In this document: piece after piece, positions 1 to 64,000 of the stretch | Position numbering within the stretch: the first letter of the stretch is position 1 | Layout: each line of letters begins with the position of its first letter | Assembly (NCBI RefSeq): GCF_001027285.1 | Contig: NZ_CP011509.1 | Coordinates: 10,192,501-10,256,500, forward strand | Reading direction: 5' to 3' | DNA from: Archangium gephyra | Lineage (GTDB): Bacteria; Myxococcota; Myxococcia; Myxococcales; Myxococcaceae | Length of the DNA: 64,000 nucleotides | Translations under genes and position numbers: made by a program | The notes under the pieces: model-generated | The model's database searches: none | What the model was told of the DNA's origin: nothing | What the model saw: only the letters and a program-made list of their open reading frames with translations

Positions 1-2
1 CG

Positions 3-1553
3 GTGAGGCGGCTCGTCACCGGACTGGCCCTGCTGGCGGCGCTCTCGGGGTGCTCGCGCAGCAAGGAGTCCCGTCCCGCCGGGCCGGACACCCCCGCGCA
101 AGCAAACACCGCGGCCCGGGCGGATGCGCCAGGGGCCATCCTCTTCCTGTCCGCGGACGTGCGCGGCTACCTGGGCCCCTGCGGGTGCAGCGAGAACATG
201 CGCGGAGGCATCGCGCGCGCGGCCTCGCAGGTGAAGGAGGCGCGCAAGGGCGCCCTGCCCGTGCTCTACGTGGATGGCGGCGACAGCCTCTTCGGGGAGC
301 GGGAGCTGAAGCCGGAGCAGGTGCCGCAGGAGGAGCGCAAGGCGCGGGCGCTCGCCGAGGCCATGAAGGACATGGGCCTCGTGGTGCGCGCCTCGGGCGA
401 GCTGGACGATGCGCGCGGCGCCGCCTTCCGCCAGGGGCTGGGACTGCCCGAGCTGGAGCCCGGTGGCGTGAAGGTGCTGGCCGCCGGAGCGCGCAAGGTG
501 GGCGTGGTGAGCGCCGCGGACGGGGCCGGGCTGAAGCAGGCCGCGGCCCGGGCCCGCGCCGGGGGCGCCGCCTTCGTGGTGGGCCTGTTCCACGGCACCG
601 TGCAGGAGGCCCAGCAGGCCGCGGCCACGCCGGAGCTGGGGGTGGACCTGGTGCTGGCCACGCACACCGCCTTCGAGTTCGACGGCGAGGAGAACAAGCC
701 GGCGCGGGACGTGCCCGTCGTCGCCCTGCAGAGCAAGGGCCGCTCGCTGCTGCGCGTGGACCTGGCCTACGGCGCGAAGCCGGGCCCCTTCACGCTCCAG
801 AAGACGGCGGCGGACACCGAGCGCGAGGCCGCCTCCATCGAGCGGCGCCTGGCGCTGATGGACAAGGAGATCAACCTCCCGGACATCACCCCGGAGCGCA
901 AGCAGCTGCTGCAGCAGAAGCTCCAGGAGTTGGTGGCGCGCCGCCAGGCCCTGCTCACCGCGCCGGTGGCCTCGGTGGGCGAGGGCGACAGCTTCTCCGT
1001 GCGCTTCGTCCCCCTGGAGTCCACCCTCCCCTCGGATCCCGAGGTCCAGAAGGTGGTGACCGCCTATGACGCGGACGTGGGGAAGATGAACCTCGAGTGG
1101 GCCAAGGCCCATGGGCAGGACTGCCCGGCCCCGGAGAAGGGACAGGCCGCCTTCGTGGGCAACGCCGCCTGCGCCGAGTGCCACGCGGAGTCCTTCCCGG
1201 TGTGGGAGGCCTCCAAGCACCACCACGCGTGGAAGACGCTGGAGGACGCGGGCAAGCAGTTCCACCTCAACTGCACCGGCTGCCACGTCACCGGCTGGGA
1301 GAAGCCCGGCGGGGTGTGCCGCCTGGACAAGGTGGCCGGCCGCGAGAACGTGGGCTGTGAGAGCTGCCACGGCCCGGGCTCCCTCCACGCCGAGGATCCG
1401 TCCGCCACCAACATCACCGCCCGTCCCGGCCAGGAGGTGTGCGTCACCTGCCACAACCGGGAGAACTCGCCCCACTTCGACTTCGCCACCTACGTGCCGA
1501 GGATCCTCGGTCCCGGTCACGGCCAGCCACCGGCAGTGAAACCGAAGCCTTGA
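3..1553 (+). CDS. Lipoprotein with 5'-nucleotidase-like N-terminus and multihaem cytochrome c C-terminus
   Basis: The 516-residue protein begins with GTG at the first bases of the window, so a start further upstream cannot be excluded. Residues 1-17 form a lipoprotein signal ending in LSGC. Residues about 45-100 resemble the UshA/5'-nucleotidase metallophosphatase start (ADVRGYLGPCGC, then a YVDGGDS stretch). A helical linker at about 270-320 leads to a cytochrome c554/NapC-like end with four CXXCH haem motifs at residues 391, 424, 452 and 480. The family is usually an exported electron-transfer protein attached to a membrane lipid. I infer a periplasmic or outer-membrane redox role; the phosphatase-like half may be structural. 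It stands alone, 142 bp before the next gene on the same strand. Confidence 0.85.
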   Translation: MRRLVTGLALLAALSGCSRSKESRPAGPDTPAQANTAARADAPGAILFLSADVRGYLGPCGCSENMRGGIARAASQVKEARKGALPVLYVDGGDSLFGERELKPEQVPQEERKARALAEAMKDMGLVVRASGELDDARGAAFRQGLGLPELEPGGVKVLAAGARKVGVVSAADGAGLKQAAARARAGGAAFVVGLFHGTVQEAQQAAATPELGVDLVLATHTAFEFDGEENKPARDVPVVALQSKGRSLLRVDLAYGAKPGPFTLQKTAADTEREAASIERRLALMDKEINLPDITPERKQLLQQKLQELVARRQALLTAPVASVGEGDSFSVRFVPLESTLPSDPEVQKVVTAYDADVGKMNLEWAKAHGQDCPAPEKGQAAFVGNAACAECHAESFPVWEASKHHHAWKTLEDAGKQFHLNCTGCHVTGWEKPGGVCRLDKVAGRENVGCESCHGPGSLHAEDPSATNITARPGQEVCVTCHNRENSPHFDFATYVPRILGPGHGQPPAVKPKP

Positions 1554-1695
1554 AACACCTCCGGGCGGTGTGTTTCTTCCCGTGGGTACCTTCCAAGGGG
1601 AAGATGGCCCGCCCGGATGCTTGTTTGAGTGAAGCGAAAAGCATCGAACACTTGAGCCACCAATCAACCCGGCCCTTCCGTCAGCCGGCTCCCAG

Positions 1696-3687
1696 GTGAC
1701 CATGCCGTCCTTCAGCCTGCTCTTCCTGGTCCTGACGTCCGTTCCGCCCGCCAAGGACGCGGTGCCGATGCCTCCGCCGCCCCCCGGCATGCGGGTGCTC
1801 AACGCGCAGGACACGCAGTCGCGGGTGGCAGTCGCCTCCGTCAAGGCCCAGGAGCCCGAGGCGGAGGTCCCCATCCAGTCCGCCGAGGAGGTGCTGGAGG
1901 ACCTGCGCAACGAGGCCACCGACGCCGCCGACGAGGAGCCCACGGAGGAGTCCACCGAGCTCGAGGAGATGCGGGCGCTGGAGGGTGCCACGTTGGATCC
2001 AGGAGCCCGGCCCAACGCCGAGGTGCTCCAGTCGCTGCGCCGGCTGGGCCTGGCCAACCCGCTGCGCCAGCGCATGCTGGACGCGCTGGAGGAGCCCACC
2101 TTCCGCGAGGACGAGGAGCTGGGGGAGATGCCCCTCATCACCGACCTGTCCAGCTTCGACGTGTCGCGGGTGCAGCCCAAGTACGACATCCCGGTGGAGA
2201 TGCAGCCGCTGGTGGCCCAGTACATCCAGTTCTTCCAGGGCCCGGGCCGCAAGTGGTTCCGCAAGTGGGTCAGCCGCTCCACGCGCTACCTGCCGGTGAT
2301 GCAGCCCATCCTCGAGGCCCAGGGGCTGCCGCGCGACACGGTGTACCTGGCGATGATCGAGAGCGGCTTCTCCCCCACCGCCTACTCGTGGGCGCACGCC
2401 TCCGGGCCCTGGCAGTTCATCTCCAGCACCGGCCGCCAGTACGGACTGCACCAGGACTTCTGGGTGGACGAGCGAAGGGATCCCATCAAGGCCACCTACG
2501 CGGCCGCGCGCTACCTGAAGGACCTCCACAAGGAGCTGGGCCACTGGTACCTGGCGTGGGCCGGCTACAACACCGGCAGCGGCCGGGTGCGCCGGCTGGT
2601 GGAGCGCCACGGCACGGACGACTTCTGGGTCATCTCCGCGGAGAAGGGGCTGGCCACGGAGACGAAGCACTACGTGCCCAAGCTCATCGCCGCGGCGCTC
2701 ATCGCCAAGCACCCCGCGGCCTTCGGCTTCTCCGAGGACGAGTTCGTCTACGAGCAGGCGCTCGCCTTCGACGAGGTGAAGATCACCGACGCCACGGACC
2801 TGGACGTCATCGCCCGGGCGGCGGGCGTGTCCGTGGTGGACATCCAGGACCTCAACCCCGAGCTGCGGCGCTGGTGCACCCCGCCGGCGAGCGCGAAGAA
2901 CCCCTACGTGCTGCGCCTGCCCCAGGGCACGGCCCCGCGCTTCGCGGAGAACTTCGCCCGCCTCGCGCCCAAGGAGCGGCTCACCTTCCGCATCCACAAG
3001 GTGAAGCGGGGGGACACGCTCTCGCAGATCGCCCTCAACTACGGCACGGCGCCCGAGGCCATCCTCCAGATGAACCAGCTCAAGAGCGTGAAGACGCTCC
3101 GGCTGAACGCGGAGCTGGTGATTCCGGTGCCGGCCGGGCGCGGGGCCAAGGCGGACGCGGACAGCGCGCTGGCGCGCAAGGTGGCGCAGGCCCGGCGCAG
3201 CGGCGTGACGGTGATGCGCCCCGAGGACGAGGTGCCCGCCGGGACGCCGCGCGGCCCCGTGGCCACCGGCCCCATCAAGACGGAGAGCATCAACGGCCGC
3301 AAGCGCATCACCTACGGCGTGCAGTCGGGAGACAGCCTGTGGGCCATCGCCCAGCGCTTCCAGGTGAACGTGGAGGACATGCGCAAGTGGAACAACCTCA
3401 CGGTGCGCGCCAGCAAGAAGGCCCTGAAGGTGGGCTCGGTGCTGTACGTGTGGCCGGACAGCGCGCCCAAGCAGGTGGTGGAGCGCGCCGGCACCGTCAT
3501 CGCCCAGCGCGCCCCGGCCTCCAACGCGGGCCGCCCCGGCGCCGTGCACGAGCTGGCCGCCGGCGAGTCCATCTGGAGCGTCGCCCAGCGCTACGGCGTC
3601 ACGGTGGAGGACCTCAAGCGCTGGAACAACATCAAGGACACCACGCGCCTGCCCACCGGTCTGCGGCTCGTGGTGAAGGCCCCGTAG
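1696..3687 (+). CDS. Membrane-bound lytic murein transglycosylase D-like, three LysM domains
   Basis: A peptidoglycan-cleaving enzyme of the MltD family. After an exported N-terminus and an acidic low-complexity stretch (residues about 50-100) comes an SLT/lysozyme-like domain at about 190-330 with the catalytic glutamate E222 in MIESGFSP and the family motif ASGPWQFI. Three LysM peptidoglycan-binding repeats follow at about 425-470, 536-580 and 618-663. The repeats carry the typical GDTLSQIA, GDSLWAIA and GESIWSVA cores. The open frame starts at GTG 1696, but ATG 1702 is equally possible; neither has a strong ribosome site. The 663-residue length fits the family. It is monocistronic, and a strong hairpin lies 22 bp after the stop. 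Confidence 0.92.
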   Translation: MTMPSFSLLFLVLTSVPPAKDAVPMPPPPPGMRVLNAQDTQSRVAVASVKAQEPEAEVPIQSAEEVLEDLRNEATDAADEEPTEESTELEEMRALEGATLDPGARPNAEVLQSLRRLGLANPLRQRMLDALEEPTFREDEELGEMPLITDLSSFDVSRVQPKYDIPVEMQPLVAQYIQFFQGPGRKWFRKWVSRSTRYLPVMQPILEAQGLPRDTVYLAMIESGFSPTAYSWAHASGPWQFISSTGRQYGLHQDFWVDERRDPIKATYAAARYLKDLHKELGHWYLAWAGYNTGSGRVRRLVERHGTDDFWVISAEKGLATETKHYVPKLIAAALIAKHPAAFGFSEDEFVYEQALAFDEVKITDATDLDVIARAAGVSVVDIQDLNPELRRWCTPPASAKNPYVLRLPQGTAPRFAENFARLAPKERLTFRIHKVKRGDTLSQIALNYGTAPEAILQMNQLKSVKTLRLNAELVIPVPAGRGAKADADSALARKVAQARRSGVTVMRPEDEVPAGTPRGPVATGPIKTESINGRKRITYGVQSGDSLWAIAQRFQVNVEDMRKWNNLTVRASKKALKVGSVLYVWPDSAPKQVVERAGTVIAQRAPASNAGRPGAVHELAAGESIWSVAQRYGVTVEDLKRWNNIKDTTRLPTGLRLVVKAP

Positions 3688-3708
3688 GGCGCCTTTCCGT
3701 TCCATCCC

Positions 3709-3731
3709 CCGGGCCCGTTGAGCGGGCCCGG
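3709..3731. terminator. Bidirectional hairpin between convergent genes
   Basis: A perfect 9-bp stem (CCGGGCCCG / CGGGCCCGG) with a 5-base loop lies between the transglycosylase and the convergent pilin operon. It has no T-run, which is common in GC-rich genomes. It probably ends both transcripts. Confidence 0.6.
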
Positions 3732-3745
3732 TGTCCCCCCGCCCC

Positions 3746-3925
3746 TCAGGGCACGGGCGACTGGATGATGTAGTAGATGGACTGGAAGTACTTCCCCAGT
3801 GCGTCGATCATCTGCACCAGGAAGGGCCAGCCCAGCGTGGTGAAGCCGAGGAACGCCGCCGACACGACCACGTACTCGACCGTGGCCTGACCGCGACGGC
3901 GCAGCGAGAGCAGACGGGACTTCAT
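3746..3925 (-). CDS. Flp/Tad-type small pilin-like protein (59 aa)
   Basis: A 59-residue protein. Its N-terminus is basic (MKSRLLSLRRRG), followed by QATVEYVVVSAAFLGF, the Flp/type IV-like pilin signature: Gly before a cleavage site, then a hydrophobic helix with Glu at position 5. The remaining 25 residues are a short aromatic tail. It is last in the six-gene operon; its ATG lies one base after the preceding stop (TGACATG), so translation is probably coupled. It may be a pilin subunit, a minor pseudopilin, or just a membrane-anchored small protein of that class. Confidence 0.75.
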   Translation of the reverse strand: MKSRLLSLRRRGQATVEYVVVSAAFLGFTTLGWPFLVQMIDALGKYFQSIYYIIQSPVP

Positions 3926-3926
3926 G

Positions 3927-4181
3927 TCAGTCCCCCCCGCCCTGCCGGCAGTCCTTGGCGCACTCCTGCGCCACCATGTTGCACACCCGGGCGCAGTCGG
4001 ACGCCGACGTCTTCGAGCGCTTCTGGCACTGCACGACGCAGTTCTTCACGTCGGCCTTGCACTCGGCCTCGCAGACCGCCGGCGACTCCTTCTTCTCGCC
4101 CTTGCCCTGGGCAACCGCGAAGCCGCCCCCCAGGACGAAGGCGCCCATCATCACCAGGAACCAGCTCGACATCCGCTTCAT
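3927..4181 (-). CDS. Small exported protein with four CX3C motifs
   Basis: An 84-residue protein with a clear Sec signal peptide (basic MKRM, hydrophobic stretch, cut near AVA-QG). The mature 60 residues hold eight cysteines arranged as four CX3C units (CEAEC, CVVQC, CARVC, CAKDC), spaced x6, x10, x6. This is a duplicated pair of CX3C helices, suggesting two disulfide-stapled helical hairpins. I recognise no named family. It sits inside the pilin-like operon between a membrane protein and the Flp-like pilin, so a role in assembling or stabilising that surface structure is a reasonable guess. Confidence 0.8.
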   Translation of the reverse strand: MKRMSSWFLVMMGAFVLGGGFAVAQGKGEKKESPAVCEAECKADVKNCVVQCQKRSKTSASDCARVCNMVAQECAKDCRQGGGD

Positions 4182-4218
4182 CTCGTCCTCCGTATCTCGT
4201 GTCTTGGCGCGGCGCGCC

Positions 4219-5070
4219 CTACAAGGGCTGATCCAGCGTGACGTACAGCTTCACCCCGTCATCCTGCTGCTGCACCATGGCCGTGGCCCGGGAGCTGCCC
4301 CGGCTCACCTGCAGGTGCGCCTCCTGGGGAGACGCGGCCGACTCGGACTCCAGCGTCCAGCCCTGCACCGCGAAGGCCTCGCGGTAGAAGTCGCGCAGCG
4401 CCTTCACCTGCCCCTGGGGCAGCTCCGCCAGCACCGAGTACTGGATGCGCCCCTCCCGGCGGAAGGTGAGCACCACCGGCTCTCCGGCCTCCGGGGGCAT
4501 GGGCAGCCCGGAGGGCACCGGCGTGGCTCCCTTGAGGAAGGAGTCCACCTGCCCGGCGGAGACGAACACCGCCGTCTCCCCGCCCTGCGCCATCACCGAC
4601 ACCGTGTGCACCCGCTTGGAGCCGGGCTCCATGTACGCCACGTAGCCGGCACTGTCGTTGTAGTGATGCGCCACCGGCGGCAGCCCCGCCTTCTCCAGCG
4701 CCTCGCTGTAGAACGTGAGCACCTCCTGCGGCGAGTCGGGCGTCATGAACCAGGCCGCCGCCAGGTTCGAGCCCGGCAGGTAGTCCGCCGCCAGCGCCTG
4801 GGGCACCGCGTCCTTGTAGGGCGGCAGCCCGCCAGTGGCCCGCTGGATGATCTCCCGCTCCTCGTCCGAGGGACCCTTGCGCCAGTCCGGCGCGGTGTCC
4901 TCCGCGGCGGCCTGGGCCTCCATCATGCCCTCCAGGGCCTCCTCTTCCTCCAGCACGTTCCCATGCACCCCCACCTCCCAGCCGAAGCCGATGAGGGCGC
5001 CCACCACCATGATGGAGAAGACCAACAGGAGGGTGCGCTGCAGGGGAGAGGGACCTTGAGACGTCAGCAT
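4219..5070 (-). CDS. Membrane-anchored protein of the Tad-like operon, function unknown
   Basis: 283 residues with one N-terminal transmembrane helix (residues about 11-30, TLLLVFSIMVVGALIGF) and a periplasmic or extracellular remainder. An acidic stretch (EEEEALEGMMEAQ) follows the helix. The rest looks like two alpha/beta repeats of the kind that begins 'spqevLtFYseaLekaG' and recurs near 'qvkaLrdFYreAF', so an internal duplication is likely. The start overlaps the previous gene's end by 7 bp, which indicates translational coupling in the operon. I recognise no family. Confidence 0.8.
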   Translation of the reverse strand: MLTSQGPSPLQRTLLLVFSIMVVGALIGFGWEVGVHGNVLEEEEALEGMMEAQAAAEDTAPDWRKGPSDEEREIIQRATGGLPPYKDAVPQALAADYLPGSNLAAAWFMTPDSPQEVLTFYSEALEKAGLPPVAHHYNDSAGYVAYMEPGSKRVHTVSVMAQGGETAVFVSAGQVDSFLKGATPVPSGLPMPPEAGEPVVLTFRREGRIQYSVLAELPQGQVKALRDFYREAFAVQGWTLESESAASPQEAHLQVSRGSSRATAMVQQQDDGVKLYVTLDQPL

Positions 5071-6209
5071 TTGTCCTTCTGCGCGGTCTTGCAGCCCATG
5101 TAGTACTTGCCCCGCTTGCCGTAGGTCTTCTCGTACGGGTTGTTGGACCAGTCCTTCCAGGGCGTGGAGTAGTAGTCGTGCGAGCCGTTGTCCTGCTCGA
5201 TGTTCTGCTTGGGCGGTGACGTGCCCACCTTCGTCAGGGAGACGTTGGGCGTGGCGGGGTTGTCCGGCCTGCTCGTGAGGATGATGGGATTGAGCAGCTT
5301 CTTGCTCGCCGCCGTGAGGAACGTCGTCGTGGCCGTCTGGAAGAGCGTGTAGGACGCGTTGCCCGTGTAGACGAGCGACACCCGCTCATACAGCGGTCCG
5401 CTCTTGGTGCCGGGCGCCACCGCCATGTCGATCGCGCTCTCGCCCTCGCCACCGTTCGCCGGGGTCTCGTTCACGGCCCACGAGTCCGCCACCAGGGCGA
5501 AGCGCTGCTCGGCCAGGTAGTAGGCGGTGTCCTTGTCACCCTTCTTGGCGTTCTCGTGGATGCTGCTGCCGTCGTTGGACCAGTTCTCCTTGCTCATCTT
5601 CTCGTCGCCCGCGAACTCCTGCAGGAAGCTCTTGGGCAGCAGGTAGTTCTCCACGACCTCCTGGCCGTGGCACTCGTACATGCCGCCGGCCCGCCCGAAC
5701 TGGTTGTGGTAGTCCGAGTACATGTCCGAGCCGAGCAGCCCCACGTTGCGCTGCACGGGCTCGCACGTCACCTGGTGGGCGTCGGGGTTGCCGTCGCCGT
5801 CGCCGTCGCTGTCGTTGAGCCAGCAGACATGGCCGCTGAGGGCCTTGCCCTGGTGGTGGTCTTCCCCGTCGCAGTCGTTCACGTAGCTGGAGTCACCCTT
5901 GTACGAGTCGCCGCTGGACTCGTGGTCGCAGTACATCAGACGCGCCTGATGCTGCACCTCGAGGTTACCACCCGTGGGCTTCGTCGCGCTCGCTCCCCCC
6001 TTGAGCCCTCGGCTGTTCGGCTGGGTGTAGTTCTGCCCGGCGAAGTCCCAGGGCGTGCTCACCACGGCCTCCTGGAGGTCCGCCGCGTAGCGCAGCAGAT
6101 CATCCAGGAACAGCGCGTACATGAAGGCGGGGATGATGATGAGCATGCTGATGGCCGCCTCCACCGAGGCGGCACCGCGCTGCTGCTTGGAATGGCGTGC
6201 GGTACGCAT
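5064..6209 (-). CDS. TadE-like pseudopilin with large extracellular domain
   Basis: 381 residues. The N-terminus KQQRGAASVEAAISMLIIIP is a TadE-type processing site and hydrophobic helix. The body is rich in Asp, Asn and Tyr, with at least nine cysteines, and includes an Asp-Gly-rich stretch (SDGDGDGNPD) that resembles a calcium-binding loop. In Tad systems TadE and TadF are minor pseudopilins needed for pilus assembly. This protein is far longer than ordinary TadE (about 150-200 aa), so it may be a tip or adhesin-like subunit. It lies 25 bp after the TadG-like gene. Confidence 0.75.
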   Translation of the reverse strand: MRTARHSKQQRGAASVEAAISMLIIIPAFMYALFLDDLLRYAADLQEAVVSTPWDFAGQNYTQPNSRGLKGGASATKPTGGNLEVQHQARLMYCDHESSGDSYKGDSSYVNDCDGEDHHQGKALSGHVCWLNDSDGDGDGNPDAHQVTCEPVQRNVGLLGSDMYSDYHNQFGRAGGMYECHGQEVVENYLLPKSFLQEFAGDEKMSKENWSNDGSSIHENAKKGDKDTAYYLAEQRFALVADSWAVNETPANGGEGESAIDMAVAPGTKSGPLYERVSLVYTGNASYTLFQTATTTFLTAASKKLLNPIILTSRPDNPATPNVSLTKVGTSPPKQNIEQDNGSHDYYSTPWKDWSNNPYEKTYGKRGKYYMGCKTAQKDKC

Positions 6210-6234
6210 GAGGACTCTTTCCTGGAAGGGGCCG

Positions 6235-7794
6235 TTACAGCGGCAGATCCGTGGCGCTCGCGGCTACCTGCGCCGCGTCCGTGTTGCCCGCCGCGGTCAG
6301 CACGGCCGCGGCCTGGCTGGAAGTGAAGGGGTGGAGCTTGGCCCGCCAGAAGGGGTTGAACATGTTGGGCTGCTCCTGCCAGTCGCCCAGGCGGTGATAG
6401 TAGACGAGCGCGTTGGAGAGGGCCGCGCCCTCGTCGGGGGCCATGGAGATCTTGCCGGTCCCCTGGTCCCCGTGCGTGAACTTCACCTCCGACTTGGAGT
6501 TGAGCTCCCACGGGGCCTTCTTCACGTCGCCGGTGCGCATCTTCATGGTGACGTAGCTGTAGACGTGGGGCTGGCCGAAGTCGTGGGAGGGATCCGGGTC
6601 CGAGCGGAACTTCATGAAGCAGTTGCCACCCACCGCGCAGGCCAGCAGGTCCTTGGCGTAGACGCCCTCGAACTTGGTGTGCTTGCCGGTGTGCGCGCTC
6701 TTGGGACTGTGCTTGTTGCCGCTATTGTCGGAGAAGATGGACGCCTCGTAGCGCCCGGTCCACAAGCCATGGCGCCACTGGCTGGTGAGCCGGCCGTGCT
6801 CGTCCGCCCCCGTCACCTTGCCCTGGTTGTCGGAGCTCGGGCCGGCCTCCACCTCGCCCGTGCTGGCGTTCTGGGTCGTCTTGGCGGTTCCATCATGGCC
6901 CGTGACGAAGCTCACGCCCGAGCCCTGGATGCCATTCATCAGGTCCTTCATGAACTGCGGATGCAGGTACTCCAGGACGCCCTTGCCGCGGGTGGCGGGC
7001 CACTCCGGCCGGGTGGCGTTGGCCACCTCCGTCATCACCCGGGCCCGGGCGGGGCGCGGGCTGTTGCCGGGCTTGCCGCTGCCCACACAGACCATGCCAT
7101 CGATGACACAGGTGAACTCGCTCGCGTTGAGCGCGCCCACGGCCGAGTTGAGGCTGCTGGCCTCCTTGGCGTTGATGTCCTTGAGCTTGCCCAGGCCGTT
7201 GGCCGAGCCGTTCTGCAGCAGCGTCACCGTGTCCTTGAAGACGGACCACTGGGACCTGTGGATGGTGTCGATCATCACATCCAACGCCTGCACCGCGTTG
7301 TCGAAGCGCGGGTCGACATTCTTGATTTCGTTGTCGTACTCCTTGCGCTTCTTGTCGAACTTCTTGGCGATCTTGAAGGCCTCGGCGGCGTCCTTGCAGT
7401 GCTTGCAGGCCGAGCCCGTCCAGGGACAGGGCAGGCACAGCACGATCTCGATGATGCCGATGGCCTCGAAGTTGTCCTTGCCCTGGGAGAGCATGGAGGA
7501 CGTCACGCTGGCCGCGGCCATGTAGGCGTGCAGGCTGTTCATCGCCACGAAGGAGGCGGCGATGGCGCGGTTGCTGACGGCGAAGTAGTTGAGCGAGCGC
7601 GCCTGGACGGTGGCCATGGAGTAGGCCATGGCGTCGCTGTGCTGCTGCAGGCGCGTCTTGCCGCGCAGGGCGTGGCTGATGCCAAAGCTCAACGCCACCA
7701 TCAACCCCAGCAACAGCAGGGAGAGGGCCGCGAGCACCAGAGCCTGCCCGCGCGGAGCGCGCTTCTTCCTTACAACTTGTTGGTGGTGCGGCAT
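6235..7794 (-). CDS. TadG-like pilus-associated protein
   Basis: 519 residues. The sequence KRAPRGQALVLAALSLLLLG followed by MVALSFGISHAL is the TadG-like N-terminal helix ('RGQ-a-hydrophobic'). Then comes a block with many small residues, SDAMAYSMATVQARSLNYFA, typical of putative Flp pilus-assembly TadE/G-like proteins. The remainder is a long extracytoplasmic domain, including a small cysteine cluster near residues 120-140 (LCLPCPW, ACKHC). Its start overlaps the end of the TadE-like gene upstream by 25 bp, placing both in one transcript. No von Willebrand domain is evident to me, unlike classical TadG. Confidence 0.75.
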   Translation of the reverse strand: MPHHQQVVRKKRAPRGQALVLAALSLLLLGLMVALSFGISHALRGKTRLQQHSDAMAYSMATVQARSLNYFAVSNRAIAASFVAMNSLHAYMAAASVTSSMLSQGKDNFEAIGIIEIVLCLPCPWTGSACKHCKDAAEAFKIAKKFDKKRKEYDNEIKNVDPRFDNAVQALDVMIDTIHRSQWSVFKDTVTLLQNGSANGLGKLKDINAKEASSLNSAVGALNASEFTCVIDGMVCVGSGKPGNSPRPARARVMTEVANATRPEWPATRGKGVLEYLHPQFMKDLMNGIQGSGVSFVTGHDGTAKTTQNASTGEVEAGPSSDNQGKVTGADEHGRLTSQWRHGLWTGRYEASIFSDNSGNKHSPKSAHTGKHTKFEGVYAKDLLACAVGGNCFMKFRSDPDPSHDFGQPHVYSYVTMKMRTGDVKKAPWELNSKSEVKFTHGDQGTGKISMAPDEGAALSNALVYYHRLGDWQEQPNMFNPFWRAKLHPFTSSQAAAVLTAAGNTDAAQVAASATDLPL

Positions 7795-8546
7795 TGGTTC
7801 GAGCTCGGCAGTTCTTTGACGAAGACGTTGGACTGCATCCGCATGGTGTAGGCGGCACGGATGGGGAGGACGTACTTGCCCTTCTTCGCGGCGGAGATGT
7901 ACTTGGCCTGCTGGGGTCCGAAGTTGGGCGTGGCCTTGGTGGACTTCTCCCCCATGCGCATCAACAAGGGGATGTCCCGGTTGAAGGCGGAGGCGTGGAT
8001 GACCCAGTTGGCGAAGGGAATGGGCATCCGGTAGTTGAACGTCACCTGGATGCGCAGCTTGGTGCGGTGACTCTCCTTCCAGCCCATGCTCGCCGCGAAG
8101 CGGGGATCATCGAAGTCGATCTCGGTCCCCTTCACTTCCTCGGTGCTGGGACCGCACGTGGTGATCTCCACGTAGGGGATGCTGCTGGCATCCGCCATGG
8201 CGTTGCTCTTCACGCCCGGCCAGTTCCACTTGCTCGTGAAGTCGGAGGCGCTGTTGATGGTCTTGATGAACTCGCCGCCGCCGGCGTCCCGGCTGATGAT
8301 GGGCAGCAGCACGGCGAGGGCCGCGCGCTCCATCACGGACTTCTGGGCGTTGTTCAGCGAGCCGGCACGCACCGCCTTGTAGGCGGCGTACTTGGTGATG
8401 AGCCGGGCCTGGTGCATCAGCCCGAGCTGCAACGTACCGAGGATGAGGAAGACGAAGAGCGGCAGGACGATGGCGGACTCGACCGCGGCCTGCCCCGACT
8501 CACGTCCCCCGGGTTTCTGTTGGCGCACACCCTTCATGCTCCCCAT
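7770..8546 (-). CDS. TadE/TadF family pilus-assembly protein
   Basis: 258 residues. The N-terminal motif GRESGQAAVESAIVLPLFVF is the canonical TadE processing site and hydrophobic helix; the rest is predicted outside the membrane. I chose the ATG at 8546, which has GGAG nine bases upstream. An open frame continues to 8591 and an internal ATG lies at 8537. It is the first gene of the six-gene operon running left to 3746. The Tad secretion ATPase, prepilin peptidase and secretin genes are not in the window. Confidence 0.85.
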   Translation of the reverse strand: MGSMKGVRQQKPGGRESGQAAVESAIVLPLFVFLILGTLQLGLMHQARLITKYAAYKAVRAGSLNNAQKSVMERAALAVLLPIISRDAGGGEFIKTINSASDFTSKWNWPGVKSNAMADASSIPYVEITTCGPSTEEVKGTEIDFDDPRFAASMGWKESHRTKLRIQVTFNYRMPIPFANWVIHASAFNRDIPLLMRMGEKSTKATPNFGPQQAKYISAAKKGKYVLPIRAAYTMRMQSNVFVKELPSSNQCRTTNKL

Positions 8547-8633
8547 CTGATTCCACTCCGGCCAGCACAACCATCGGTCAAGTGGACGCACAGTGGCCCA
8601 CTCCCACTCTCAGAGTATTGGAAGGTTGGAGGC

Positions 8634-8649
8634 TGGCACGGTATTTTCC
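8634..8649 (+). promoter_or_regulatory. Possible sigma-54 type promoter
   Basis: TGGCACG, four bases, then TTTCC resembles the sigma-54 -24/-12 consensus (TGGCACG-N4-TTGCW). The -24 half is perfect, but the -12 half lacks the usual GC. It points toward the exported protein starting at 8711, inside the 164-bp divergent region. Confidence 0.25.
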
Positions 8650-8710
8650 CCGTTTTCCTGCCTCCCTCCAAGGGGGGTATAGAGGGCCTTTTTCCCTGGA
8701 GGTCCTCGAC

Positions 8711-9781
8711 ATGAAGCCACGTCTTCGCCTGCTCGCCGCCGCCGCCGCCCTCTGCCTGGGACCGGTGGCCTGGGCGGGAGCCCCGTCCAACACGGACCCC
8801 TGCGCGGGGCGCAGCCAGGCGTCCTGCAACGCACTGGGAGTGGTGGAGAAACCGTCCCTCCAGCCGGCCCGGGGCGGCCTCGGGGCGGCCGAGCGTCAGC
8901 AGCTCACCGGCCGGGCGACGAAGATGCTGGAGGTGGTGCTCCAGGCGCCCCAGTTCCACCCCCCCAAGGGGATGAGCCTCCACCCGACCATCACGGTGGA
9001 GGGCCCCCCGGCCCACGCGGCGAAGCACCACCCGGCGATGGTGCGCACCACCCTGCTCGCCAAGCTCATCGACGTGGAGAACAAGCGCGCCGCCCAGGAC
9101 AAGAAGACGGGGGCCTGGAAGGGGACCGGCGAGGGCCCCATCCTGCGCCTCCACGTGAACGACCTCGGCGTCTTCCTGAGCAACGACACGTTGGACCTGT
9201 CCAAGCCGGCGCAGTTCTTCTCCGCGCCCAAGAAGACGGGCGAGGTGCAGGGCTTCCCCGTCTATGACGTGGGGGGCAAGGAGGTGCTGCTGCTCAGCAA
9301 GGGCGACGCCCTGCCCTGGAAGGCCTTCTCCGTGGAGAGCTACATCCAGATGCTCCTCTCCCAGGAGCAGGAGACCCAGGCCCTCATCCGCGACCAGCTG
9401 GCCTCCGCCACGGGCGCCGAGAAGAAGCAGCTGGAGAAGACGAACGCCGAGCAGCAGGCCACCCTCGACGCCCTGAAGCAGCAGCTCGCCCAGCTCTCGC
9501 CCGCTCAGCGCCAGGCGGGCGCCTGCCAGAGCTCCAGCAACACGCGCGACAACCCCTCGGGATTGGATTTCACCTGCGGCGCCTCCTCCAATCCGCTGAT
9601 GGTGGCCAACCAGGACATCTTCCCCCGCACGGCGGCGAAGGGCTCGCAGCGCTTCCTGACCCTCACCACCACCTGGGGCGTGCTGCCGAAGGATGACCGC
9701 ATGCCCAATGCCCTGGGGCGTGTGATGCGCGCCTCCCTGCAGGACATGGACCTGAAGGCCCTGCAGGCGATGCTCGACTGA
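8711..9781 (+). CDS. Exported protein of unknown function
   Basis: 356 residues. The start at ATG 8711 is chosen because GGAGG precedes it by eight bases and the protein then opens with a textbook signal peptide (MKPRLRLLAAAAALCLGP, cut near AWA-GA). The open frame extends back to 8582 without a credible start. A central helical stretch around residues 220-265 (rich in Gln, Glu, Lys) looks like a short coiled coil. Three cysteine-containing patches (DPCAGRSQASC, ACQSSS, FTCGASS) may pair. No family recognised. It is divergent from the Tad-like operon and converges on the AAA ATPase. Confidence 0.8.
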   Translation: MKPRLRLLAAAAALCLGPVAWAGAPSNTDPCAGRSQASCNALGVVEKPSLQPARGGLGAAERQQLTGRATKMLEVVLQAPQFHPPKGMSLHPTITVEGPPAHAAKHHPAMVRTTLLAKLIDVENKRAAQDKKTGAWKGTGEGPILRLHVNDLGVFLSNDTLDLSKPAQFFSAPKKTGEVQGFPVYDVGGKEVLLLSKGDALPWKAFSVESYIQMLLSQEQETQALIRDQLASATGAEKKQLEKTNAEQQATLDALKQQLAQLSPAQRQAGACQSSSNTRDNPSGLDFTCGASSNPLMVANQDIFPRTAAKGSQRFLTLTTTWGVLPKDDRMPNALGRVMRASLQDMDLKALQAMLD

Positions 9782-9808
9782 GCCGGGCCCGCCCGCTCCG
9801 AGGTATCA

Positions 9809-9836
9809 GGGGTGAGGGGGGCCACTCCCCCACCCC
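9809..9836. terminator. Imperfect GC-rich hairpin between convergent genes
   Basis: GGGGTGAGGGGG and CTCCCCCACCCC can form an imperfect stem of about 10 pairs in the 63-bp gap between two convergent genes. No T-run. A shared terminator is likely but unproven. Confidence 0.4.
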
Positions 9837-9844
9837 GCCACGGC

Positions 9845-11599
9845 TCACCCCTCCTCGAGCAACATCTTCAGCTCGCGGACGCGCCGGGTGACATGGTCCC
9901 GGTCCAGTCGGCGGAAGCTCTCGGGCAGCAGCTCGCGGCTGGTGCACTCCTGCACCGCCACCAGGTTCTGCAGCTCGATCTCCAGCGGGTAGCTCGGCGG
10001 CACGAAGTCCTCGAAGACGGCCTTGAGGTCCTCCACCGTCGCCTGCTCGCGGCCCTGCGACAGCGCCCGGAAGCGCGTGCGCACCAGCACCGCCTCCATG
10101 TCCGCGCCGCTCAGCTGCCGCGTCCCCGTGGGAATCAGCTCCGAGATGGACGTCACGTCCAGCTTCAGGCCCGTCTTCTTCTGCATCACCTTGAAGAGCT
10201 CCTCCCGCTCCGCTTCCGTCTCCGGATAGAAGAGCGCGAGGTGCTCCTCGGCGCGGCCCTGCCGCTTGAGGTCGATGGGCAGCAGGTCCGGCCGGGCCGT
10301 CAGCAGGAACCACACAATCTTGCCGCGGTACACCGTGTTGCCCATGAACGAGGCGATGGAGCCGAAGATGCGGCTGCTCGTCCCCGAGTCCCCGCCCGAG
10401 TCCCGGTTGCCCAGGAAGGTGTCCGCCTCGTCCACCATCACCGCCACCGGCCAGAGTGCCTTGAGGAGGTTGAAGATCTTCTCCAGGTTGGACTCGGTGA
10501 CGCCCTGCCACTGGCTGCGGAAGTTGAGGAACTTCACCACCGGGATGCCGATCTCGCCGGCGAAGCAGGACACCATGAACGTCTTGCCGGTACCCACCGG
10601 GCCACTGACGAGGTAGCCCATGGGCATCACCTCGATGCGCCCCTTCTTCAGCGCATTGGCCGCGTGGCGCAGCATGTCCTTGGCCTTGCCGTGGCCCGCC
10701 ACCGCGTCCAGCGTGTGCACCGGCTCGATGAACTCGAGCAGGCCATGGCACTCGGCCTGGATGAGCTCCTTCTTCTTCTCCTTGAGCAGGTCCGTGGTGA
10801 TGCGCACGTCGCGCTCGAGGGCCTCGGTGAGCACGCGGTCCAGGTTGATGCGGGAGAGGCCCGCCGTCATCTTCGCCAGGCCCGCCAGCGGCACGTCCGA
10901 CACCGCCGCCAGCTTCTTGCCCTCCAGCTTGTAGCGCACGTACTCCAGCCGCTCCTCCTCGGTGGGCAGGGGCAGCTCGATGGCCGCCACGTACGGGTTG
11001 CGCGACAGGCGCTGGGACACGTCCGCCAGGTTCTCCGCCAGCAGCACCACCGAGGCGTCACCGCCGAGGAACTGCGGATCGTGCGCCCACTTCTCCAGCG
11101 TGGCCAGGACGAAGCGGTCCTCGGCCGACAGGTGGCTCATCTCCCCGCCCGGCACCAGCGTCTCGGCGAAGTCGATGATGAGCGCCAGCGACTTGCCCTC
11201 GCTCAGGCGCATCCGCAGGAAGTTCTCCAGAATCTGCAGCGCCCGGGCCGGATCCCTCGGCAGGCTCTTGGCGTAGTCCGTGCCGTAGAGCGCGTCGTAG
11301 CCCGCCATGGTCCGCTGGAAGTCCTTCTGCGTCTCCGGAGACGCGGAGCGGATGCCCGACGAGCGGTCATAGAAGATGACGTGGTCGCGCCCGCCGAAAA
11401 GCTCCTCGGACAGGAAGGTGCGCAGGGTGCCGAAGCTCCGGCTGCCGTCCTCCTGGGTGGTGGGCTGCAGATCCCTCACCGCTCCGTAGAGCAGGAAGGT
11501 GCTGACGGTCTTCGTGTAGTACTTCTGGGCCAGCTTCTGGGCCCAGACCGGCAGCCCCGAGAGTGGATCCGCCGCCTCGGCCTTGCGTGACTTGGACAC
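9845..11599 (-). CDS. AAA+ ATPase with one degenerate and one intact AAA module
   Basis: 584 residues from GTG 11599, chosen because GGGAGG lies nine bases upstream; the frame is open to 11632. The second half is a classical AAA module: Walker A GPVGTGKT near residue 333, Walker B VAVMVDEAD, and an arginine-containing LDLKRQGRAEE-like region (here IDLKRQGRAEEHL). The first half has AAA-like topology (SLALIIDFAETL, then VVLLAENLADV) but no P-loop. AAA ATPases remodel or unfold proteins; tandem forms with a dead first ring include Vps4/Cdc48 relatives. It is a lone gene, 73 bp downstream of the PEGA kinase. Substrate unknown. Confidence 0.85.
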   Translation of the reverse strand: MSKSRKAEAADPLSGLPVWAQKLAQKYYTKTVSTFLLYGAVRDLQPTTQEDGSRSFGTLRTFLSEELFGGRDHVIFYDRSSGIRSASPETQKDFQRTMAGYDALYGTDYAKSLPRDPARALQILENFLRMRLSEGKSLALIIDFAETLVPGGEMSHLSAEDRFVLATLEKWAHDPQFLGGDASVVLLAENLADVSQRLSRNPYVAAIELPLPTEEERLEYVRYKLEGKKLAAVSDVPLAGLAKMTAGLSRINLDRVLTEALERDVRITTDLLKEKKKELIQAECHGLLEFIEPVHTLDAVAGHGKAKDMLRHAANALKKGRIEVMPMGYLVSGPVGTGKTFMVSCFAGEIGIPVVKFLNFRSQWQGVTESNLEKIFNLLKALWPVAVMVDEADTFLGNRDSGGDSGTSSRIFGSIASFMGNTVYRGKIVWFLLTARPDLLPIDLKRQGRAEEHLALFYPETEAEREELFKVMQKKTGLKLDVTSISELIPTGTRQLSGADMEAVLVRTRFRALSQGREQATVEDLKAVFEDFVPPSYPLEIELQNLVAVQECTSRELLPESFRRLDRDHVTRRVRELKMLLEEG

Positions 11600-11633
11600 C
11601 GACACACCCCTCCCGCCCCGGACGGGGCGCACA

Positions 11634-11657
11634 CGCCCGCCCCTAGCCGGGCGGGCG
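11634..11657 (-). terminator. Hairpin after the PEGA kinase gene
   Basis: CGCCCGCC / GGCGGGCG forms a perfect 8-bp stem with an 8-base loop, 15 bp past the kinase stop codon. A second short GC palindrome (11616-11629) follows. No T-run. Confidence 0.45.
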
Positions 11658-11672
11658 CCTCTCTTTACCGCT

Positions 11673-14165
11673 CTACTTGCAGCCGCGCTGCTTCTTCAGC
11701 CGCCCCTTCACCTGACCCGAGCCGGGAGCCACCTCCACCTCCGCGTCATCGTGGCAGCGCAGCTTGAGGCTCACCTGCTTCACGCCGTTCTCCAGCCTCA
11801 CCCGTTTGGGCGTCGTGCCCACTTCCTTGCCACTGGCGAAGATGGTCGCTCCCGACGGCGTGGACGCCACCTCCACCTCGAAGCCATCCGCCTCGAGCTT
11901 GAGGTCCATCGGCTTGCCGTCCACGGCCAGGGTGAGGCGCTCCTGCTTGGGCTTGAAGCCCGGGGCACTGGCCTCCACCGCCACCTCGGTCCCCTCGGGC
12001 CGCTCATCGAGATAGGGAGAGCTGCTGCCCTTCTCGCGCACCACCTTGCCGTCCACCTTCAGTTCCGCGTCCGCCGGCTGGGTGACGATCACCAGGCGCG
12101 CCATCCGCACCTTGCGCTCGAGCTTCACTTCCAGCTGAAAGGGCGTCATCCCCTCGGTGATGTCCACCTGCTGGGTGAACGGATGGTAGCCCTCGGCACT
12201 CACCATCACCAGGGCAGGACCGGCCTTCACCTGCTGCAGCACGGGCAGCTTGGACGTATCCAGCTCCTGGCCGCCAAAGCTCACCCGGACCGGGGCCTTC
12301 ACATCGGGCACGTTCACCATGATGTAGCCCATGGGCACCGGCCGCGACATGAAGAAGCCGGCCGCCCCCGCCACCAGGAGCAACACGACGGCGAGCCCGG
12401 CGATGAGCGGCATGCGGCTGGGCGCCGCCTTCTCCGAAACACGCGCCGGAGCGGCCGCCGGAGGAGGAGCCGCGGCCGGAGCGCCACGCTGGGCAGCGGC
12501 GGCGGCGCGCAGCGGCGTGGCCGGCGTGAGCTCCATGGCGTCCTGCGACTCCGGCTCCTCCAGCAGAGGAGGAGGGGGAGCCGGCGGGGAGGAGCGCGGG
12601 GCCGCCACCGCTGGCATGGCCGCCAGCGACGCACGCGGCACGACGGGCGGCTCGGCCACCGGAGGCTCCGGACGCACGGCGCGCAGCCCGTCCATGGTGT
12701 TGCGACCCTGGCGGGCCACGGTGGTGCTCTCCGCGGACGGCGGGGCGGGCGAGAGCGTCGGAATGGACGGCCGCGGCGGGGCCGCCAACCCCGGCGACCG
12801 CATGGCCGCCATGCGTTGGGCGGGCTGCTCGTCGATGACGGGCGGGCGCGGCACCTCCACGGGCGTCACCGTGCGCCCGGGGCCCACGAGGCCCGGCTGC
12901 GTGGTGGGCTCCTCGAGGTACTCGGGGCTGCTGACCACCATGGTCGCGCCGGACTCCTCCTCCGGCACCGGCGGCGCCAGGGGCGTGGGCGCCGTCAGCT
13001 TGGGCATGGCGCCCAGCGTGGGGGCCCTGCGCACGCCACCCAGCGAGGGGTTGGCGGGCATGGGAGGCGACACGGGCGGCTGGCTCGGCACCGGCACGCT
13101 GGCCGGCACCTGCACCTGTGGCGCCGACGAGGCCCCACTGAAGCCCATCTCGATGGCGGCCAGCATGCCCTCGGGGGGCTTGATGTCCGCGTACTCCTGC
13201 AGCCGCTGCTTCTCGCGCTCCACGTCCTCGGCGAAGGTGGACTTCATGTACTGCATGAGGTCCTTGCGCCCGAAGATGGAGTCCGACGTCAGCAGGAAGC
13301 GCTGCAGGTCGTCGCCCAGCTCGTTGGCGTACTGGTAGCGCTCGTCCACATCGCGCGCGAGCGCCTTGAGGACGATCTTCTCCAGCGCCTCGGGGATGCG
13401 GCGGTTGTACGTGGAGGGCGGGGCCACCTCGGCCTTGCGCACCTTCTCCAGCACGCTGAAGTCGCTGTCACCCACGAAGAGCCGCTCGCCGGTGAGCATC
13501 TCGTAGAGACACACGCCGATGGCGAAGATGTCCGAGCGCCGGTCCAGCGGCAGGCCTCGGATCTGCTCCGGGCTCATGTAGCCGAACTTGCCCTTGAGGA
13601 TGCCGGCCTGCGTCTTGGTGGCCTTGCCCGCCGCCTTCGCGATGCCGAAGTCGATGACTTTGACCTCGCCCTCGAAGGAAATGAGGATGTTCTGCGGCGA
13701 GATGTCGCGGTGGACGATGTTGAGGTCCTGGCCCTGGTTGGTCTTCTTGCGGTGGGCGTAGTCCAGGCCCTCGCACATCTTGGAGACCACGTAGGCCACC
13801 AGCGGCACCGGCGCGGGCTCACCCTTCTTCCGGCAGCGGTCGAAGATGGCCCGCATGTCCCGGCCGGGGATGTACTCCATCGCGATGAAGTAGCTGTTGG
13901 TGATCTGCCCCAGCTCGTAGATCTGCGCGATGTTGGCGTGGTTCAGCTGGACGCTGATCTTCGCCTCGTCGATGAACATCGAGATGAATTCATCGTCCTC
14001 GGCGATGTTCGGGAGGATGCGCTTGATGGCGACGAGGCGCTCGAAACCTCCCGCGCCGAACATCTTTCCGCGCCACACCTCCGCCATACCGCCGATGTTG
14101 ATGCGGTCCAGGAGGAGATATTTCCCAAACGGGATGGGCTGCCGCTTCGGTTGAGTGGTCGTCAC
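11673..14165 (-). CDS. Eukaryotic-type Ser/Thr protein kinase with PEGA repeats
   Basis: 830 residues starting at GTG 14165. The kinase domain spans about 12-290 with ATP lysine K48 (VAIK), catalytic D154 in HRDISPQN and D172 in DFG, so it looks active. A Pro/Ala-rich linker (about 330-580) leads to a single transmembrane helix at about 584-605. Beyond it are PEGA-type beta repeats (about 610-800), usually extracytoplasmic and thought to bind cell-wall or surface ligands. The topology is that of a membrane receptor kinase, of which myxobacteria carry dozens. The last 12 residues are basic with a terminal Cys. Targets cannot be read from the sequence. Confidence 0.95.
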   Translation of the reverse strand: MTTTQPKRQPIPFGKYLLLDRINIGGMAEVWRGKMFGAGGFERLVAIKRILPNIAEDDEFISMFIDEAKISVQLNHANIAQIYELGQITNSYFIAMEYIPGRDMRAIFDRCRKKGEPAPVPLVAYVVSKMCEGLDYAHRKKTNQGQDLNIVHRDISPQNILISFEGEVKVIDFGIAKAAGKATKTQAGILKGKFGYMSPEQIRGLPLDRRSDIFAIGVCLYEMLTGERLFVGDSDFSVLEKVRKAEVAPPSTYNRRIPEALEKIVLKALARDVDERYQYANELGDDLQRFLLTSDSIFGRKDLMQYMKSTFAEDVEREKQRLQEYADIKPPEGMLAAIEMGFSGASSAPQVQVPASVPVPSQPPVSPPMPANPSLGGVRRAPTLGAMPKLTAPTPLAPPVPEEESGATMVVSSPEYLEEPTTQPGLVGPGRTVTPVEVPRPPVIDEQPAQRMAAMRSPGLAAPPRPSIPTLSPAPPSAESTTVARQGRNTMDGLRAVRPEPPVAEPPVVPRASLAAMPAVAAPRSSPPAPPPPLLEEPESQDAMELTPATPLRAAAAAQRGAPAAAPPPAAAPARVSEKAAPSRMPLIAGLAVVLLLVAGAAGFFMSRPVPMGYIMVNVPDVKAPVRVSFGGQELDTSKLPVLQQVKAGPALVMVSAEGYHPFTQQVDITEGMTPFQLEVKLERKVRMARLVIVTQPADAELKVDGKVVREKGSSSPYLDERPEGTEVAVEASAPGFKPKQERLTLAVDGKPMDLKLEADGFEVEVASTPSGATIFASGKEVGTTPKRVRLENGVKQVSLKLRCHDDAEVEVAPGSGQVKGRLKKQRGCK

Positions 14166-14175
14166 GTGGGTGCGT

Positions 14176-14199
14176 GGCTCGGTGTTTGAGAGCCGAGCC
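14176..14199. repeat. Inverted repeat ahead of the kinase gene
   Basis: GGCTCGG and CCGAGCC form a perfect 7-bp dyad with a 10-base centre, 11 bp upstream of the kinase start and 68 bp after the stop of the preceding leftward operon. It could terminate that operon or serve as an operator for the kinase. Confidence 0.4.
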
Positions 14200-14266
14200 T
14201 ATCGACCGCGCCTCCATAGGGTCAACCGCGCGCCGTCCCCCACCCCCAGAACGTCCCACGTCACCC

Positions 14267-15064
14267 TCAGGGAGTGGGGGCCGGAGCCAGGGCGCCGGCA
14301 TCCGTTGCCTCGGGCGCAACAGCGGATTCCTCCTTGGAGGAAGGAGCCAGCGGGAGAGCGAGCGGCTCTCCCTCTTCCTCCTCGGGCGGTGTGGGTTGCA
14401 CGACCGCCACGTACGTCTGGCCCTCCACGGACAGGACCGTGGGCAGCCCGAAGCGCTCCCCCGCTGGCAGGGCGACCAGGGAGACCCAGGCCGTCTTCCG
14501 GTCCTCGGCCACGCAGTAGATGAGCGTCCCCACCGCGAGGCCCGGCGCCTCCCGGACAGGCCCCTGACACCCCGGCCGCACCTGGAGCGACCAGGCCGCG
14601 GCGCGTTGTCCCCGGACGAGGTAGGGGGGTGGCTCCAGTTCCGCCAGCAGCGGCTGGAGCACCGCCGGGTCCGACGGGACGGTGCGCCCATCGGACAGCG
14701 CCTCGGCCTTCTCCTCGAGGTAGCGGAGCACCAGGACCGCCAGGTCCTCGGAGCGCGTGGGCTCCTGGTTCTCGGCGCGCACCAGATCGACGAAGAGGGC
14801 GCACAGCAGGAGGATGGGCAGCAGCCGGTAGCCCTTGAAGTCCTCGCCCCTGCCGCGCACCAGCCCCCACAGGACGACCCCGAGCACGCCCACGGTCGCG
14901 GCGAGCACCACGGCGGGCCACACCACCGGGGGCGGCTCCAGGAAGGCGGACACCTCGGCACTCCGGGCGCGCGACCCATCCATCAGGTCCCCCCCGTAGA
15001 GCCACGCGAGGGCCAACAGGGAGGCGGCGTTGCCGAGGAGCGTCTTGAAGGAGGGCCGCTTCAT
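14267..15064 (-). CDS. Membrane protein with three predicted helices, last gene of an ABC operon
   Basis: 265 residues. Hydrophobic segments at about 10-25, 48-70 and 80-95 precede a soluble part that begins after VRAENQEPTRSEDL, and an acidic Glu-rich and Pro/Ala-rich tail ends the protein. It opens with ATG 15064, overlapping the stop of the permease gene by 4 bp (ATGA), so the two are coupled. No family recognised. The setting suggests an accessory to the ABC transporter. Confidence 0.75.
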   Translation of the reverse strand: MKRPSFKTLLGNAASLLALAWLYGGDLMDGSRARSAEVSAFLEPPPVVWPAVVLAATVGVLGVVLWGLVRGRGEDFKGYRLLPILLLCALFVDLVRAENQEPTRSEDLAVLVLRYLEEKAEALSDGRTVPSDPAVLQPLLAELEPPPYLVRGQRAAAWSLQVRPGCQGPVREAPGLAVGTLIYCVAEDRKTAWVSLVALPAGERFGLPTVLSVEGQTYVAVVQPTPPEEEEGEPLALPLAPSSKEESAVAPEATDAGALAPAPTP

Positions 15065-16340
15065 CCAGCGAGCGTGCGTGCGGGGTCCGTGGCCGCGGCC
15101 CTGTGGCTGGGGAACCAGGCGCCGGCCACCGCGGCCAGCAGCCCGAGCACCACGCCCCCCACCACCACGGGCCAGGGGAAGGAGAAGAAGCTCTCGGGCT
15201 TGAAGGGGAATTGCGGCAGGTAGGAGATGGCGAGCCGGTCGATGAGCAGCGCCAGCAGCAGCGCGGAGACGGTGCCCAGGAAGCCACCGGCCACGCCCAC
15301 CACGCTGGCCTCGGCCAGGACGATGTTGCGCACGTCCGAGCGCGAGGCCCCCACCGCCTGCATGACGCCAATCTCCTTGGCCCGCGCGCGCACCGAGGCG
15401 CTCAACGCATGGGCGATGTTCACCGCCGCGAGCACGCAGATGAGGATGGACAGCAGTGCCAGCGCGGACGTGGTGAGCGTCACGGCGGCGCCCACGTTCT
15501 CGGCGAGCCGCCGCTCCTGGTCGTCGATCTCCAGGCCCATCTCCCGCACCGCCGCCATGATGCCGGGCACCGCGCCGGGGCTGGTGGCCACCAGGGTGAT
15601 GCCGGTGTACGTCTCCGCGTCCTGGCCCAGCTCCCGGTTGAGACGGATGGCGGCGTCCAGGGGAATGGTGACGCCCGCGAGCAGCGCCCGGTCGGACGCG
15701 CCCACCACCTGCACCTGGGAGTTGATGACGGCGACGTCGGGCAGCGGGGCGGTCACGTAGGAGCGGTTGAAGTCCACCGGGAGCGTGAAGCCCACGAGCA
15801 GGCTCGGGGTGAGCGTGGGCAGCTTGCGGGCCGGGGCGAAGGTGTTGTTGTAGATCTCCAACAGCCGCGTGGAGATGAGGCCCGGCAGCGGCTGGCCCGG
15901 CCCCGGATCCACGAACTTGCCGAGCTGCACGTCCCCCTCGACGAGGCCGGGCTCCACGCCCACCGCGAGGACGTCCATGCCCATGCGCATCTTCCGGCCG
16001 AAGAAGTCCCCCTGGTAGAGACTCGCCGCGGGGGCGCGCACGCTCATCTTGCGGTAGAGCTTCTCCACGCCGGGCAACGCCTGGAGCCGCTCCACCATGG
16101 TCGCGTCCAGCTTGCCGCCCCCGAGGAACGAGCCGAGCGACACCGCGGGAGGCACCACGTCCACCAGCCGCGCGTCGTTGGGGAAGATGCGCTCGCGGAT
16201 GACGCGGCCCACACCGAGGCCCAGGCCCACGAAGAAGACGAGCGCCCCCACGCCCATGGCCACACCGAAGGCGGAGAAGAACGCGCCCCGCCGCTCACGC
16301 GCGAGGCTCAGCCGCACCAGTTGGGACAGCGCCGCCAGCC

Positions 16341-16344
<4 letters not shown>
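15061..16344 (-). CDS. ABC transporter permease, FtsX/MacB family
   Basis: 427 residues with the MacB/LolC layout: one N-terminal helix (about 22-45), a periplasmic core domain (about 50-280), then three helices near 290-315, 340-365 and 385-410 in the FtsX-like domain (RARAKEIGVMQAVGASRSDV is the conserved cytoplasmic loop). Such permeases do not transport across the inner membrane. They pull lipoproteins or peptides from its outer face, powered by a LolD-like ATPase. The ATPase is the next gene upstream with a 4-bp overlap, supporting one complex. Only one permease gene is present, as in MacB-type homodimers rather than LolC/LolE. Confidence 0.9.
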
Positions 16345-17032
<688 letters not shown>

Positions 17033-17036
<4 letters not shown>

Positions 17037-18643
17037 TGGGGTGCCAACCAGAGGGTGAGCTCGGCCTGCAGGGCCTTCTCCTTCTCGGAGAGGCCCAGCG
17101 TGACCGCGCGGAGGTCATCCGTGGCGTCCAGCCAGCGCACCGTGGTCGCCTTGATGGCGAAGCCGCCAATGCCCCAGGCCTCGGAGGGAAGCGCCTTCAC
17201 CGCGTCGGCGAGGCGCCGCAGGTCCAACACCGCCCCGAGCACCGGGCCCTGGAGCGCCGGGCGCAGGTCCTCGGCCAGGGGGCTGGTACCCGCGGGGCCC
17301 TTGAGCCGGGGGAGCGCGGCCTCGAGGCGCGACTGCGGCGCGGCGAGCACCACCTTGTCGCCCACCGAGGCGAAGTGCGCGCCCTCTCCCTGCCGGTACG
17401 AGGTGAGGTAGACGCGCTGGCCGCCGACGTCCGCGGGCTTCACCTCGGCGCCGAAGCGCTGGGCGATGGGCGGCACCTTCTCCAGCGTGGAGGCGAGGGC
17501 CCCGGGGTCCTTCCCCTCCCCCACCACCACCAGGTGCACGAAGCGGAAGGGGTTGGTGCGCCGCAGGTCCAACGACGGCACGCCCGCGCTGAATTGCGCG
17601 GTGGGCGCCAGGGACACGCCCGCGACGAGGCCGGGCTTGAGCTTGTCCAGCACCTCGCCCTTCAGGTCGAAGCCACTCTCCTGCACCGCGCGGGTGACGT
17701 AGGGGCCCACGAGGTAGGGCCAGACGCCGCCGAGCTGCGCCGGGTCTCCCCGGTAGCGGGCCAGGAGGAAGCTGTCCTCCGGGAGGTAGCCGAGCAGATC
17801 CGTGGCCTGCTGCGGCACGAGCGCGGCGAGCGAGTCCTGCGTGTCCGGCCACGGCGTGTCCATGCGCAGCGTCACCGCGCGCTCGCCGAGAGAGCCCGCC
17901 AGGGTGACGGCCTGGGTGGTGCCGGCCGGAACGAGGAAGCCCGTGCCACCGGGAAGGAAGGCGTAGAAGTCGCGCTCGGCGGGCAGCCGCTTGAGGGAGG
18001 CATTGAGGAGCGGCTCCTCGACGAGCGATTTCTCCACGGGCAGCGTGGCGTAGCCGGAGAGCTGGGACACCATGGCGCCCGCGCCCAGCAGGGCATAGTC
18101 GCCGGTGAAGAGGAGCCCCAGCGCGGGCTGCGGCGCACCGGGCCGGGTGAAGGTGACGAGCGTGCCACCAGCGACCTTCTGCTCCGCGGTCTGCGAGGCG
18201 CCGAGCCGGTCCCTCGCGAGCTTGGAGAAGGTCTCCCGGAGGGTCTTCTCGTCCTTCACGCCAAGCACGGAGAAGGCCTGGCTGCCACCGAGCAGGGCCG
18301 CGCCCGCGCCCCGGCCCGGGTCGATGCCCGCGGCCTCCATGGCCTGGCGGCTGCGCAGGTCCACGCCCACCTGACGCATGATGCTGGAGACGTAGGCCTC
18401 GGCGGACGAGGCGTTCTGGAGCTGGGCGACGAAGTTGGCCAGCTTGAGGTTCTGGAAGCGGGCGAGCCGCTCGCCGAAGGTGCCGAGATCCGGAACGACG
18501 AGGGCGGCCTGGGCGCCACGGGGGAGGAAGCGGGCGGGGTTGTTCGTCTTCACCCCCTGGGCGCCCTGCTTGTCGCCGCAACGGGAGCAGCCGGCGAACA
18601 CGAGCAGCACGAGCAGAAGCCAGGGCGAGGCGCGGCGGAGCAT
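17033..18643 (-). CDS. Large lipoprotein, first gene of the ABC operon
   Basis: 536 residues with a lipobox (VFAGC, Cys 19) and no further membrane segments. The mature part has repeated blocks of 'bright' beta-strand pattern (ALVVPDLGTFGERLARF, SFLLARYRGDPAQLG, VTLRMDTPWPDTQDSLA). This resembles DUF3352-type proteins, but I cannot assign it securely. Its coupling by ATGA overlap to a LolD-like ATPase suggests it is a client or periplasmic partner of that transporter. The start at ATG 18643 has no strong ribosome site. Confidence 0.8.
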
Positions 18644-18821
18644 AGAAACAGGAGTGCAGACGGCCCCGGGCCCGGAGTCAAATTCTTCCTGCGGAAGCTT
18701 TGGAACGGCCGTCCGGGGGGAGACCTTGCCCTACCCGGAAATGCACTGGGAGAGTGGGTGATCAACCCGCGGCCCGGCGAGTCCAGGAGGCGGCGATCCC
18801 CACACAAAGGCGAGCACCTCC

Positions 18822-19925
18822 ATGTCCGATTCCTTCACGCGCAGGACCGGTCTCTTGGCTGCGATATTGCTGCTGGCCATGAGCACGGCTGCCGAGGCCA
18901 CCACCGTCCGGGTCTTCTACGACGTCGGCTACGGCAACCGCATCAGCATCCGGGGCAGCAAGGCGCCCCTGTCGTGGACCACCGGCACGAATGCCACGTG
19001 GAACACGGGCAACATCTGGACGCTGTCCTGGGCCAACACCGTGGGCGACGTGGAGGTGAAGCCCCTCATCAACGACGCGACCTGGTCCACCGGCGCCAAC
19101 TACCGCATCAAGGCCGGCGCCACGGTGGACATCTACCCGTTCTTCGGCCCGGCCTCGGGCCAGCTGCGGACCGTCTCCAACTTCTACTCGCCGCAGTTCA
19201 ACAACTCGCGGACGCTCACCATCTACCTGCCGCCGAGCTACTCGGAGAACCCGCTCAAGCGCTACCCGGTGCTGTACGCGCATGACGGGCAGAACCTCTT
19301 CAACGCCGCCCGGGCCACCTACGGCGTCGAGTGGCGCATGGACGAGACGGCCAACTCGCTCATCGGCAACGGCTCGATGGACGAGGTCATCATCGTGGGC
19401 ATGGACCACGGCGACGCCAACCGCATCTACGAGTACACGCCCTGCTGCGATGCCCAGTACGGCGGCGGAGGCGCGGACAAGCACGAGCGGTTCATCCTCG
19501 ACACGGTGAAGCCGTTCATCGACCAGAACTACCGGACGCTGTCGGCGAAGGCGAACACGGCGCTGATCGGCTCATCCCTGGGCGGGCTGGTGTCGTTCTA
19601 CGTCGGGCGGCGCAACCCCACCGTCTTCGGGAAGCTGGCGGCCATGTCGAGCTCCTTCTGGTGGAACAACCAGGCGCTGACGCAGCAGGTGGAGGCCTCG
19701 ACCACGAAGGTGGCGGTGAAGTTCTACATCGACGCGGGGACGAGCAGCGACGGGCTGACCGAGACGACGCGGATGCGGGACGCGCTGGTGGCGGACGGGT
19801 ACGTGCAGGGCAACGATCTGTACTACTACGTGGCCCAGGGCGCGGGGCACAACGAGTCCTCCTGGGCCGCGCGGCTCAACATCCCGCTGACGTACCTCTT
19901 CCCCTGGCAGAGCACGGTGTACTGA
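18822..19925 (+). CDS. Exported esterase (PF00756-like) with N-terminal carbohydrate-binding-like domain
   Basis: 367 residues. A signal peptide (about 1-26, cut near AEA-TT) is followed by a starch-binding-like beta domain (about 28-125, with VRVFYDVGYGNRISIRG and PLSWTTGTNATW). An alpha/beta-hydrolase of the esterase D/ferri-enterochelin esterase family then runs from about 130 to the end. The nucleophile is the Ser in GSSLGG, and the catalytic His is probably in GAGHNESSWAAR; YAHDGQNLF is the usual oxyanion-side motif. The product is likely secreted or periplasmic and hydrolyses an ester, perhaps on a polysaccharide. It is a single gene, divergent from the ABC operon. Confidence 0.9.
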   Translation: MSDSFTRRTGLLAAILLLAMSTAAEATTVRVFYDVGYGNRISIRGSKAPLSWTTGTNATWNTGNIWTLSWANTVGDVEVKPLINDATWSTGANYRIKAGATVDIYPFFGPASGQLRTVSNFYSPQFNNSRTLTIYLPPSYSENPLKRYPVLYAHDGQNLFNAARATYGVEWRMDETANSLIGNGSMDEVIIVGMDHGDANRIYEYTPCCDAQYGGGGADKHERFILDTVKPFIDQNYRTLSAKANTALIGSSLGGLVSFYVGRRNPTVFGKLAAMSSSFWWNNQALTQQVEASTTKVAVKFYIDAGTSSDGLTETTRMRDALVADGYVQGNDLYYYVAQGAGHNESSWAARLNIPLTYLFPWQSTVY

Positions 19926-19933
19926 GCATCCAC

Positions 19934-19968
19934 CCCTCTCCCCTCGGGAGAGGGACAGGGTGAGGGTG
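19934..19968 (+). repeat. REP-like palindromic element, copy 1
   Basis: A 9-bp stem CCCTCTCCC / GGGAGAGGG with a 3-base loop, then the conserved tail CAGGGTGAGGGTG. It starts 9 bp after the esterase stop codon, so it may also act as its terminator. The same element recurs at 36537, 36636 (inverted), 46470 and 53494. Confidence 0.8.
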
Positions 19969-19999
19969 CCGCGTCACTCGGGTGGCGCGCACCCTGGCC

Positions 20000-20809
20000 C
20001 TACCGCACCCGAGTCCCGTGCGGCAGCGGGCTCGAGGTCTCCTCGGTGAAGTCGAGGAAGCGCTCCATGTCGCGCACCGTCTCGTCCGTCGCCTGCGCCT
20101 CCGCGCTGAGCGCGTCGAGCTGCCGGTTGACGCCCTCGGGGTCCCGGATGGCGATGGACTGCTCGTGCGTCAGCCGCATCAGGTCCTCGATGCTCGCCAG
20201 CTGGTGGCTCACCATCTCGCGGCTCTCCCCCGCCTGCTCGAAGCGCGCCAGCCGCCGCTTGAGCAGCTCCAGCCGCTTCTCCTTCACGTCCTTCAGCCGG
20301 GGGTTCGTCTCCTGCCCCAGCTCCGACTCCAACGCGCGCACGTCCTTCTCCAGCGACTGCCGCTCCGAGGAGTTGAGGTACGTGCGGTACTGGTTCAGCG
20401 TGGAGATCAACCGCAGGAACGAGGTGAGCAGCGCATCCAGCCGCTGCTCGCTGCTGGCCGCCAGCACCCGTCCGCCGGGCAGCTTCGCGTAGTTGGCGAG
20501 GATCTTCTCCTTCAGCCCCACCAGCACCTGGTAGTGCTCGCGCTGCGAGGTGGCCAGCTCCGACAGCAGCGCGTCCACCTGCTGCCGCGCGGCCTCGTCA
20601 TCCTGCGCGCCCGGGGCACTGGCGCGCACCGCCCGCTGGAAGCGCTTCGTGAAGGGCACCACCCCCAGGTAGAGCGTCTCCACCCCGAGCGCCACCAGGG
20701 CCGGCGTTGGATCTCCAGTCATCGCCGCCGAGGCGCCCGCGGTCAACAACCCCACCAGGTTGGCGGGCAACAGGAAGGCAGCCTTGAAGAAGTTGGGAGT
20801 GCGGGCCAC
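20000..20809 (-). CDS. Coiled-coil membrane protein of the PspA operon
   Basis: 269 residues. Two hydrophobic segments near the N-terminus (about 8-28 and 38-55) are followed by about 180 residues of charged helix with heptad-like pattern (for example [35 protein letters not shown]). It ends the three-gene operon with PspA and the binding protein, 39 bp after the latter. No family assigned. The anchored coiled coil suggests a membrane partner of PspA. Confidence 0.75.
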
Positions 20810-20848
20810 GGAAGTCCTCGCCAGGGAGGCGCCTCGCGGACAGAGGGC

Positions 20849-22036
20849 TCAGGGCCCTCGCGCCTCCGACACGTATTTCAGCGCGCCGAGGTCGCGAGTG
20901 TCCTCGGCTGGCGGGGCCACCGCCGTGCGCCTGATCTTCCGGTAGAGCGCCGAGGCGCTCTGGAAGAGCTCGTCATAGGTGACGGGCGCCTCGCCGGAAA
21001 GCCCGAAGAAGGCCCGATTGTCCGCCAACGTCGCCGGAGGGGCGCTGCGGATGGCCTCGGTGGGGTCTCCCAGGTAGGGGGCCACCTCGCCCAACAGCCG
21101 CGCCCCGGGTCCCGGGTCCTTCTGTACGCTGGCCCCCGCGTCCAACAGCCCGCGGATGACCCGGCGGACCGCGTCCGGGTAGCGCGCCGCGTAGTCTCCC
21201 CGGGCCACCAGCACCGTGGCCACCAGGTGGGGCGCATCCGCCGTGGTGGCCAGCACCGCGCCGCCCCGGTCCTTCGCCGCCAGCTCCACGTCGCCCCACA
21301 GCCCCGCCACCGCGTCCGCCCGGCCCTCGCGCAGCGCCCGGCCCGCGTCCAGCGTGGAGGGCAGATCCACCCACCGCACGTCCGTCATGCGCAGGCCCGC
21401 GCGCGACAGCACCCACAGCGCGAAGTAGTACGAGGAGCCCGAGGCATACACCCCCAGCCGCTTGCCACGCAGCGAGGCCAGGTCCGGCACGCCCACCGCC
21501 GCCAGCGCCTCCTGCCCGCGGCTGCGCCCCAGCAACATCACCGTGCGCGGCGCCGCGTCCCGCAGCGACGGCAACCACGCCGCCAGCCGGTCCACGGAGA
21601 TGGCCGCCATGTCCACCCCGCCGTGCTCCGCGCCCACCGCCAGCGCCTGCCGCAGCTCCTCGTCCGTGGCGAACACGACGGCCCGCGCGTCCATGGCGTA
21701 GGCCGTCTTCAGCAGGCCCTGCGCCGCGCCCGCGGGCACCTCGGGGTTGTCCAGCGTCGAGGCCCCACCGGTGGCCAGCAGCAGCGACGCCGCCGAGCCT
21801 CGCGCGGTGAAGCCGATGAGCGTGGGCCGCAACGGCACCGAGGCCAGGTCCGCCACCGGTGCCGCAACCCCCGCGGGGAAGTCTCCCGGCGACAGGCGCA
21901 CGGCCTCCTTGGCCGCCGGGAAGAAGCGCGCCTGGAGACGGTCCAGGTACCCCAGCCGCGAGGCCAGCAGGTACCCCACCCCCAGGACACACAACGCCAG
22001 GAACGGATAGAGGCCGGGTCCGCGTCGCAACGCCAT
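20849..22036 (-). CDS. NMT1/nitrate-type ABC substrate-binding protein, membrane-anchored
   Basis: 395 residues. An N-terminal transmembrane anchor (about 10-28) is followed by an NMT1/THI5-like periplasmic binding fold: '[19 protein letters not shown]', then '[21 protein letters not shown]' and '[15 protein letters not shown]'. Such proteins usually bind taurine, nitrate or pyrimidine-type ligands for an ABC importer, but no cognate ATPase or permease is nearby. Instead it lies between pspA and a coiled-coil gene (27 and 39 bp gaps). It may sense an envelope signal rather than feed a transporter; that is inference. Confidence 0.85.
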
Positions 22037-22063
22037 CAGCTCGGCCTCCTCCGTCCCACGGGA

Positions 22064-22798
22064 CTACTTGATCTCCACCTTCTTGCCGATGGTCTTCTCC
22101 GTACCGCCGCCCACCTCGGACACCGGCGCGGGGCTCTGGAGGCCCATCTCCATCTTCATCTGCTGCACGAGATCCATGGCCTGGAGGCGCTCGGCGTCCT
22201 CCTCGATCTGCACGGACTGGTGGTCCACCGACTCGAGCGCCATCTGCATGCGCGCCTCGTTGACGGCGGCCTTCTCGTTGACCTTGCGCAGCATCTCGTC
22301 GTGCGTGGCGTCGATGCCGGCCACCTGGAAGGACTCCATGGCGTCGGCCACCTTGGACTGCCACTGCGCACGCCGCGCGTCGCGGATGGCGTTCATCGCC
22401 TCCTGCGTCTTGCGGTCCTTCTCGCGCATGAAGGCCTTCTTCAGGTTCAGCGACTTCTCGTACGCCACCTTGGCCGTCTCGAGCTGCTGCTCGTTGCGCT
22501 CCAGCGCCGCCTTCTCCGTCTGCAGCTTGGTGGCGTACTGCGCCGCCAGGTCATCACGCCCCGCCTGGATGGCCGCCTTCACCTTCGCCGTCAGGTCGCG
22601 GATGTCGCTCTTGTACTTGACGTTCTCCTTCTCCAGGAGCGTCAGGTTCGCCCGCACCATGGCGATGGACTCGTTCATCTTCGGGACCTGATCGTTCAGG
22701 TCACGGATGTTCTGCTCGAGAATGAGCTCCGGATCCTCGATGGAGGAGACGAAGAAGCCGAAGAAGCTGCGCATTGCCCTTGTGAACCGGTTCCACAT
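22064..22798 (-). CDS. pspA: PspA/IM30 family phage-shock protein
   Basis: 244 residues, almost wholly coiled-coil, with the PspA N-terminal amphipathic helix ([19 protein letters not shown]) and the family start '[15 protein letters not shown]'. PspA/IM30 binds the inner face of damaged membranes and forms ESCRT-III-like rods. The length fits the family (about 220-250). A Shine-Dalgarno GGAGG lies 11 bases before the ATG. It is the first gene of an operon with a binding protein and a coiled-coil membrane protein; no PspF, PspB or PspC genes are nearby, so control differs from E. coli. Confidence 0.93.
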
Positions 22799-22985
22799 GG
22801 CGGGGGTCTACCTCCTGCGAATTCGAGTCTTGGGGGGACCTTACACCATCCCACCGTATTCCACGTATGACGAATACCGGGGGCCTACGCTCGGCGAACA
22901 GTGCCCATTGCCGGGAGGAGGTCCACGGGTCCCCGCTGGTTCGCTCGGAGTGCGAGCAGGCCCTACCCGTGACGGATTCGTGGCC

Positions 22986-24323
22986 TCAGCGGGCCCGGGC
23001 GGTGATGCGGGCGGAGTGCTGACGGGCGTTCGAGGCCACGGAGGCCGCGTCCAGGGTCAGGAGGGCGCGGTCCTTGAGGACGGGTCTGCCGTCGATGATG
23101 ACGTGGACGACGTCGGTGGAGCGGGCGGCGTAGACGAGCGGGGAGAGCACGTCCCGGGGGTCCGCCGGGGTGGAGTGGAGGCCGGAGAGGTCCACCACGG
23201 TGATGTCGGCGCGCTTGCCCTCCTCGAGCGAGCCCAGTTCCGCCTCCATGCCAATGGCGCGGGCCCCGCCGAGCGTGGCCATCTCCAGCACGCGCTCGGG
23301 AGGCATGCCCCGGGGCCCCACCCGCGGCTTGTGCAGCAGCGCCGCCAGCCGCATCTCCTGGAACATGTCCAGGTTGTTGTTGCAGGGCGCGCCGTCCGCG
23401 CCGAGGCACACGTTCACGCCGGCATCCAACAGCTCGGGCACCGGGGCGATGCCCGAGGCCAGCTTGAGGTTGGAGCCAGGGCAGTGGCACACCACCGTGC
23501 GCGTGTCGCGCAGCAGCCGCTGCTCCTCCTCGGACACCCACACGCAGTGGGCCAGCGTCACGTGCGGGCCGGTGAGGCCCAGCTCGTGGAACCAGGCCAC
23601 GTTGTCCCGGCCGGTGAGCTCGCGCACCACCTGGATTTCCGAGCGGTTCTCGCTGGCGTGGGTGTGGATGCGCACGCCCTTCTCCCGGGCCAGGCGCCCC
23701 ACCTCGCGCATCAGCTTCTCCGTGCACGAGAGGACGAAGCGCGGCGCGAAGGCATAGCGCAGCCGGCCCCCGTGGGTGCCGTGCCAGCGCTCCAGCAGCG
23801 CGAGGCTCTCGGCCAGCGAGGCCTCGGTGGACTCGTGCAGCCCGCCAGGCACGTCGGGCGCGTCCATCATCGCCTTGCCGCCGGTGAGCCGGAAGCCGCA
23901 GTCGCGGGCGGACTCGAAGACGGCGTCGTAGTGGCGCACCGTGCCCATGTCGAGCGCCGCCGTGGCCCCCGAGCGGATGAGCTCCGCGAAGGTCAGGTCC
24001 GCCGAGACGCGCATGGAGTCCGCGTCGTGCGCGGCCTCGAAGGGCCAGATGCGCTCGCGCAGCCAGTCCAGCAGCTCCAGCCCGTCCGCCCGGTTGCGGA
24101 ACAGCGTCTGACAGGCGTGCAGGTGGCCATGGATGAGGCCGGGCAGCACCACCTTGCCAGCGACGTCCAGCACGCGCAGGCCACCGCCCCGCGTCCGGAG
24201 GTTGCGTCCCACCCGGGCGATGCGCCCGTCCTGGATGAGGACATCTGCCTCCGCGAGGACCTCGCGCTCGCGGTTCATGGTCACGACGGTGCCGTTGGTG
24301 AGGAGCAGATCCACGGACCGCAC
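22986..24323 (-). CDS. Amidohydrolase of the ATZ/TRZ (nucleoside/base deaminase) family
   Basis: 445 residues from GTG 24323, one base after the cytidine deaminase stop; a second GTG nine bases further in (24314) and an open frame to 24389 are alternatives. The metal-binding pattern is present: HGHLHAC, HTHASEN, LAHCVW, then LGADGAPCNNNLDMF. The last motif is typical of S-adenosylhomocysteine/methylthioadenosine or guanine deaminase relatives. The enzyme should hydrolytically deaminate a base or nucleoside in the cytoplasm. Adjacent cdd supports a nucleoside substrate. The exact substrate cannot be read off. Confidence 0.9.
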   Translation of the reverse strand: MRSVDLLLTNGTVVTMNREREVLAEADVLIQDGRIARVGRNLRTRGGGLRVLDVAGKVVLPGLIHGHLHACQTLFRNRADGLELLDWLRERIWPFEAAHDADSMRVSADLTFAELIRSGATAALDMGTVRHYDAVFESARDCGFRLTGGKAMMDAPDVPGGLHESTEASLAESLALLERWHGTHGGRLRYAFAPRFVLSCTEKLMREVGRLAREKGVRIHTHASENRSEIQVVRELTGRDNVAWFHELGLTGPHVTLAHCVWVSEEEQRLLRDTRTVVCHCPGSNLKLASGIAPVPELLDAGVNVCLGADGAPCNNNLDMFQEMRLAALLHKPRVGPRGMPPERVLEMATLGGARAIGMEAELGSLEEGKRADITVVDLSGLHSTPADPRDVLSPLVYAARSTDVVHVIIDGRPVLKDRALLTLDAASVASNARQHSARITARAR

Positions 24324-24324
24324 T

Positions 24325-24729
24325 CTAGAGGAAATCGCTGGTGAAGGCGTGGGGGAGCAGCTCTCCGAGGGAGTAGCGCGCCTCATCACCCTTGAGGTTG
24401 CGGCTGCGCACGGGCAGCTCCTTGGGGGCGAACTCCAGCATCACCTGCCGGCACATGCCACACGGCGGACACGGGGTGGGCGTGTCCACCACGATGGCCA
24501 CCGCCACCGGCTTGCTCCGGCCCTGGGCCACTCCGGCCGCGAGCGCACCGCGCTCGGCACATACGGAGAGTCCATAGGAGGAGTTCTCCACGTTGCAGCC
24601 CGTCACCACCGAGCCGTCCGCGTAGAGCACCGCCGCGCCCACGGGGAACTTCGAGTACGGCGCATGGGCGCGCTCGCGGACCTTCTTCGCCGCCTCGAAC
24701 AGCTGCTCCCAGGGAATGTCCGCGCTCAT
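24325..24729 (-). CDS. cdd: Cytidine deaminase
   Basis: 134 residues, the length of homotetrameric Cdd. Zinc and catalytic motif CAERGAL is followed by PCPPCGMCRQ, and the substrate loop APYSKFPVGAA is intact. It converts cytidine and deoxycytidine to uridine and deoxyuridine. It overlaps the PilZ gene by 4 bp (ATGA) and is followed at once by the amidohydrolase, so the three form an operon. Products would feed the DeoA phosphorylase encoded 0.5 kb away. Confidence 0.97.
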   Translation of the reverse strand: MSADIPWEQLFEAAKKVRERAHAPYSKFPVGAAVLYADGSVVTGCNVENSSYGLSVCAERGALAAGVAQGRSKPVAVAIVVDTPTPCPPCGMCRQVMLEFAPKELPVRSRNLKGDEARYSLGELLPHAFTSDFL

Positions 24730-25106
24730 GGGCCGCCTCCCCTCTTGGACTCCGCCAGCTCGAGGTCATCGAGGTAGCGGGCGATGAGCATCTCCGTCTC
24801 CACCGGCAGATCCAGGAAGCGCACGTGCGCCGACGAGCCGCGCGAGCCGTGCGCCACGTGGAGGACCTCGCCGCGGACCTGGAGCTCATCCGTGGAGCCG
24901 GGCAGCGTGAAGCGCGCCTCCACCTTCATGCCCACCGACAGGGTCGTGCCGAACCAGGCGAAGCCCCCGAGCGAGATGTTGCCCTCCCGGGAGTCGAACG
25001 CCTGGGTGGTGTTCTCGCGTCGCACGCGGATGCGCATCGGCACACGGGGAGACTCACGCCGCTCTTCCGCTCGCCGCTGCCCCTCATCCTTGGACTGCTC
25101 ACTCAT
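24726..25106 (-). CDS. PilZ-domain protein (c-di-GMP binding type)
   Basis: 126 residues. A basic N-terminal RxxxR-type motif (AEERRESPRVP, ahead of MRIRVRRE) precedes the strand motif DSREGNISLGGFAW, close to the PilZ D/NxSxxG consensus. The C-terminus has a charged helix. It probably binds cyclic di-GMP, although the second motif has N-I-S-L-G-G, which matches the consensus. It leads the operon and is coupled to cdd, an unusual combination. An inverted repeat overlaps its probable -10 box. Confidence 0.85.
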   Translation of the reverse strand: MSEQSKDEGQRRAEERRESPRVPMRIRVRRENTTQAFDSREGNISLGGFAWFGTTLSVGMKVEARFTLPGSTDELQVRGEVLHVAHGSRGSSAHVRFLDLPVETEMLIARYLDDLELAESKRGGGP

Positions 25107-25133
25107 GCCTTGCTCGCTCCCGCGCGGGCTACC

Positions 25134-25152
25134 GTAGGTGCATCATACCTAC
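25134..25152 (-). promoter_or_regulatory. Inverted repeat overlapping a -10 box ahead of PilZ-cdd operon
   Basis: GTAGGT-N7-ACCTAC is a perfect 6-bp dyad. On the minus strand it contains TATGAT (one mismatch from TATAAT), about 35 bases before the PilZ start. A repressor site covering the promoter is plausible. No convincing -35 box is visible. Confidence 0.35.
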
Positions 25153-25197
25153 ACTCGCGCCCTTCGCACGGACTCACGTGAGCAGGTGTGGAATGGG

Positions 25198-26505
25198 CTA
25201 CTCCAGCCGCTCGATGACCAACGGCCGGGAAGCGGGGGCCTGGGGCCCGAACTGGTACGCCCTGGCCAGGCGCGCCTTCACCTCCTCCAGCGGAGCCGGG
25301 TCGTTGTAGTGCACCCGCACCACCGGCTCCCCCGCCTTCACGGGCTCGCCCTCCTTGCGCAGCAGGGTGAAGCCCACCGCGGGGTCGATGATGCTGTCCA
25401 CCCGCTGGCGCCCCGCCCCCAGTGCCACCGCCGCCAGGCCCACCGCCTCCGTGTCGATGACGGTGACGAAGCCATCCCGGGGCGCCGGCACCACGTCCAC
25501 CGTGGCGCGCGCCTGGGGCAGCCGCGAGTAGTCGTCGATGGCGCGTGGGTCTCCCCCCTGCGCCTGGACGATCTCCTTCAGCTTGCGCACCGCGCTCCCG
25601 TCCGCGATGACCTTCTCCAGCATCCCCCGCGCCTCGGCGATGGAGGCCGCCTTGCGGCCCAGCACCAGCATCTCCGCGGTGAGCGCCATCGTCACCTCGG
25701 TGTAGTCCGCCGGAGCCCGGCCATGCAGCATCTCCACGGCCTCGACGATCTCCAGCGCGTTGCCCACCGCGCGGCCCAGCGGCTGGTTCATGTCCGTGAG
25801 CAGCGCCGTCACCTTGCGGCCCATCTCCGCGCCGATGCCAATCATCGTCCGGGCCAGCGTGCGCGCGTCCTCCACCTTCTTCATGAAGGCGCCGCTGCCC
25901 ACCTTCACGTCCAGCACCAGCGCATCAATCCCCTCCGCCAGCTTCTTGCTCATGATGGAGCTGGCGATGAGCGGGATGCAGTCCACCGTGGCCGTCACGT
26001 CCCGCAGCGCGTAGAGCTTCTTGTCCGCCGGGGCGATGGCCTCCGTCTGGCTGATGAGGCAGCAGCCCACCTCGCGCACCAGCCGGCGGTACTCGGGCAC
26101 CGGCACGTCCATCCGGAAGCCGGGGATGGACAGCAGCTTGTCCACCGTCCCGCCGGTGTGCCCCAGGCCCCGGCCCGAAATCATCGGCACCGGTACCCCG
26201 CAGGCCGCCGCCAGGGGCGCCAGGCTCACCGACACCTTGTCCCCCACCCCGCCCGTGGAGTGCTTGTCCACCTTCACGCCCGGTGTATCCGACAGGTCCA
26301 CCACCTCGCCGGACCTGAGCATGGCCTGGGCCCAGGCGCCCAGTTCCACCGCGTCCAGCCCTCGGAAGAAGACCGCCATGCACAGGGCGGACATCTGGTA
26401 GTCCGGCACCTGCCCCGAGGTGTACGCCTCGATGAACGCCCGGATGTCCTCGGGCGCCAGCCGCTGTCCGTCCCGCTTGGCCTTGATGAGCTCGTAGGGT
26501 CTCAC
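25198..26505 (-). CDS. deoA: Pyrimidine-nucleoside/thymidine phosphorylase
   Basis: 435 residues from GTG 26505, chosen because the protein then begins RPYELIKAKRDG exactly as the family does, although no Shine-Dalgarno is visible. The glycosyltransferase family 3 signature is present: KHSTGGVGDKVS, then SGRGLGHTGGTVDKL and LDVKVGSGAFM. The enzyme phosphorolyses thymidine, deoxyuridine or uridine to base and (deoxy)ribose-1-phosphate. The open frame continues far past the start, but that is antisense coding of the ABC ATPase. It is divergent from the nucleoside ABC genes. Confidence 0.95.
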   Translation of the reverse strand: MRPYELIKAKRDGQRLAPEDIRAFIEAYTSGQVPDYQMSALCMAVFFRGLDAVELGAWAQAMLRSGEVVDLSDTPGVKVDKHSTGGVGDKVSVSLAPLAAACGVPVPMISGRGLGHTGGTVDKLLSIPGFRMDVPVPEYRRLVREVGCCLISQTEAIAPADKKLYALRDVTATVDCIPLIASSIMSKKLAEGIDALVLDVKVGSGAFMKKVEDARTLARTMIGIGAEMGRKVTALLTDMNQPLGRAVGNALEIVEAVEMLHGRAPADYTEVTMALTAEMLVLGRKAASIAEARGMLEKVIADGSAVRKLKEIVQAQGGDPRAIDDYSRLPQARATVDVVPAPRDGFVTVIDTEAVGLAAVALGAGRQRVDSIIDPAVGFTLLRKEGEPVKAGEPVVRVHYNDPAPLEEVKARLARAYQFGPQAPASRPLVIERLE

Positions 26506-26595
26506 GGGAACAGCCCATAGCAGGAAGCCGGGCGGGCATGCACCGGGAGAAAGGCCCGCCGTCGCCCATCCTCCATCTGATAAAGGTGGACTGTC

Positions 26596-28116
26596 TTGAT
26601 CTCCCTCCGAAACATCCACAAGCGCTTCGGCGCCGTGACCGCCCTGGACGACGTGTCGCTGGACATCGGCACCGGCGAGGTGATCGCCCTGGTGGGTGAG
26701 AACGGCGCCGGCAAGTCCACCCTGATGAACGTCCTCTACGGGCTCTACCAGGCCGACTCCGGCGAGGTGCTCGTGAAGGGCCAGCCCGTGCGCCTGCGCA
26801 GCCCCCGGGACGCCATCGCCCAGGGCATCGGCATGGTGCACCAGCACTTCATGCTCGTCCCCACCCTCACGGTGGCCGAGAACGTGGTGCTCGGCCGCGA
26901 GCCCTCGCGCTGGGGCCGGATGGACATGGACCGGGCCTGCCAGGAGGTGGCCGCCACCTGCGAGCGCTTCGGCTTCAAGCTGGACCCGCGCGCCCGGGTG
27001 GACACCCTCTCCGTGGGCTCTCAGCAGAAGGTCGAAATCGTGAAGGCGCTGCACCGGGGCGCCCAGGTGCTCATCCTCGACGAGCCCACCGCGGTGCTCA
27101 CCCCCCAGGAGTCCGATGACCTCTTCCGGGTGGCGCGGGGGCTGGCGGCAGGCGGGCGCACCGTCGTCTTCATCAGCCACAAGCTGCGCGAGGTGCTCAG
27201 CGTGGCCGAGCGGGTAGCGGTGATGCGGCGGGGCCGGCTGGTGGCCGAGGTGCGCGCCGCCAACACCCGTCCCGAGGAGCTGGCCGCCCTCATGGTGGGC
27301 GAGTCGCGCGTCCCCCAGGCCGAGGCCCAGGCCTACCACCCGCCCGGGGGCGAGAAGCTGCTGGAAGCGAAGGAGCTCCGGGCCCGGGGAGAGGACGGCC
27401 GGCCCGCGCTGCAGGGCGTGTCCCTCGAGGTGCACGCGGGGGAGATCGTCGGCATCGCCGGAGTGGACGGCAACGGCCAGCGAGAGCTCGCCGAGGTGCT
27501 CACGGGCCTGCGGACGCTGGAGGGAGGCGCAGGCACCCTGCTGGGCGCGCCGCTCACGGGGCTGACGCCCGCCGAGGCCCGGCGCCGGGGCGTGGGGCAC
27601 GTGCCCGAGGACCGGCTGTGGCGCGCGGTGGTGAAGGCCATGACGGTGGAGGAGAACGTGGCCCTGGGGCGGCAGGCGCAGGCGCCCTTCGCCCGGGGAC
27701 TCCAGGTGGACTTCGCGGGCCGGCGCGAGCGCACCACGGCGCTGCTCAAGGCCTTCGACGTGCGGCCGCCGGACCCCGAGGTGCCGCTGCAGGCGCTCTC
27801 CGGTGGCAACCAGCAGAAGGTGGTGGTGGCGCGCGAGCTGGACGCGGTGCCGAAGCTGCTGGTGGTGGTGCAGCCCACGCGCGGCCTGGACATCGGCGCG
27901 GTGGGGCAGGTGCAGGCGAAGCTGCGCGAGGCGCGCGACAAGGGAGCGGGCGTGCTGCTCGTCTCGTTGGACCTGGAGGAAGTCCTGGCCCTGGCCGATC
28001 GCATCTACGTCTTCTTCGAGGGCCGTATCACCGGCACCTTCACCCGGCCCGAGTTCGACGAGCGGGAGATCGGCCGGCGGATGCTCGGCACCCGCGGGGA
28101 GGTGGCCCATGGGTGA
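26596..28116 (+). CDS. Nucleoside/sugar-type ABC transporter ATPase, two ATP-binding domains
   Basis: 506 residues starting at TTG 26596 with AAAGGTGGA nearby upstream. Domain one has Walker A GENGAGKST, signature-like SVGSQQKVEI, and Walker B LILDEPTA; domain two has a relaxed P-loop (GIAGVDGNGQ) and signature LSGGNQQKV. This is the RbsA/YufO layout of basic-membrane-protein (BMP)-type nucleoside importers. It overlaps the first permease gene by 8 bp. The gene lies 90 bp from deoA, in divergent orientation, supporting nucleoside uptake. Confidence 0.93.
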   Translation: MISLRNIHKRFGAVTALDDVSLDIGTGEVIALVGENGAGKSTLMNVLYGLYQADSGEVLVKGQPVRLRSPRDAIAQGIGMVHQHFMLVPTLTVAENVVLGREPSRWGRMDMDRACQEVAATCERFGFKLDPRARVDTLSVGSQQKVEIVKALHRGAQVLILDEPTAVLTPQESDDLFRVARGLAAGGRTVVFISHKLREVLSVAERVAVMRRGRLVAEVRAANTRPEELAALMVGESRVPQAEAQAYHPPGGEKLLEAKELRARGEDGRPALQGVSLEVHAGEIVGIAGVDGNGQRELAEVLTGLRTLEGGAGTLLGAPLTGLTPAEARRRGVGHVPEDRLWRAVVKAMTVEENVALGRQAQAPFARGLQVDFAGRRERTTALLKAFDVRPPDPEVPLQALSGGNQQKVVVARELDAVPKLLVVVQPTRGLDIGAVGQVQAKLREARDKGAGVLLVSLDLEEVLALADRIYVFFEGRITGTFTRPEFDEREIGRRMLGTRGEVAHG

Positions 28117-29245
28117 GCGGCTGCGCGCTGTATTGCCCTCGGTCTTCTCCGTGCTCCTGGCGCTCGCCGTGTGCTGGGTGTTCATCGCCCTCACGCGCGA
28201 CGCGGAGACGGCCACCGGGGCCTACCTCCAGATGCTCCGCGGGGGCCTGGGCGACTGGCCCCTGTACTTCGAGGGTGGGCGGCTCGCCGTGCTCACCCGG
28301 CCCCTCGGCGAGGCCGCCATCAAGGCCGCCCTGCTGCTGCTCACCGGGCTGTCGGTGACGGTGGCCTTCAAGGTGGGCCTCTTCAACATCGGCGCCCAGG
28401 GGCAGATGCTGGTGGGCGCGCTCGCCGCGGCGGTGGCCGGTGCCCAGCTGCAGCTGCCCGCCGTGCTGCACGTCCCGGTGGCGGTGCTCGCCGCCTGTGT
28501 GGCGGGGGCCCTGTGGGCGCTCATCGCCGCGGGCCTCAAGCTCGCCCGGGGCGTCCATGAGGTCATCTCCACCATCATGCTCAACTGGGTGGCGGTGAGC
28601 CTGGTGGACAACTGGCTGTCGGTGGGCCCGCTGAGGGCCGGTGCCGGTACCAACCTCTCCGTCACGGGTACGGCGGAGATCGCCGCCAGCGCGCAGCTGC
28701 CCCGGCTGCTCGGAGACATCTCCCGCCTGCACCTCGGCTTCCCGCTGGCGCTCGCGGTGGCGCTGGCCATCTGGGTGTGGCTGTCGCGGCTGCGCTCGGG
28801 CTTCGAGACGCGCGCGGTGGGTCTGGGTGCCGAGGCCGCCCGGGCCGCGGGCATTCCGGTGGTGCGGCGCACCGCCCAGGCCATGGGACTGGCTGGAGCG
28901 CTCGCGGGCATGGCCGGCGCCGTGCTCGTGCTGGGCACCGAGTACCGGTACCCGGGCGGACTGGGTGCCCCCTACGGCTTCGACGGCATCGCCATCTCGC
29001 TCATCGGCGGCAACCACCCGCTGGGCGTGGCGCTGTCCGCCCTCTTCTTCGGGGCGCTGCGCGCGGGTGGCACGCGCATGCAGCTGCTGGGCGTGCACAA
29101 GAGCTACCCCGAGCTCATCCAGGGCCTCGCCCTGCTCTTCGTGGCGGGCCGGCTGGTGTGGCTCTCGCTGCTGCGCCCGAGGCGGGTGGCCCCCGTGGCG
29201 CCCACCCGGCAGCCGGAAGCCAGCCCGGAGGTGCCCCGTGCTTGA
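28109..29245 (+). CDS. Nucleoside ABC transporter permease, first subunit
   Basis: 378 residues, at least eight hydrophobic segments, with the family loop VGLFNIGAQGQMLVGAL and the EAA-like loop GLGAEAARAAGI. This is the larger permease of the YufP/NupP kind. ATG 28109 overlaps the ATPase stop by 8 bp. It forms the membrane channel together with the next gene. Confidence 0.92.
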   Translation: MGERLRAVLPSVFSVLLALAVCWVFIALTRDAETATGAYLQMLRGGLGDWPLYFEGGRLAVLTRPLGEAAIKAALLLLTGLSVTVAFKVGLFNIGAQGQMLVGALAAAVAGAQLQLPAVLHVPVAVLAACVAGALWALIAAGLKLARGVHEVISTIMLNWVAVSLVDNWLSVGPLRAGAGTNLSVTGTAEIAASAQLPRLLGDISRLHLGFPLALAVALAIWVWLSRLRSGFETRAVGLGAEAARAAGIPVVRRTAQAMGLAGALAGMAGAVLVLGTEYRYPGGLGAPYGFDGIAISLIGGNHPLGVALSALFFGALRAGGTRMQLLGVHKSYPELIQGLALLFVAGRLVWLSLLRPRRVAPVAPTRQPEASPEVPRA

Positions 29246-30167
29246 AATCATCGAAGCCCTCCTGTCCTCCACGCTGGAGTACTTCCCCGCGCTGCTCTTC
29301 GCCGCGTTGGGGGCCACGCTGTGCGAGCGCTCCGGCGTGGTGAACGTGGGCGTGGAAGGGATGATGCGCGCGGGCGCCTTCTGCGCGGCCGTGGCGGCCA
29401 TCACCTTCCCCACGCCCGTGGGCGTGCTGATGGGCATGCTCGCCGGGGCCGGCATGGCCGCCATCCACGGCTACCTGTGCATCCGCTGGCGCTCGGACCA
29501 GGTGGTGTCCGGCATGGCCATCAACCTCGTGGCGCTCGCCGGGGGCACCTACCTCCTCGAGTCCCTGTACGGGCCCAACGGCACGCCCCCCATCCACCAG
29601 CTCACCCGCTGGCACCTGCCCGGCCTGTCCGAGGTGCCCCTGCTGCGCGCCTTCTCCGGGCACTCGGCCCTCACGTGGATCGCCCTGGCGCTGCCCTTCG
29701 CCTTCCATGGGCTGCTCTACCGCACGCCCCTGGGCCTGCGGCTGCGCGCGGTGGGCGAGAAGCCCCACGCCGTGGCCACCCTGGGCCTGTCCGTGACGGG
29801 GCTGCGCTGGCTCGCCGTGCTGGGCAGCGGCATGCTGGCGGGCCTGGGCGGGGCCACCCTCTCCACCGCCGTGTTGGATCGCTTCGAGCAGCACACCCCG
29901 GCCGGCCTCGGCTTCATGGCCCTGGCCGCCATGGTGTTCGGCCGCTGGACGCCCCTGGGCGCCTTCCTCGCCGCCCTCTTCTTCGCCGCCGGCAACGCGC
30001 TGCGCATCGGCCTGGCCTCCAGCGCCCCCGGCCTCCTGGAAGTGGTGCCCCAGGGTTTCCTCCTCGCCCTGCCCTACGTCCTGACGCTCGCGCTGCTCGC
30101 CTTCCAGGGCCAGCGCACCCACGCCCCCGCCGCCCTCGGCACCCCCTACGAGCAGGAGTCGCGCTGA
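29238..30167 (+). CDS. Nucleoside ABC transporter permease, second subunit
   Basis: 309 residues, about eight membrane helices, with the YufQ/NupQ marker SGVVNVGVEGMMRAGA and the loop VGEKPHAVATLGLSVTG. The start is GTG 29238: GGAGGTG lies just upstream, and it overlaps the preceding stop by 8 bp. Together with the ATPase and first permease it makes a complete membrane core. No BMP-type binding lipoprotein gene follows, and the operon ends here. Confidence 0.92.
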   Translation: MLEIIEALLSSTLEYFPALLFAALGATLCERSGVVNVGVEGMMRAGAFCAAVAAITFPTPVGVLMGMLAGAGMAAIHGYLCIRWRSDQVVSGMAINLVALAGGTYLLESLYGPNGTPPIHQLTRWHLPGLSEVPLLRAFSGHSALTWIALALPFAFHGLLYRTPLGLRLRAVGEKPHAVATLGLSVTGLRWLAVLGSGMLAGLGGATLSTAVLDRFEQHTPAGLGFMALAAMVFGRWTPLGAFLAALFFAAGNALRIGLASSAPGLLEVVPQGFLLALPYVLTLALLAFQGQRTHAPAALGTPYEQESR

Positions 30168-30618
30168 CACGGGCGGGCCCCCCCGGCCCCCCGTGACGAG
30201 GTGCGCGTCCGACCCCGGCCCCACCCAGGGCCGCGGGCACGGCTCCGTCGCGGCGTGGGTCCTGGCAAACCCGGGTCACGGCCGACCGGGTATCACTTCT
30301 GACCCACGTATTCTCATGTAATCCGAGAAGGTCATAAGTGTGCCTTTATCCGCGCAACCAACCAAAGCTCTGAAACTCAAGGAAGAAAGGATAGGCTGTT
30401 TCGTACCGTACATTCCCGGACGGAGCGGAGCGCAAACGGCACGCGCATCGCATGGAATGGGTGGCGCGCGAGCGGGCCGCACGGCAGTGGAGACGGGAAG
30501 CGGAAGGTGCGGGCCGCCAGGGGCTGGGGACGGAGGAGAGGGAGGTCGGCGTCCGGAACACGTTGAGGGGGGAGCCGGCGTGAAATCAGACACACCACAC
30601 GGGGCACGAGGTGACGCG
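30168..30618 (+). other. 451-bp region without a recognised gene
   Basis: The first 120 bases are very GC-rich, with a possible hairpin (about 30169-30196) after the permease gene. Bases 30290-30420 are distinctly richer in A and T than the rest of the window and hold a bulged inverted repeat (next entry). The open frame at 30340-30618 reads into the HATPase gene but its translation is low-complexity and is better treated as a leader. I see no small gene, tRNA or riboswitch. Confidence 0.6.
30294..30340. repeat. Bulged inverted repeat in an AT-richer leader
   Basis: CACTTCTGACC (30294-30304) pairs with GGTCATAAGTG (30330-30340) at 10 of 11 positions. Directly inside, TTCTC (30311-30315) pairs perfectly with GAGAA (30325-30329), leaving a 6-base bulge on one side. 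This makes a long two-part stem. It may be a terminator, a regulatory RNA structure, or a relic of a mobile element. Confidence 0.5.
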
Positions 30619-31152
30619 ATGAGCGCGGTGGCGATGGCTTGTTGGCCAAGGCAGATGGCGGTGACGAGCAGTGAGGGCCGTGGCCACCTGAGCGCCGTGG
30701 GCGTGCTGGACGGCACCGACGTGCAGAACCTGGACTTGTGCGCGCTGGCGAAGCACGCGCTGGCCCTGCTCCACGCCACGGGGCATGTGGAGAGCGGTGA
30801 GGTGGGGCTGGAGCTGCCGGACGAGCCGGTGTTCGCGCGGGTGAGCCGGCGGCGGATGGAGCAGGTGATGCTGCACCTGCTCAGCGACGCGGTGCGGGCC
30901 CACCGCAACGCGGAGCTGCCGGCGCGCACCGTGCGGCTGGCGGTGGAGCCGCAGGACGACTTCGGGGACTACGGCCCGCGCTTCCAGGTGCGCTACGCGG
31001 CGCGCGAGAGCGCTCCCCAGACGGGCCTGACGGCGGCGCGCGAGCTGGTGGAGACGCTGGGCGGAAGCCTCGCGGTGAAGAACCACGGGCTGACGGGCAG
31101 CACCATCACCGTCTCGGTGGAGCTCGAGGACCAGGGCACCGCGAGCTGGTAG
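30619..31152 (+). CDS. Orphan HATPase-like domain protein
   Basis: 177 residues from ATG 30619 (GAGGTG seven bases upstream). The C-terminal two-thirds resemble the ATP-binding part of histidine kinases: N-box-like RMEQVMLHLLSDAV and G2-box-like TGLTAARELVETLGG, ending in a strand that fits GSTITVSVEL. There is no phospho-accepting His domain. The N-box Asn is Asp (LSDA), so ATP binding may be weak or lost. It could be an anti-sigma-type regulator or a degenerate kinase remnant. It converges on the outer-membrane protein gene, and the AT-richer leader sets it apart from its neighbours. Confidence 0.65.
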   Translation: MSAVAMACWPRQMAVTSSEGRGHLSAVGVLDGTDVQNLDLCALAKHALALLHATGHVESGEVGLELPDEPVFARVSRRRMEQVMLHLLSDAVRAHRNAELPARTVRLAVEPQDDFGDYGPRFQVRYAARESAPQTGLTAARELVETLGGSLAVKNHGLTGSTITVSVELEDQGTASW

Positions 31153-31179
31153 CGCTCGCGGGCCCGGTGGCCGCTCGGG

Positions 31180-31857
31180 TCAGAACTTGTAGGCCACGCC
31201 CAGCAGCGCTTCCAGCGTGAAGCGGGCGCGGCTCCGGTCCTCGAACAAGCCCGAGTAGGAGCCCACGGACGGCCCCATCCTCACGTTGAAGTTCACGACG
31301 AAGTTGCGGTCGATGAAGTACTCGAGCCCGCCGCCCAGGAGGATGGGCACCACGGCGCCGCCCCCGGTGCCGAAGATGACGTAGAAGGGAATGTCCAGGC
31401 CCACGTTGAGCATGAGGGCGCTGCCCACGGGGATGCCCACCGTGAAGGCGATGGGCAGCGACAGCCCCACGTCGGTGTAGCGCTCGTAGAAGTAGAAGAA
31501 GGGTCCGGGCGCGAAGCTCAGCCCGAAGTTCACCCGCGACGTCTCCAGCAGCGTCAGCCGCATCAACGCCTGCAGCTTCAGCCCCGGCACCACGCTGGTG
31601 ACGATGCCCTCGCGGCCATAGTTGAAGGTGAGCTTGCCGCCGATGTCGAAGCGCGACGTGGCCCCGTGCAGCAGGCCCAGCGACACGCCCGGCCAGCCCA
31701 CCTGGCCCGTCAGCGCCGTCCCCTGCCCCAGCGTCTGGCCCGACAGCACGGACCAGCCCTGGCCACGGCCGTACGAAGCCCCCTCCTCCTGCGCCACCGC
31801 GGCGCTCGAGACGAGGAGGACTCCCATCACTACCCAACTCGGAACACTGCGCTTCAC
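31180..31857 (-). CDS. Outer-membrane beta-barrel-like protein
   Basis: 225 residues from GTG 31857 with GGAGG nine bases upstream, followed by a signal peptide (cut near AVA-QE). The mature part alternates short hydrophobic strands rich in Tyr, Phe and Gly (FYFYERYTDVGLSLPIAFTV) and ends in Phe, both typical of outer-membrane barrels. Its start overlaps the mutase stop by 4 bp (GTGA), so they are coupled. Function unknown. Confidence 0.8.
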   Translation of the reverse strand: MKRSVPSWVVMGVLLVSSAAVAQEEGASYGRGQGWSVLSGQTLGQGTALTGQVGWPGVSLGLLHGATSRFDIGGKLTFNYGREGIVTSVVPGLKLQALMRLTLLETSRVNFGLSFAPGPFFYFYERYTDVGLSLPIAFTVGIPVGSALMLNVGLDIPFYVIFGTGGGAVVPILLGGGLEYFIDRNFVVNFNVRMGPSVGSYSGLFEDRSRARFTLEALLGVAYKF

Positions 31858-33590
31858 GTCCCCACCTCCGGTTGCCCCCGCTCGCGCGCCAGCGCGATGA
31901 AGGCGTCGATGAGCTTCTGGAGCCGGGCCTCTCCCCGGGCGCGCGCGGCTTGCACCGGCTCGCCGGTGGCCAGCGTCTCCTTCAGCTCGAAGTAGTATTT
32001 GATTTTCGGCTCCGTGCCGGACGGACGCGCCGTCACCCGCCCCCCGCCCTCCAGCTCGTAGGCGAGGACGTTGGAGGGCGGCAGCCGCTCGCCCTTCTTG
32101 TAGTCCAGCACGGTGCGCACGGGCAGCTCGCCCACGCGCGAGGGCACCGAGCGGCGGAAGCCCTCCATGATGCGGCCAATCACCTGAGCGCCCTCGGCGC
32201 CCGGGAAGGTGAAGTTGCGCTGGGCGCTCACGTAGAGGCCGAAGCGGCGCTGGATCTCCTCCAGGTAGCCGAGCACCGTCTTGCCGCGCGACTCGCACCA
32301 GGCGGCGAGGTCCGCGAACACCAGCGCCGCGCCCACGCCGTCCTTGTCCCGCGTCACGGTGCCCACGCAGTAGCCGAGCGCCTCCTCGTAACCGAAGACG
32401 AACTGGGTGCCGTCCTGCTTCTCGCGCTCGACGGCGCGGTTGGCGATCCACTTGAAGCCGGTGAGCACCTCGTCGTAGGCGATGCCCAGCTCGCGGGCGA
32501 TGTCGCCCAGCTGCGTCGAGGACACGATGGTGGTGACGACGTGCGACTTGGAGCGCCGCGTGGGCCCCTGCACCAGCACGTAGTGGCCCAGCAGCACGCC
32601 CACCTCGTTGCCGGTGAGCATGCGCAGCTTGCCGGAGCCATCGCGCACCATCACCGCCAGCCGGTCCGCGTCCGGGTCATTGGCGAGCACCAGGTCCGCC
32701 TTCACGCGCTCGGCGGTGGCGAGCGACAGATCCATGGCCCCGGGCTCCTCGGGGTTGGGGAAGCGCACGGTGGGGAAGGCGCCGTCGGGCTGGTGCTGCT
32801 CGGCCACGGGGTGGACGTTGCGGAAGCCCGCGCGCTCCAGGGCCCGCTCCATCCACACGCCGCCCACGCCGTGCATGGCGGTGTAGACGATGGAGAGCGA
32901 CTCGGAGCCACGCCCGTGCACGCGCAGCTTGAGGATGGCATCCAGGTACGCCTCACCGAGCGAGTCCGGCACGTCGCGCCACAGGCCGCGGGCGTGCGCC
33001 TCGGTGGGAGAGAGCAGCTCCACCTGGTTGGCGGGCTCCACGCGGGAGATGAAGTCGGCGATGCCCTTGTCATGGGGCGGGATGATTTGAGCGCCGTTGC
33101 CCCAGTAGACCTTGTAGCCGTTGTACTCGGGCGGGTTGTGGCTGGCCGTCACCATCACGCCCGCGGCGGCGTTGAGGTGCAGGGTGGCGAAGGCGGCGAG
33201 CGGCGTGGGTGCCAGCGAGGGGAAGACGTGCGCTGGAATGCCCTCGGCGGCAAGCACGCAGGCGGTGTCCTCGGCGAGCTCGGCGCTCAGCCGGCGGCCA
33301 TCGCGGCACACCACCACGCCGCGGGTGGTGACGTCCGGGACGGTGGCCTTGAGGTAGCGCGCCAGGCCGGCGGTGGTCCGGCGCACCACGGCGCGGTTCA
33401 TCCGGTTGGGCCCCGCGCCCAGCACCCCGCGCAGGCCGGCGGTGCCGAACTCCAGGTCCCCCGCGAAACGGTCCGCCAGGTCCGCGAGGTCTCCCCGCGC
33501 GAGCACGTCCCGCAGCTCCGCCACGGTGGCCGCGTCCGGGTCCGCCTGGAGCCACGCCTCCGCCTTCTCCTTCAATCCACTCGCGTCCAT
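31854..33590 (-). CDS. PGM2-like phosphohexo/phosphopentomutase
   Basis: 578 residues from ATG 33590 (AGGGGAAG seven bases upstream). The phosphoserine loop TASHNPPEYNG, metal loop DPDADR and phosphate loop RPSGTEPK are intact. The N-terminus 'FGTAGLRGVLGAGPNRMNR' is typical of the PGM2/PgcA branch, whose members include phosphopentomutases that convert deoxyribose-1-phosphate to deoxyribose-5-phosphate. Here deoC and a DksA-like gene lie just upstream, deoA is 5 kb away, and no deoB is seen. A phosphopentomutase role is inferred; phosphoglucomutase or phosphomannomutase activity is the standard alternative. Confidence 0.93.
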   Translation of the reverse strand: MDASGLKEKAEAWLQADPDAATVAELRDVLARGDLADLADRFAGDLEFGTAGLRGVLGAGPNRMNRAVVRRTTAGLARYLKATVPDVTTRGVVVCRDGRRLSAELAEDTACVLAAEGIPAHVFPSLAPTPLAAFATLHLNAAAGVMVTASHNPPEYNGYKVYWGNGAQIIPPHDKGIADFISRVEPANQVELLSPTEAHARGLWRDVPDSLGEAYLDAILKLRVHGRGSESLSIVYTAMHGVGGVWMERALERAGFRNVHPVAEQHQPDGAFPTVRFPNPEEPGAMDLSLATAERVKADLVLANDPDADRLAVMVRDGSGKLRMLTGNEVGVLLGHYVLVQGPTRRSKSHVVTTIVSSTQLGDIARELGIAYDEVLTGFKWIANRAVEREKQDGTQFVFGYEEALGYCVGTVTRDKDGVGAALVFADLAAWCESRGKTVLGYLEEIQRRFGLYVSAQRNFTFPGAEGAQVIGRIMEGFRRSVPSRVGELPVRTVLDYKKGERLPPSNVLAYELEGGGRVTARPSGTEPKIKYYFELKETLATGEPVQAARARGEARLQKLIDAFIALARERGQPEVGT

Positions 33591-33679
33591 GTGCTTCCCC
33601 TCTCCATAAGGCCGGTGCGGCGGTGTGGCCGCGTCCGTCCTCCCCGTCTGTTCAGCGATGATCAGACCCGAGCCGGGGC

Positions 33680-34072
33680 TCAGGTGTAATCGGTGAGTTT
33701 GCGTCGGGTGGGCCCGCCCTTGGGAGCGTCCTTCTGACCCTGGCAGTTCACGCAGAAGCCCACGTAGGGCATGGCCTCGAGCCGGCCGGGCGCAATGTCG
33801 TCGCCGCACTCCTCGCACTCGCCGAAGGAGTCCGGGTCATCGCGCAGCTTGCCCAGCGCCTTCACCACGAGCTGGAGCACCCCGTCCATGTTCCGGTTCC
33901 GCTTGGAGGCGATGGCCTGCATCATCTCGTTGAGCGGCTGCTCGTCCTCGTCGCCGCCCACCCGCGCCTCGTCGGTGCGGTTGGGTTCGATCTTCGCGGG
34001 CGCCTTTTCCGTCAGCTCCGCGTGGAGCGCCAGCAACTTCTGCCTGTACTTCTCGCGCTGTGCCTCGGTCAC
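33680..34072 (-). CDS. DksA/TraR-type zinc-finger protein
   Basis: 130 residues from GTG 34072 (GGAG seven bases upstream). The C-terminal finger CEECGDDI...CVNC (Cys-x2-Cys, 17 residues, Cys-x2-Cys) matches DksA. The preceding part is a coiled coil, as in DksA, with acidic residues (GDEDEQ) about where its tip would lie. DksA proteins enter the RNA polymerase secondary channel and, with ppGpp, tune rRNA and stress genes. It follows deoC by 21 bp in the deo-type operon, so it may be a regulator linked to nutrient state. Confidence 0.88.
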   Translation of the reverse strand: MTEAQREKYRQKLLALHAELTEKAPAKIEPNRTDEARVGGDEDEQPLNEMMQAIASKRNRNMDGVLQLVVKALGKLRDDPDSFGECEECGDDIAPGRLEAMPYVGFCVNCQGQKDAPKGGPTRRKLTDYT

Positions 34073-34093
34073 GGGCCTCTCCCCACCGGGTGG

Positions 34094-34903
<810 letters not shown>

Positions 34904-35008
34904 AGGAGGCGCGGTGTAGCCCACTCCAGCCCGCTCGGGAAGCACCGAGACGGGCACCTGCTTGACACGCAACGGACCCCGCCCCGTGCGGTAGAGTCCC
35001 CTCCGCTC

Positions 35009-36064
35009 ATGGCTCTCGCGCGGCTCCTCCTCGTCCTCTTCGCCTTGCTGGCCGCCCTCCCGGGCCGCGCCGCCCCGGCCCCCACGCCCCCCCTCAAGCC
35101 CCTCACCGTCTATTTCTTCGACGTGGGCCAGGGAGACGCGGCGCTCATCGTCTCGCCCACGGGCAAGACGGTGCTCATCGACGGCGGCCCTCCCGAGGCC
35201 GACGAGGCCCTGGTGCCCCGTCTGCGCCAGCTGCTCCAGGGGCCCATCGACCTGGTCATCATGAGCCACCCGCACCTGGACCACCTGGGCGGGCTCGCCA
35301 AGGTCATCCAGGCGGTGGGGGCAAAGCGCTTCATGGACCCGGGCTTCGACCACCCGAGCGAGGCCTACCGCAAGCTGCTGGAGGTGGTGGGCCAGAAGGT
35401 GGGCCAGGTGATGACGCCCACGCCCAACCCGAGCGCGCCGGAGACGCTGCTCACCGTGGGCCTGGGCGAGGGCGTGACGCTCACCGTCCTCTGGCCGCGC
35501 ACCCCGCGCGACGCGTTCCTCGACGACACACGCTCGGACGTCAACGCCAACTCCATCGTGGCCAAGGTGACGTACGGCAAGACGGCGTTCCTCTTCACGG
35601 GAGACGCCGAGCCGGAGACGGAGGCCTTCCTGCTGCGCAAGCCCATCGACTTCACCTCCACGGTGCTGAAGGTGGCGCACCACGGGGGCAAGCACTCGTC
35701 CACCGCGCCCTTCCTCGCGGCGGTGAAGCCCCAGGCGGCCGTCATCTCCTGCGGCACGGGCAACGACTACGGGCACCCCACCTCCGAGGCCCTCCAGCGG
35801 CTCGGCGACGTGGGCGCGCGCATCTTCCGCACCGACCTCCAGGGCGAGGTGCTCGCGGTGAGCAACGGCAACACCGTCACCCTCACCCCCAGAAGGGCCG
35901 GAGCGCTCCCGTCGTCGTCACCGGCCAGACGACCGGCCCGGTGGCCAAGGGCCCCATGCCCTCGGGTGCCTCGGGCTCCGCGAGCGCCACCGGAGGCAAG
36001 GTCGTGCCCGCGAGCGGAAAGCTCCCGGCTCCCGCCGCCAGCGCCAAGGGGATGCGCTACGTGA
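35009..36064 (+). CDS. ComEC/Rec2-like metallo-beta-lactamase hydrolase, frameshifted tail
   Basis: The main part (residues 1-about 290) has a signal peptide, then FFDVGQGDAALI, the metal motif SHPHLDHLGG and LKVAHHGGKHSS, the hallmark of the ComEC C-terminal domain family. It is likely an exported nuclease or hydrolase. After the catalytic domain the frame reads low-complexity Arg/Pro/Ala sequence and stops at 36064. A one-base change in the C5 run at 35886-35890 would join it to the conserved tail in the other frame (35890-36201). TTGACA at 34962 may be part of its promoter. Catalytic residues are unaffected. Confidence 0.85.
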   Translation: MALARLLLVLFALLAALPGRAAPAPTPPLKPLTVYFFDVGQGDAALIVSPTGKTVLIDGGPPEADEALVPRLRQLLQGPIDLVIMSHPHLDHLGGLAKVIQAVGAKRFMDPGFDHPSEAYRKLLEVVGQKVGQVMTPTPNPSAPETLLTVGLGEGVTLTVLWPRTPRDAFLDDTRSDVNANSIVAKVTYGKTAFLFTGDAEPETEAFLLRKPIDFTSTVLKVAHHGGKHSSTAPFLAAVKPQAAVISCGTGNDYGHPTSEALQRLGDVGARIFRTDLQGEVLAVSNGNTVTLTPRRAGALPSSSPARRPARWPRAPCPRVPRAPRAPPEARSCPRAESSRLPPPAPRGCAT

Positions 36065-36201
36065 GCCTCAAGGGCAGCGAGGTGTTCCACAGCGAGGACT
36101 GCCGCGCGCTCGAGCGGGCGAAGACGCAGGAGCGCACCGTGTACAAGGACCGCGCCTCCGCCATGCGGGAGCGCCGTCCCGCCAAGGACTGCGACCCATG
36201 A
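35890..36201 (+). pseudogene. Displaced C-terminal tail of the MBL hydrolase
   Basis: In the other frame the sequence reads QKGRSAPVVVTGQTTGP and then an approximately 45-residue module with FHSEDCRAL and RPAKDCDP. This resembles the small Ada-like Zn-binding tail often found on nucleases and MBL proteins. Its TGA at 36199-36201 overlaps the start of the next gene by 4 bp (ATGA), strong evidence that this frame is the natural end of the hydrolase. Adding one C to the run at 35886-35890 would restore one reading frame of about 397 residues. Confidence 0.7.
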
Positions 36202-36473
36202 CGAAGAAGAAGCCGCGGAAACAGCCGCGTCCCCGGACGCTGGCCAGCGTGGACCGGTTCGAGGACGAGCTCGCCGTGCTCATCGTGGACGGCCGTGAGG
36301 TGACGCGGCGTCGCGAGGAGCTGCCGCCCGGGGTGCGCGAAGGCGACGTGCTCGACCTGGAGACGCTGGCGGTGGACGCCGAGGCCACCGAGCGCCTGCG
36401 CACCGAGGTCCGCGAGACCCGGGAGCGCGTCCTGAAGGACAAGGCGCCGCCGCCCGGGGACTTCGACCTCTAA
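36198..36473 (+). CDS. DUF3006-like small protein
   Basis: 91 residues. The core VDRFEDELAVLIVDGREV and LPPGVREGDVLDLE matches the DUF3006 family, which is commonly encoded beside ComEC-like MBL proteins. The basic N-terminus (KKKPRKQPRPR) may bind nucleic acid. It overlaps the displaced tail by 4 bp. Function unknown; a partner of the hydrolase is likely. Confidence 0.8.
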   Translation: MTKKKPRKQPRPRTLASVDRFEDELAVLIVDGREVTRRREELPPGVREGDVLDLETLAVDAEATERLRTEVRETRERVLKDKAPPPGDFDL

Positions 36474-36536
36474 TCCGCTTCAGTGAGGTCCACGACGGTG
36501 CATCCCCAGCTCATGTGCCGATCCGCGACCCATTTC

Positions 36537-36670
36537 CCCTCGCCCTCCGGGAGAGGGACGGGGTGAGGGTGCCACGCATCCCGGGTTGAACCCCGTGTCC
36601 ACACTGCGGGCCACGGGTTGGAGAACGGGTCCAGACACCCTCACCCCCGCCCTCTCCCGAGGGGAGAGGG
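36537..36670. repeat. Pair of REP-like elements in inverted orientation (REPIN-like)
   Basis: Copy 2 (36537-36571) is in the + orientation, and copy 3 (36636-36670) is its inverted counterpart, separated by 64 bp. Each has the same palindrome plus GGGTGAGGGTG tail. Together they form a larger inverted repeat, as REPINs do. They sit between convergent genes (the DUF3006 gene and the MFS gene). Confidence 0.75.
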
Positions 36671-36679
36671 AGCAGCATC

Positions 36680-37878
36680 TCAAGCTCCCGCTGGAGGACG
36701 CGCGCGCGGCAGCAGCACCACGAGCAGCAGCGCGCTCAGCCCGGCGAGCACCCCGGCGGTGACGAAGGCGGTGGTGCTGCCCCGGCTCGTCCACAGCAGG
36801 CCGAAGAGCAGTCCCGCCGCGAGCGACGCGCCTCCCGTCAGTCCGTTGTACAGGCCGAAGGCGCGCCCACGGGCCTCGGCCGGCACCAGCGAGGTGAGCA
36901 GTGACTTCTCCGCGCCCTCGGCCAGGGCATGGTACAGCCCGTAGACGCCGATGACGATCATCGTGAGCGTCACCCCCGGGCCCACGCGAGCGCCACGTAG
37001 CTCAGCGCGTACAGGGACCAGCCCGTCACCACCAGCCGCGACGCCCCCAGCCGGTCCGCGAGCCGGCCCGCCGGGAACGACACGGCCGACTTCACCGCCT
37101 GCAGCAGCAGCCACGCCAGGGGCAGGAACTCGGGCTTCGCCCCCTCCTCGGTGAGCTTCAGCAGGAGAAAGGCGTCGGTGGAGTTGGCCACGCCAAACAG
37201 GGTGATGGGGATGAGGTAGTACGCGAGGCGCCGGGGCACCGGGGCGAGCGCGCGGGTGGCACCGGAAGCGGAGGCGGGCTCCGGACGCGAGGCCTCGCGC
37301 ACGAGCAGCAGGGCCACCACCGCCAGCATGCCGGGCACCGCGGCGACGAAGAACACCTGTTCCACGCGCAGGCCCACGGCCACCAGCACCATCGCGGCGA
37401 GCGCGCCCACGGCGGCGCCCGCGTGGTCCATGCCCCGGTGGAAGCCGAAGGCCCGGCCGCGGGACTCCGGCGGCACCGAATGAGCGATGAGCGCATCCCG
37501 CGGGCTGGAGCGCAGGCCCTTGCCCACCCTGTCCAACGCGCGGATGGCGATGGGGTGCCAGGCCAGGGTGACGAAGGCCATCAGCGGACGCATCAGGCTG
37601 GACAGCCCGTAGCCCACCAGCACCATCGGCTTGAGGCGGCGCGCCCGGTCCGCCCACACACCGGACTGGTACTTGATGAGGGCGGAGATCAGGTCCGCCA
37701 CGCCCTCCATGGCCCCCAGCAGCACGGGCGCCTGCGCCGGCAACCTCGCGGCGAGGAAGGCCGGCAGCAGCGGGAAGATCATGTCGCTGCTGATGTCCGT
37801 CAGCAGGCTCACCACGCCGAGCACCACCACGGTGCGCGGCAGGCGGCTTGTCCCCTCGCGAGGAGTGGCCACGTCCAC
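36680..37878 (-). pseudogene. MFS transporter, interrupted by one apparent frameshift
   Basis: The N-terminal 302 residues (GTG 37878, AGGAGG six bases upstream) hold MFS features: helices from VVVLGVVSLLTDISSD, the loop RVGKGLRSSPRDAL and RALDRVG, and a central Ala/Pro linker. The frame stops at 36970. The last 98 residues, in the other frame (GVTLTMIVIGVYGLYHALAEGAEK, ARGRAFGLYNGL), complete helices 9-12. A G5 run on the coding strand (36973-36977) is one base short of rejoining them as about 400 residues. It may be a true pseudogene or a sequence error. MFS drug or metabolite exporter; substrate unknown. Confidence 0.8.
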
Positions 37879-37898
37879 GTCCAGCCTCCTCGTTCGCG

Positions 37899-39593
37899 CT
37901 ACATGGACTTGCTGAGGACGAGCGGAATCTCGACCTCGACGTCATCCCCCTCGAAGGCGGGGAACACCATGCGGCGGGCGCGCGCCTTGATGCAGTTGCC
38001 CATGGGCGAGCCGTTGATGTCCTCGCGGTCGAAGGCCACCTTCTTCACCGTGCCGGAGCTGCCCACGGTGGCGGTGAGCAGCAGCTTGCCGTCGCGCAGC
38101 TTCGGGTTCTTGCGCAGCGCCTGGTCGATGCAGGACTTGAAGGCCGTCTGCGACTGCTTCACCACGCGGTCGAGCGCCTCTGGCGGCGGTCCGGACTGCG
38201 CGGCCGAGTCCGTGGGAGCCACCTCGGTGTTCTCGCGCACCTCGGGACCCACGTCCTTCTTCTCCCCCTCACCATAGAGGGCGGCCACGGCCTTCTGCTC
38301 CTCGCCCTGGGGCGGCTGGGCAGCGGCATCCTCCGCCGGCTTCGCGGCCTCCTCCGTGGGAGGCGGCTTCGCCTCGGCCTTCTTCTCGGCCTTCGTCTCC
38401 GTCTTGGGTGCCGGCTTGGGCGCGGGCGGCGGCGGCTTGGTGCGGCCGAGCATCAGGTCCCTCAGCTCGCTCATGCCCTCGGGCGAGAAGACGGACACGG
38501 GCTGCTGCACCACCTGGCCCTTGGCATCCACGCGCGTGACGCGCAGCGGCACCACCTGCATCTCCGTGAGCGCGTACAGCACGCCCACCGGCAGGCCCAG
38601 CAACAGCACCACGAAGATGGCGATCTTCCAGGGCGGGTTGCGCCGGTGCATCCCCGCCTTCTTCACGAAGTACTGGGTGTTCTCCGCCGGCGCGCGCTGC
38701 TTCTCCGGCTCCTTGCCCAGCGCGGCGAGGGGATCCTCCTGCGAGGAGCCCGCCAGCATGTCCATGCCCAGCTCGCCCCCACCGCCCTGCTCGGACTGGG
38801 GAAGGTCCAGGTCGGAGAACAGCTCACCCAGCGGCGCGCCGTTGATGTCGGAGTCGGAGCCGGAGCCGGAGCCCGCGTCGGGGTCGGCGGCGACGGCGGC
38901 GTCCGGGTCCTGCTCCCACGGGGTGGCGGCGGCGGCCTGGCGGCGCGGCGCGGGCTCGGTCTGCCAGGTCGTCTGCGAGGGCGCGGGAGGATCCGGCTGC
39001 CACGAGGTGGCGGACTGCACCGCCGGAGAGGTATCGGGCTCCGGCGCCATGACAGGAGGCGGCGGGGCGGCCCGCATGGGCGGCGGCGGGGGCGCGGGCG
39101 GAGGGGCCGCGGGCGCGAAGAAGCCGGCCAGCTCGGGGATGTCCTGCCCCCGCTTCCAGTCCGGCATGCCCTGCTGCCAGAAGTAGCTGCGCGCCGTGAC
39201 GGCGCCCGAGGCCACGAGCTCGCTCAGGGCTCCCTCGTCCAGGGGGCCCTCCTGCTTGCTCTTCACCATCACGAACCACGGCGAGCTCGCGTCCCGCAGC
39301 GGCATGGTGCGGGTGGGCTCGTCCTCCCAGGACATGCCCGCCGCGGCGGCCGCGGGGGACGGCTGCGCCACGGCGGAGGCCGTCTCCTCCTCGGCGAGCG
39401 AGCGGTCCTGCTCCCGCAGACGCTCCACGTCCGCCAGGGACACGACGCGCGTGCTCTCCTCGGCCTCCTCGGGTGGGCCTTCCACCGAGATGACGTTCTG
39501 GCAGTTCTTACAGCGGACCTTGACGGTCTTGCCGCGGACCTTGTCGTCCGCGATGGAGTACCGCCGCTGACACTTGTTGCAGGAGAAGTTCAA
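37899..39593 (-). CDS. AgmX/GltJ-like protein: zinc ribbon, GYF domain, TonB-like periplasmic end
   Basis: 564 residues from TTG 39593, so the zinc ribbon is the very N-terminus (NFSCNKCQRRYSI...VRCKNC); an ATG at 39629 would add 12 residues. Domains: MJ0042-type ribbon (about 1-40), a GYF_2 domain at about 105-160 (PWFVMVKSKQEGPL, YFWQQGMPDW), a long Pro/Ala/Asp linker, one transmembrane helix near 325-345, and a C-terminal TonB/AgmX-like domain (ACIDQALRKNP-like, here CIDQALRKNPKL, and ATVGSSGTV). This is the layout of the gliding-motility protein AgmX/GltJ. Whether this copy serves motility or is a paralogue is not shown. Confidence 0.85.
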   Translation of the reverse strand: MNFSCNKCQRRYSIADDKVRGKTVKVRCKNCQNVISVEGPPEEAEESTRVVSLADVERLREQDRSLAEEETASAVAQPSPAAAAAGMSWEDEPTRTMPLRDASSPWFVMVKSKQEGPLDEGALSELVASGAVTARSYFWQQGMPDWKRGQDIPELAGFFAPAAPPPAPPPPPMRAAPPPPVMAPEPDTSPAVQSATSWQPDPPAPSQTTWQTEPAPRRQAAAATPWEQDPDAAVAADPDAGSGSGSDSDINGAPLGELFSDLDLPQSEQGGGGELGMDMLAGSSQEDPLAALGKEPEKQRAPAENTQYFVKKAGMHRRNPPWKIAIFVVLLLGLPVGVLYALTEMQVVPLRVTRVDAKGQVVQQPVSVFSPEGMSELRDLMLGRTKPPPPAPKPAPKTETKAEKKAEAKPPPTEEAAKPAEDAAAQPPQGEEQKAVAALYGEGEKKDVGPEVRENTEVAPTDSAAQSGPPPEALDRVVKQSQTAFKSCIDQALRKNPKLRDGKLLLTATVGSSGTVKKVAFDREDINGSPMGNCIKARARRMVFPAFEGDDVEVEIPLVLSKSM

Positions 39594-39737
39594 GGTGGCT
39601 GTCCGGCGCGCGCACACAAGGGCGAGCATCTGCGATGCTAGCGCCTATGCGGTGGAGTGCAAACCATCGGGTTGACTCTGCCTGCCGGCCCAACTAAGAG
39701 CCGCCTCCCCCTACCCTCTTGACACAGAAGGTGGCGC

Positions 39738-40028
39738 ATGCCCGCGAAGGACCTCGGGAACAAGTACGTCTGCTTCAAATGCAGCACGAAGTTCTACGAC
39801 ATGAAGAAGCCGGACCCTCTGTGCCCGAAGTGCGGCGCGGATCAGCGGGAAAGTCCCGCCCTCAAGCCCGCCTCGGAGGGCCGGCGTGGCCGTCTGTCCT
39901 CCATTCCCAAGGTCATCGAGCCCATCGAGCCCGAGGAACCGGCGGCGGAGAGCGAGGAAGAGGAGTTGGCTGAGTTCGAGGACGAGGACGCCGAGGCGGC
40001 GCCCGCGGACGAGGACGAGGAGATCTGA
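39738..40028 (+). CDS. FYDLN-acid family protein
   Basis: 96 residues. The zinc-ribbon start KYVCFKCSTKFYDMKKP, then PLCPKCGADQ, is the FYDLN domain (TIGR02300), followed by an acidic tail rich in Glu and Asp. The family is widespread in alpha- and deltaproteobacteria with unknown function. Its upstream gap of 108 bp holds no obvious promoter. A strong hairpin lies 12 bp past the stop. Confidence 0.92.
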   Translation: MPAKDLGNKYVCFKCSTKFYDMKKPDPLCPKCGADQRESPALKPASEGRRGRLSSIPKVIEPIEPEEPAAESEEEELAEFEDEDAEAAPADEDEEI

Positions 40029-40040
40029 GCCCGATACGAG

Positions 40041-40068
40041 GGGGGCTCCGCCACCCGGCGGTGCCCCC
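40041..40068 (+). terminator. Rho-independent-like hairpin after the FYDLN gene
   Basis: GGGGGCTCCGCC / GGCGGTGCCCCC pair at 11 of 12 positions with a 4-base loop, followed by TTC. Only two T's follow. Confidence 0.6.
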
Positions 40069-40084
40069 TTCGGCGTTCAGGGCC

Positions 40085-40264
40085 TCAGCGCGCCGCGGCC
40101 GTCCGGTTCGAGCCGAGGGCGAGCTGGTGGAGCACCTGGCGCAGCTGCTCGTAGCGCGCGGGGCCCAGGGCCTGCACGCCCACCGGCCGCCGCGGCGCCT
40201 GCCCCTTGTCCAACAGGGTGGGGGCTGCTCCCGTCTTCGGGCTCGGTCGCTTCTTGGGCTGCAT
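40085..40264 (-). CDS. Small basic protein (59 aa), unknown
   Basis: 59 residues beginning MQPKKRPSPKTGAAP, strongly basic, with a helical middle (RYEQLRQVLHQLALG). ATG 40264 has GGGGGA six bases upstream. The sequence lies in an otherwise empty 436-bp gap between two genes of the opposite strand, and its composition fits the window's codon bias. No family recognised. An inverted repeat lies 40 bp upstream. Confidence 0.5.
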   Translation of the reverse strand: MQPKKRPSPKTGAAPTLLDKGQAPRRPVGVQALGPARYEQLRQVLHQLALGSNRTAAAR

Positions 40265-40303
40265 GGGTCGTCCCCCGGATCGCATCGACCAGACATGTAG
40301 CAG

Positions 40304-40323
40304 GTTTCCACCTGGACGGAAAC
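40304..40323 (-). promoter_or_regulatory. Possible operator dyad upstream of the small basic protein gene
   Basis: GTTTCC-N8-GGAAAC is a perfect 6-bp dyad, 40 bp from the start at 40264. TACATG on the minus strand just inside it could be a -10 box. Confidence 0.3.
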
Positions 40324-40448
40324 TTTTCGCCTCATTCTCCGTGGGGCGGCCTTCCGGGCGGGCGCCCGGCCCCCGGAAACGCTGGCGGCGCATGCACCCG
40401 GCCTGCTTGCTCGCAACACGAGGGATGACACTGAGGCGATTTGTGCGT

Positions 40449-40478
40449 TGGACCGTGCAGATCCTTGTTGGTAGATAG
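40449..40478 (+). promoter_or_regulatory. Possible sigma-70-type promoter for the zinc-ribbon gene
   Basis: TTGGAC (40449-40454), an 18-base spacer, and TAGATA (40473-40478) resemble a housekeeping promoter. The start codon at 40506 is 27 bases downstream. Confidence 0.35.
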
Positions 40479-40505
40479 GGCGCGGGCCCCGCGGTAGGGC
40501 CCCCC

Positions 40506-41246
40506 ATGGAGGCAGCGATTTTGCGGGAGAAACTGAAGGCGCTGGCGGAGCTGCAGAAGGTGGACCTCGAGGTCGCCTCGCTCCGGAAGGCCGCGGACGT
40601 GCATCCCCGGCAATTGGCGGAGCTGGAGCGCGAGCTGGGCGCTGCGCGCAGCGCCATCGAGGCGGAGCGCACCCGGGTGGCCGATATCGAGCGGCAGAAG
40701 ACGACGCTCGAGCAGAACATCACGGACGAGAAGGACAAGGTGAAGAAGTGGGAGGCGCGGCTCGCCGAGCAGCGCTCCACCCGCGAATACTCCGCCCTCG
40801 CCCGGGAGATCGACATCGCCAAGAAGGCGAACCAGACGATGTCCGAGGAGCTGGTGGAGATCACCAAGACCCTCGGCGCGGCGCGCGAGGCGGTGAAGGC
40901 CAAGGAGGCGGAGTTCGCCACCCGCCAGGAGCAGCTGTCCAGCCGGATGACCGAGCTGCGCGGCAAGCAGAGCCAGGCCGAGGGCCAGGTGAAGACGCTC
41001 GAGGGCAAGCGCTCCACGGTGGCCTCGGGCGTGGACGCCACGCTGCTGCGCCGCTACGAGACCATCCGCAAGAAGAAGCTGCCGGCGATGGTGGGCGTGG
41101 TGGCCGGGACCTGCCAGGGCTGCAACATGAACGTGCCCCCGCAGCTCTACAACAACCTGCGCGTGTCGCTGGGCACGGACATCTGCCCGTCCTGCAACCG
41201 CATCATCTACGCCGTCGAGGCGCTCGAGACGCCGGCGGCGAAGTAG
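40506..41246 (+). CDS. CT398-type C4 zinc-ribbon coiled-coil protein
   Basis: 246 residues. About 180 residues of coiled coil (ELQKVDLEVASLRKAADV onward) precede a C-terminal C4 ribbon: TCQGCNMN...DICPSCNRII. This is the CT398/zf-RING_7 family, found in many bacteria next to Nif3-like or RNase HI genes, probably a nucleic-acid or protein scaffold. It is followed 9 bp later by RNase HI. Starts with ATG 40506 without a strong ribosome site. Confidence 0.92.
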   Translation: MEAAILREKLKALAELQKVDLEVASLRKAADVHPRQLAELERELGAARSAIEAERTRVADIERQKTTLEQNITDEKDKVKKWEARLAEQRSTREYSALAREIDIAKKANQTMSEELVEITKTLGAAREAVKAKEAEFATRQEQLSSRMTELRGKQSQAEGQVKTLEGKRSTVASGVDATLLRRYETIRKKKLPAMVGVVAGTCQGCNMNVPPQLYNNLRVSLGTDICPSCNRIIYAVEALETPAAK

Positions 41247-41255
41247 CCCCGCGCG

Positions 41256-41894
41256 ATGGCCCCACCGGACCTGGCCGACATCCTCCGCCACATCGGGCGC
41301 GAGGAGCCGCTCTCGGGGACGGTGCGGGCTTTTCCGGGCCTCACCCGCGAGGACCTGGGCCGCCTCCTGGAAGCCGCGGCCAGCCAGCTCGCGGCCCGTG
41401 CGCCCGAGCCTCCGGCCGCCGAGCCGAGACGTCCCTCCCGTACGCTCCCTCCCCTGCCGCCCGCCGAGCCGACCGCTCCGGCCGGGGTGCCCTCGAGCCT
41501 GAAGCTCTTCTCGGATGGGGCCGCCCGGGGCAATCCGGGTCCCGCCGGGGCCGGCGCGGTGCTCATGGACGCCGGGGGACGGGTGTTCGCCCGGCTCGGC
41601 AGGTTCCTGGGCGTCCAGACGAACAACTACGCCGAGTACATGGGCCTGCTGCTCGGCCTGAAGCACGCCCGGAGCCTGGGCGTGAAGGAGCTGGAGGTGC
41701 TCGCCGACAGCGAGCTGCTCATCCGCCAGCTCCAGGGGCGCTACCAGGTGAAGAGCCCCACGCTCCGCCCCCTCTACGAGGAGGCCTCGGAGCTGCTGGA
41801 AGGTTTCTCCCGGGTGAAGCTCACCCACGTGCCGCGCGAGAAGAACAAGGCGGCCGACGAGATGAGCAACCGGGCCATCGACGAGCGGATGTGA
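41256..41894 (+). CDS. Ribonuclease HI family protein with N-terminal extension
   Basis: 212 residues. The first 75 residues are a Pro/Ala-rich extension; the RNase H core begins at about residue 82 (LKLFSDGAARGNPGP). Catalytic acids are in place: D in FSDGAARG, E in NNYAEYMG, D in LADSELLI and D in NKAADEMS. It cleaves RNA in RNA/DNA hybrids. It lies 9 bp after the zinc-ribbon gene and about 55 bp before rnpB. The 133-residue RNase H core is normal in length. Confidence 0.92.
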   Translation: MAPPDLADILRHIGREEPLSGTVRAFPGLTREDLGRLLEAAASQLAARAPEPPAAEPRRPSRTLPPLPPAEPTAPAGVPSSLKLFSDGAARGNPGPAGAGAVLMDAGGRVFARLGRFLGVQTNNYAEYMGLLLGLKHARSLGVKELEVLADSELLIRQLQGRYQVKSPTLRPLYEEASELLEGFSRVKLTHVPREKNKAADEMSNRAIDERM

Positions 41895-41948
41895 GCCGGA
41901 GCGCCCTGCCGGAGTGACCTCGGGCCCCCCTCTGTTGTATGAGGCGTG

Positions 41949-42344
<396 letters not shown>

Positions 42345-42357
42345 TTTTTCCCTGTAC

Positions 42358-42915
42358 CTACGGCTGTGCCACCGGCACCTGCGCGAGCAGGACGCGGCTG
42401 CGCCCGTCGTTGCGCACGGCGTCGGGATTCTTGAGCTGCAGGCGCGCGTCCGTTTTCGGGTCCCAGAAGCCCACCCAGAGGTTGAGGGCGCGGGCGGCCG
42501 AGCCGGGCGGGAGCACGATGTTGAACTCGTCCTTCACCGTCTCGCCGGGCTTCCACTGGGTGGTGGGGTAGAGCCCTCCGGCCGGCTTGTGGTCGACGTT
42601 GAGGCGCTCCGCGCGGCCCTCGGCGTCCTCCACGTGGACGAAGATCATGTAGTCCTCCTCCAGGGGCTTGAGGACCTTGAAGTAGGCGGTGACGCGGGCC
42701 CCCTCGTTGGGAGCGATGCGGCCGGGCTGCACGGTGGCGGCCACCAGCTCCACCTTGTCCTCGAAGTTGGCGCCGTTGCGCACCGAGAGCGGCGGCACCT
42801 GGGACACCACGGCCTGACGCCGCTCATTGGGGCTGGCGCCTCCGGGGGCCTCGACGATGCAGGCGCTGAGGAGGGAGACGGAACCGAGGAGGGCGAGGAG
42901 CGTGGGACGGCGCAT
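42358..42915 (-). CDS. Lipoprotein of unknown function
   Basis: 185 residues. A lipobox (SLLSAC, Cys 19) is clear. The mature part is an all-beta, immunoglobulin-like region with EDKVELVAATVQPG and MIFVHVEDAEG, perhaps a transport-associated or structural domain. No family recognised. It converges with rnpB, and 152 bp separates it from the divergent ftsY. Confidence 0.85.
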   Translation of the reverse strand: MRRPTLLALLGSVSLLSACIVEAPGGASPNERRQAVVSQVPPLSVRNGANFEDKVELVAATVQPGRIAPNEGARVTAYFKVLKPLEEDYMIFVHVEDAEGRAERLNVDHKPAGGLYPTTQWKPGETVKDEFNIVLPPGSAARALNLWVGFWDPKTDARLQLKNPDAVRNDGRSRVLLAQVPVAQP

Positions 42916-43067
42916 GGCCCCCTGTTTCTAGCGGCTTCCCGGCACGGCATCCACCGGCCCGTGGCCCGTGCGTGGCCTGTGTGTGGTCCCAGGGGGCCGG
43001 GGACGTGTTCTCCGTGTGGCGGGGGCAGAAGATGGGTGGGACTCGCGGAGGCATCTTGAGGTATGCG

Positions 43068-44654
43068 GTGCGCGCCATGAAGACGCCCACCGCCCTCCCC
43101 TTCCTCCTCGCGCAGGCGCCGTCGCCGCAGCCCTCCCCGCTGCCCCAGGAGCCCCCTCGGACGCAGCCCGGGGTACCGGAGACGGGCACGCCTCCGCCGC
43201 CCGAGGGCGGCACCGGGGACACGGTGGTGGGCGTGGGCCTCACGGTGCTGCTGGTGGCCCTGATGGTGGCCGCGGCGCGCAAGCTCTTCTTCAAGAAGCG
43301 TCCCGAGGAGCCCGGCCGCAAGCCGGTGCCGCCCACGAAGGAGAAGCCCGAGCTGCCCGCGGAGCGTCCGGAGCTGCGGGTGGAGCTGCCGCCCAGCGAG
43401 GCGGAGCTCGCGAGGCTGCGCGAGGCGGAGGAGATCCACGCCCGCGCCGAGGCGCTCGCCCGTCAGCGGGAGGAGGCCACGCGCGCCGCGAGGAGCACCA
43501 CGGACGCCGCCGAGCGCGCCCGCCTGGAGGCCGAGGTCCGCGCCCTCAAGGAGCGCGAGGAGGAGGAGAAGCGCGCCGAGTACCGCGCGAAGAAGGCGGC
43601 GGAGGACGAGGCGAAGGAGCGGCGCAAGCGCGAGCGCGAGGAGGCCGAGCGCCTCGTGGCCGAGCAGAAGGCGCGGGAGGCGGCGGCGGCCGAGGAGGCC
43701 CGGCGCGCGGAAGAGGCGGCGGCGCGGGCGAAGATCGACGCCGAGGCGGGCCGGACGCTGGCGCAGGGCCTGGACAAGACGCGCAGCCAGGGCTTCATGG
43801 CGCGGCTCAACGGCCTGTTCGGCTCCAACCGCCAGGTGGACGAGTCGGTGCTGGCGGAGATGGAGGAGATCCTCTTCACGGCGGACATCGGCGTGCGCAC
43901 CGCGTCCAGCCTGGTGGAGGTGGCGCGCGAGAAGCTCAAGCGCAACGAGCTGAGCGACGCCAACCGCATCAAGGATCTCATCCGCCAGGAGGTGACGCGC
44001 ATCGTGGACCTGCCGGTGCCGCGCACGCTGGAGGGCGGAGGCCCGCCGCACGTGGTGATGGTGGTGGGCGTCAACGGCGCGGGGAAGACGACGACGATCG
44101 GCAAGCTGGCGGCGAAGCTGACGGGCCAGGGCAAGAAGGTGATGCTGGCCGCGGGCGACACGTTCCGCGCGGCCGCCACCGAGCAGCTCGACGTGTGGGC
44201 GGACCGGGCGAAGGCGGAGCTGGTGAAGGGGGCGGAGGGCGCGGACCCCAGCTCGGTCATCTTCGAGGCCATCAAGAAGGCGAAGGACTCGGGCGCCGAC
44301 GTGGTCATCGCCGACACGGCGGGCCGGCTCCACACCAAGGTGAACCTGATGGACGAGCTGAAGAAGGTGAAGCGCGTCATCGACAAGGCGCTTCCCGGGG
44401 CTCCCCACGAGGTGCTGCTGGTGCTGGACTCCACCAACGGGCAGAACGCCATCCAGCAGGCCAAGCAGTTCCACGAGGCGGTGGGCGTCACGGCCATCGC
44501 GCTGACGAAGCTGGACGGTACGGCCAAGGGCGGCGTCATCATCGGCATCGCCGACGAGCTGAAGCTGCCCGTGGTGTGGGTGGGCGTCGGCGAGAAGGTC
44601 GCCGACCTGCGCCGCTTCGAGCCTCGCGAGTTCGTCCAGGCGCTGTTCGACTAG
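43068..44654 (+). CDS. ftsY: Signal recognition particle receptor FtsY
   Basis: 528 residues from GTG 43068, where GAGG lies five to seven bases upstream; ATG 43077 is the alternative. The NG domain fills the C-terminal 300 residues: GVNGAGKTTTIGKLA (G1), DTAGRLHTK (G3), TKLDGTAKGG (G4). Upstream is an acidic, highly charged coiled-coil A domain, and near residue 55-75 a hydrophobic segment (GLTVLLVALMVAAARKLFF), so the receptor appears membrane-anchored, unlike E. coli FtsY. It docks SRP-ribosome complexes at the inner membrane. Confidence 0.97.
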   Translation: MRAMKTPTALPFLLAQAPSPQPSPLPQEPPRTQPGVPETGTPPPPEGGTGDTVVGVGLTVLLVALMVAAARKLFFKKRPEEPGRKPVPPTKEKPELPAERPELRVELPPSEAELARLREAEEIHARAEALARQREEATRAARSTTDAAERARLEAEVRALKEREEEEKRAEYRAKKAAEDEAKERRKREREEAERLVAEQKAREAAAAEEARRAEEAAARAKIDAEAGRTLAQGLDKTRSQGFMARLNGLFGSNRQVDESVLAEMEEILFTADIGVRTASSLVEVAREKLKRNELSDANRIKDLIRQEVTRIVDLPVPRTLEGGGPPHVVMVVGVNGAGKTTTIGKLAAKLTGQGKKVMLAAGDTFRAAATEQLDVWADRAKAELVKGAEGADPSSVIFEAIKKAKDSGADVVIADTAGRLHTKVNLMDELKKVKRVIDKALPGAPHEVLLVLDSTNGQNAIQQAKQFHEAVGVTAIALTKLDGTAKGGVIIGIADELKLPVVWVGVGEKVADLRRFEPREFVQALFD

Positions 44655-44657
44655 CGC

Positions 44658-46430
44658 CTACTCCTCCATCCCCTTCATCAGGCCCGGAAGCAGCTCCTCC
44701 ATGAGCTTGAGCGTCTCCGGGTCCAGGGCCTCCCCATTCATGCCGGCGCCGAGCATGGCGCCCATGTTGGGCTTGCCGAGGTCCTCGTCCCCGTGGGCCT
44801 CCTGCCACCAGCGCACGCGCAGCTGCTCGAGCTCCCGGGCCTTCGAGGGACTCGCCTTGGCCAGCTCACGGGTGAAGCAGTCGCCGCACGTCCACTTGAA
44901 GCGGTACGCGTCCACGTAGGAGCGCAGGGCCTTGAAGAAGGCCTCATCGCCCACGAGCTTGCGCGAGGCGTGGTGCAGCAGGGGCGCCTTGCCGTACACC
45001 AGCGCGCCGTACTGCATGGAGTCGTCGAACTCGGAGGTGGGCCGGTCCGCCGGAGCGTCCTTGCCGCCCGAGAGCCGGAACAGGTGGTAGGAGCCCACGA
45101 GCGTCTCCTCGCGCATCCGCTCCGCTACCGGGCGCCCGTACTTCCATTCCATGTAGAGCAGCGCCGCGTACTGGGCGAGCGTCTCGTCCACCACCGGCAT
45201 GTGGATGGGATCCGAGCCCACCAGCCCCGCGAAGTACTGGTGCGCCACCTCGTGGGCCACGGTGAACTCGAGCGTGCGCTCCAGTGACTTGCCCAGCTGC
45301 CCGAGCGGTGCCGCGTCTCCGCCCATGGACTCCAGGAGCTGCTGCATCTGCCCCATGCCCGGCACGTCCTGGAGCACGCTGTTCGGGTCCGCCGCCGCCC
45401 GGTAGAGCGACGTGCCCACGGTGACGAGGCCGGGGAACTCCATGCCTCCCGCGCCGCCGGACAGCGGGGCCTCCACCACGCGGAAGTACTTGAATGGCAG
45501 GGGCCCGAGGCGGCGCTCGAACTCGGTGAGCACGTCGCTGGCGTACTTCAGCACGCGCTTGCCCACCGCGGTGTCGCGGGCGGCGAAGTGGCTCTCCACG
45601 GTGACGCCATTCACCGTCGTGGTGGCGCTCTGGTAGCCGCGCGAGGCGAACACGGGGAAGTCCCGCACCGCGCCCGCGGCGAAGGTGTAGCGGATGCGGC
45701 CGTCCTTCTGGGGCAGCTCGCCCATGGGGACGCCGGTGGCGAACACCTTCCAGCCCGAAGGAACGGTGACGTTGGCGAGCACGTTCGAGGGCTCGTACAG
45801 CGCCAGGTCGCCCACGCCCGAGGGACCGGCCCAGGGGTTGCCGCTCGTGTCGAGGGGCGGCACCAGGGGCACCACGCCCACCAGGCTCATGAAGTCGTCC
45901 ATGGCGGCGAAGGCGCCGTAGTCCCCTCCCCCACCCGACGCGCCGAGCGAGCCCAGCAACGAGGTGGAACCGGGCTGCGCACGCGGCACCCGCGCCTCCA
46001 GGTCCAGGTCCACCACCACCGAGCCGCCGGGAGCAACGGGGCTGGCCAGCGGAAGGCGATAGAGGCCGTCCTCGGGACGCTCCGGCTTCACCGGCTGCCC
46101 ATCCACCTTCACCTCGGAGAGCTCCACCCGCGGATCGAAGGCATTGGGAGTGACGCGCAGGTGGACGGCGTCCAGCGGACGGGTGCGCACGAACAACTCC
46201 ACGCGCAGATGTCCCTTCACCTTGCGCGTCTTCGGGTCCACCTCGAGCTGGACCTGGTAGCGGGGCAGATCCTCCAGGGGCCCGAGCGCCTGCGCGGCAC
46301 GGGCCTTCTCCTCGGACTTGAGGTGCTGGAGGGAGAACTGCACCTCGGGCGGGACGAAGTTCCCGGCGGGAGCAACCCCGGGCACGAGCAGCAGTGCCAA
46401 CAGCGGCCAGCGACGCAGGTGGTCGAGCAT
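44658..46430 (-). CDS. M1-family-like zinc metallopeptidase, exported
   Basis: 590 residues. A signal peptide (cut near APA-GN) precedes an N-terminal beta domain (about 45-270). The gluzincin core has HEVAHQYF (HExxH) with the third ligand Glu 18 residues on (VVDETLAQYA), and GGMEFPGLV at the position of the GAMEN motif. It is probably a periplasmic or secreted aminopeptidase-like enzyme. It converges with ftsY, with 3 bp between the two stop codons. The C-terminus is acidic and rich in Met, Leu and Gly. Confidence 0.9.
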   Translation of the reverse strand: MLDHLRRWPLLALLLVPGVAPAGNFVPPEVQFSLQHLKSEEKARAAQALGPLEDLPRYQVQLEVDPKTRKVKGHLRVELFVRTRPLDAVHLRVTPNAFDPRVELSEVKVDGQPVKPERPEDGLYRLPLASPVAPGGSVVVDLDLEARVPRAQPGSTSLLGSLGASGGGGDYGAFAAMDDFMSLVGVVPLVPPLDTSGNPWAGPSGVGDLALYEPSNVLANVTVPSGWKVFATGVPMGELPQKDGRIRYTFAAGAVRDFPVFASRGYQSATTTVNGVTVESHFAARDTAVGKRVLKYASDVLTEFERRLGPLPFKYFRVVEAPLSGGAGGMEFPGLVTVGTSLYRAAADPNSVLQDVPGMGQMQQLLESMGGDAAPLGQLGKSLERTLEFTVAHEVAHQYFAGLVGSDPIHMPVVDETLAQYAALLYMEWKYGRPVAERMREETLVGSYHLFRLSGGKDAPADRPTSEFDDSMQYGALVYGKAPLLHHASRKLVGDEAFFKALRSYVDAYRFKWTCGDCFTRELAKASPSKARELEQLRVRWWQEAHGDEDLGKPNMGAMLGAGMNGEALDPETLKLMEELLPGLMKGMEE

Positions 46431-46469
46431 GAAGCAGATGTTACACCGCCCCGACCGCGCCCCAATCCT

Positions 46470-46504
46470 CCCTCGCCCTCCGGGAGAGGGTCGGGGTGAG
46501 GGTG
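46470..46504 (+). repeat. REP-like palindromic element, copy 4
   Basis: CCCTCGCCC-TCC-GGGAGAGGG with tail TCGGGGTGAGGGTG. It lies in the 110-bp gap between the end of one leftward gene (stop at 46541) and the start of the next (46430). Confidence 0.75.
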
Positions 46505-46540
46505 CCTGTCACAGTGCTCTACCCGTGAACACTCCGGCCC

Positions 46541-47176
46541 TCACGGCTTCACCCGCTTCAACTTCCCCCGGCGCTTGCGCCGCTCCAGCCGGCTCGAGCC
46601 CTCGGGAGACTCCGTCCGTGGCAACCCGATCGCCCGGCGGCCCTCCTCCTCGAGCCGCTCCCGCAGCAGGGAGAATTCCTCGGGCTCCCAGAGATGCCCG
46701 TCCTGTGTGTCCACCGATACGGACAACCGGGCGGGAATATAGCCGTGCTCATCCATGTCCGGAGAGTCGGCCGCGAACACCCGGAACATCGGCGTGCTCC
46801 ACGCGACGTCGTGATGCACCGGCTCGAATCGGAAGGAGCGGAAAGTCCGGTGGCGCGAGATGCGCTCGCGCAAGTCCTGCTCGGCGATCCGCCGGGACTC
46901 CTCCACGGAGAGCCTGGGCGTCCGGTAGCGCCCCGGCACGAGATAGCCATTGGCCCCCGTGTGCCTCAATCGCTCGAGCAGCGCATACGCCTCCCCGATG
47001 GAGAGCTCCACGCCCGCGAAACGAGGCCGCTCCCGTTCCTCCTCGGAGAAGGACTCACCGAGCTCCAGCCGCTCGCGCAACCACGGCTCCACGGTCGAGG
47101 GCAACACCTCGAGCAACCGGGGCATCCCGGCGGGGTCGGGGAAGCCCTCGAGCTGCACATGGTAGACAGTGAGCAC
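46541..47176 (-). CDS. Protein of unknown function
   Basis: 211 residues from GTG 47176. It begins MLTVYHVQLEGFPDPAG and is rich in Arg and Glu. A middle block carries a PARLSVSVDTQDGHLWEPEEF pattern typical of small myxobacterial proteins. The last 25 residues are strongly basic (RLERRKRRGKLKRVKP). No family recognised. Divergent from the HEAT-repeat gene. Confidence 0.75.
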   Translation of the reverse strand: MLTVYHVQLEGFPDPAGMPRLLEVLPSTVEPWLRERLELGESFSEEERERPRFAGVELSIGEAYALLERLRHTGANGYLVPGRYRTPRLSVEESRRIAEQDLRERISRHRTFRSFRFEPVHHDVAWSTPMFRVFAADSPDMDEHGYIPARLSVSVDTQDGHLWEPEEFSLLRERLEEEGRRAIGLPRTESPEGSSRLERRKRRGKLKRVKP

Positions 47177-47259
47177 GTGACGAGCCTACCCCGGCGCTCC
47201 CGGGGGTGCTTCCATCCCATCCGTCAGCGCATCCCCTGCGCGCACGTCCTGGAGTCACC

Positions 47260-48834
47260 ATGAAAAACCTCTCAACTCGTGCCCGGGCGCTGCTGGAGGC
47301 ACTGACCCCGTGGGGACTCCACCACGACTCCCTGCTCCCCACCCTGGGCGCGCAGCACGAGCCGACCCTGGTGCTCCCCCTCTTCCGGAAGCTGTTCTCC
47401 GCCCCGGACGACAAGGCGCGCTCGCTCGCCATCGCGCTGCACCACCTCCTCACCCACTTCGGCCCGGAAGACGTGCGCGGCCTGGACGAGGCGCTGCGCC
47501 AGGTCAGCTTCTACGAGACGGGCTACCTGGACCTCGGAGCCCAGGAGCTCGACCGCTTCGCGGCGCTGTCCCCCGCGGTGGTGGCGCTGCTCACGTGCCA
47601 CCCGAGTGGGTACATGCGGCAGCCCGCCCTCCTCCACCTGGCCCGGAGCGGGAACGTGGCCGCGTGGCCCTTCTTCCTCCTGCGCCTCAACGACTGGGTC
47701 GCCCCCGTGCGCGAGGCGGCGCTCAAGGCCGCGACGGCCGCGCTCCCCCGCGTCCCGCTGGAGCTGCTGGCCCGGCACTTCCCGCTGGTGGAGGCCTTGC
47801 ACCACTTCAAGCGCGCGGACCACCTGCCCTTCGTGGAAGCGGTGATGGCACGGCTGTGCCAGCCGGACGCACTCGCGTGGCTGGAGAAACACCTCGATGC
47901 GTTGAAGTGGCACTCGCGCCGGACGGCGTTCCGGCTGCTGCTCCAGGGCCCCGAGGAAAGGGCCCGGCGCGCCGCCGAGCGCGGCCTGGAGGACTCGGAC
48001 CCGGTGGTGCGCCGGCTCGCGGTGGGGCGGGTGGAGGAGCTCTTCTCCGGCGAAGCCCTCCTGCCGGTGCTGGCGCGCATGGAGAGTTCCCACTCCATGT
48101 TCATGCGTCGCGAGGCCTATTCGCTCTACGTGCGCCGGGTGCCCGCGCTCAGCGAGGCGAAGGTGCGAGAGGCCTTGATGGACCCCCACCACGCCATCCG
48201 CGATTACGCCCAGCGCAGACTCTCCGGCACCGTGGAGGTGTCCGGGCTGTACCGGGCGGCACTCCGGGAGACGCCCACGCGGCCCGGGGCGCTCGCGGGA
48301 CTCGGAGAGACGGGCAGTGCCTCGGATGTGCCGTTGCTGGCGCCCTTCCTCGCCCACCCACGCGTGGCGGTGCGGCGCGAGGCGGTCACCGCGTTGGGCC
48401 GGCTGGCGGGTGACGGCGAGGTGGAGGCCCTGCGCGAGCTCTTCCTCGACTCGGCGCCGAGCGTCTGCCGGGCCGCGGCCCAGGCCCTGGCCCAGCGCAG
48501 GGGACGCGTCACGCCCGACTGGCTGCGCCGGTGCCTCTTCCTGCCGGGACTCGCCCCCCACACCCTGCGGCAGGCCCTCCAGCTCACCGACGCCCTGCCC
48601 CGCTTCGATGCCCTCCACCTCCTGCTCGAGGCGATCGAGCTCCCGGATGAGCTGGCACGTGCGCGGATCCGCGAGCACCTCAGGAGCTGGCTGCACGCGT
48701 CCTTCCGAAGCTTCTCCGCCAGTCCCTCGCCCGCGCAGGTCCGCACGCTACGGGAAGCCGTGCGCACATCCCGGAGCCTCGACCCCGAGATGGCCCAGCA
48801 GCTCGACCACCAGCTGCGCGCCTATGAGCCCTGA
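47260..48834 (+). CDS. HEAT-repeat protein
   Basis: 524 residues from ATG 47260 (GGAG six bases upstream). It consists of repeated pairs of helices with the HEAT pattern, for example DSDPVVRRLAVGRVEEL, HPRVAVRREAVTALGRLA and SAPSVCRAAAQALAQR. HEAT solenoids bind other proteins; no catalytic motif is seen. Cytoplasmic, no signal peptide. It converges with the PEGA protein gene, 5 bp between the stops. Confidence 0.9.
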   Translation: MKNLSTRARALLEALTPWGLHHDSLLPTLGAQHEPTLVLPLFRKLFSAPDDKARSLAIALHHLLTHFGPEDVRGLDEALRQVSFYETGYLDLGAQELDRFAALSPAVVALLTCHPSGYMRQPALLHLARSGNVAAWPFFLLRLNDWVAPVREAALKAATAALPRVPLELLARHFPLVEALHHFKRADHLPFVEAVMARLCQPDALAWLEKHLDALKWHSRRTAFRLLLQGPEERARRAAERGLEDSDPVVRRLAVGRVEELFSGEALLPVLARMESSHSMFMRREAYSLYVRRVPALSEAKVREALMDPHHAIRDYAQRRLSGTVEVSGLYRAALRETPTRPGALAGLGETGSASDVPLLAPFLAHPRVAVRREAVTALGRLAGDGEVEALRELFLDSAPSVCRAAAQALAQRRGRVTPDWLRRCLFLPGLAPHTLRQALQLTDALPRFDALHLLLEAIELPDELARARIREHLRSWLHASFRSFSASPSPAQVRTLREAVRTSRSLDPEMAQQLDHQLRAYEP

Positions 48835-48839
48835 GCTGC

Positions 48840-49847
48840 TCAGAACTGGAACAACCCGCCACTGGCGGGGCGGTTGATGACGCCGTCGCAGGTGCCACCG
48901 CAGACCTTGTTGGGATCCAGGGCCTGCTGCGAGGTGGCCATCACCGTGCCGACGGCGGCGGCGGTGACCACGGCGCCCACGCCGGCCCAGAAGTACCAGC
49001 GGCTGGTGAGCGGGCTCGCCGAGGCCACGGCCGGAGTCTCCCGCGGGGTGAGCGGCGAGGGATCCGTGAGCGACGGCGTGAGGTTCGGCGCCTTCGGCTT
49101 GTCGGACTGCGCGAGGGCCTCGGGACGCAGGTTGACCTCGACGTTGTACTCCTTGCCGGCGCGGACGGCGATGCGCTGCGACTCGGAACGGAAGCCGTCG
49201 CGCTGGACGACGATCTCGTAGGAGCCGGCCGGGAGCATGAGGTTCTCCAGCGGAGCCAGGCCCTTGTCGTCGCCGTTGATGAGGACGCGGGCGCCCTCGA
49301 CATCGGCCTTCACGGAGACGAAGCCCGAGGTGGGCTCGAGCAGCGCGCTCAGCTCGGTGAGCTCGCCCTCCTTGGCGGTGATGCGGCGGGAGAAGTCGCG
49401 GTAGCCGGACTTGCGCACGGCGACGACGTGGTCGCCGGGGGCCACCTCGATGGGGCCCTTGGGCATCGCCCCCAGCTCCTGCTCGTCCAGGAAGAAGCGC
49501 GCGCCCCGGGCGGAGGTACCGCCCAGCTTCACGAGCAGCTCGGTCTTCTTGACGAGCGGCGCGAGGAGATCGGCGCCCTCGGCCTGCTCGGGCTCCTGCT
49601 CCTCCGGCTCCACGGCCTTGGCGCCCTTGCCCTTCTTGCCCTTGGCCCCCTTGCCGGCCTTGGTGGCCTTCGTGGGCTTCTTCTTGGCTTCCTTGGGCGG
49701 GCGGCGCTGGGTCGTCTTCCCCTTGCCCTTCTTTCCGGACGAGGAGGGCGCCAGGGGGGCGAGCAGATCATCCATCCCCTGCGCATAGGAGGACGGCGCG
49801 GCGAGGCAGAGAAGCAACGCGATCAGGAAGGCGCGGCGCAGGAGCAT
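48840..49847 (-). CDS. Exported PEGA-domain protein
   Basis: 335 residues. A signal peptide (cut near YAQ-GM) is followed by a strongly basic stretch of Lys/Pro (about 35-80). Two PEGA-like beta repeats follow (about 100-245: GARFFLDEQELGAMPKGPIEV and GARVLINGDDKGLAPLENL). A transmembrane helix near 285-305 (FWAGVGAVVTAAAVGTVM) precedes a short tail with CGGTC. The PEGA family suggests cell-surface or wall association. It converges with the HEAT gene. Confidence 0.9.
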   Translation of the reverse strand: MLLRRAFLIALLLCLAAPSSYAQGMDDLLAPLAPSSSGKKGKGKTTQRRPPKEAKKKPTKATKAGKGAKGKKGKGAKAVEPEEQEPEQAEGADLLAPLVKKTELLVKLGGTSARGARFFLDEQELGAMPKGPIEVAPGDHVVAVRKSGYRDFSRRITAKEGELTELSALLEPTSGFVSVKADVEGARVLINGDDKGLAPLENLMLPAGSYEIVVQRDGFRSESQRIAVRAGKEYNVEVNLRPEALAQSDKPKAPNLTPSLTDPSPLTPRETPAVASASPLTSRWYFWAGVGAVVTAAAVGTVMATSQQALDPNKVCGGTCDGVINRPASGGLFQF

Positions 49848-49931
49848 GGCGGGGACAAAGGTTAGAGAGTCACGAGAAAGGGGTCAAACAGGAGCCCACC
49901 CCGGGGGCGTGTTGGGGGAAGATCCGCCCCC

Positions 49932-50510
49932 ATGTCCCGAAAGATTCCTTGGATCGCAGCAGGTGGCCTCGCCGCCGCCCTCACGGCCTGTCCGGCCCGG
50001 ACCCCCGGCCAACCCCCGGCGCCCCCCCCCATCCAGGTGCCCCCCGGGTGCGAGAAGAACCAGGCAGGCGAGTACCACCACACGGAGAACCCCGCGTTCC
50101 GCTACCTGGGCGAGGATGACGGGGGCACGCTGACCCTGACGCTGGCGCGCACCCGGCAGGGCGCGGAGACCCAGACGGACGGGGGCACCACGGTGAGCAT
50201 CGTGCTCAACCGCACGCCGGACGGCTTCGTGGGCGAGACGCGCTCCACCACCTTCACCACCGGGGGCATGGCGTGCCCGGTGCGCTTCCCGACGCGGGCG
50301 GTGGTGTGTGACGACAAGGGCCTGACGCTGCGCTCCATCGCGTCCACGGCCATCGACGAGGACTGCCGCCCGGCGCCCAGCGGTCCGCAGCCGGTGTGGA
50401 AGGACCAGCGGCTGCTCAGGGGCACGCCCGATGCGGCAACTCCGGACGCGGGCGTCCCGGATGCGGGGACCGCGCCCACGGCCGGAGACGGAGGAACGTC
50501 CGGACGCTGA
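49932..50510 (+). CDS. Lipoprotein of unknown function
   Basis: 192 residues. A lipobox-like end (ALTAC, Cys 20) follows the signal. The mature part has three more cysteine sites (GCEKN, ACPVR, VCDDK, DCRP) and ends in Asp/Ala/Gly/Pro low-complexity sequence. No family recognised. ATG 49932 with GGGGGAAG ten bases upstream. It is divergent from the PEGA gene and convergent with the glycosyltransferase. Confidence 0.85.
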   Translation: MSRKIPWIAAGGLAAALTACPARTPGQPPAPPPIQVPPGCEKNQAGEYHHTENPAFRYLGEDDGGTLTLTLARTRQGAETQTDGGTTVSIVLNRTPDGFVGETRSTTFTTGGMACPVRFPTRAVVCDDKGLTLRSIASTAIDEDCRPAPSGPQPVWKDQRLLRGTPDAATPDAGVPDAGTAPTAGDGGTSGR

Positions 50511-50515
50511 GTGAA

Positions 50516-50550
50516 CCCCCTCTCCCACTGGGAGAAGGGGGGCTCACCCC
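50516..50550 (+). repeat. Degenerate REP-like element, copy 6
   Basis: CCCCCTCTCCCA-CTG-GGAGAAGGGGG with a GCTCACCCC end resembles the family but lacks the GGGTGAGGGT tail. It sits 5 bp after the lipoprotein stop and touches the convergent glycosyltransferase stop. Confidence 0.55.
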
Positions 50551-52067
50551 TACGCGGCGCGGCGGGTCTGCTCCTCGGACACCTGGAGGGGAGCGGGAGC
50601 GGACTCGCTGACCTTGAGACGGCCCTCCAGGAGGCTGGAGAGGCCGACGTAGGCGAAGCCGGCGAGGAACAGGAAGATGAAGGGCACCGAGCCCCAGATG
50701 CGCTTGTCGACGGCGAACCAGAGCGCGCCGAGGAAGTAGGCGGCGAAGGAGAGCTCGATGACGGGCAGCAGGGTCTTGCTGCCGCGGTAGCTCTTCTTGA
50801 TGGCGGTGATCTTCTTGCCCTCGGCGCCCGTCTTCGGGGTGCGGGCGAAGGCGGACTGCTGGCCCAGGAGCGCCTCGATGACGGCCTTGGCGTTGCTGAT
50901 GGCCATGCCGATGCCCAGGCTCATGATGAAGGGCAGGTACTTGAAGCGGGCCCAGCCCTTGGCGCCCTGCTCGCGCTGCGCGGCCACGTAGAAGACGCAG
51001 ACGCTGGCGGTGGCGCTGATGAAGAAGGGCAGGTCCAGGAAGAGCGTGCCGTACAGGCCGTGCTGGAAGCGCACCACCATGGACAGCGGCATGAGCGCGC
51101 TGAGCAGCACCATCAACAGGTAGGCCATGTTGTTGGTGAGGTGGAAGAAGGCCTCGCGCTTGACGGCGAAGGGCAGGTCGCTCTTGAGGATCATCGGCAG
51201 CAGCTTGCGCGCCGTCTGGATGGAGCCCTTGGCCCAGCGGTGCTGCTGGCTCTTGAAGGCGTTCATGTCCACCGGCAGCTCGGCCGGGGAGATGACCTCG
51301 GGCAGGAAGATGAACTGCCAGCCCTTCACCTGGGCGCGGTAGCTCAGATCCAGGTCCTCGGTGAGCGTGTCGTGCTGCCAGCCGCCCGCGTCGGAGATGG
51401 TGACGCGCCGCCAGATGCCAGCCGTGCCGTTGAAGTTGAAGAAGCAGCCGGCGCGGTTGCGCGCGGTGTGCTCGATGATGAAGTGGCCGTCCAGGAAGAT
51501 GCTCTGGGCCTGCGTGAGGATGGAGAACTCACGGTTGAGGTGGCCCCAGCGCACCTGCACCATGCCCACCTTGGCATCGGCGAAGAAGGGCACCGTGCGC
51601 AGCAGGAAGTCCGGGCTGGGCACGAAGTCCGCGTCGAACACCGCGATGTACTCGCCCGTGGCCGTCTTCAGGCCGTTCTCCAGCGCGCCCGCCTTGAAGC
51701 CCGAGCGGTTCTCGCGGTGGATGTAGACGATGTCGTGGCCCTTCTGCCGGTGGCGCTCCACGCACGCGCGGGCAATGCCGCACGTCTCGTCCGTGGAGTC
51801 GTCCAGCACCTGGATCTCCAGCAGCTCGCGCGGGTAGTCGATGCGGCACACCGACTCCACCAGGCGCTCCACCACATACATCTCGTTGAAGATGGGCAGC
51901 TGGATGGTGACCCGCGGCATGGCCGGCAACACGCCCTTGGGCGTGGGCAGCCTGAACTTGTGGCGATAGTACAAATACGCCATCCGGTAGCGGTGCGATC
52001 CATAGACCGCCAGCACGCACAGGACGCTGAAGTACACGCCCAAGAAGATGATCTCGACGGTGGTCAT
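50550..52067 (-). CDS. Cellulose-synthase-like glycosyltransferase (GT2)
   Basis: 505 residues. One N-terminal helix (about 5-22), then the GT2 core: DDSTD (substrate Asp), FDADF (DxD-like), TEDLDL (catalytic TED) and QQHRWAKGS (QxxRW). Four to five further helices at the C-terminus form the export channel. This is the processive beta-glycan synthase layout (cellulose/mannan type), which polymerises and exports an exopolysaccharide. No PilZ domain is attached. No companion polysaccharide genes are adjacent; ddl lies upstream on the same strand. Confidence 0.93.
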
Positions 52068-52188
52068 CTGACCTGGCCCCTCCCGCGGGTGAAGTCGCCG
52101 CGGTCCTTACCCTGCTCGGCGGAGTTTGAAAGACCGACCCTCGCAGACCGCCGCACTCGGTCCCTCGGGGCCCCCCGCCACGTATGTG

Positions 52189-52219
52189 CCCGGAAAGACA
52201 AGGGTTTGTCTTTGCCGGG
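52189..52219 (-). terminator. Strong hairpin between ddl and the glycosyltransferase
   Basis: CCCGGAAAGACAA pairs with TTGTCTTTGCCGGG (one bulge), giving a 13-bp stem. It lies 78 bp after the ddl stop and 122 bp before the glycosyltransferase start, in the same direction. It could terminate ddl or regulate the glycosyltransferase leader. No T-run. Confidence 0.55.
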
Positions 52220-52296
52220 TCATAACGAGCGCGGACAATAGGGACGCGTCAAGTGACTGTCAAATGGTTGTCCGACGCCGCACGCGGAGAGGGGCC

Positions 52297-53286
52297 TCAA
52301 CTGGCGGCGCGCTGGGCCACCGCGACGGGCACCGCGGAGGGCATTTCCGGAGCCAGCGGCGCCTCGCTCACGTCCACCTCGTCGCGGGTGGCGAGCGACA
52401 GGATGTGCTCCACCAGCGAGGGGAAATCGAGTCCCTTTTGAGCCGCAATCTTCGGCAACAGGCTGACGGGAGTCATGCCCGGCAGCGTGTTCACCTCGAG
52501 GATGACGTCGCTCTCATCCTCCGAGCAGATGAGATCCACCCGGCCATAACCACGGCAGCCCAGGGCGCGGTAGGCGGCGAGCGCGAGCGACTCCACGTTG
52601 GCCACGCGCGTGGGGGACAGGCGCGCGGGGAGGAAGTAGCGCGAGCCACCCTTGTACTTGGCGTCGTAGTCGAAACCCTCGCGCGGGGTGGCGATCTCGC
52701 AGGTGCCGAGCACCTCCTCGCCAAGGATGCCCACCGTCACCTCGCGGCCGCGCGCCATGCGCTCCACGAGGGCCTCGCCGCCGAAGCGGCAGGCCTGGGC
52801 CACGGCGGCGGAGAGCGCCTCGGGCTCGCGCACCACGGAGAGGCCCACCGAGGAGCCGCCGCACGCGGGCTTCACCACGCAGGGGAAGCCGAGATCGCCG
52901 TGAAGCTCCAGGGCGCGCGAGATGTCGGCGCGGCCGAGGCGGTAGCCCAGGGGCGTGGGGAGGTTGTGCAGGCGGAAGAGCTTCTTGGCCATGGGCTTGT
53001 TCATGGCCAGCGCGGAGGCCAGCACGCCCGAGCCCGTATAGGGCAGGCCCATCAGCTCCAGCAGGCCCTGCACCTTGCCGTCCTCGCCCATGCGGCCGTG
53101 GAGGGCGAGGAAGGCCACGTCGAGCTCGGCCGAGCGCAGCGCCCTGTCCAACCCGGGGCCGGCGAAGATGCGGCTCACCGTGTGGCCGCGAGCCTCGAGG
53201 GCCGCCACCACCGCCTCGCCCGTCTTCAACGAAATCTCCCGCTCCTCGCCCCAACCGCCCATCAGAACACCGACGCGCTTGCCCAT
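52297..53286 (-). CDS. ddl: D-alanine--D-alanine ligase
   Basis: 329 residues. The N-terminal fold starts VGVLMGGWGEEREISLKTG, followed by ALHGRMGEDGKVQGLLE, KPACGGSSVGLSV, and the ATP-grasp end EVNTLPGMTPVSLLP. It joins two D-alanines for peptidoglycan precursors. The last 30 residues (after SLATRDEVDV) are an Ala/Pro-rich extension. No mur or fts genes are adjacent, so it stands outside a dcw cluster. Confidence 0.96.
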   Translation of the reverse strand: MGKRVGVLMGGWGEEREISLKTGEAVVAALEARGHTVSRIFAGPGLDRALRSAELDVAFLALHGRMGEDGKVQGLLELMGLPYTGSGVLASALAMNKPMAKKLFRLHNLPTPLGYRLGRADISRALELHGDLGFPCVVKPACGGSSVGLSVVREPEALSAAVAQACRFGGEALVERMARGREVTVGILGEEVLGTCEIATPREGFDYDAKYKGGSRYFLPARLSPTRVANVESLALAAYRALGCRGYGRVDLICSEDESDVILEVNTLPGMTPVSLLPKIAAQKGLDFPSLVEHILSLATRDEVDVSEAPLAPEMPSAVPVAVAQRAAS

Positions 53287-53493
53287 GACTTTGGATTCCT
53301 CCTTGTCCAGGGGCTAGAGCACACGGGATGCCAACGGGGGCATGCGTGCACGCGTGCTCGCCCGGCCGCTCGAAAGTGCCGTCTTCCCGGGCACTTCGGG
53401 ACATGGAGCGTGGGGACACACACGGAGCGAGCGTGTCCGGAAGACCGCGCCGTGTCCCATGAACCACGGCCAACCTCCTCCCCGCGCGTCCTC

Positions 53494-53527
53494 CCCTCTC
53501 CCCCGGGAGAGGGACGGGGTGAGGGTA
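53494..53527 (+). repeat. REP-like palindromic element, copy 5
   Basis: CCCTCTCCC-CC-GGGAGAGGG with tail ACGGGGTGAGGGTA. It lies in the 264-bp gap downstream of the RNase Z-like gene, which ends at 53551. Confidence 0.75.
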
Positions 53528-53550
53528 TCCGGGCCCGTCCTCCCCGCTGT

Positions 53551-54399
53551 TCACCCGAACCAGCGGCCCGACGTGGGAGCGAAAATTCGCAGCCTGTCAC
53601 GCAGGCTCTCGGGAGCACGCGCCTGAATCACGGCGTGCACTTCATCGGGGCTGTAGGCCTGGCTGAAGTGCATCAGCACCAGGGCCTCGTTCTTGAAGTC
53701 CTCCGCCCGCGCGAGAATCTCATCCAGGTGGATGTGCAGCCGCTCCTGCGCGTCCTGCACCGTGCGCTTGGAGTCGATGAACGTGCACTCCAGGATGAGC
53801 ACCCGGCAGTCGAGCAACGAGGGCGCGGTCTCCAGCACGTGCGAGAGCGTGTCCGTGGCATAGGCCAGCTCGAGGCGGTCCACCTCGTCGAACAGCGGCT
53901 CACCGGCCTGGCGCCGCCGGCCGATCTCCGCCGGAGGCAGACCCTGGAACTCGGGCTTGAGCTTCGAGACGCGGCGGTAGAACTGATAGCAGAGCGAGGG
54001 CACCTTGTGATGCGTGCGGAAGGCGCGCACCCACAGCCCATGTCCCAGGTGATGCGTATCCCCTGGATTCATCGGCACGGTCTCGATGTCGGTCTCGGTC
54101 CGGTGCAGCCGGCCCTGCACCGCGAGGGCCTCGCGCACGGGCGCTTCGATCTCCGCGGGCAGGAACACCTGCGGAGGTGGCTTGCCGATGAGCGTGCGGA
54201 TGCCGAGCAGCGACCCGAGCGCGCTCGCGTGGTCGGAGTGACCGTGGCTCAGGAAGATCCGGTCAGTGCCCGCGAAGGAGCGGATGGGCACTCCGGCGTC
54301 GAGCACCACGCCGAGCTCCGGCACCTGCAGCGACGTGTACACGCCGCCGACCGAAATGCCTCGAACCGTATAGGGCCCCGCGCTGACCTCGGTGAGCAT
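53551..54399 (-). CDS. RNase Z-like metallo-beta-lactamase protein
   Basis: 282 residues. The metal motif SHGHSDHASALG is followed by a distal His in FRTHHKVPSLCYQF, an Asp in LAYATDTLSHV and a His in LVLMHFSQAYS, as in the tRNase Z/ElaC family, though the usual exosite is short. It may process RNA or act on another phosphoester. It is followed upstream on the same strand by the P450 gene with 9 bp between them, so the two are co-transcribed. Confidence 0.88.
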   Translation of the reverse strand: MLTEVSAGPYTVRGISVGGVYTSLQVPELGVVLDAGVPIRSFAGTDRIFLSHGHSDHASALGSLLGIRTLIGKPPPQVFLPAEIEAPVREALAVQGRLHRTETDIETVPMNPGDTHHLGHGLWVRAFRTHHKVPSLCYQFYRRVSKLKPEFQGLPPAEIGRRRQAGEPLFDEVDRLELAYATDTLSHVLETAPSLLDCRVLILECTFIDSKRTVQDAQERLHIHLDEILARAEDFKNEALVLMHFSQAYSPDEVHAVIQARAPESLRDRLRIFAPTSGRWFG

Positions 54400-54408
54400 C
54401 CCGCGAGG

Positions 54409-55779
54409 CTAACCGCTGGCCGCCACGGGCTCCAGCAGCATGGGCAGCCCCCCCTTGGGCCGGAGCGCCACCAGTGGCTCCAGCTCGACAGTCCGTCCGG
54501 GCACCAACCGTGGCCGGAAGCGGCGCAGCACGCCCGCGAGCACCAGCACCATCTCCATCATCGCGAAGTGGCTGCCGATGCAGTGACGCTGGCCCGCACC
54601 GAACGGCAGGTACACCCACTTCGGCCGCTCCGCCGCGCGATCGGGTGAGAAGCGCTCCGGGTCGAACCGCTCCGGCTCCGGCCAGAACCGGGGCTGGCGG
54701 TGAATCACATAGGGCGACACGGCCACGATGAGGCGCGGATCCGCCGGGATGCGGATGCCATCCAGCACGTCGTCCTCCCGCGCCTGCCGCACCATGACCC
54801 AGGCCGGTGGATACAGGCGCATGCTCTCCTCGAGCACCTGCGCGAGGTAGCGCAGCCTGGGAATGTCCTCGGGCCCGGGCGCACGCTCCCCGAGCACCTG
54901 GGCCACCTCGTCGCGCGCCCGTTGCTCCACCTCCGGATGCTGGGACAGCAGGTACCACGCCCACGTCAGCGCGTTGGCCGTCGTCTCATAGCCGGCGATG
55001 AAGAGCGTCATCAGCTCGTCGCGCAGCTGCGCGTCCGTCATCCGCTCGCCCGTCTCCGCGTCCTGCGCCTCCATCAACATCGCCAGCAGATCCTGCCCCT
55101 CCGTCTCCCCCCGGCGGCGCCGCGCGATGATCTCGAAGACGACCGAGTCCAGCGTCTGGCGCGCCCGGAGGAACGCGCGGTTGCCCGGCGTGGGCAGGGA
55201 GAGCGGCAGCGGAAACAGCGAGAGCACCCGCTCGTTCACCACCTGCTGCCCCACCGTCAGCGAGGGCAGGACGCGGTCCGCCTCGCCCAGCACCTGCGTG
55301 GAGAAGAGCGCCCGGCTCGCGATGGAGAGCGTCGTGCGCGCCATCTCGTCCGCCATCTCCACCGGAGCGGAGGTGTCGGGGCGCGCTCGCCACCGCTCCA
55401 CCATGTGCTCCACCTCCTCCCCCATCATCCCCACCATCCGCATCAACCGCTCGCGGTGGAAGGCGGGCTGCGCGAGCCGCCGCTGCCTCATCCAGAACGG
55501 GCCTTCACTCGTCAGCAGGCCGTTGCCCAGCATGGTGCTCAACCGCTGCGCCCCCGAGCCCTTCGTGTACCGGCCCACGTTCTCCACCAGGACGTGCCGC
55601 ACGTGCTCGGGGTTCACCAGCGACACCACCCGGTTGACGGGCCCCATGCGCCACTGCACCACGTCGCCGTACTCGCGGTGCATCCGCACGAGGAACCCGA
55701 GTGACTCGCTACGCCGCTCGCGCAGACTCCCCCAGAACCAGTGCCCCCGAGGCCCCGGGGCCTCTCGCGCTCCCGTCAT
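54409..55779 (-). CDS. Cytochrome P450
   Basis: 456 residues from ATG 55779 (GGAGG eight bases upstream; GTG at 55782 is possible). I-helix AGYETTANAL, ExxR in LEESMRLYPP and the haem loop FGAGQRHCIG are intact, so it should be active. No membrane anchor is seen. It is divergent from the PKS gene, sharing a 125-bp promoter region. A tailoring role for the polyketide-peptide is possible, but the co-transcribed RNase Z-like gene argues for caution. Confidence 0.93.
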   Translation of the reverse strand: MTGAREAPGPRGHWFWGSLRERRSESLGFLVRMHREYGDVVQWRMGPVNRVVSLVNPEHVRHVLVENVGRYTKGSGAQRLSTMLGNGLLTSEGPFWMRQRRLAQPAFHRERLMRMVGMMGEEVEHMVERWRARPDTSAPVEMADEMARTTLSIASRALFSTQVLGEADRVLPSLTVGQQVVNERVLSLFPLPLSLPTPGNRAFLRARQTLDSVVFEIIARRRRGETEGQDLLAMLMEAQDAETGERMTDAQLRDELMTLFIAGYETTANALTWAWYLLSQHPEVEQRARDEVAQVLGERAPGPEDIPRLRYLAQVLEESMRLYPPAWVMVRQAREDDVLDGIRIPADPRLIVAVSPYVIHRQPRFWPEPERFDPERFSPDRAAERPKWVYLPFGAGQRHCIGSHFAMMEMVLVLAGVLRRFRPRLVPGRTVELEPLVALRPKGGLPMLLEPVAASG

Positions 55780-55904
55780 CACGTGCGCCTCCCTCTCCGC
55801 GTGTGCACCGCACGGTTTAACACGCCGCGCCATCCCAAGTTGAAGGTGATGTCATGTTCATTTCCACGGGAGTTCCCTGATAAGCGGGTGCTACAAGGAG
55901 CCGC
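55780..55904. promoter_or_regulatory. Divergent promoter region, P450 / PKS
   Basis: 125 bp between divergent starts. On the + strand, TGATAA (55878-55883) could be a -10 box, and AAGGAG sits four bases before the PKS ATG. No strong -35 is visible. A short GGGA-N2-TCCC dyad (55868-55877) may be a binding site. Confidence 0.35.
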
Positions 55905-58900
55905 ATGAGCACCGAGCAGCAGCCCCTGGAAGTCGAAGCAATCGCCATCGTCGGCATGGCCTGCCGTTTCCCCGGCGCCCCCACGGTGGAGCAGTTCTGG
56001 CACAACCTCCAGGAAGGCCTCGAGTCCATCTCCTTCTTCTCCGACACGGAGCTGGAGCGAGCGGCCATCGACCCGGCGGAGCTGGGCGACGCACGGTACG
56101 TGAAAGCGCGGGGCGTGCTGGAGGGCATCGAGCTCTTCGATGCGCGCTTCTTCGGCTTCTCTCCGCGCGAGGCCGAGCTGACGGACCCGCAGCAGCGCGT
56201 GTTCCTCGAGTGCGCCTGGGAGGCCTTCGAGCGCGCCGGGTATGACCCCGCGGCCTACGCGGGCCCCATCGGTGTCTTCGCGGGCGCCGGGACCAACGGC
56301 TACCTGCTCCACCACCTCGCCCCCGCCGGACGGCTGGTGGGCACGGCGAACGCCTTCCAGGCCATCCTCCACAACAAGAACGACCACCTGGCCACGCGCA
56401 CCGCGTACAAGCTCGACCTCAAGGGCCCGAGCATCTCCGTGCAGACCGCGTGCTCCACGTCGCTCGTCTCCGTGGTGCTCGCCTGCCAGTCGCTGCTCAG
56501 CCACCAGTGCGACATGGCGCTGGCCGGCGGCGTCTCCCTCCCCCTCCCCCAGCGCACCGGCTACCTCTACAACGAGCGCGGCATCGGCTCTCCGGACGGC
56601 CACTGCCGCGCCTTCGACGCCAGGGCCCAGGGCACCGTCCCCAGCAGCGGCGCGGGCGTGGTGCTGCTCAAGCGGCTCGCGGATGCGCTCGCCGATGGCG
56701 ACACCATCCACGCCGTCATCCGCGGCGGCGCCCTCAACAACGATGGCGCCTCGAAGGTCGGCTACACCGCTCCGAGCGTCGAGGGCCAGGCCGAGGTCAT
56801 CTCCATGGCCCAGGCCCTCGCTGGCGTGTCTCCCGACTCGCTCTCCTATGTCGAGGCCCATGGCACGGGCACGCCGATTGGCGACCCCATCGAGGTCCAG
56901 GCGCTCACCCAGGCCTTCCGCCGCCACACCCAGCGCCAGGGCTTCTGCGCACTCGGCTCGGTGAAGACCAACCTCGGCCACCTGGACACCGCGGCCGGTG
57001 TCGCCGGACTCATCAAGACCACCCTCGCGCTCCAGCACCGGCGTCTCCCGCCCAGCCTCCACTTCGAGTCTCCCAACCCGGAGCTCGGCCTCGACTCCAG
57101 CCCCTTCTACGTCAACGCGCGCCTGCGCGACTGGGACGCGCCCGCCCCCCGGCGCGCGGGCGTGAGCGCCTTCGGCCTCGGCGGTACCAACGCGCACGTG
57201 GTCCTCGAGGAGGCTCCGGAGCGCTCGGCCCCAGCGGCCTCGCGTCCCTTCCAGCTCCTCCAGTTGTCGGCCCGCTCGGACGCGGCCCTGGAGGCCATGA
57301 CGGCCCGGCTCGCACAGCACCTGGAGCGGAATCCCGGCCTGCCACTCGCGGACGTGGCGTACACACTCGCCGTGGGCCGGCGGACCTTCGACCACCGCCG
57401 CTTCGTGGTCTGCCGTGACGCCTCGGATGCCATCCAGGCGCTCGCGAGCCTCCATCCCGGACAGGTCCTCTCCCGCGTGCAGGAGCCCGTCCGCCGCTCG
57501 CTGGTGTTCATGTTCCCCGGCCAGGGCTCCCAGCACCCCGCCATGGCCGCGGACCTCCACGCCTCCGAGCCCGTCTTCCGCGAGGAGCTGGAGCGCTGCC
57601 TCGACTCCCTGCGCCGGCGCCATGACCTGGACCTGCGCCCGTTGCTCTTCCCCGCCGACCGGAATGACTCCCACGCGGCGAAGCGGCTGGAGCTGACGGC
57701 CCTCGCGCAGCCGGCCCTCTTCGCCGTCGAGTACGCGCTGGCGAAGCTGCTCGAGTCCTGGGGCCTCCGGCCGGACGCGATGATCGGTCACAGCGTGGGC
57801 GAGTTCGTCGCCGCGTGCCTCGCGGGTGTGTTCTCACTGGAGGATGCACTGGACCTCGTCGCGCTCCGGGGCCGCCTGCTGCAGGCGTGTCCTCCGGGCT
57901 CCATGCTCTCCGTCCAGCTCCCCGAGCACGAGCTGCCGCCTCTGCTCGGTGCTGGATTGGAGCTCGCCGCGGTGAATGGCCCGTCCTCGTGCGTCGTCGC
58001 GGGCGCCACCGAGGCCATCGACGCGCTGGAGCGGCGGCTCTCGGAGCGCGCGGTGACGTGCCGCCGGCTCCACACGTCCCATGCCTTCCACTGCGCCCGG
58101 GTGGACTCCGCCGTGGCCCCCTTCCGCGAGGCCGTGGCCCGGGTGAAGCGCAATCCGCCCACGCTCCGCTTCCTGTCCGGTACCACGGGCACGTGGCTCT
58201 CCGCCGAGCAGGCCATGGACCCGGGCTACTGGGCCGAGCACCTGCGCCGTCCCGTGCGCTTCGCCGACGGGCTGGATGAGCTGCTGAAGGAGGACAAGGC
58301 CCTCCTGCTCGAGGTGGGTCCGGGGCGCGCCCTGCGCACGCTCGCGCGGTGGCACCCGCGCAAGAAGCCGGACACGGCGGTGCTCAGCTGCCTGCCCTCT
58401 CCCGATGAGCAGCGCACCTCGGACGTGGAGCACCTGCTGCGCACCGTGGGCCAGCTCTGGCTGCACGGGGTGGAGGCCCCGGGTCTCTTCTCCGCGGAGA
58501 AGCGCCAGCGGGTGCCACTGCCCACCTACCCCTTCGAGCGTCAGCGCCACTGGGTCGAGCTCCGCGCCTCGCCTTCCGCGCCGGTGGGCTCGCTCGAGAA
58601 GCGCACGGACCTGTCGAGCTGGTTCTACCTCCCGGTCTGGAAGGAGTCGGTGCCCCCCACTGCTCCGAAGCCCGCGGCGGGCGCGAAGCCCACGGCCTGG
58701 CTGCTGCTCATGGATGGCGCCGGGCTCGGTGCGCGCATCGCCGAGCACCTGCGGCAACAGGGCGCGGAGGTGGTCGAGGCCCGGCTGGGACGCGCCTTCC
58801 GGCGCACCGGCGCGGACACCTTCGAGCTGGCCCCCACCCGCGAGGCCCATGCCGCCCTGCTCTCGGAGTTGCGCACCGAGGGACGCGCCCCGGAGCGCAT

Positions 58901-61900
58901 CCTCCACCTCTTCGGCCTCACGCCCGAGTCCACCGGTGTCTCCTCCGAGGACGTCCTCTCCCGCTCCTTCCACAGCCTGCTGCTGCTCGCCCAGGCGCTC
59001 GGAAGCCAGGGACTGGAGCGTCCCGTGCACCTGATGACCGTGACCAACGGCATGCAGGAGGTCACCGGCGGAGACCTCGTATGGCCCGAGCAGGCCACGG
59101 TGCTCGGCCCCGTCCGCGTCATCCCCCGCGAGTACCCCAGCCTCCGCTGCCGGAGCGTGGACGTCTCGCTGCCTCCCGCGGACAGCCTCCACTTCGACCG
59201 GCTCGCCGGGCTGCTCGCGGCGGAGGCATCCTCTGATTCCGAGGAGCCCGTCATCGCCTGGCGCAACAACCGCCGGTGGGTGCAGGGCTTCGAGCCACTC
59301 CGCATCGACGAGGGAACGCCGCCCCTGCGTGAGCGGGGCGTCTATCTCATCACCGGTGGCTTCGGCGGCATGGGGCTCTCGCTCGCCGAGGCCCTCGCCA
59401 CCCGGGTGAAGGCCCGGCTCGTGCTCACCAGCCGCACCGGTCTGCCTCCTCGCGAGGAGTGGCCCCGGCTCCTCAACGCTCCCGGCCAGGAGGAGACGCG
59501 CCGGAGGATCCGCGCCATCCAGCGGCTCGAGGAGCTGGGCGCGGAGGTGCTCGTGTGCCGCGCGGATGTCACCGAGCTGGAGGCGATGCGCGGAGCCGTG
59601 GCCGCGGCCCGGGAGCGCTTCGGTGCGCTCCATGGCGTCATCCACGCGGCGGGCGTTCCAGGTGGAGGCCTCATCCAACTCAAGACGCCCGAGGCCGCCG
59701 CCGCCGTGCTGGCCCCCAAGGTGAAGGGGACGCAGGTGCTCGCGGCGGCCATCGAGGGCCTCCGGCCTGACTTCCTCGTGGCCTGCTCCTCGCTGTCCTC
59801 CGTCGTCGGCCGGCTCGGGCAGGTGGACTACACGGCGGCCAACACCTTCCTGGATGCCTTCCTGCGCTCCTGGCACACGCGCACCGGCATCCACGCCGTG
59901 GCGGTGAACTGGGGCGCCTGGGACGAGGTCGGCATGGCCGCGCGCAAGGGCTCCCGCGAGGAGGAGCCGGTCCGCGTGCTCGACCATCCCCTCCTCCACC
60001 GCTGCCTCGTGGACACGCCGGAGCGCCTCGTCTTCGCCAGCGACATCGGCAATGGCCCCTCGCGCTGGGTGGTGGACGAGCACCGCATCGTCGGCGTCCC
60101 CACCGTCCCCGGCGTCGCCTGGTTCGAGCTGGTCCGCGCCGCGCTCGCGGAGAGGGCCCAGGGCAGGACGCTCGAGCTGGTGGACACCTTCTTCCTCTTC
60201 CCGCTGCGCGTGCCGGACGGCGAGACGCGCGAGGTCCGGCTCGTCCTCGACAAGGAGGGCGAGGACTACCGCTGGGTGGTGCGCTCGCAGCCGAAGGACG
60301 GCTCCGGCAAGGCCACCGCCCACGCCACCGGCCACGCCCGGTTCATCCCCGCTCCGGAGCCGCGGGTGCTCGACGTCGACGCCATCCGCCGCCGGTGCGG
60401 CCACACGCCCGCCTCCTTCGAGGCCGAGTACGAGGAGGACCTCGGGCCCCGGTGGCGCAGCGTCCGCCAGCTCCACGTGGGCCAGGGCGAGCTGCTCGTC
60501 ACCCTGGAGCTCCAGCCGGAGTTCTCCGCCGACTTCCAGCGGATGCACTTCCACCCCTCGCTCATGGACCGGACCTCCGGCATGGCGAAGAGCTTCCTCG
60601 CCGCGCACGGCTTCTACCTGCCGTTCGGCTACGGGCGCCTGCGCTTCCTCGGGCCCATTCCGCGGCGCATCCACGCCCACTCGCGCATCCTGGAGCAGGC
60701 GGGCTCGGATGGAGAAACGCTCGTCTTCGAGGCCGTGCTCATGGACGAGCAAGGCCGGGTCGTCGCCGAGGTCGAGCGGCTGACCCAGAAGCGGGTGAAC
60801 GACCCCGCCGCCGAGCTCCGCGCACTGGCCACCTCGGAGCAGGAGCCGGTGTCCGGCACCGGGCGGCCCGAGAGTGAGCGGCAGGAGATCCTCCCCCACG
60901 AAGGCGTGGCCGCGCTCGAGCGGTTGCTGGCGGCCCGGGTGATGCCTCAGGTGGTGGTCTCGGTGAGGGACCTGCGGGCCACCCAGGAGCGCACCGACGA
61001 GGTCGTCCGCGAGCGAATCGCCGAGGCCGTGGGTGGTTCACGCGCGGAGAGCAGCGGGCTCCAGCCCCGGCCGGGCCTCAAGACGGCCCACGTGGCACCT
61101 CGCAACGAGCTGGAGCAGAAGCTCGCCGCGGCCTGGCAGGAGGTGCTGGGCATCGAGGGCATTGGCGTCCACGATGACTTCTTCGAGCTCGGCGGCGACT
61201 CCGTCATGGCCATCCAGATCATGGCCCGGGGCAGCCGGCAGGGACTCCAGCTCAACCCGGAGCAGTTCTTCCAGAGCTCGACCATCGCGCAGCTCGCCCG
61301 GGTGCTGGAGGGACTGCTGACGCTCCAGGGTCCCGTGGTGGGCGCCGTGCCCCTCACGCCCGGGCAGCACCGCCTCCTCGGAGAGAGTCCTCCGTCCCCC
61401 ACCGAGGCGAGCCGGGTGCTGGGGCTCGACCTCCCCGGGTCCATCGAGCTTCCCCGCTTGGAGAAGGCGCTCGGAGAGGTGCTCACGCAGCACGATGCGC
61501 TCCGCCACCGCTTCGTCCGCGAGGACACGGGCTGGAAGCAGGAGGGCATGCCCCCGGGCACTGCCGTTCCGCTCCTGATGGGGGGTGACGAGACGAACCT
61601 CCAGACGAGACTCGACCCGTCCCAGGGAACGCTGCTCGTGGCGGCGCTCGCCCAACGGCCAGGACGGGAGGACCGCCTCCTGCTGGCGGGCCACGGGCTC
61701 GTGCTCGACGCGGCGTCGTGGCGCATCCTGGCCGAGGACTTGAAGCAAGCCCTGCGGCGCGAGGATGGCGAGAGCCCGCGCCCCAAGACGGCCTCGTTCA
61801 AGCGCTGGGCGGAACGTCTGGCCGAGACCGCCGCGTCCCGGAGCACCGAAGCCCCGCCTCGGGAGAACCTCACGCGCCTCCCCCTGGAGCGCACCGCGCG

Positions 61901-62570
61901 AGGACCCCTGCGCGAGCACACGGTGTCGCTGTCGGTGGAGGAGACGCGGACGCTCCGGGAGAAGCTCACGAGCGCCTGGCGCGCCGACCTGGGCGAGGCC
62001 CTGCTCATGGGACTGGCCCGCGCACTCCCGGCCTGGACGAAGGGGCGCGCGCACCTCGTCGACTTCACCCGCGACGGGCGCGGCGCGTTCGAGGGCATCG
62101 ACTGCTCCCGCACCGTGGGATGCTTCGATGTGAGCTGGCCGCTGCGTCTCGAATCGCCCGAGGGCGCCGATGAGGTAGCGCTCCTCAAAGCCATCAAGGA
62201 GCAGGTCCGCCAGCTCCCCCCGGGCGGCGCTCGCCACCAGGCCGACGTGGAGCTGCGGCTGTCGGACGAGGAGCTTCCGGAAGGGCTCTCCAGCGAGCGC
62301 CCACCGGGTGATCACGCGCTGGTGCTCGAGGGCTCGCTGTCCGGCGGCCGGCTCCACCTGCGTTGCACCCATGCGCGGGGCGCCTGCCGGGACTCGGACG
62401 TGGAACGGCTCGCCACGGACGTGCTCGGTGCGCTGCGCGCGCTGTGCTCCGGGAGCCAGGACACCCGCGCCGCCCTCACCGCCTCCGACTTCCCCCTCGC
62501 CCGCTTGGACGAGGCCCAGCTGGACACCCTCGCCCTGCTGCTCGAGCAGGCCGATCAGTCCGACGAGTGA
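55905..62570 (+). CDS. Type I polyketide synthase, KS-AT-KR-DH-like-ACP plus degenerate epimerization-like domain
   Basis: 2,221 residues. KS (about 10-435) has catalytic C183 in TACSTS, H319 in EAHGTGT and H359. AT (about 530-830) has S630 in GHSVGEF and HAFH (726-729), the malonyl-CoA type. A KR-structural region is followed by the KR (1145-1345: TGGFGGMG, Tyr 1309). A DH-like domain lies after the KR (1360-1630: H1393 in HRIVGVPTVP, but MDRTSG where DxxxQ/H is usual). The ACP has S1766 in LGGDS. The C-terminal part (1812-2170) resembles an NRPS epimerization domain with HG instead of HH at 1930-1931. The product of one extension is passed to the next enzyme. Confidence 0.93.
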   Translation: MSTEQQPLEVEAIAIVGMACRFPGAPTVEQFWHNLQEGLESISFFSDTELERAAIDPAELGDARYVKARGVLEGIELFDARFFGFSPREAELTDPQQRVFLECAWEAFERAGYDPAAYAGPIGVFAGAGTNGYLLHHLAPAGRLVGTANAFQAILHNKNDHLATRTAYKLDLKGPSISVQTACSTSLVSVVLACQSLLSHQCDMALAGGVSLPLPQRTGYLYNERGIGSPDGHCRAFDARAQGTVPSSGAGVVLLKRLADALADGDTIHAVIRGGALNNDGASKVGYTAPSVEGQAEVISMAQALAGVSPDSLSYVEAHGTGTPIGDPIEVQALTQAFRRHTQRQGFCALGSVKTNLGHLDTAAGVAGLIKTTLALQHRRLPPSLHFESPNPELGLDSSPFYVNARLRDWDAPAPRRAGVSAFGLGGTNAHVVLEEAPERSAPAASRPFQLLQLSARSDAALEAMTARLAQHLERNPGLPLADVAYTLAVGRRTFDHRRFVVCRDASDAIQALASLHPGQVLSRVQEPVRRSLVFMFPGQGSQHPAMAADLHASEPVFREELERCLDSLRRRHDLDLRPLLFPADRNDSHAAKRLELTALAQPALFAVEYALAKLLESWGLRPDAMIGHSVGEFVAACLAGVFSLEDALDLVALRGRLLQACPPGSMLSVQLPEHELPPLLGAGLELAAVNGPSSCVVAGATEAIDALERRLSERAVTCRRLHTSHAFHCARVDSAVAPFREAVARVKRNPPTLRFLSGTTGTWLSAEQAMDPGYWAEHLRRPVRFADGLDELLKEDKALLLEVGPGRALRTLARWHPRKKPDTAVLSCLPSPDEQRTSDVEHLLRTVGQLWLHGVEAPGLFSAEKRQRVPLPTYPFERQRHWVELRASPSAPVGSLEKRTDLSSWFYLPVWKESVPPTAPKPAAGAKPTAWLLLMDGAGLGARIAEHLRQQGAEVVEARLGRAFRRTGADTFELAPTREAHAALLSELRTEGRAPERILHLFGLTPESTGVSSEDVLSRSFHSLLLLAQALGSQGLERPVHLMTVTNGMQEVTGGDLVWPEQATVLGPVRVIPREYPSLRCRSVDVSLPPADSLHFDRLAGLLAAEASSDSEEPVIAWRNNRRWVQGFEPLRIDEGTPPLRERGVYLITGGFGGMGLSLAEALATRVKARLVLTSRTGLPPREEWPRLLNAPGQEETRRRIRAIQRLEELGAEVLVCRADVTELEAMRGAVAAARERFGALHGVIHAAGVPGGGLIQLKTPEAAAAVLAPKVKGTQVLAAAIEGLRPDFLVACSSLSSVVGRLGQVDYTAANTFLDAFLRSWHTRTGIHAVAVNWGAWDEVGMAARKGSREEEPVRVLDHPLLHRCLVDTPERLVFASDIGNGPSRWVVDEHRIVGVPTVPGVAWFELVRAALAERAQGRTLELVDTFFLFPLRVPDGETREVRLVLDKEGEDYRWVVRSQPKDGSGKATAHATGHARFIPAPEPRVLDVDAIRRRCGHTPASFEAEYEEDLGPRWRSVRQLHVGQGELLVTLELQPEFSADFQRMHFHPSLMDRTSGMAKSFLAAHGFYLPFGYGRLRFLGPIPRRIHAHSRILEQAGSDGETLVFEAVLMDEQGRVVAEVERLTQKRVNDPAAELRALATSEQEPVSGTGRPESERQEILPHEGVAALERLLAARVMPQVVVSVRDLRATQERTDEVVRERIAEAVGGSRAESSGLQPRPGLKTAHVAPRNELEQKLAAAWQEVLGIEGIGVHDDFFELGGDSVMAIQIMARGSRQGLQLNPEQFFQSSTIAQLARVLEGLLTLQGPVVGAVPLTPGQHRLLGESPPSPTEASRVLGLDLPGSIELPRLEKALGEVLTQHDALRHRFVREDTGWKQEGMPPGTAVPLLMGGDETNLQTRLDPSQGTLLVAALAQRPGREDRLLLAGHGLVLDAASWRILAEDLKQALRREDGESPRPKTASFKRWAERLAETAASRSTEAPPRENLTRLPLERTARGPLREHTVSLSVEETRTLREKLTSAWRADLGEALLMGLARALPAWTKGRAHLVDFTRDGRGAFEGIDCSRTVGCFDVSWPLRLESPEGADEVALLKAIKEQVRQLPPGGARHQADVELRLSDEELPEGLSSERPPGDHALVLEGSLSGGRLHLRCTHARGACRDSDVERLATDVLGALRALCSGSQDTRAALTASDFPLARLDEAQLDTLALLLEQADQSDE

Positions 62571-62594
62571 CCGCACCGCATCCCCGAGGACGCC

Positions 62595-64000
62595 ATGAAG
62601 AACGTCGATGATGTCTACCGGCTCTCGCCGATGCAGCAGGGCATGCTGTTCCACAGCCTCTACTCGCCCCGGGGAGGCACCTACGTGGAGCAGGTGTACT
62701 GGCTGTGGCGCGGGCCACTCGATGCCGCGCTGCTGCGCCAGTCCCTGCAGCGGATGGTGGAGCGCCATGCCGTACTGCGCACCGCCTTCTTCTGGGAGGG
62801 CCTCGCCGAGCCCATCCAGGCCGTGCGCCGCGAGGTGAAGGTGCCCTGGGAGCAGCAGGACTGGCAGGGCCTGACGCAGAGCGAGCAGGAGGCGAAGTGG
62901 AACGCCCTGCTCAACGCCGATCGTCAGAAGGGTTTCACCCTCACCGCGGCGCCCCTCATGCGCTTCGCCGTGCTGCGGCTCGGGCCGGAGCTGTACCGGT
63001 GCCTGTGGAGCTACCACCACCTGCTGCTCGACGGGTGGTCGCTGCCGCTGTGCCTGCGGGAGCTCGCTCAGCACTACGACGCGCTCGCCCAGGGCCGCGA
63101 GCCGGAGCTGGAGACGGTGCGCCCCTTCCGGGACTTCATCGCCTGGCAGTCGAAGCGCGACCGCGCGGAGTCCGAGCAGTACTGGCGTCAGGCGCTCCAG
63201 GGCTTCACCGCGCCCACGCCGTTCTGGGTGGACCGGGGCGCCGAGCTGCCGAGCCAGGCGGACGCGACGTATGCCGCCCGCACCCTCCGCCTGCCCGCCA
63301 CCACGATGGAGCGGCTCGCGGCGCTCGCCCGCCAGCATCAGCTCACGCCGGGCACACTCGTGCAGGGAGCCTGGGCCCTGCTGCTCTCCCGCTACAGCGG
63401 CGAGCGCGACGTGGCCTTCGGCAACGTGACGTCCAGCCGCTCTCCGTCCCTGCCCGGCTCGGAGATGATGCTGGGGCTCGTCATCAACACGCTGGTGCTG
63501 CGCACGGCGGTGCCTCCCGAGGCCCGGCTCATCCCGTGGCTCAAGCAGCTCCAGGCGGACCAGGTCGCCGCGCGCCGGCATGATCAGCTGTCGCTGGTGG
63601 AGGTGCAGGGACTCGGTCAGGTGCCGCGGGGGCAGCCGCTGTTCCAGAGCGTCATCGCCATCCACAGCGGTCCGATGCCAAAGCTCCCGCCTTTCGCCGG
63701 GGGCAAGGTGACGCTGGACGGCATCGGCTACGCGGACCCCCGGACGGGGCATCCCCTCACCCTCATGGCGGACCTGGCCGAGACGCTGGAGTTGCAGCTC
63801 GTCCACGACACGGGCCGCTTCGACACCACCACCGTTGAGCGGATGCTCGGACACCTGCGCGTCCTCCTGGAGGGCATGGTGGCCGGGCCGGAGCGGCTGC
63901 TGCGCGAGCTGCCCCTGGTGACGGAGGAGGAGCGGCGCCAGCTCCTCGTGGAGTGGAACGACACCACGCGGCCCTTCCCGCGCGACGCCTGCCTGCACGA
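62595..64000 (+). CDS. Nonribosomal peptide synthetase, N-terminal condensation domain (incomplete)
   Basis: The first 468 residues are visible; the gene continues past the window. The start ATG 62595 has GAGGA four bases upstream and lies 24 bp after the PKS stop. A C domain starts at once: YRLSPMQQGMLFHSL, with the HHxxxDG motif intact (SYHHLLLDGW, near residue 140) and the later motifs LVINTLVLRT and RHDQLSLVEV. The downstream LLREL...VEWNDTT is the usual start of an adenylation domain. It should accept the PKS-bound acyl chain, or another amino acid, as donor. Confidence 0.95.
   Translation, partial: MKNVDDVYRLSPMQQGMLFHSLYSPRGGTYVEQVYWLWRGPLDAALLRQSLQRMVERHAVLRTAFFWEGLAEPIQAVRREVKVPWEQQDWQGLTQSEQEAKWNALLNADRQKGFTLTAAPLMRFAVLRLGPELYRCLWSYHHLLLDGWSLPLCLRELAQHYDALAQGREPELETVRPFRDFIAWQSKRDRAESEQYWRQALQGFTAPTPFWVDRGAELPSQADATYAARTLRLPATTMERLAALARQHQLTPGTLVQGAWALLLSRYSGERDVAFGNVTSSRSPSLPGSEMMLGLVINTLVLRTAVPPEARLIPWLKQLQADQVAARRHDQLSLVEVQGLGQVPRGQPLFQSVIAIHSGPMPKLPPFAGGKVTLDGIGYADPRTGHPLTLMADLAETLELQLVHDTGRFDTTTVERMLGHLRVLLEGMVAGPERLLRELPLVTEEERRQLLVEWNDTTRPFPRDACLH

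Follow-up and report, generated by a model that had tools for sequence, protein, structure and literature searches.

An epimerization-type domain that has lost its catalytic residues, followed by a predicted COM donor tail, at the end of a myxobacterial polyketide synthase

In a 64,000-nucleotide stretch of Archangium gephyra DNA (the window), a polyketide synthase (PKS) gene ends in a domain that is an epimerization (E) domain by fold and phylogeny but appears to be catalytically dead, and a tail that reads as a COM donor follows it. We consider it probable (roughly 0.75) that this domain, here called E*, is a noncatalytic docking scaffold which hands a polyketide from the PKS to a nonribosomal peptide synthetase (NRPS). 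E* and its tail make up residues 1809-2221 of the PKS (window 61329-62567), and no A domain is present among the Pfam domains of the PKS protein. The features of this region are as follows, in window coordinates.

54409..55833, minus strand, cytochrome P450, divergent from the PKS; a neighbor conserved in type A clusters only
55905..62570, plus strand, PKS of 2221 aa, KS-AT-KR-DH-PCP-E*-COM(D) (ORF and Pfam domains)
59337..60824, plus strand, KR and DH of the PKS (Pfam KR, residues 1145-1341; PKS_DH_N and PS-DH, 1361-1635)
61116..61304, plus strand, carrier of the NRPS pre-E type with an LGGDSV motif (Pfam PP-binding, 1738-1800; PCP identity comparison)
61329..62471, plus strand, E*, an epimerization-type domain, apparently catalytically dead (Pfam, sequence, AlphaFold and structure comparison, trees)
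61692..61712, plus strand, HGLVLDA at the HHxxxDG site, second His lost (motif alignment)
62067..62084, plus strand, TRDGRG at the EGHGRE site, catalytic Glu lost (motif alignment)
62106..62120, plus strand, SRTVG motif, kept (motif alignment)
62472..62567, plus strand, predicted COM donor tail LTASDFPLARLDEAQLDTLALLLEQADQSDE (ortholog conservation, PvdL alignment, HMM)
62595..64000, plus strand, NRPS C-A-PCP-TE of 1324 aa, continuing beyond the window end (L011:96-4070), with the predicted COM acceptor MKNVDDVYRLSPMQQG and a DCL-type C domain

An epimerization domain by fold and phylogeny, without its catalytic residues

A sequence-only reading had placed an E-like domain of the C/E superfamily at the C terminus of the PKS, and sequence, structural, and phylogenetic comparisons all bear this out. 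The Pfam Condensation model matches residues 1814-2104 (2.5e-24), and the closest solved structures by sequence are E constructs, namely, PvdL E2-C3 (7.4e-42) and the PCP-E constructs of GrsA and TycA. The AlphaFold model of E* (pLDDT 76.7, pTM 0.74) has the C/E fold, with E domains as its best structural matches: TycB3(E) at Z 31.2 (rmsd 3.0 over 379 residues) and TycA PCP-E at Z 31.0. TIGR01720, the NCBIfam model of the E-associated C-terminal part, scores 36.1 bits against a curated cut-off of 74.2; a score below the cut-off is expected because E* is a divergent member. In the trees, E* groups with E domains and apart from C domains that follow a PCP. It forms a single clade among E domains in a large quick tree (SH-aLRT 100) and, with a Gemmatimonadota member included, in a careful tree (96/83) which took in active E domains from the same Gemmatimonadota genome; that member, L089, sits on a long branch. 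E* is confirmed as an epimerization domain by fold and phylogeny. The motifs TPGQ (1818-1821), HGLVLDA (1930-1936), SWRIL (1938-1942), and SRTVG (2068-2072) lie at the residues first given for them, while the interval 61338-62400 proved too short for the feature, as the PCP begins near 61116 and the last position of the COM donor tail is 62567.

The motifs of 23 E* domains were compared with those of 40 E-type domains outside this group. Of these 40, 36 have the second His of HHxxxDG; none of the 23 E* does, and G, E, A, or D takes its place there. The Glu of EGHGRE is found in 37/40 comparison domains and 0/23 E*, where T, V, I, R, or M stands instead (T2055 in the window PKS). The Asn of FNYLG is also replaced, by R in 21 of the 23, and D2057, C2073, and D2075 are substitutions typical of the E* lineage, each in at least 20/23. 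The first His of HHxxxDG is kept throughout (23/23). In the E domains of GrsA and TycA, the second His and the EGHGRE Glu have established general acid/base roles. Since both catalytic residues are lost and the module offers no amino-acid alpha-carbon, the E fold would no longer epimerize, and we infer that E* is catalytically dead. The loss had originally been read from both the second His and the Gly of the HHxxxDG loop. The former holds; the Gly is a weak indicator, because HHxxxDA is also found in E domains with both His residues, and most relatives of the window's E* keep the Gly. Orthologs with an intact HH, which would have spoken for activity, were sought, and none was found among the 23 E*. 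An A-PCP-E NRPS subunit of Streptomyces sp. ERV7 (L091:2309-5539) also ends in an E domain that appears dead, a separate case with HRLAVDP and EDDGRR at the two sites.

Distribution, constraint, and origin of the domain

A search of 195 Myxococcota genomes returned 22 PKS-E* loci, the named records belonging to Archangium, Corallococcus, Myxococcus, and Pyxidicoccus. The same domain order, which the sequence-only reading proposed to look for in other myxobacterial clusters, is thus present in 22 orthologous PKSs from four genera, with an apparently dead E in 22/22. The order AT-KR-DH-PCP-E* recurs on a Gemmatimonadota contig (L089), whose E* reads HELVADA. As the same state is found in 22 myxobacterial orthologs and one Gemmatimonadota PKS, it is no local defect. 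A GGDSV carrier, the dead E, and a conserved tail are common to all PKS-E* loci. No A10 motif lies upstream of any E*, and no frameshifts or stops were found inside E* in the 22 myxobacterial orthologs. PKSs at least 60% identical in KR-DH all terminate in E*, and the relatives read at 43% KR-DH identity or less terminate in a plain ACP or ACP-TE. No report of a PKS ending in an E domain was found in the open-access literature, most subscription papers lying outside this search.

E* is under purifying selection, which in close pairs is about as strong as on a functional E domain. Its dN/dS is 0.24-0.53 in five pairs, and the corresponding range for an intact E of the same genus is 0.22-0.34; this similarity is evidence against decay. 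The proposition that E* evolves faster than intact E fails for the closest pairs once the intact-E control is applied. Identity loss in E* exceeds that in KS, KR, and DH of the same pairs. The PCP of the E* proteins has a dN/dS of at most 0.11, and the COM tail one of 0.08-0.14, but 0.33 in the closest pair, a value resting on few changes.

The carrier of the E*-PKSs has a mean identity of 45% to PCPs preceding E domains, 29.5% to PCPs preceding C domains, and 27.9% to a PKS carrier set that also contains a few NRPS PCPs. Its closeness to pre-E PCPs suggests that the ACP was probably replaced by a single PCP-E-COM cassette of NRPS origin. The domain had earlier been considered a possible relic of a removed NRPS module. 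This fits its origin, given the NRPS pre-E PCP, but not its present status, since E* is kept in all close orthologs and under purifying selection.

One member of the family has no E domain. This PKS (L156:3-7571), from the phylum Gemmatimonadota, has at its C-terminal end a pre-E-type PCP, an Ala/Pro-rich linker, and then ISAADLDRLSALIRRADERRD. Against the COM-donor HMM, this tail reaches 14.7 bits, where the best of 2000 shuffles reached 6.5; the match covers 16 residues only. In the tree, L156 groups with the E*-bearing L089 (96/94; family, 86/91). Because L156 nests in an E*-bearing family, loss of E* in its lineage is the simpler reading, and the protein suggests that the E fold as such can be dispensed with.

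The COM tail, its acceptor, and the surrounding cluster

The COM donor tail is conserved in all PKS-E* orthologs. Its junction, LTASDF..., is related to LTPSDF... of PvdL (TPSD type, at the end of the E domain), and the COM-donor HMM also matches the tails of E-terminal NRPSs, such as L003, L034, and L024, at 19.9-20.3 bits. With one exception, the Myxococcota loci read have a next gene that opens with a COM acceptor of the MKNVxDVYRLSPMQQG type, after a gap of -4 to 62 nt. In the window, the acceptor motif of the gene starting at 62595 is LSPMQQG, as at other loci, with Q for the E of L(T/S)P(M/L)QEG. At the exception (G149), PKS and NRPS lie on separate contigs, and the acceptor C domain of the latter is 79% identical. 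In Pyxidicoccus fallax (L087), the first gene after the PKS encodes a monooxygenase with a dead C-type domain and an altered acceptor motif, and the NRPS follows. Both Gemmatimonadota PKSs, L089 and L156, have a COM acceptor on the next gene too. The acceptor C domains form one group (88) within the C domains following E (DCL), apart from C domains after PCP, and that of the window NRPS has an intact HHLLLDG. A single gene broken or split by error is ruled out, because PKS stop codons, gaps, and frames vary among orthologs. When AlphaFold was given E*, COM, and C as a single chain, reading through the stop, the confidence of the model was low (pTM 0.49), with pLDDT under 50 where the two proteins meet. 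A docking element before the NRPS, one of the roles first suggested for this domain, is well supported by the COM tail, the acceptor, the DCL-type C domain, the conservation of these parts, and the retention of the tail in L156.

We propose that a PKS, probably an iterative, polyene-forming one, gained a PCP-E-COM(D) cassette of NRPS origin behind its DH, in place of the usual ACP. The acyl chain would ride on the pre-E-type PCP. The E fold would have lost catalysis and been kept as a scaffold that holds the COM donor helix and the carrier in position. The next protein begins with a DCL-type C domain; its acceptor "hand" would receive the COM helix, and the donor site of the domain would come within reach of the PCP. 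This arrangement would resemble that in the E-COM-C structures treated in PMC12402864. From these comparisons we infer physical docking, chain transfer, and a polyene product, as well as the absence of residual catalysis.

The loci fall into two types. Type A clusters consist of PKS-E*, a C-A-PCP-TE NRPS (1324 aa), a dead C-type domain fused to a monooxygenase, and the divergent P450; in type B clusters, a multimodular NRPS comes after PKS-E*. The fusion protein of the A. gephyra cluster (L011:4067-6685, 872 aa, immediately beyond the window) carries a MupA/Atu3671-family luciferase-like monooxygenase (TIGR04020). Its C-type domain has HPLVLDE, with the second His changed to Pro, and a COM-acceptor-like N terminus. 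The protein is conserved in type A clusters, with HPLVLDE or HPLILDD as the loop. In the tree, the dead C-type domain is the sister group of the acceptor C domains of the NRPSs (98), so it may dock to the same COM donor. The P450s beside type A clusters are 79-94% identical, and none occurs in the type B loci read. In G147, a single PKS-E* is followed by two NRPSs and a luciferase-like monooxygenase of the kind found in type A clusters; the second NRPS (L168, 5048-9092) is a C-A-PCP-TE protein with a COM acceptor, placed after a TE-terminated NRPS, an arrangement that suggests one donor with several acceptors. Downstream of the A. gephyra cluster, a sulfotransferase-family gene (L011:6594-7934, PF13469) has a counterpart only in the closest relative among the loci read. 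Identity with the myxochromide cluster was also considered. Module 1 of myxochromide carries a methyltransferase domain (table in PMC9581180), and this identity is unlikely because such a domain is absent from the type B NRPS modules.

Alternative explanations and relation to known systems

Lost catalytic residues, the dropping of E* by L156, and an identity loss greater than that of KS, KR, and DH are what a decaying relic of a former NRPS module, without present function, would show. Such a relic would not be expected to persist in 22/22 close myxobacterial orthologs and in a second phylum, with a dN/dS comparable to that of an intact E domain, no frameshifts or stops, and a strongly conserved PCP and COM tail on either side, and we regard decay as quite improbable. 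A new catalytic or gating role on the polyketide chain, such as alkene isomerization, proofreading hydrolysis, or condensation gating, is in our view unlikely. The conserved, lineage-specific D2057, C2073, and D2075 could mean another function, and the first His is retained in 23/23 E*; yet these residues vary, the last two (C2073 and D2075) being P and T in L032/L069 and R and E in L089. Moreover, the first His and the Asp are common to ordinary E domains, where they are probably structural, and L156 does without E*.

E* might instead recruit a tailoring oxygenase, as X domains recruit P450s (PMC8949500), and type A clusters do encode two such enzymes, a P450 conserved among them and the luciferase-like monooxygenase that carries a dead C-type domain. 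The P450 was, however, found only in type A loci while E* occurs in both types, E* falls in the E clade and not with the LCL-type C domains nearest X domains, and it precedes an NRPS, not a TE. We therefore see little chance that recruitment is its role. X domains of glycopeptide NRPSs are similar to E* as C-superfamily protein platforms with a broken HHxxxDG, but E* is of E descent and has a COM tail.

Docking through COM in trans is known between NRPS subunits such as TycA/TycB (9bfd, 9rde; PMC12402864, PMC11546977), where an E fold is likewise followed by a COM donor helix, and the DCL-type C domain that follows has the L(T/S)PMQxG acceptor. Here, in contrast, the donor subunit is a PKS, the E appears dead, and the substrate would be a polyketide acyl chain. 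LgrA also has a catalytically inactive E at a subunit end (PMC8150014), but it is an NRPS module with an A domain and a single described case, whereas E* is a conserved family on a PKS. SLiM/beta-hairpin docking likewise links a PKS carrier to an NRPS C domain (PMC13324335), through a short linear motif and a beta-hairpin domain where the E*-PKSs have a complete E domain and a COM helix.

One description has COM domains occurring in NRPS systems exclusively (PMC9113145), and another presents them as scaffolds linked to E domains (PMC12402864). The co-occurrence of COM and E was until recently "for unknown reasons"; scaffolding has been proposed, E-COM-C structures are discussed, and COM swapping is expected to remain restricted to E/C junctions (all PMC12402864). 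What is new here is predicted COM docking with a PKS as the donor subunit, the known form being described only between NRPS subunits. More tentatively, PKS-E* could be a docking hub, in which several proteins with COM acceptors (NRPS lines and the monooxygenase) share one COM donor, COM/E being a portable PKS-to-NRPS adaptor with tailoring enzymes on the same socket. The family offers a natural case on a PKS in which E catalysis appears to be gone while fold and COM are kept, and a relative in which the E fold is gone and a COM-like helix is kept. A comparison of PKS-E* with L156 would tell apart what E-COM does as a scaffold, as a docking element, and as a catalyst, and E-COM may be a ready-made adaptor for linking PKSs to NRPSs.
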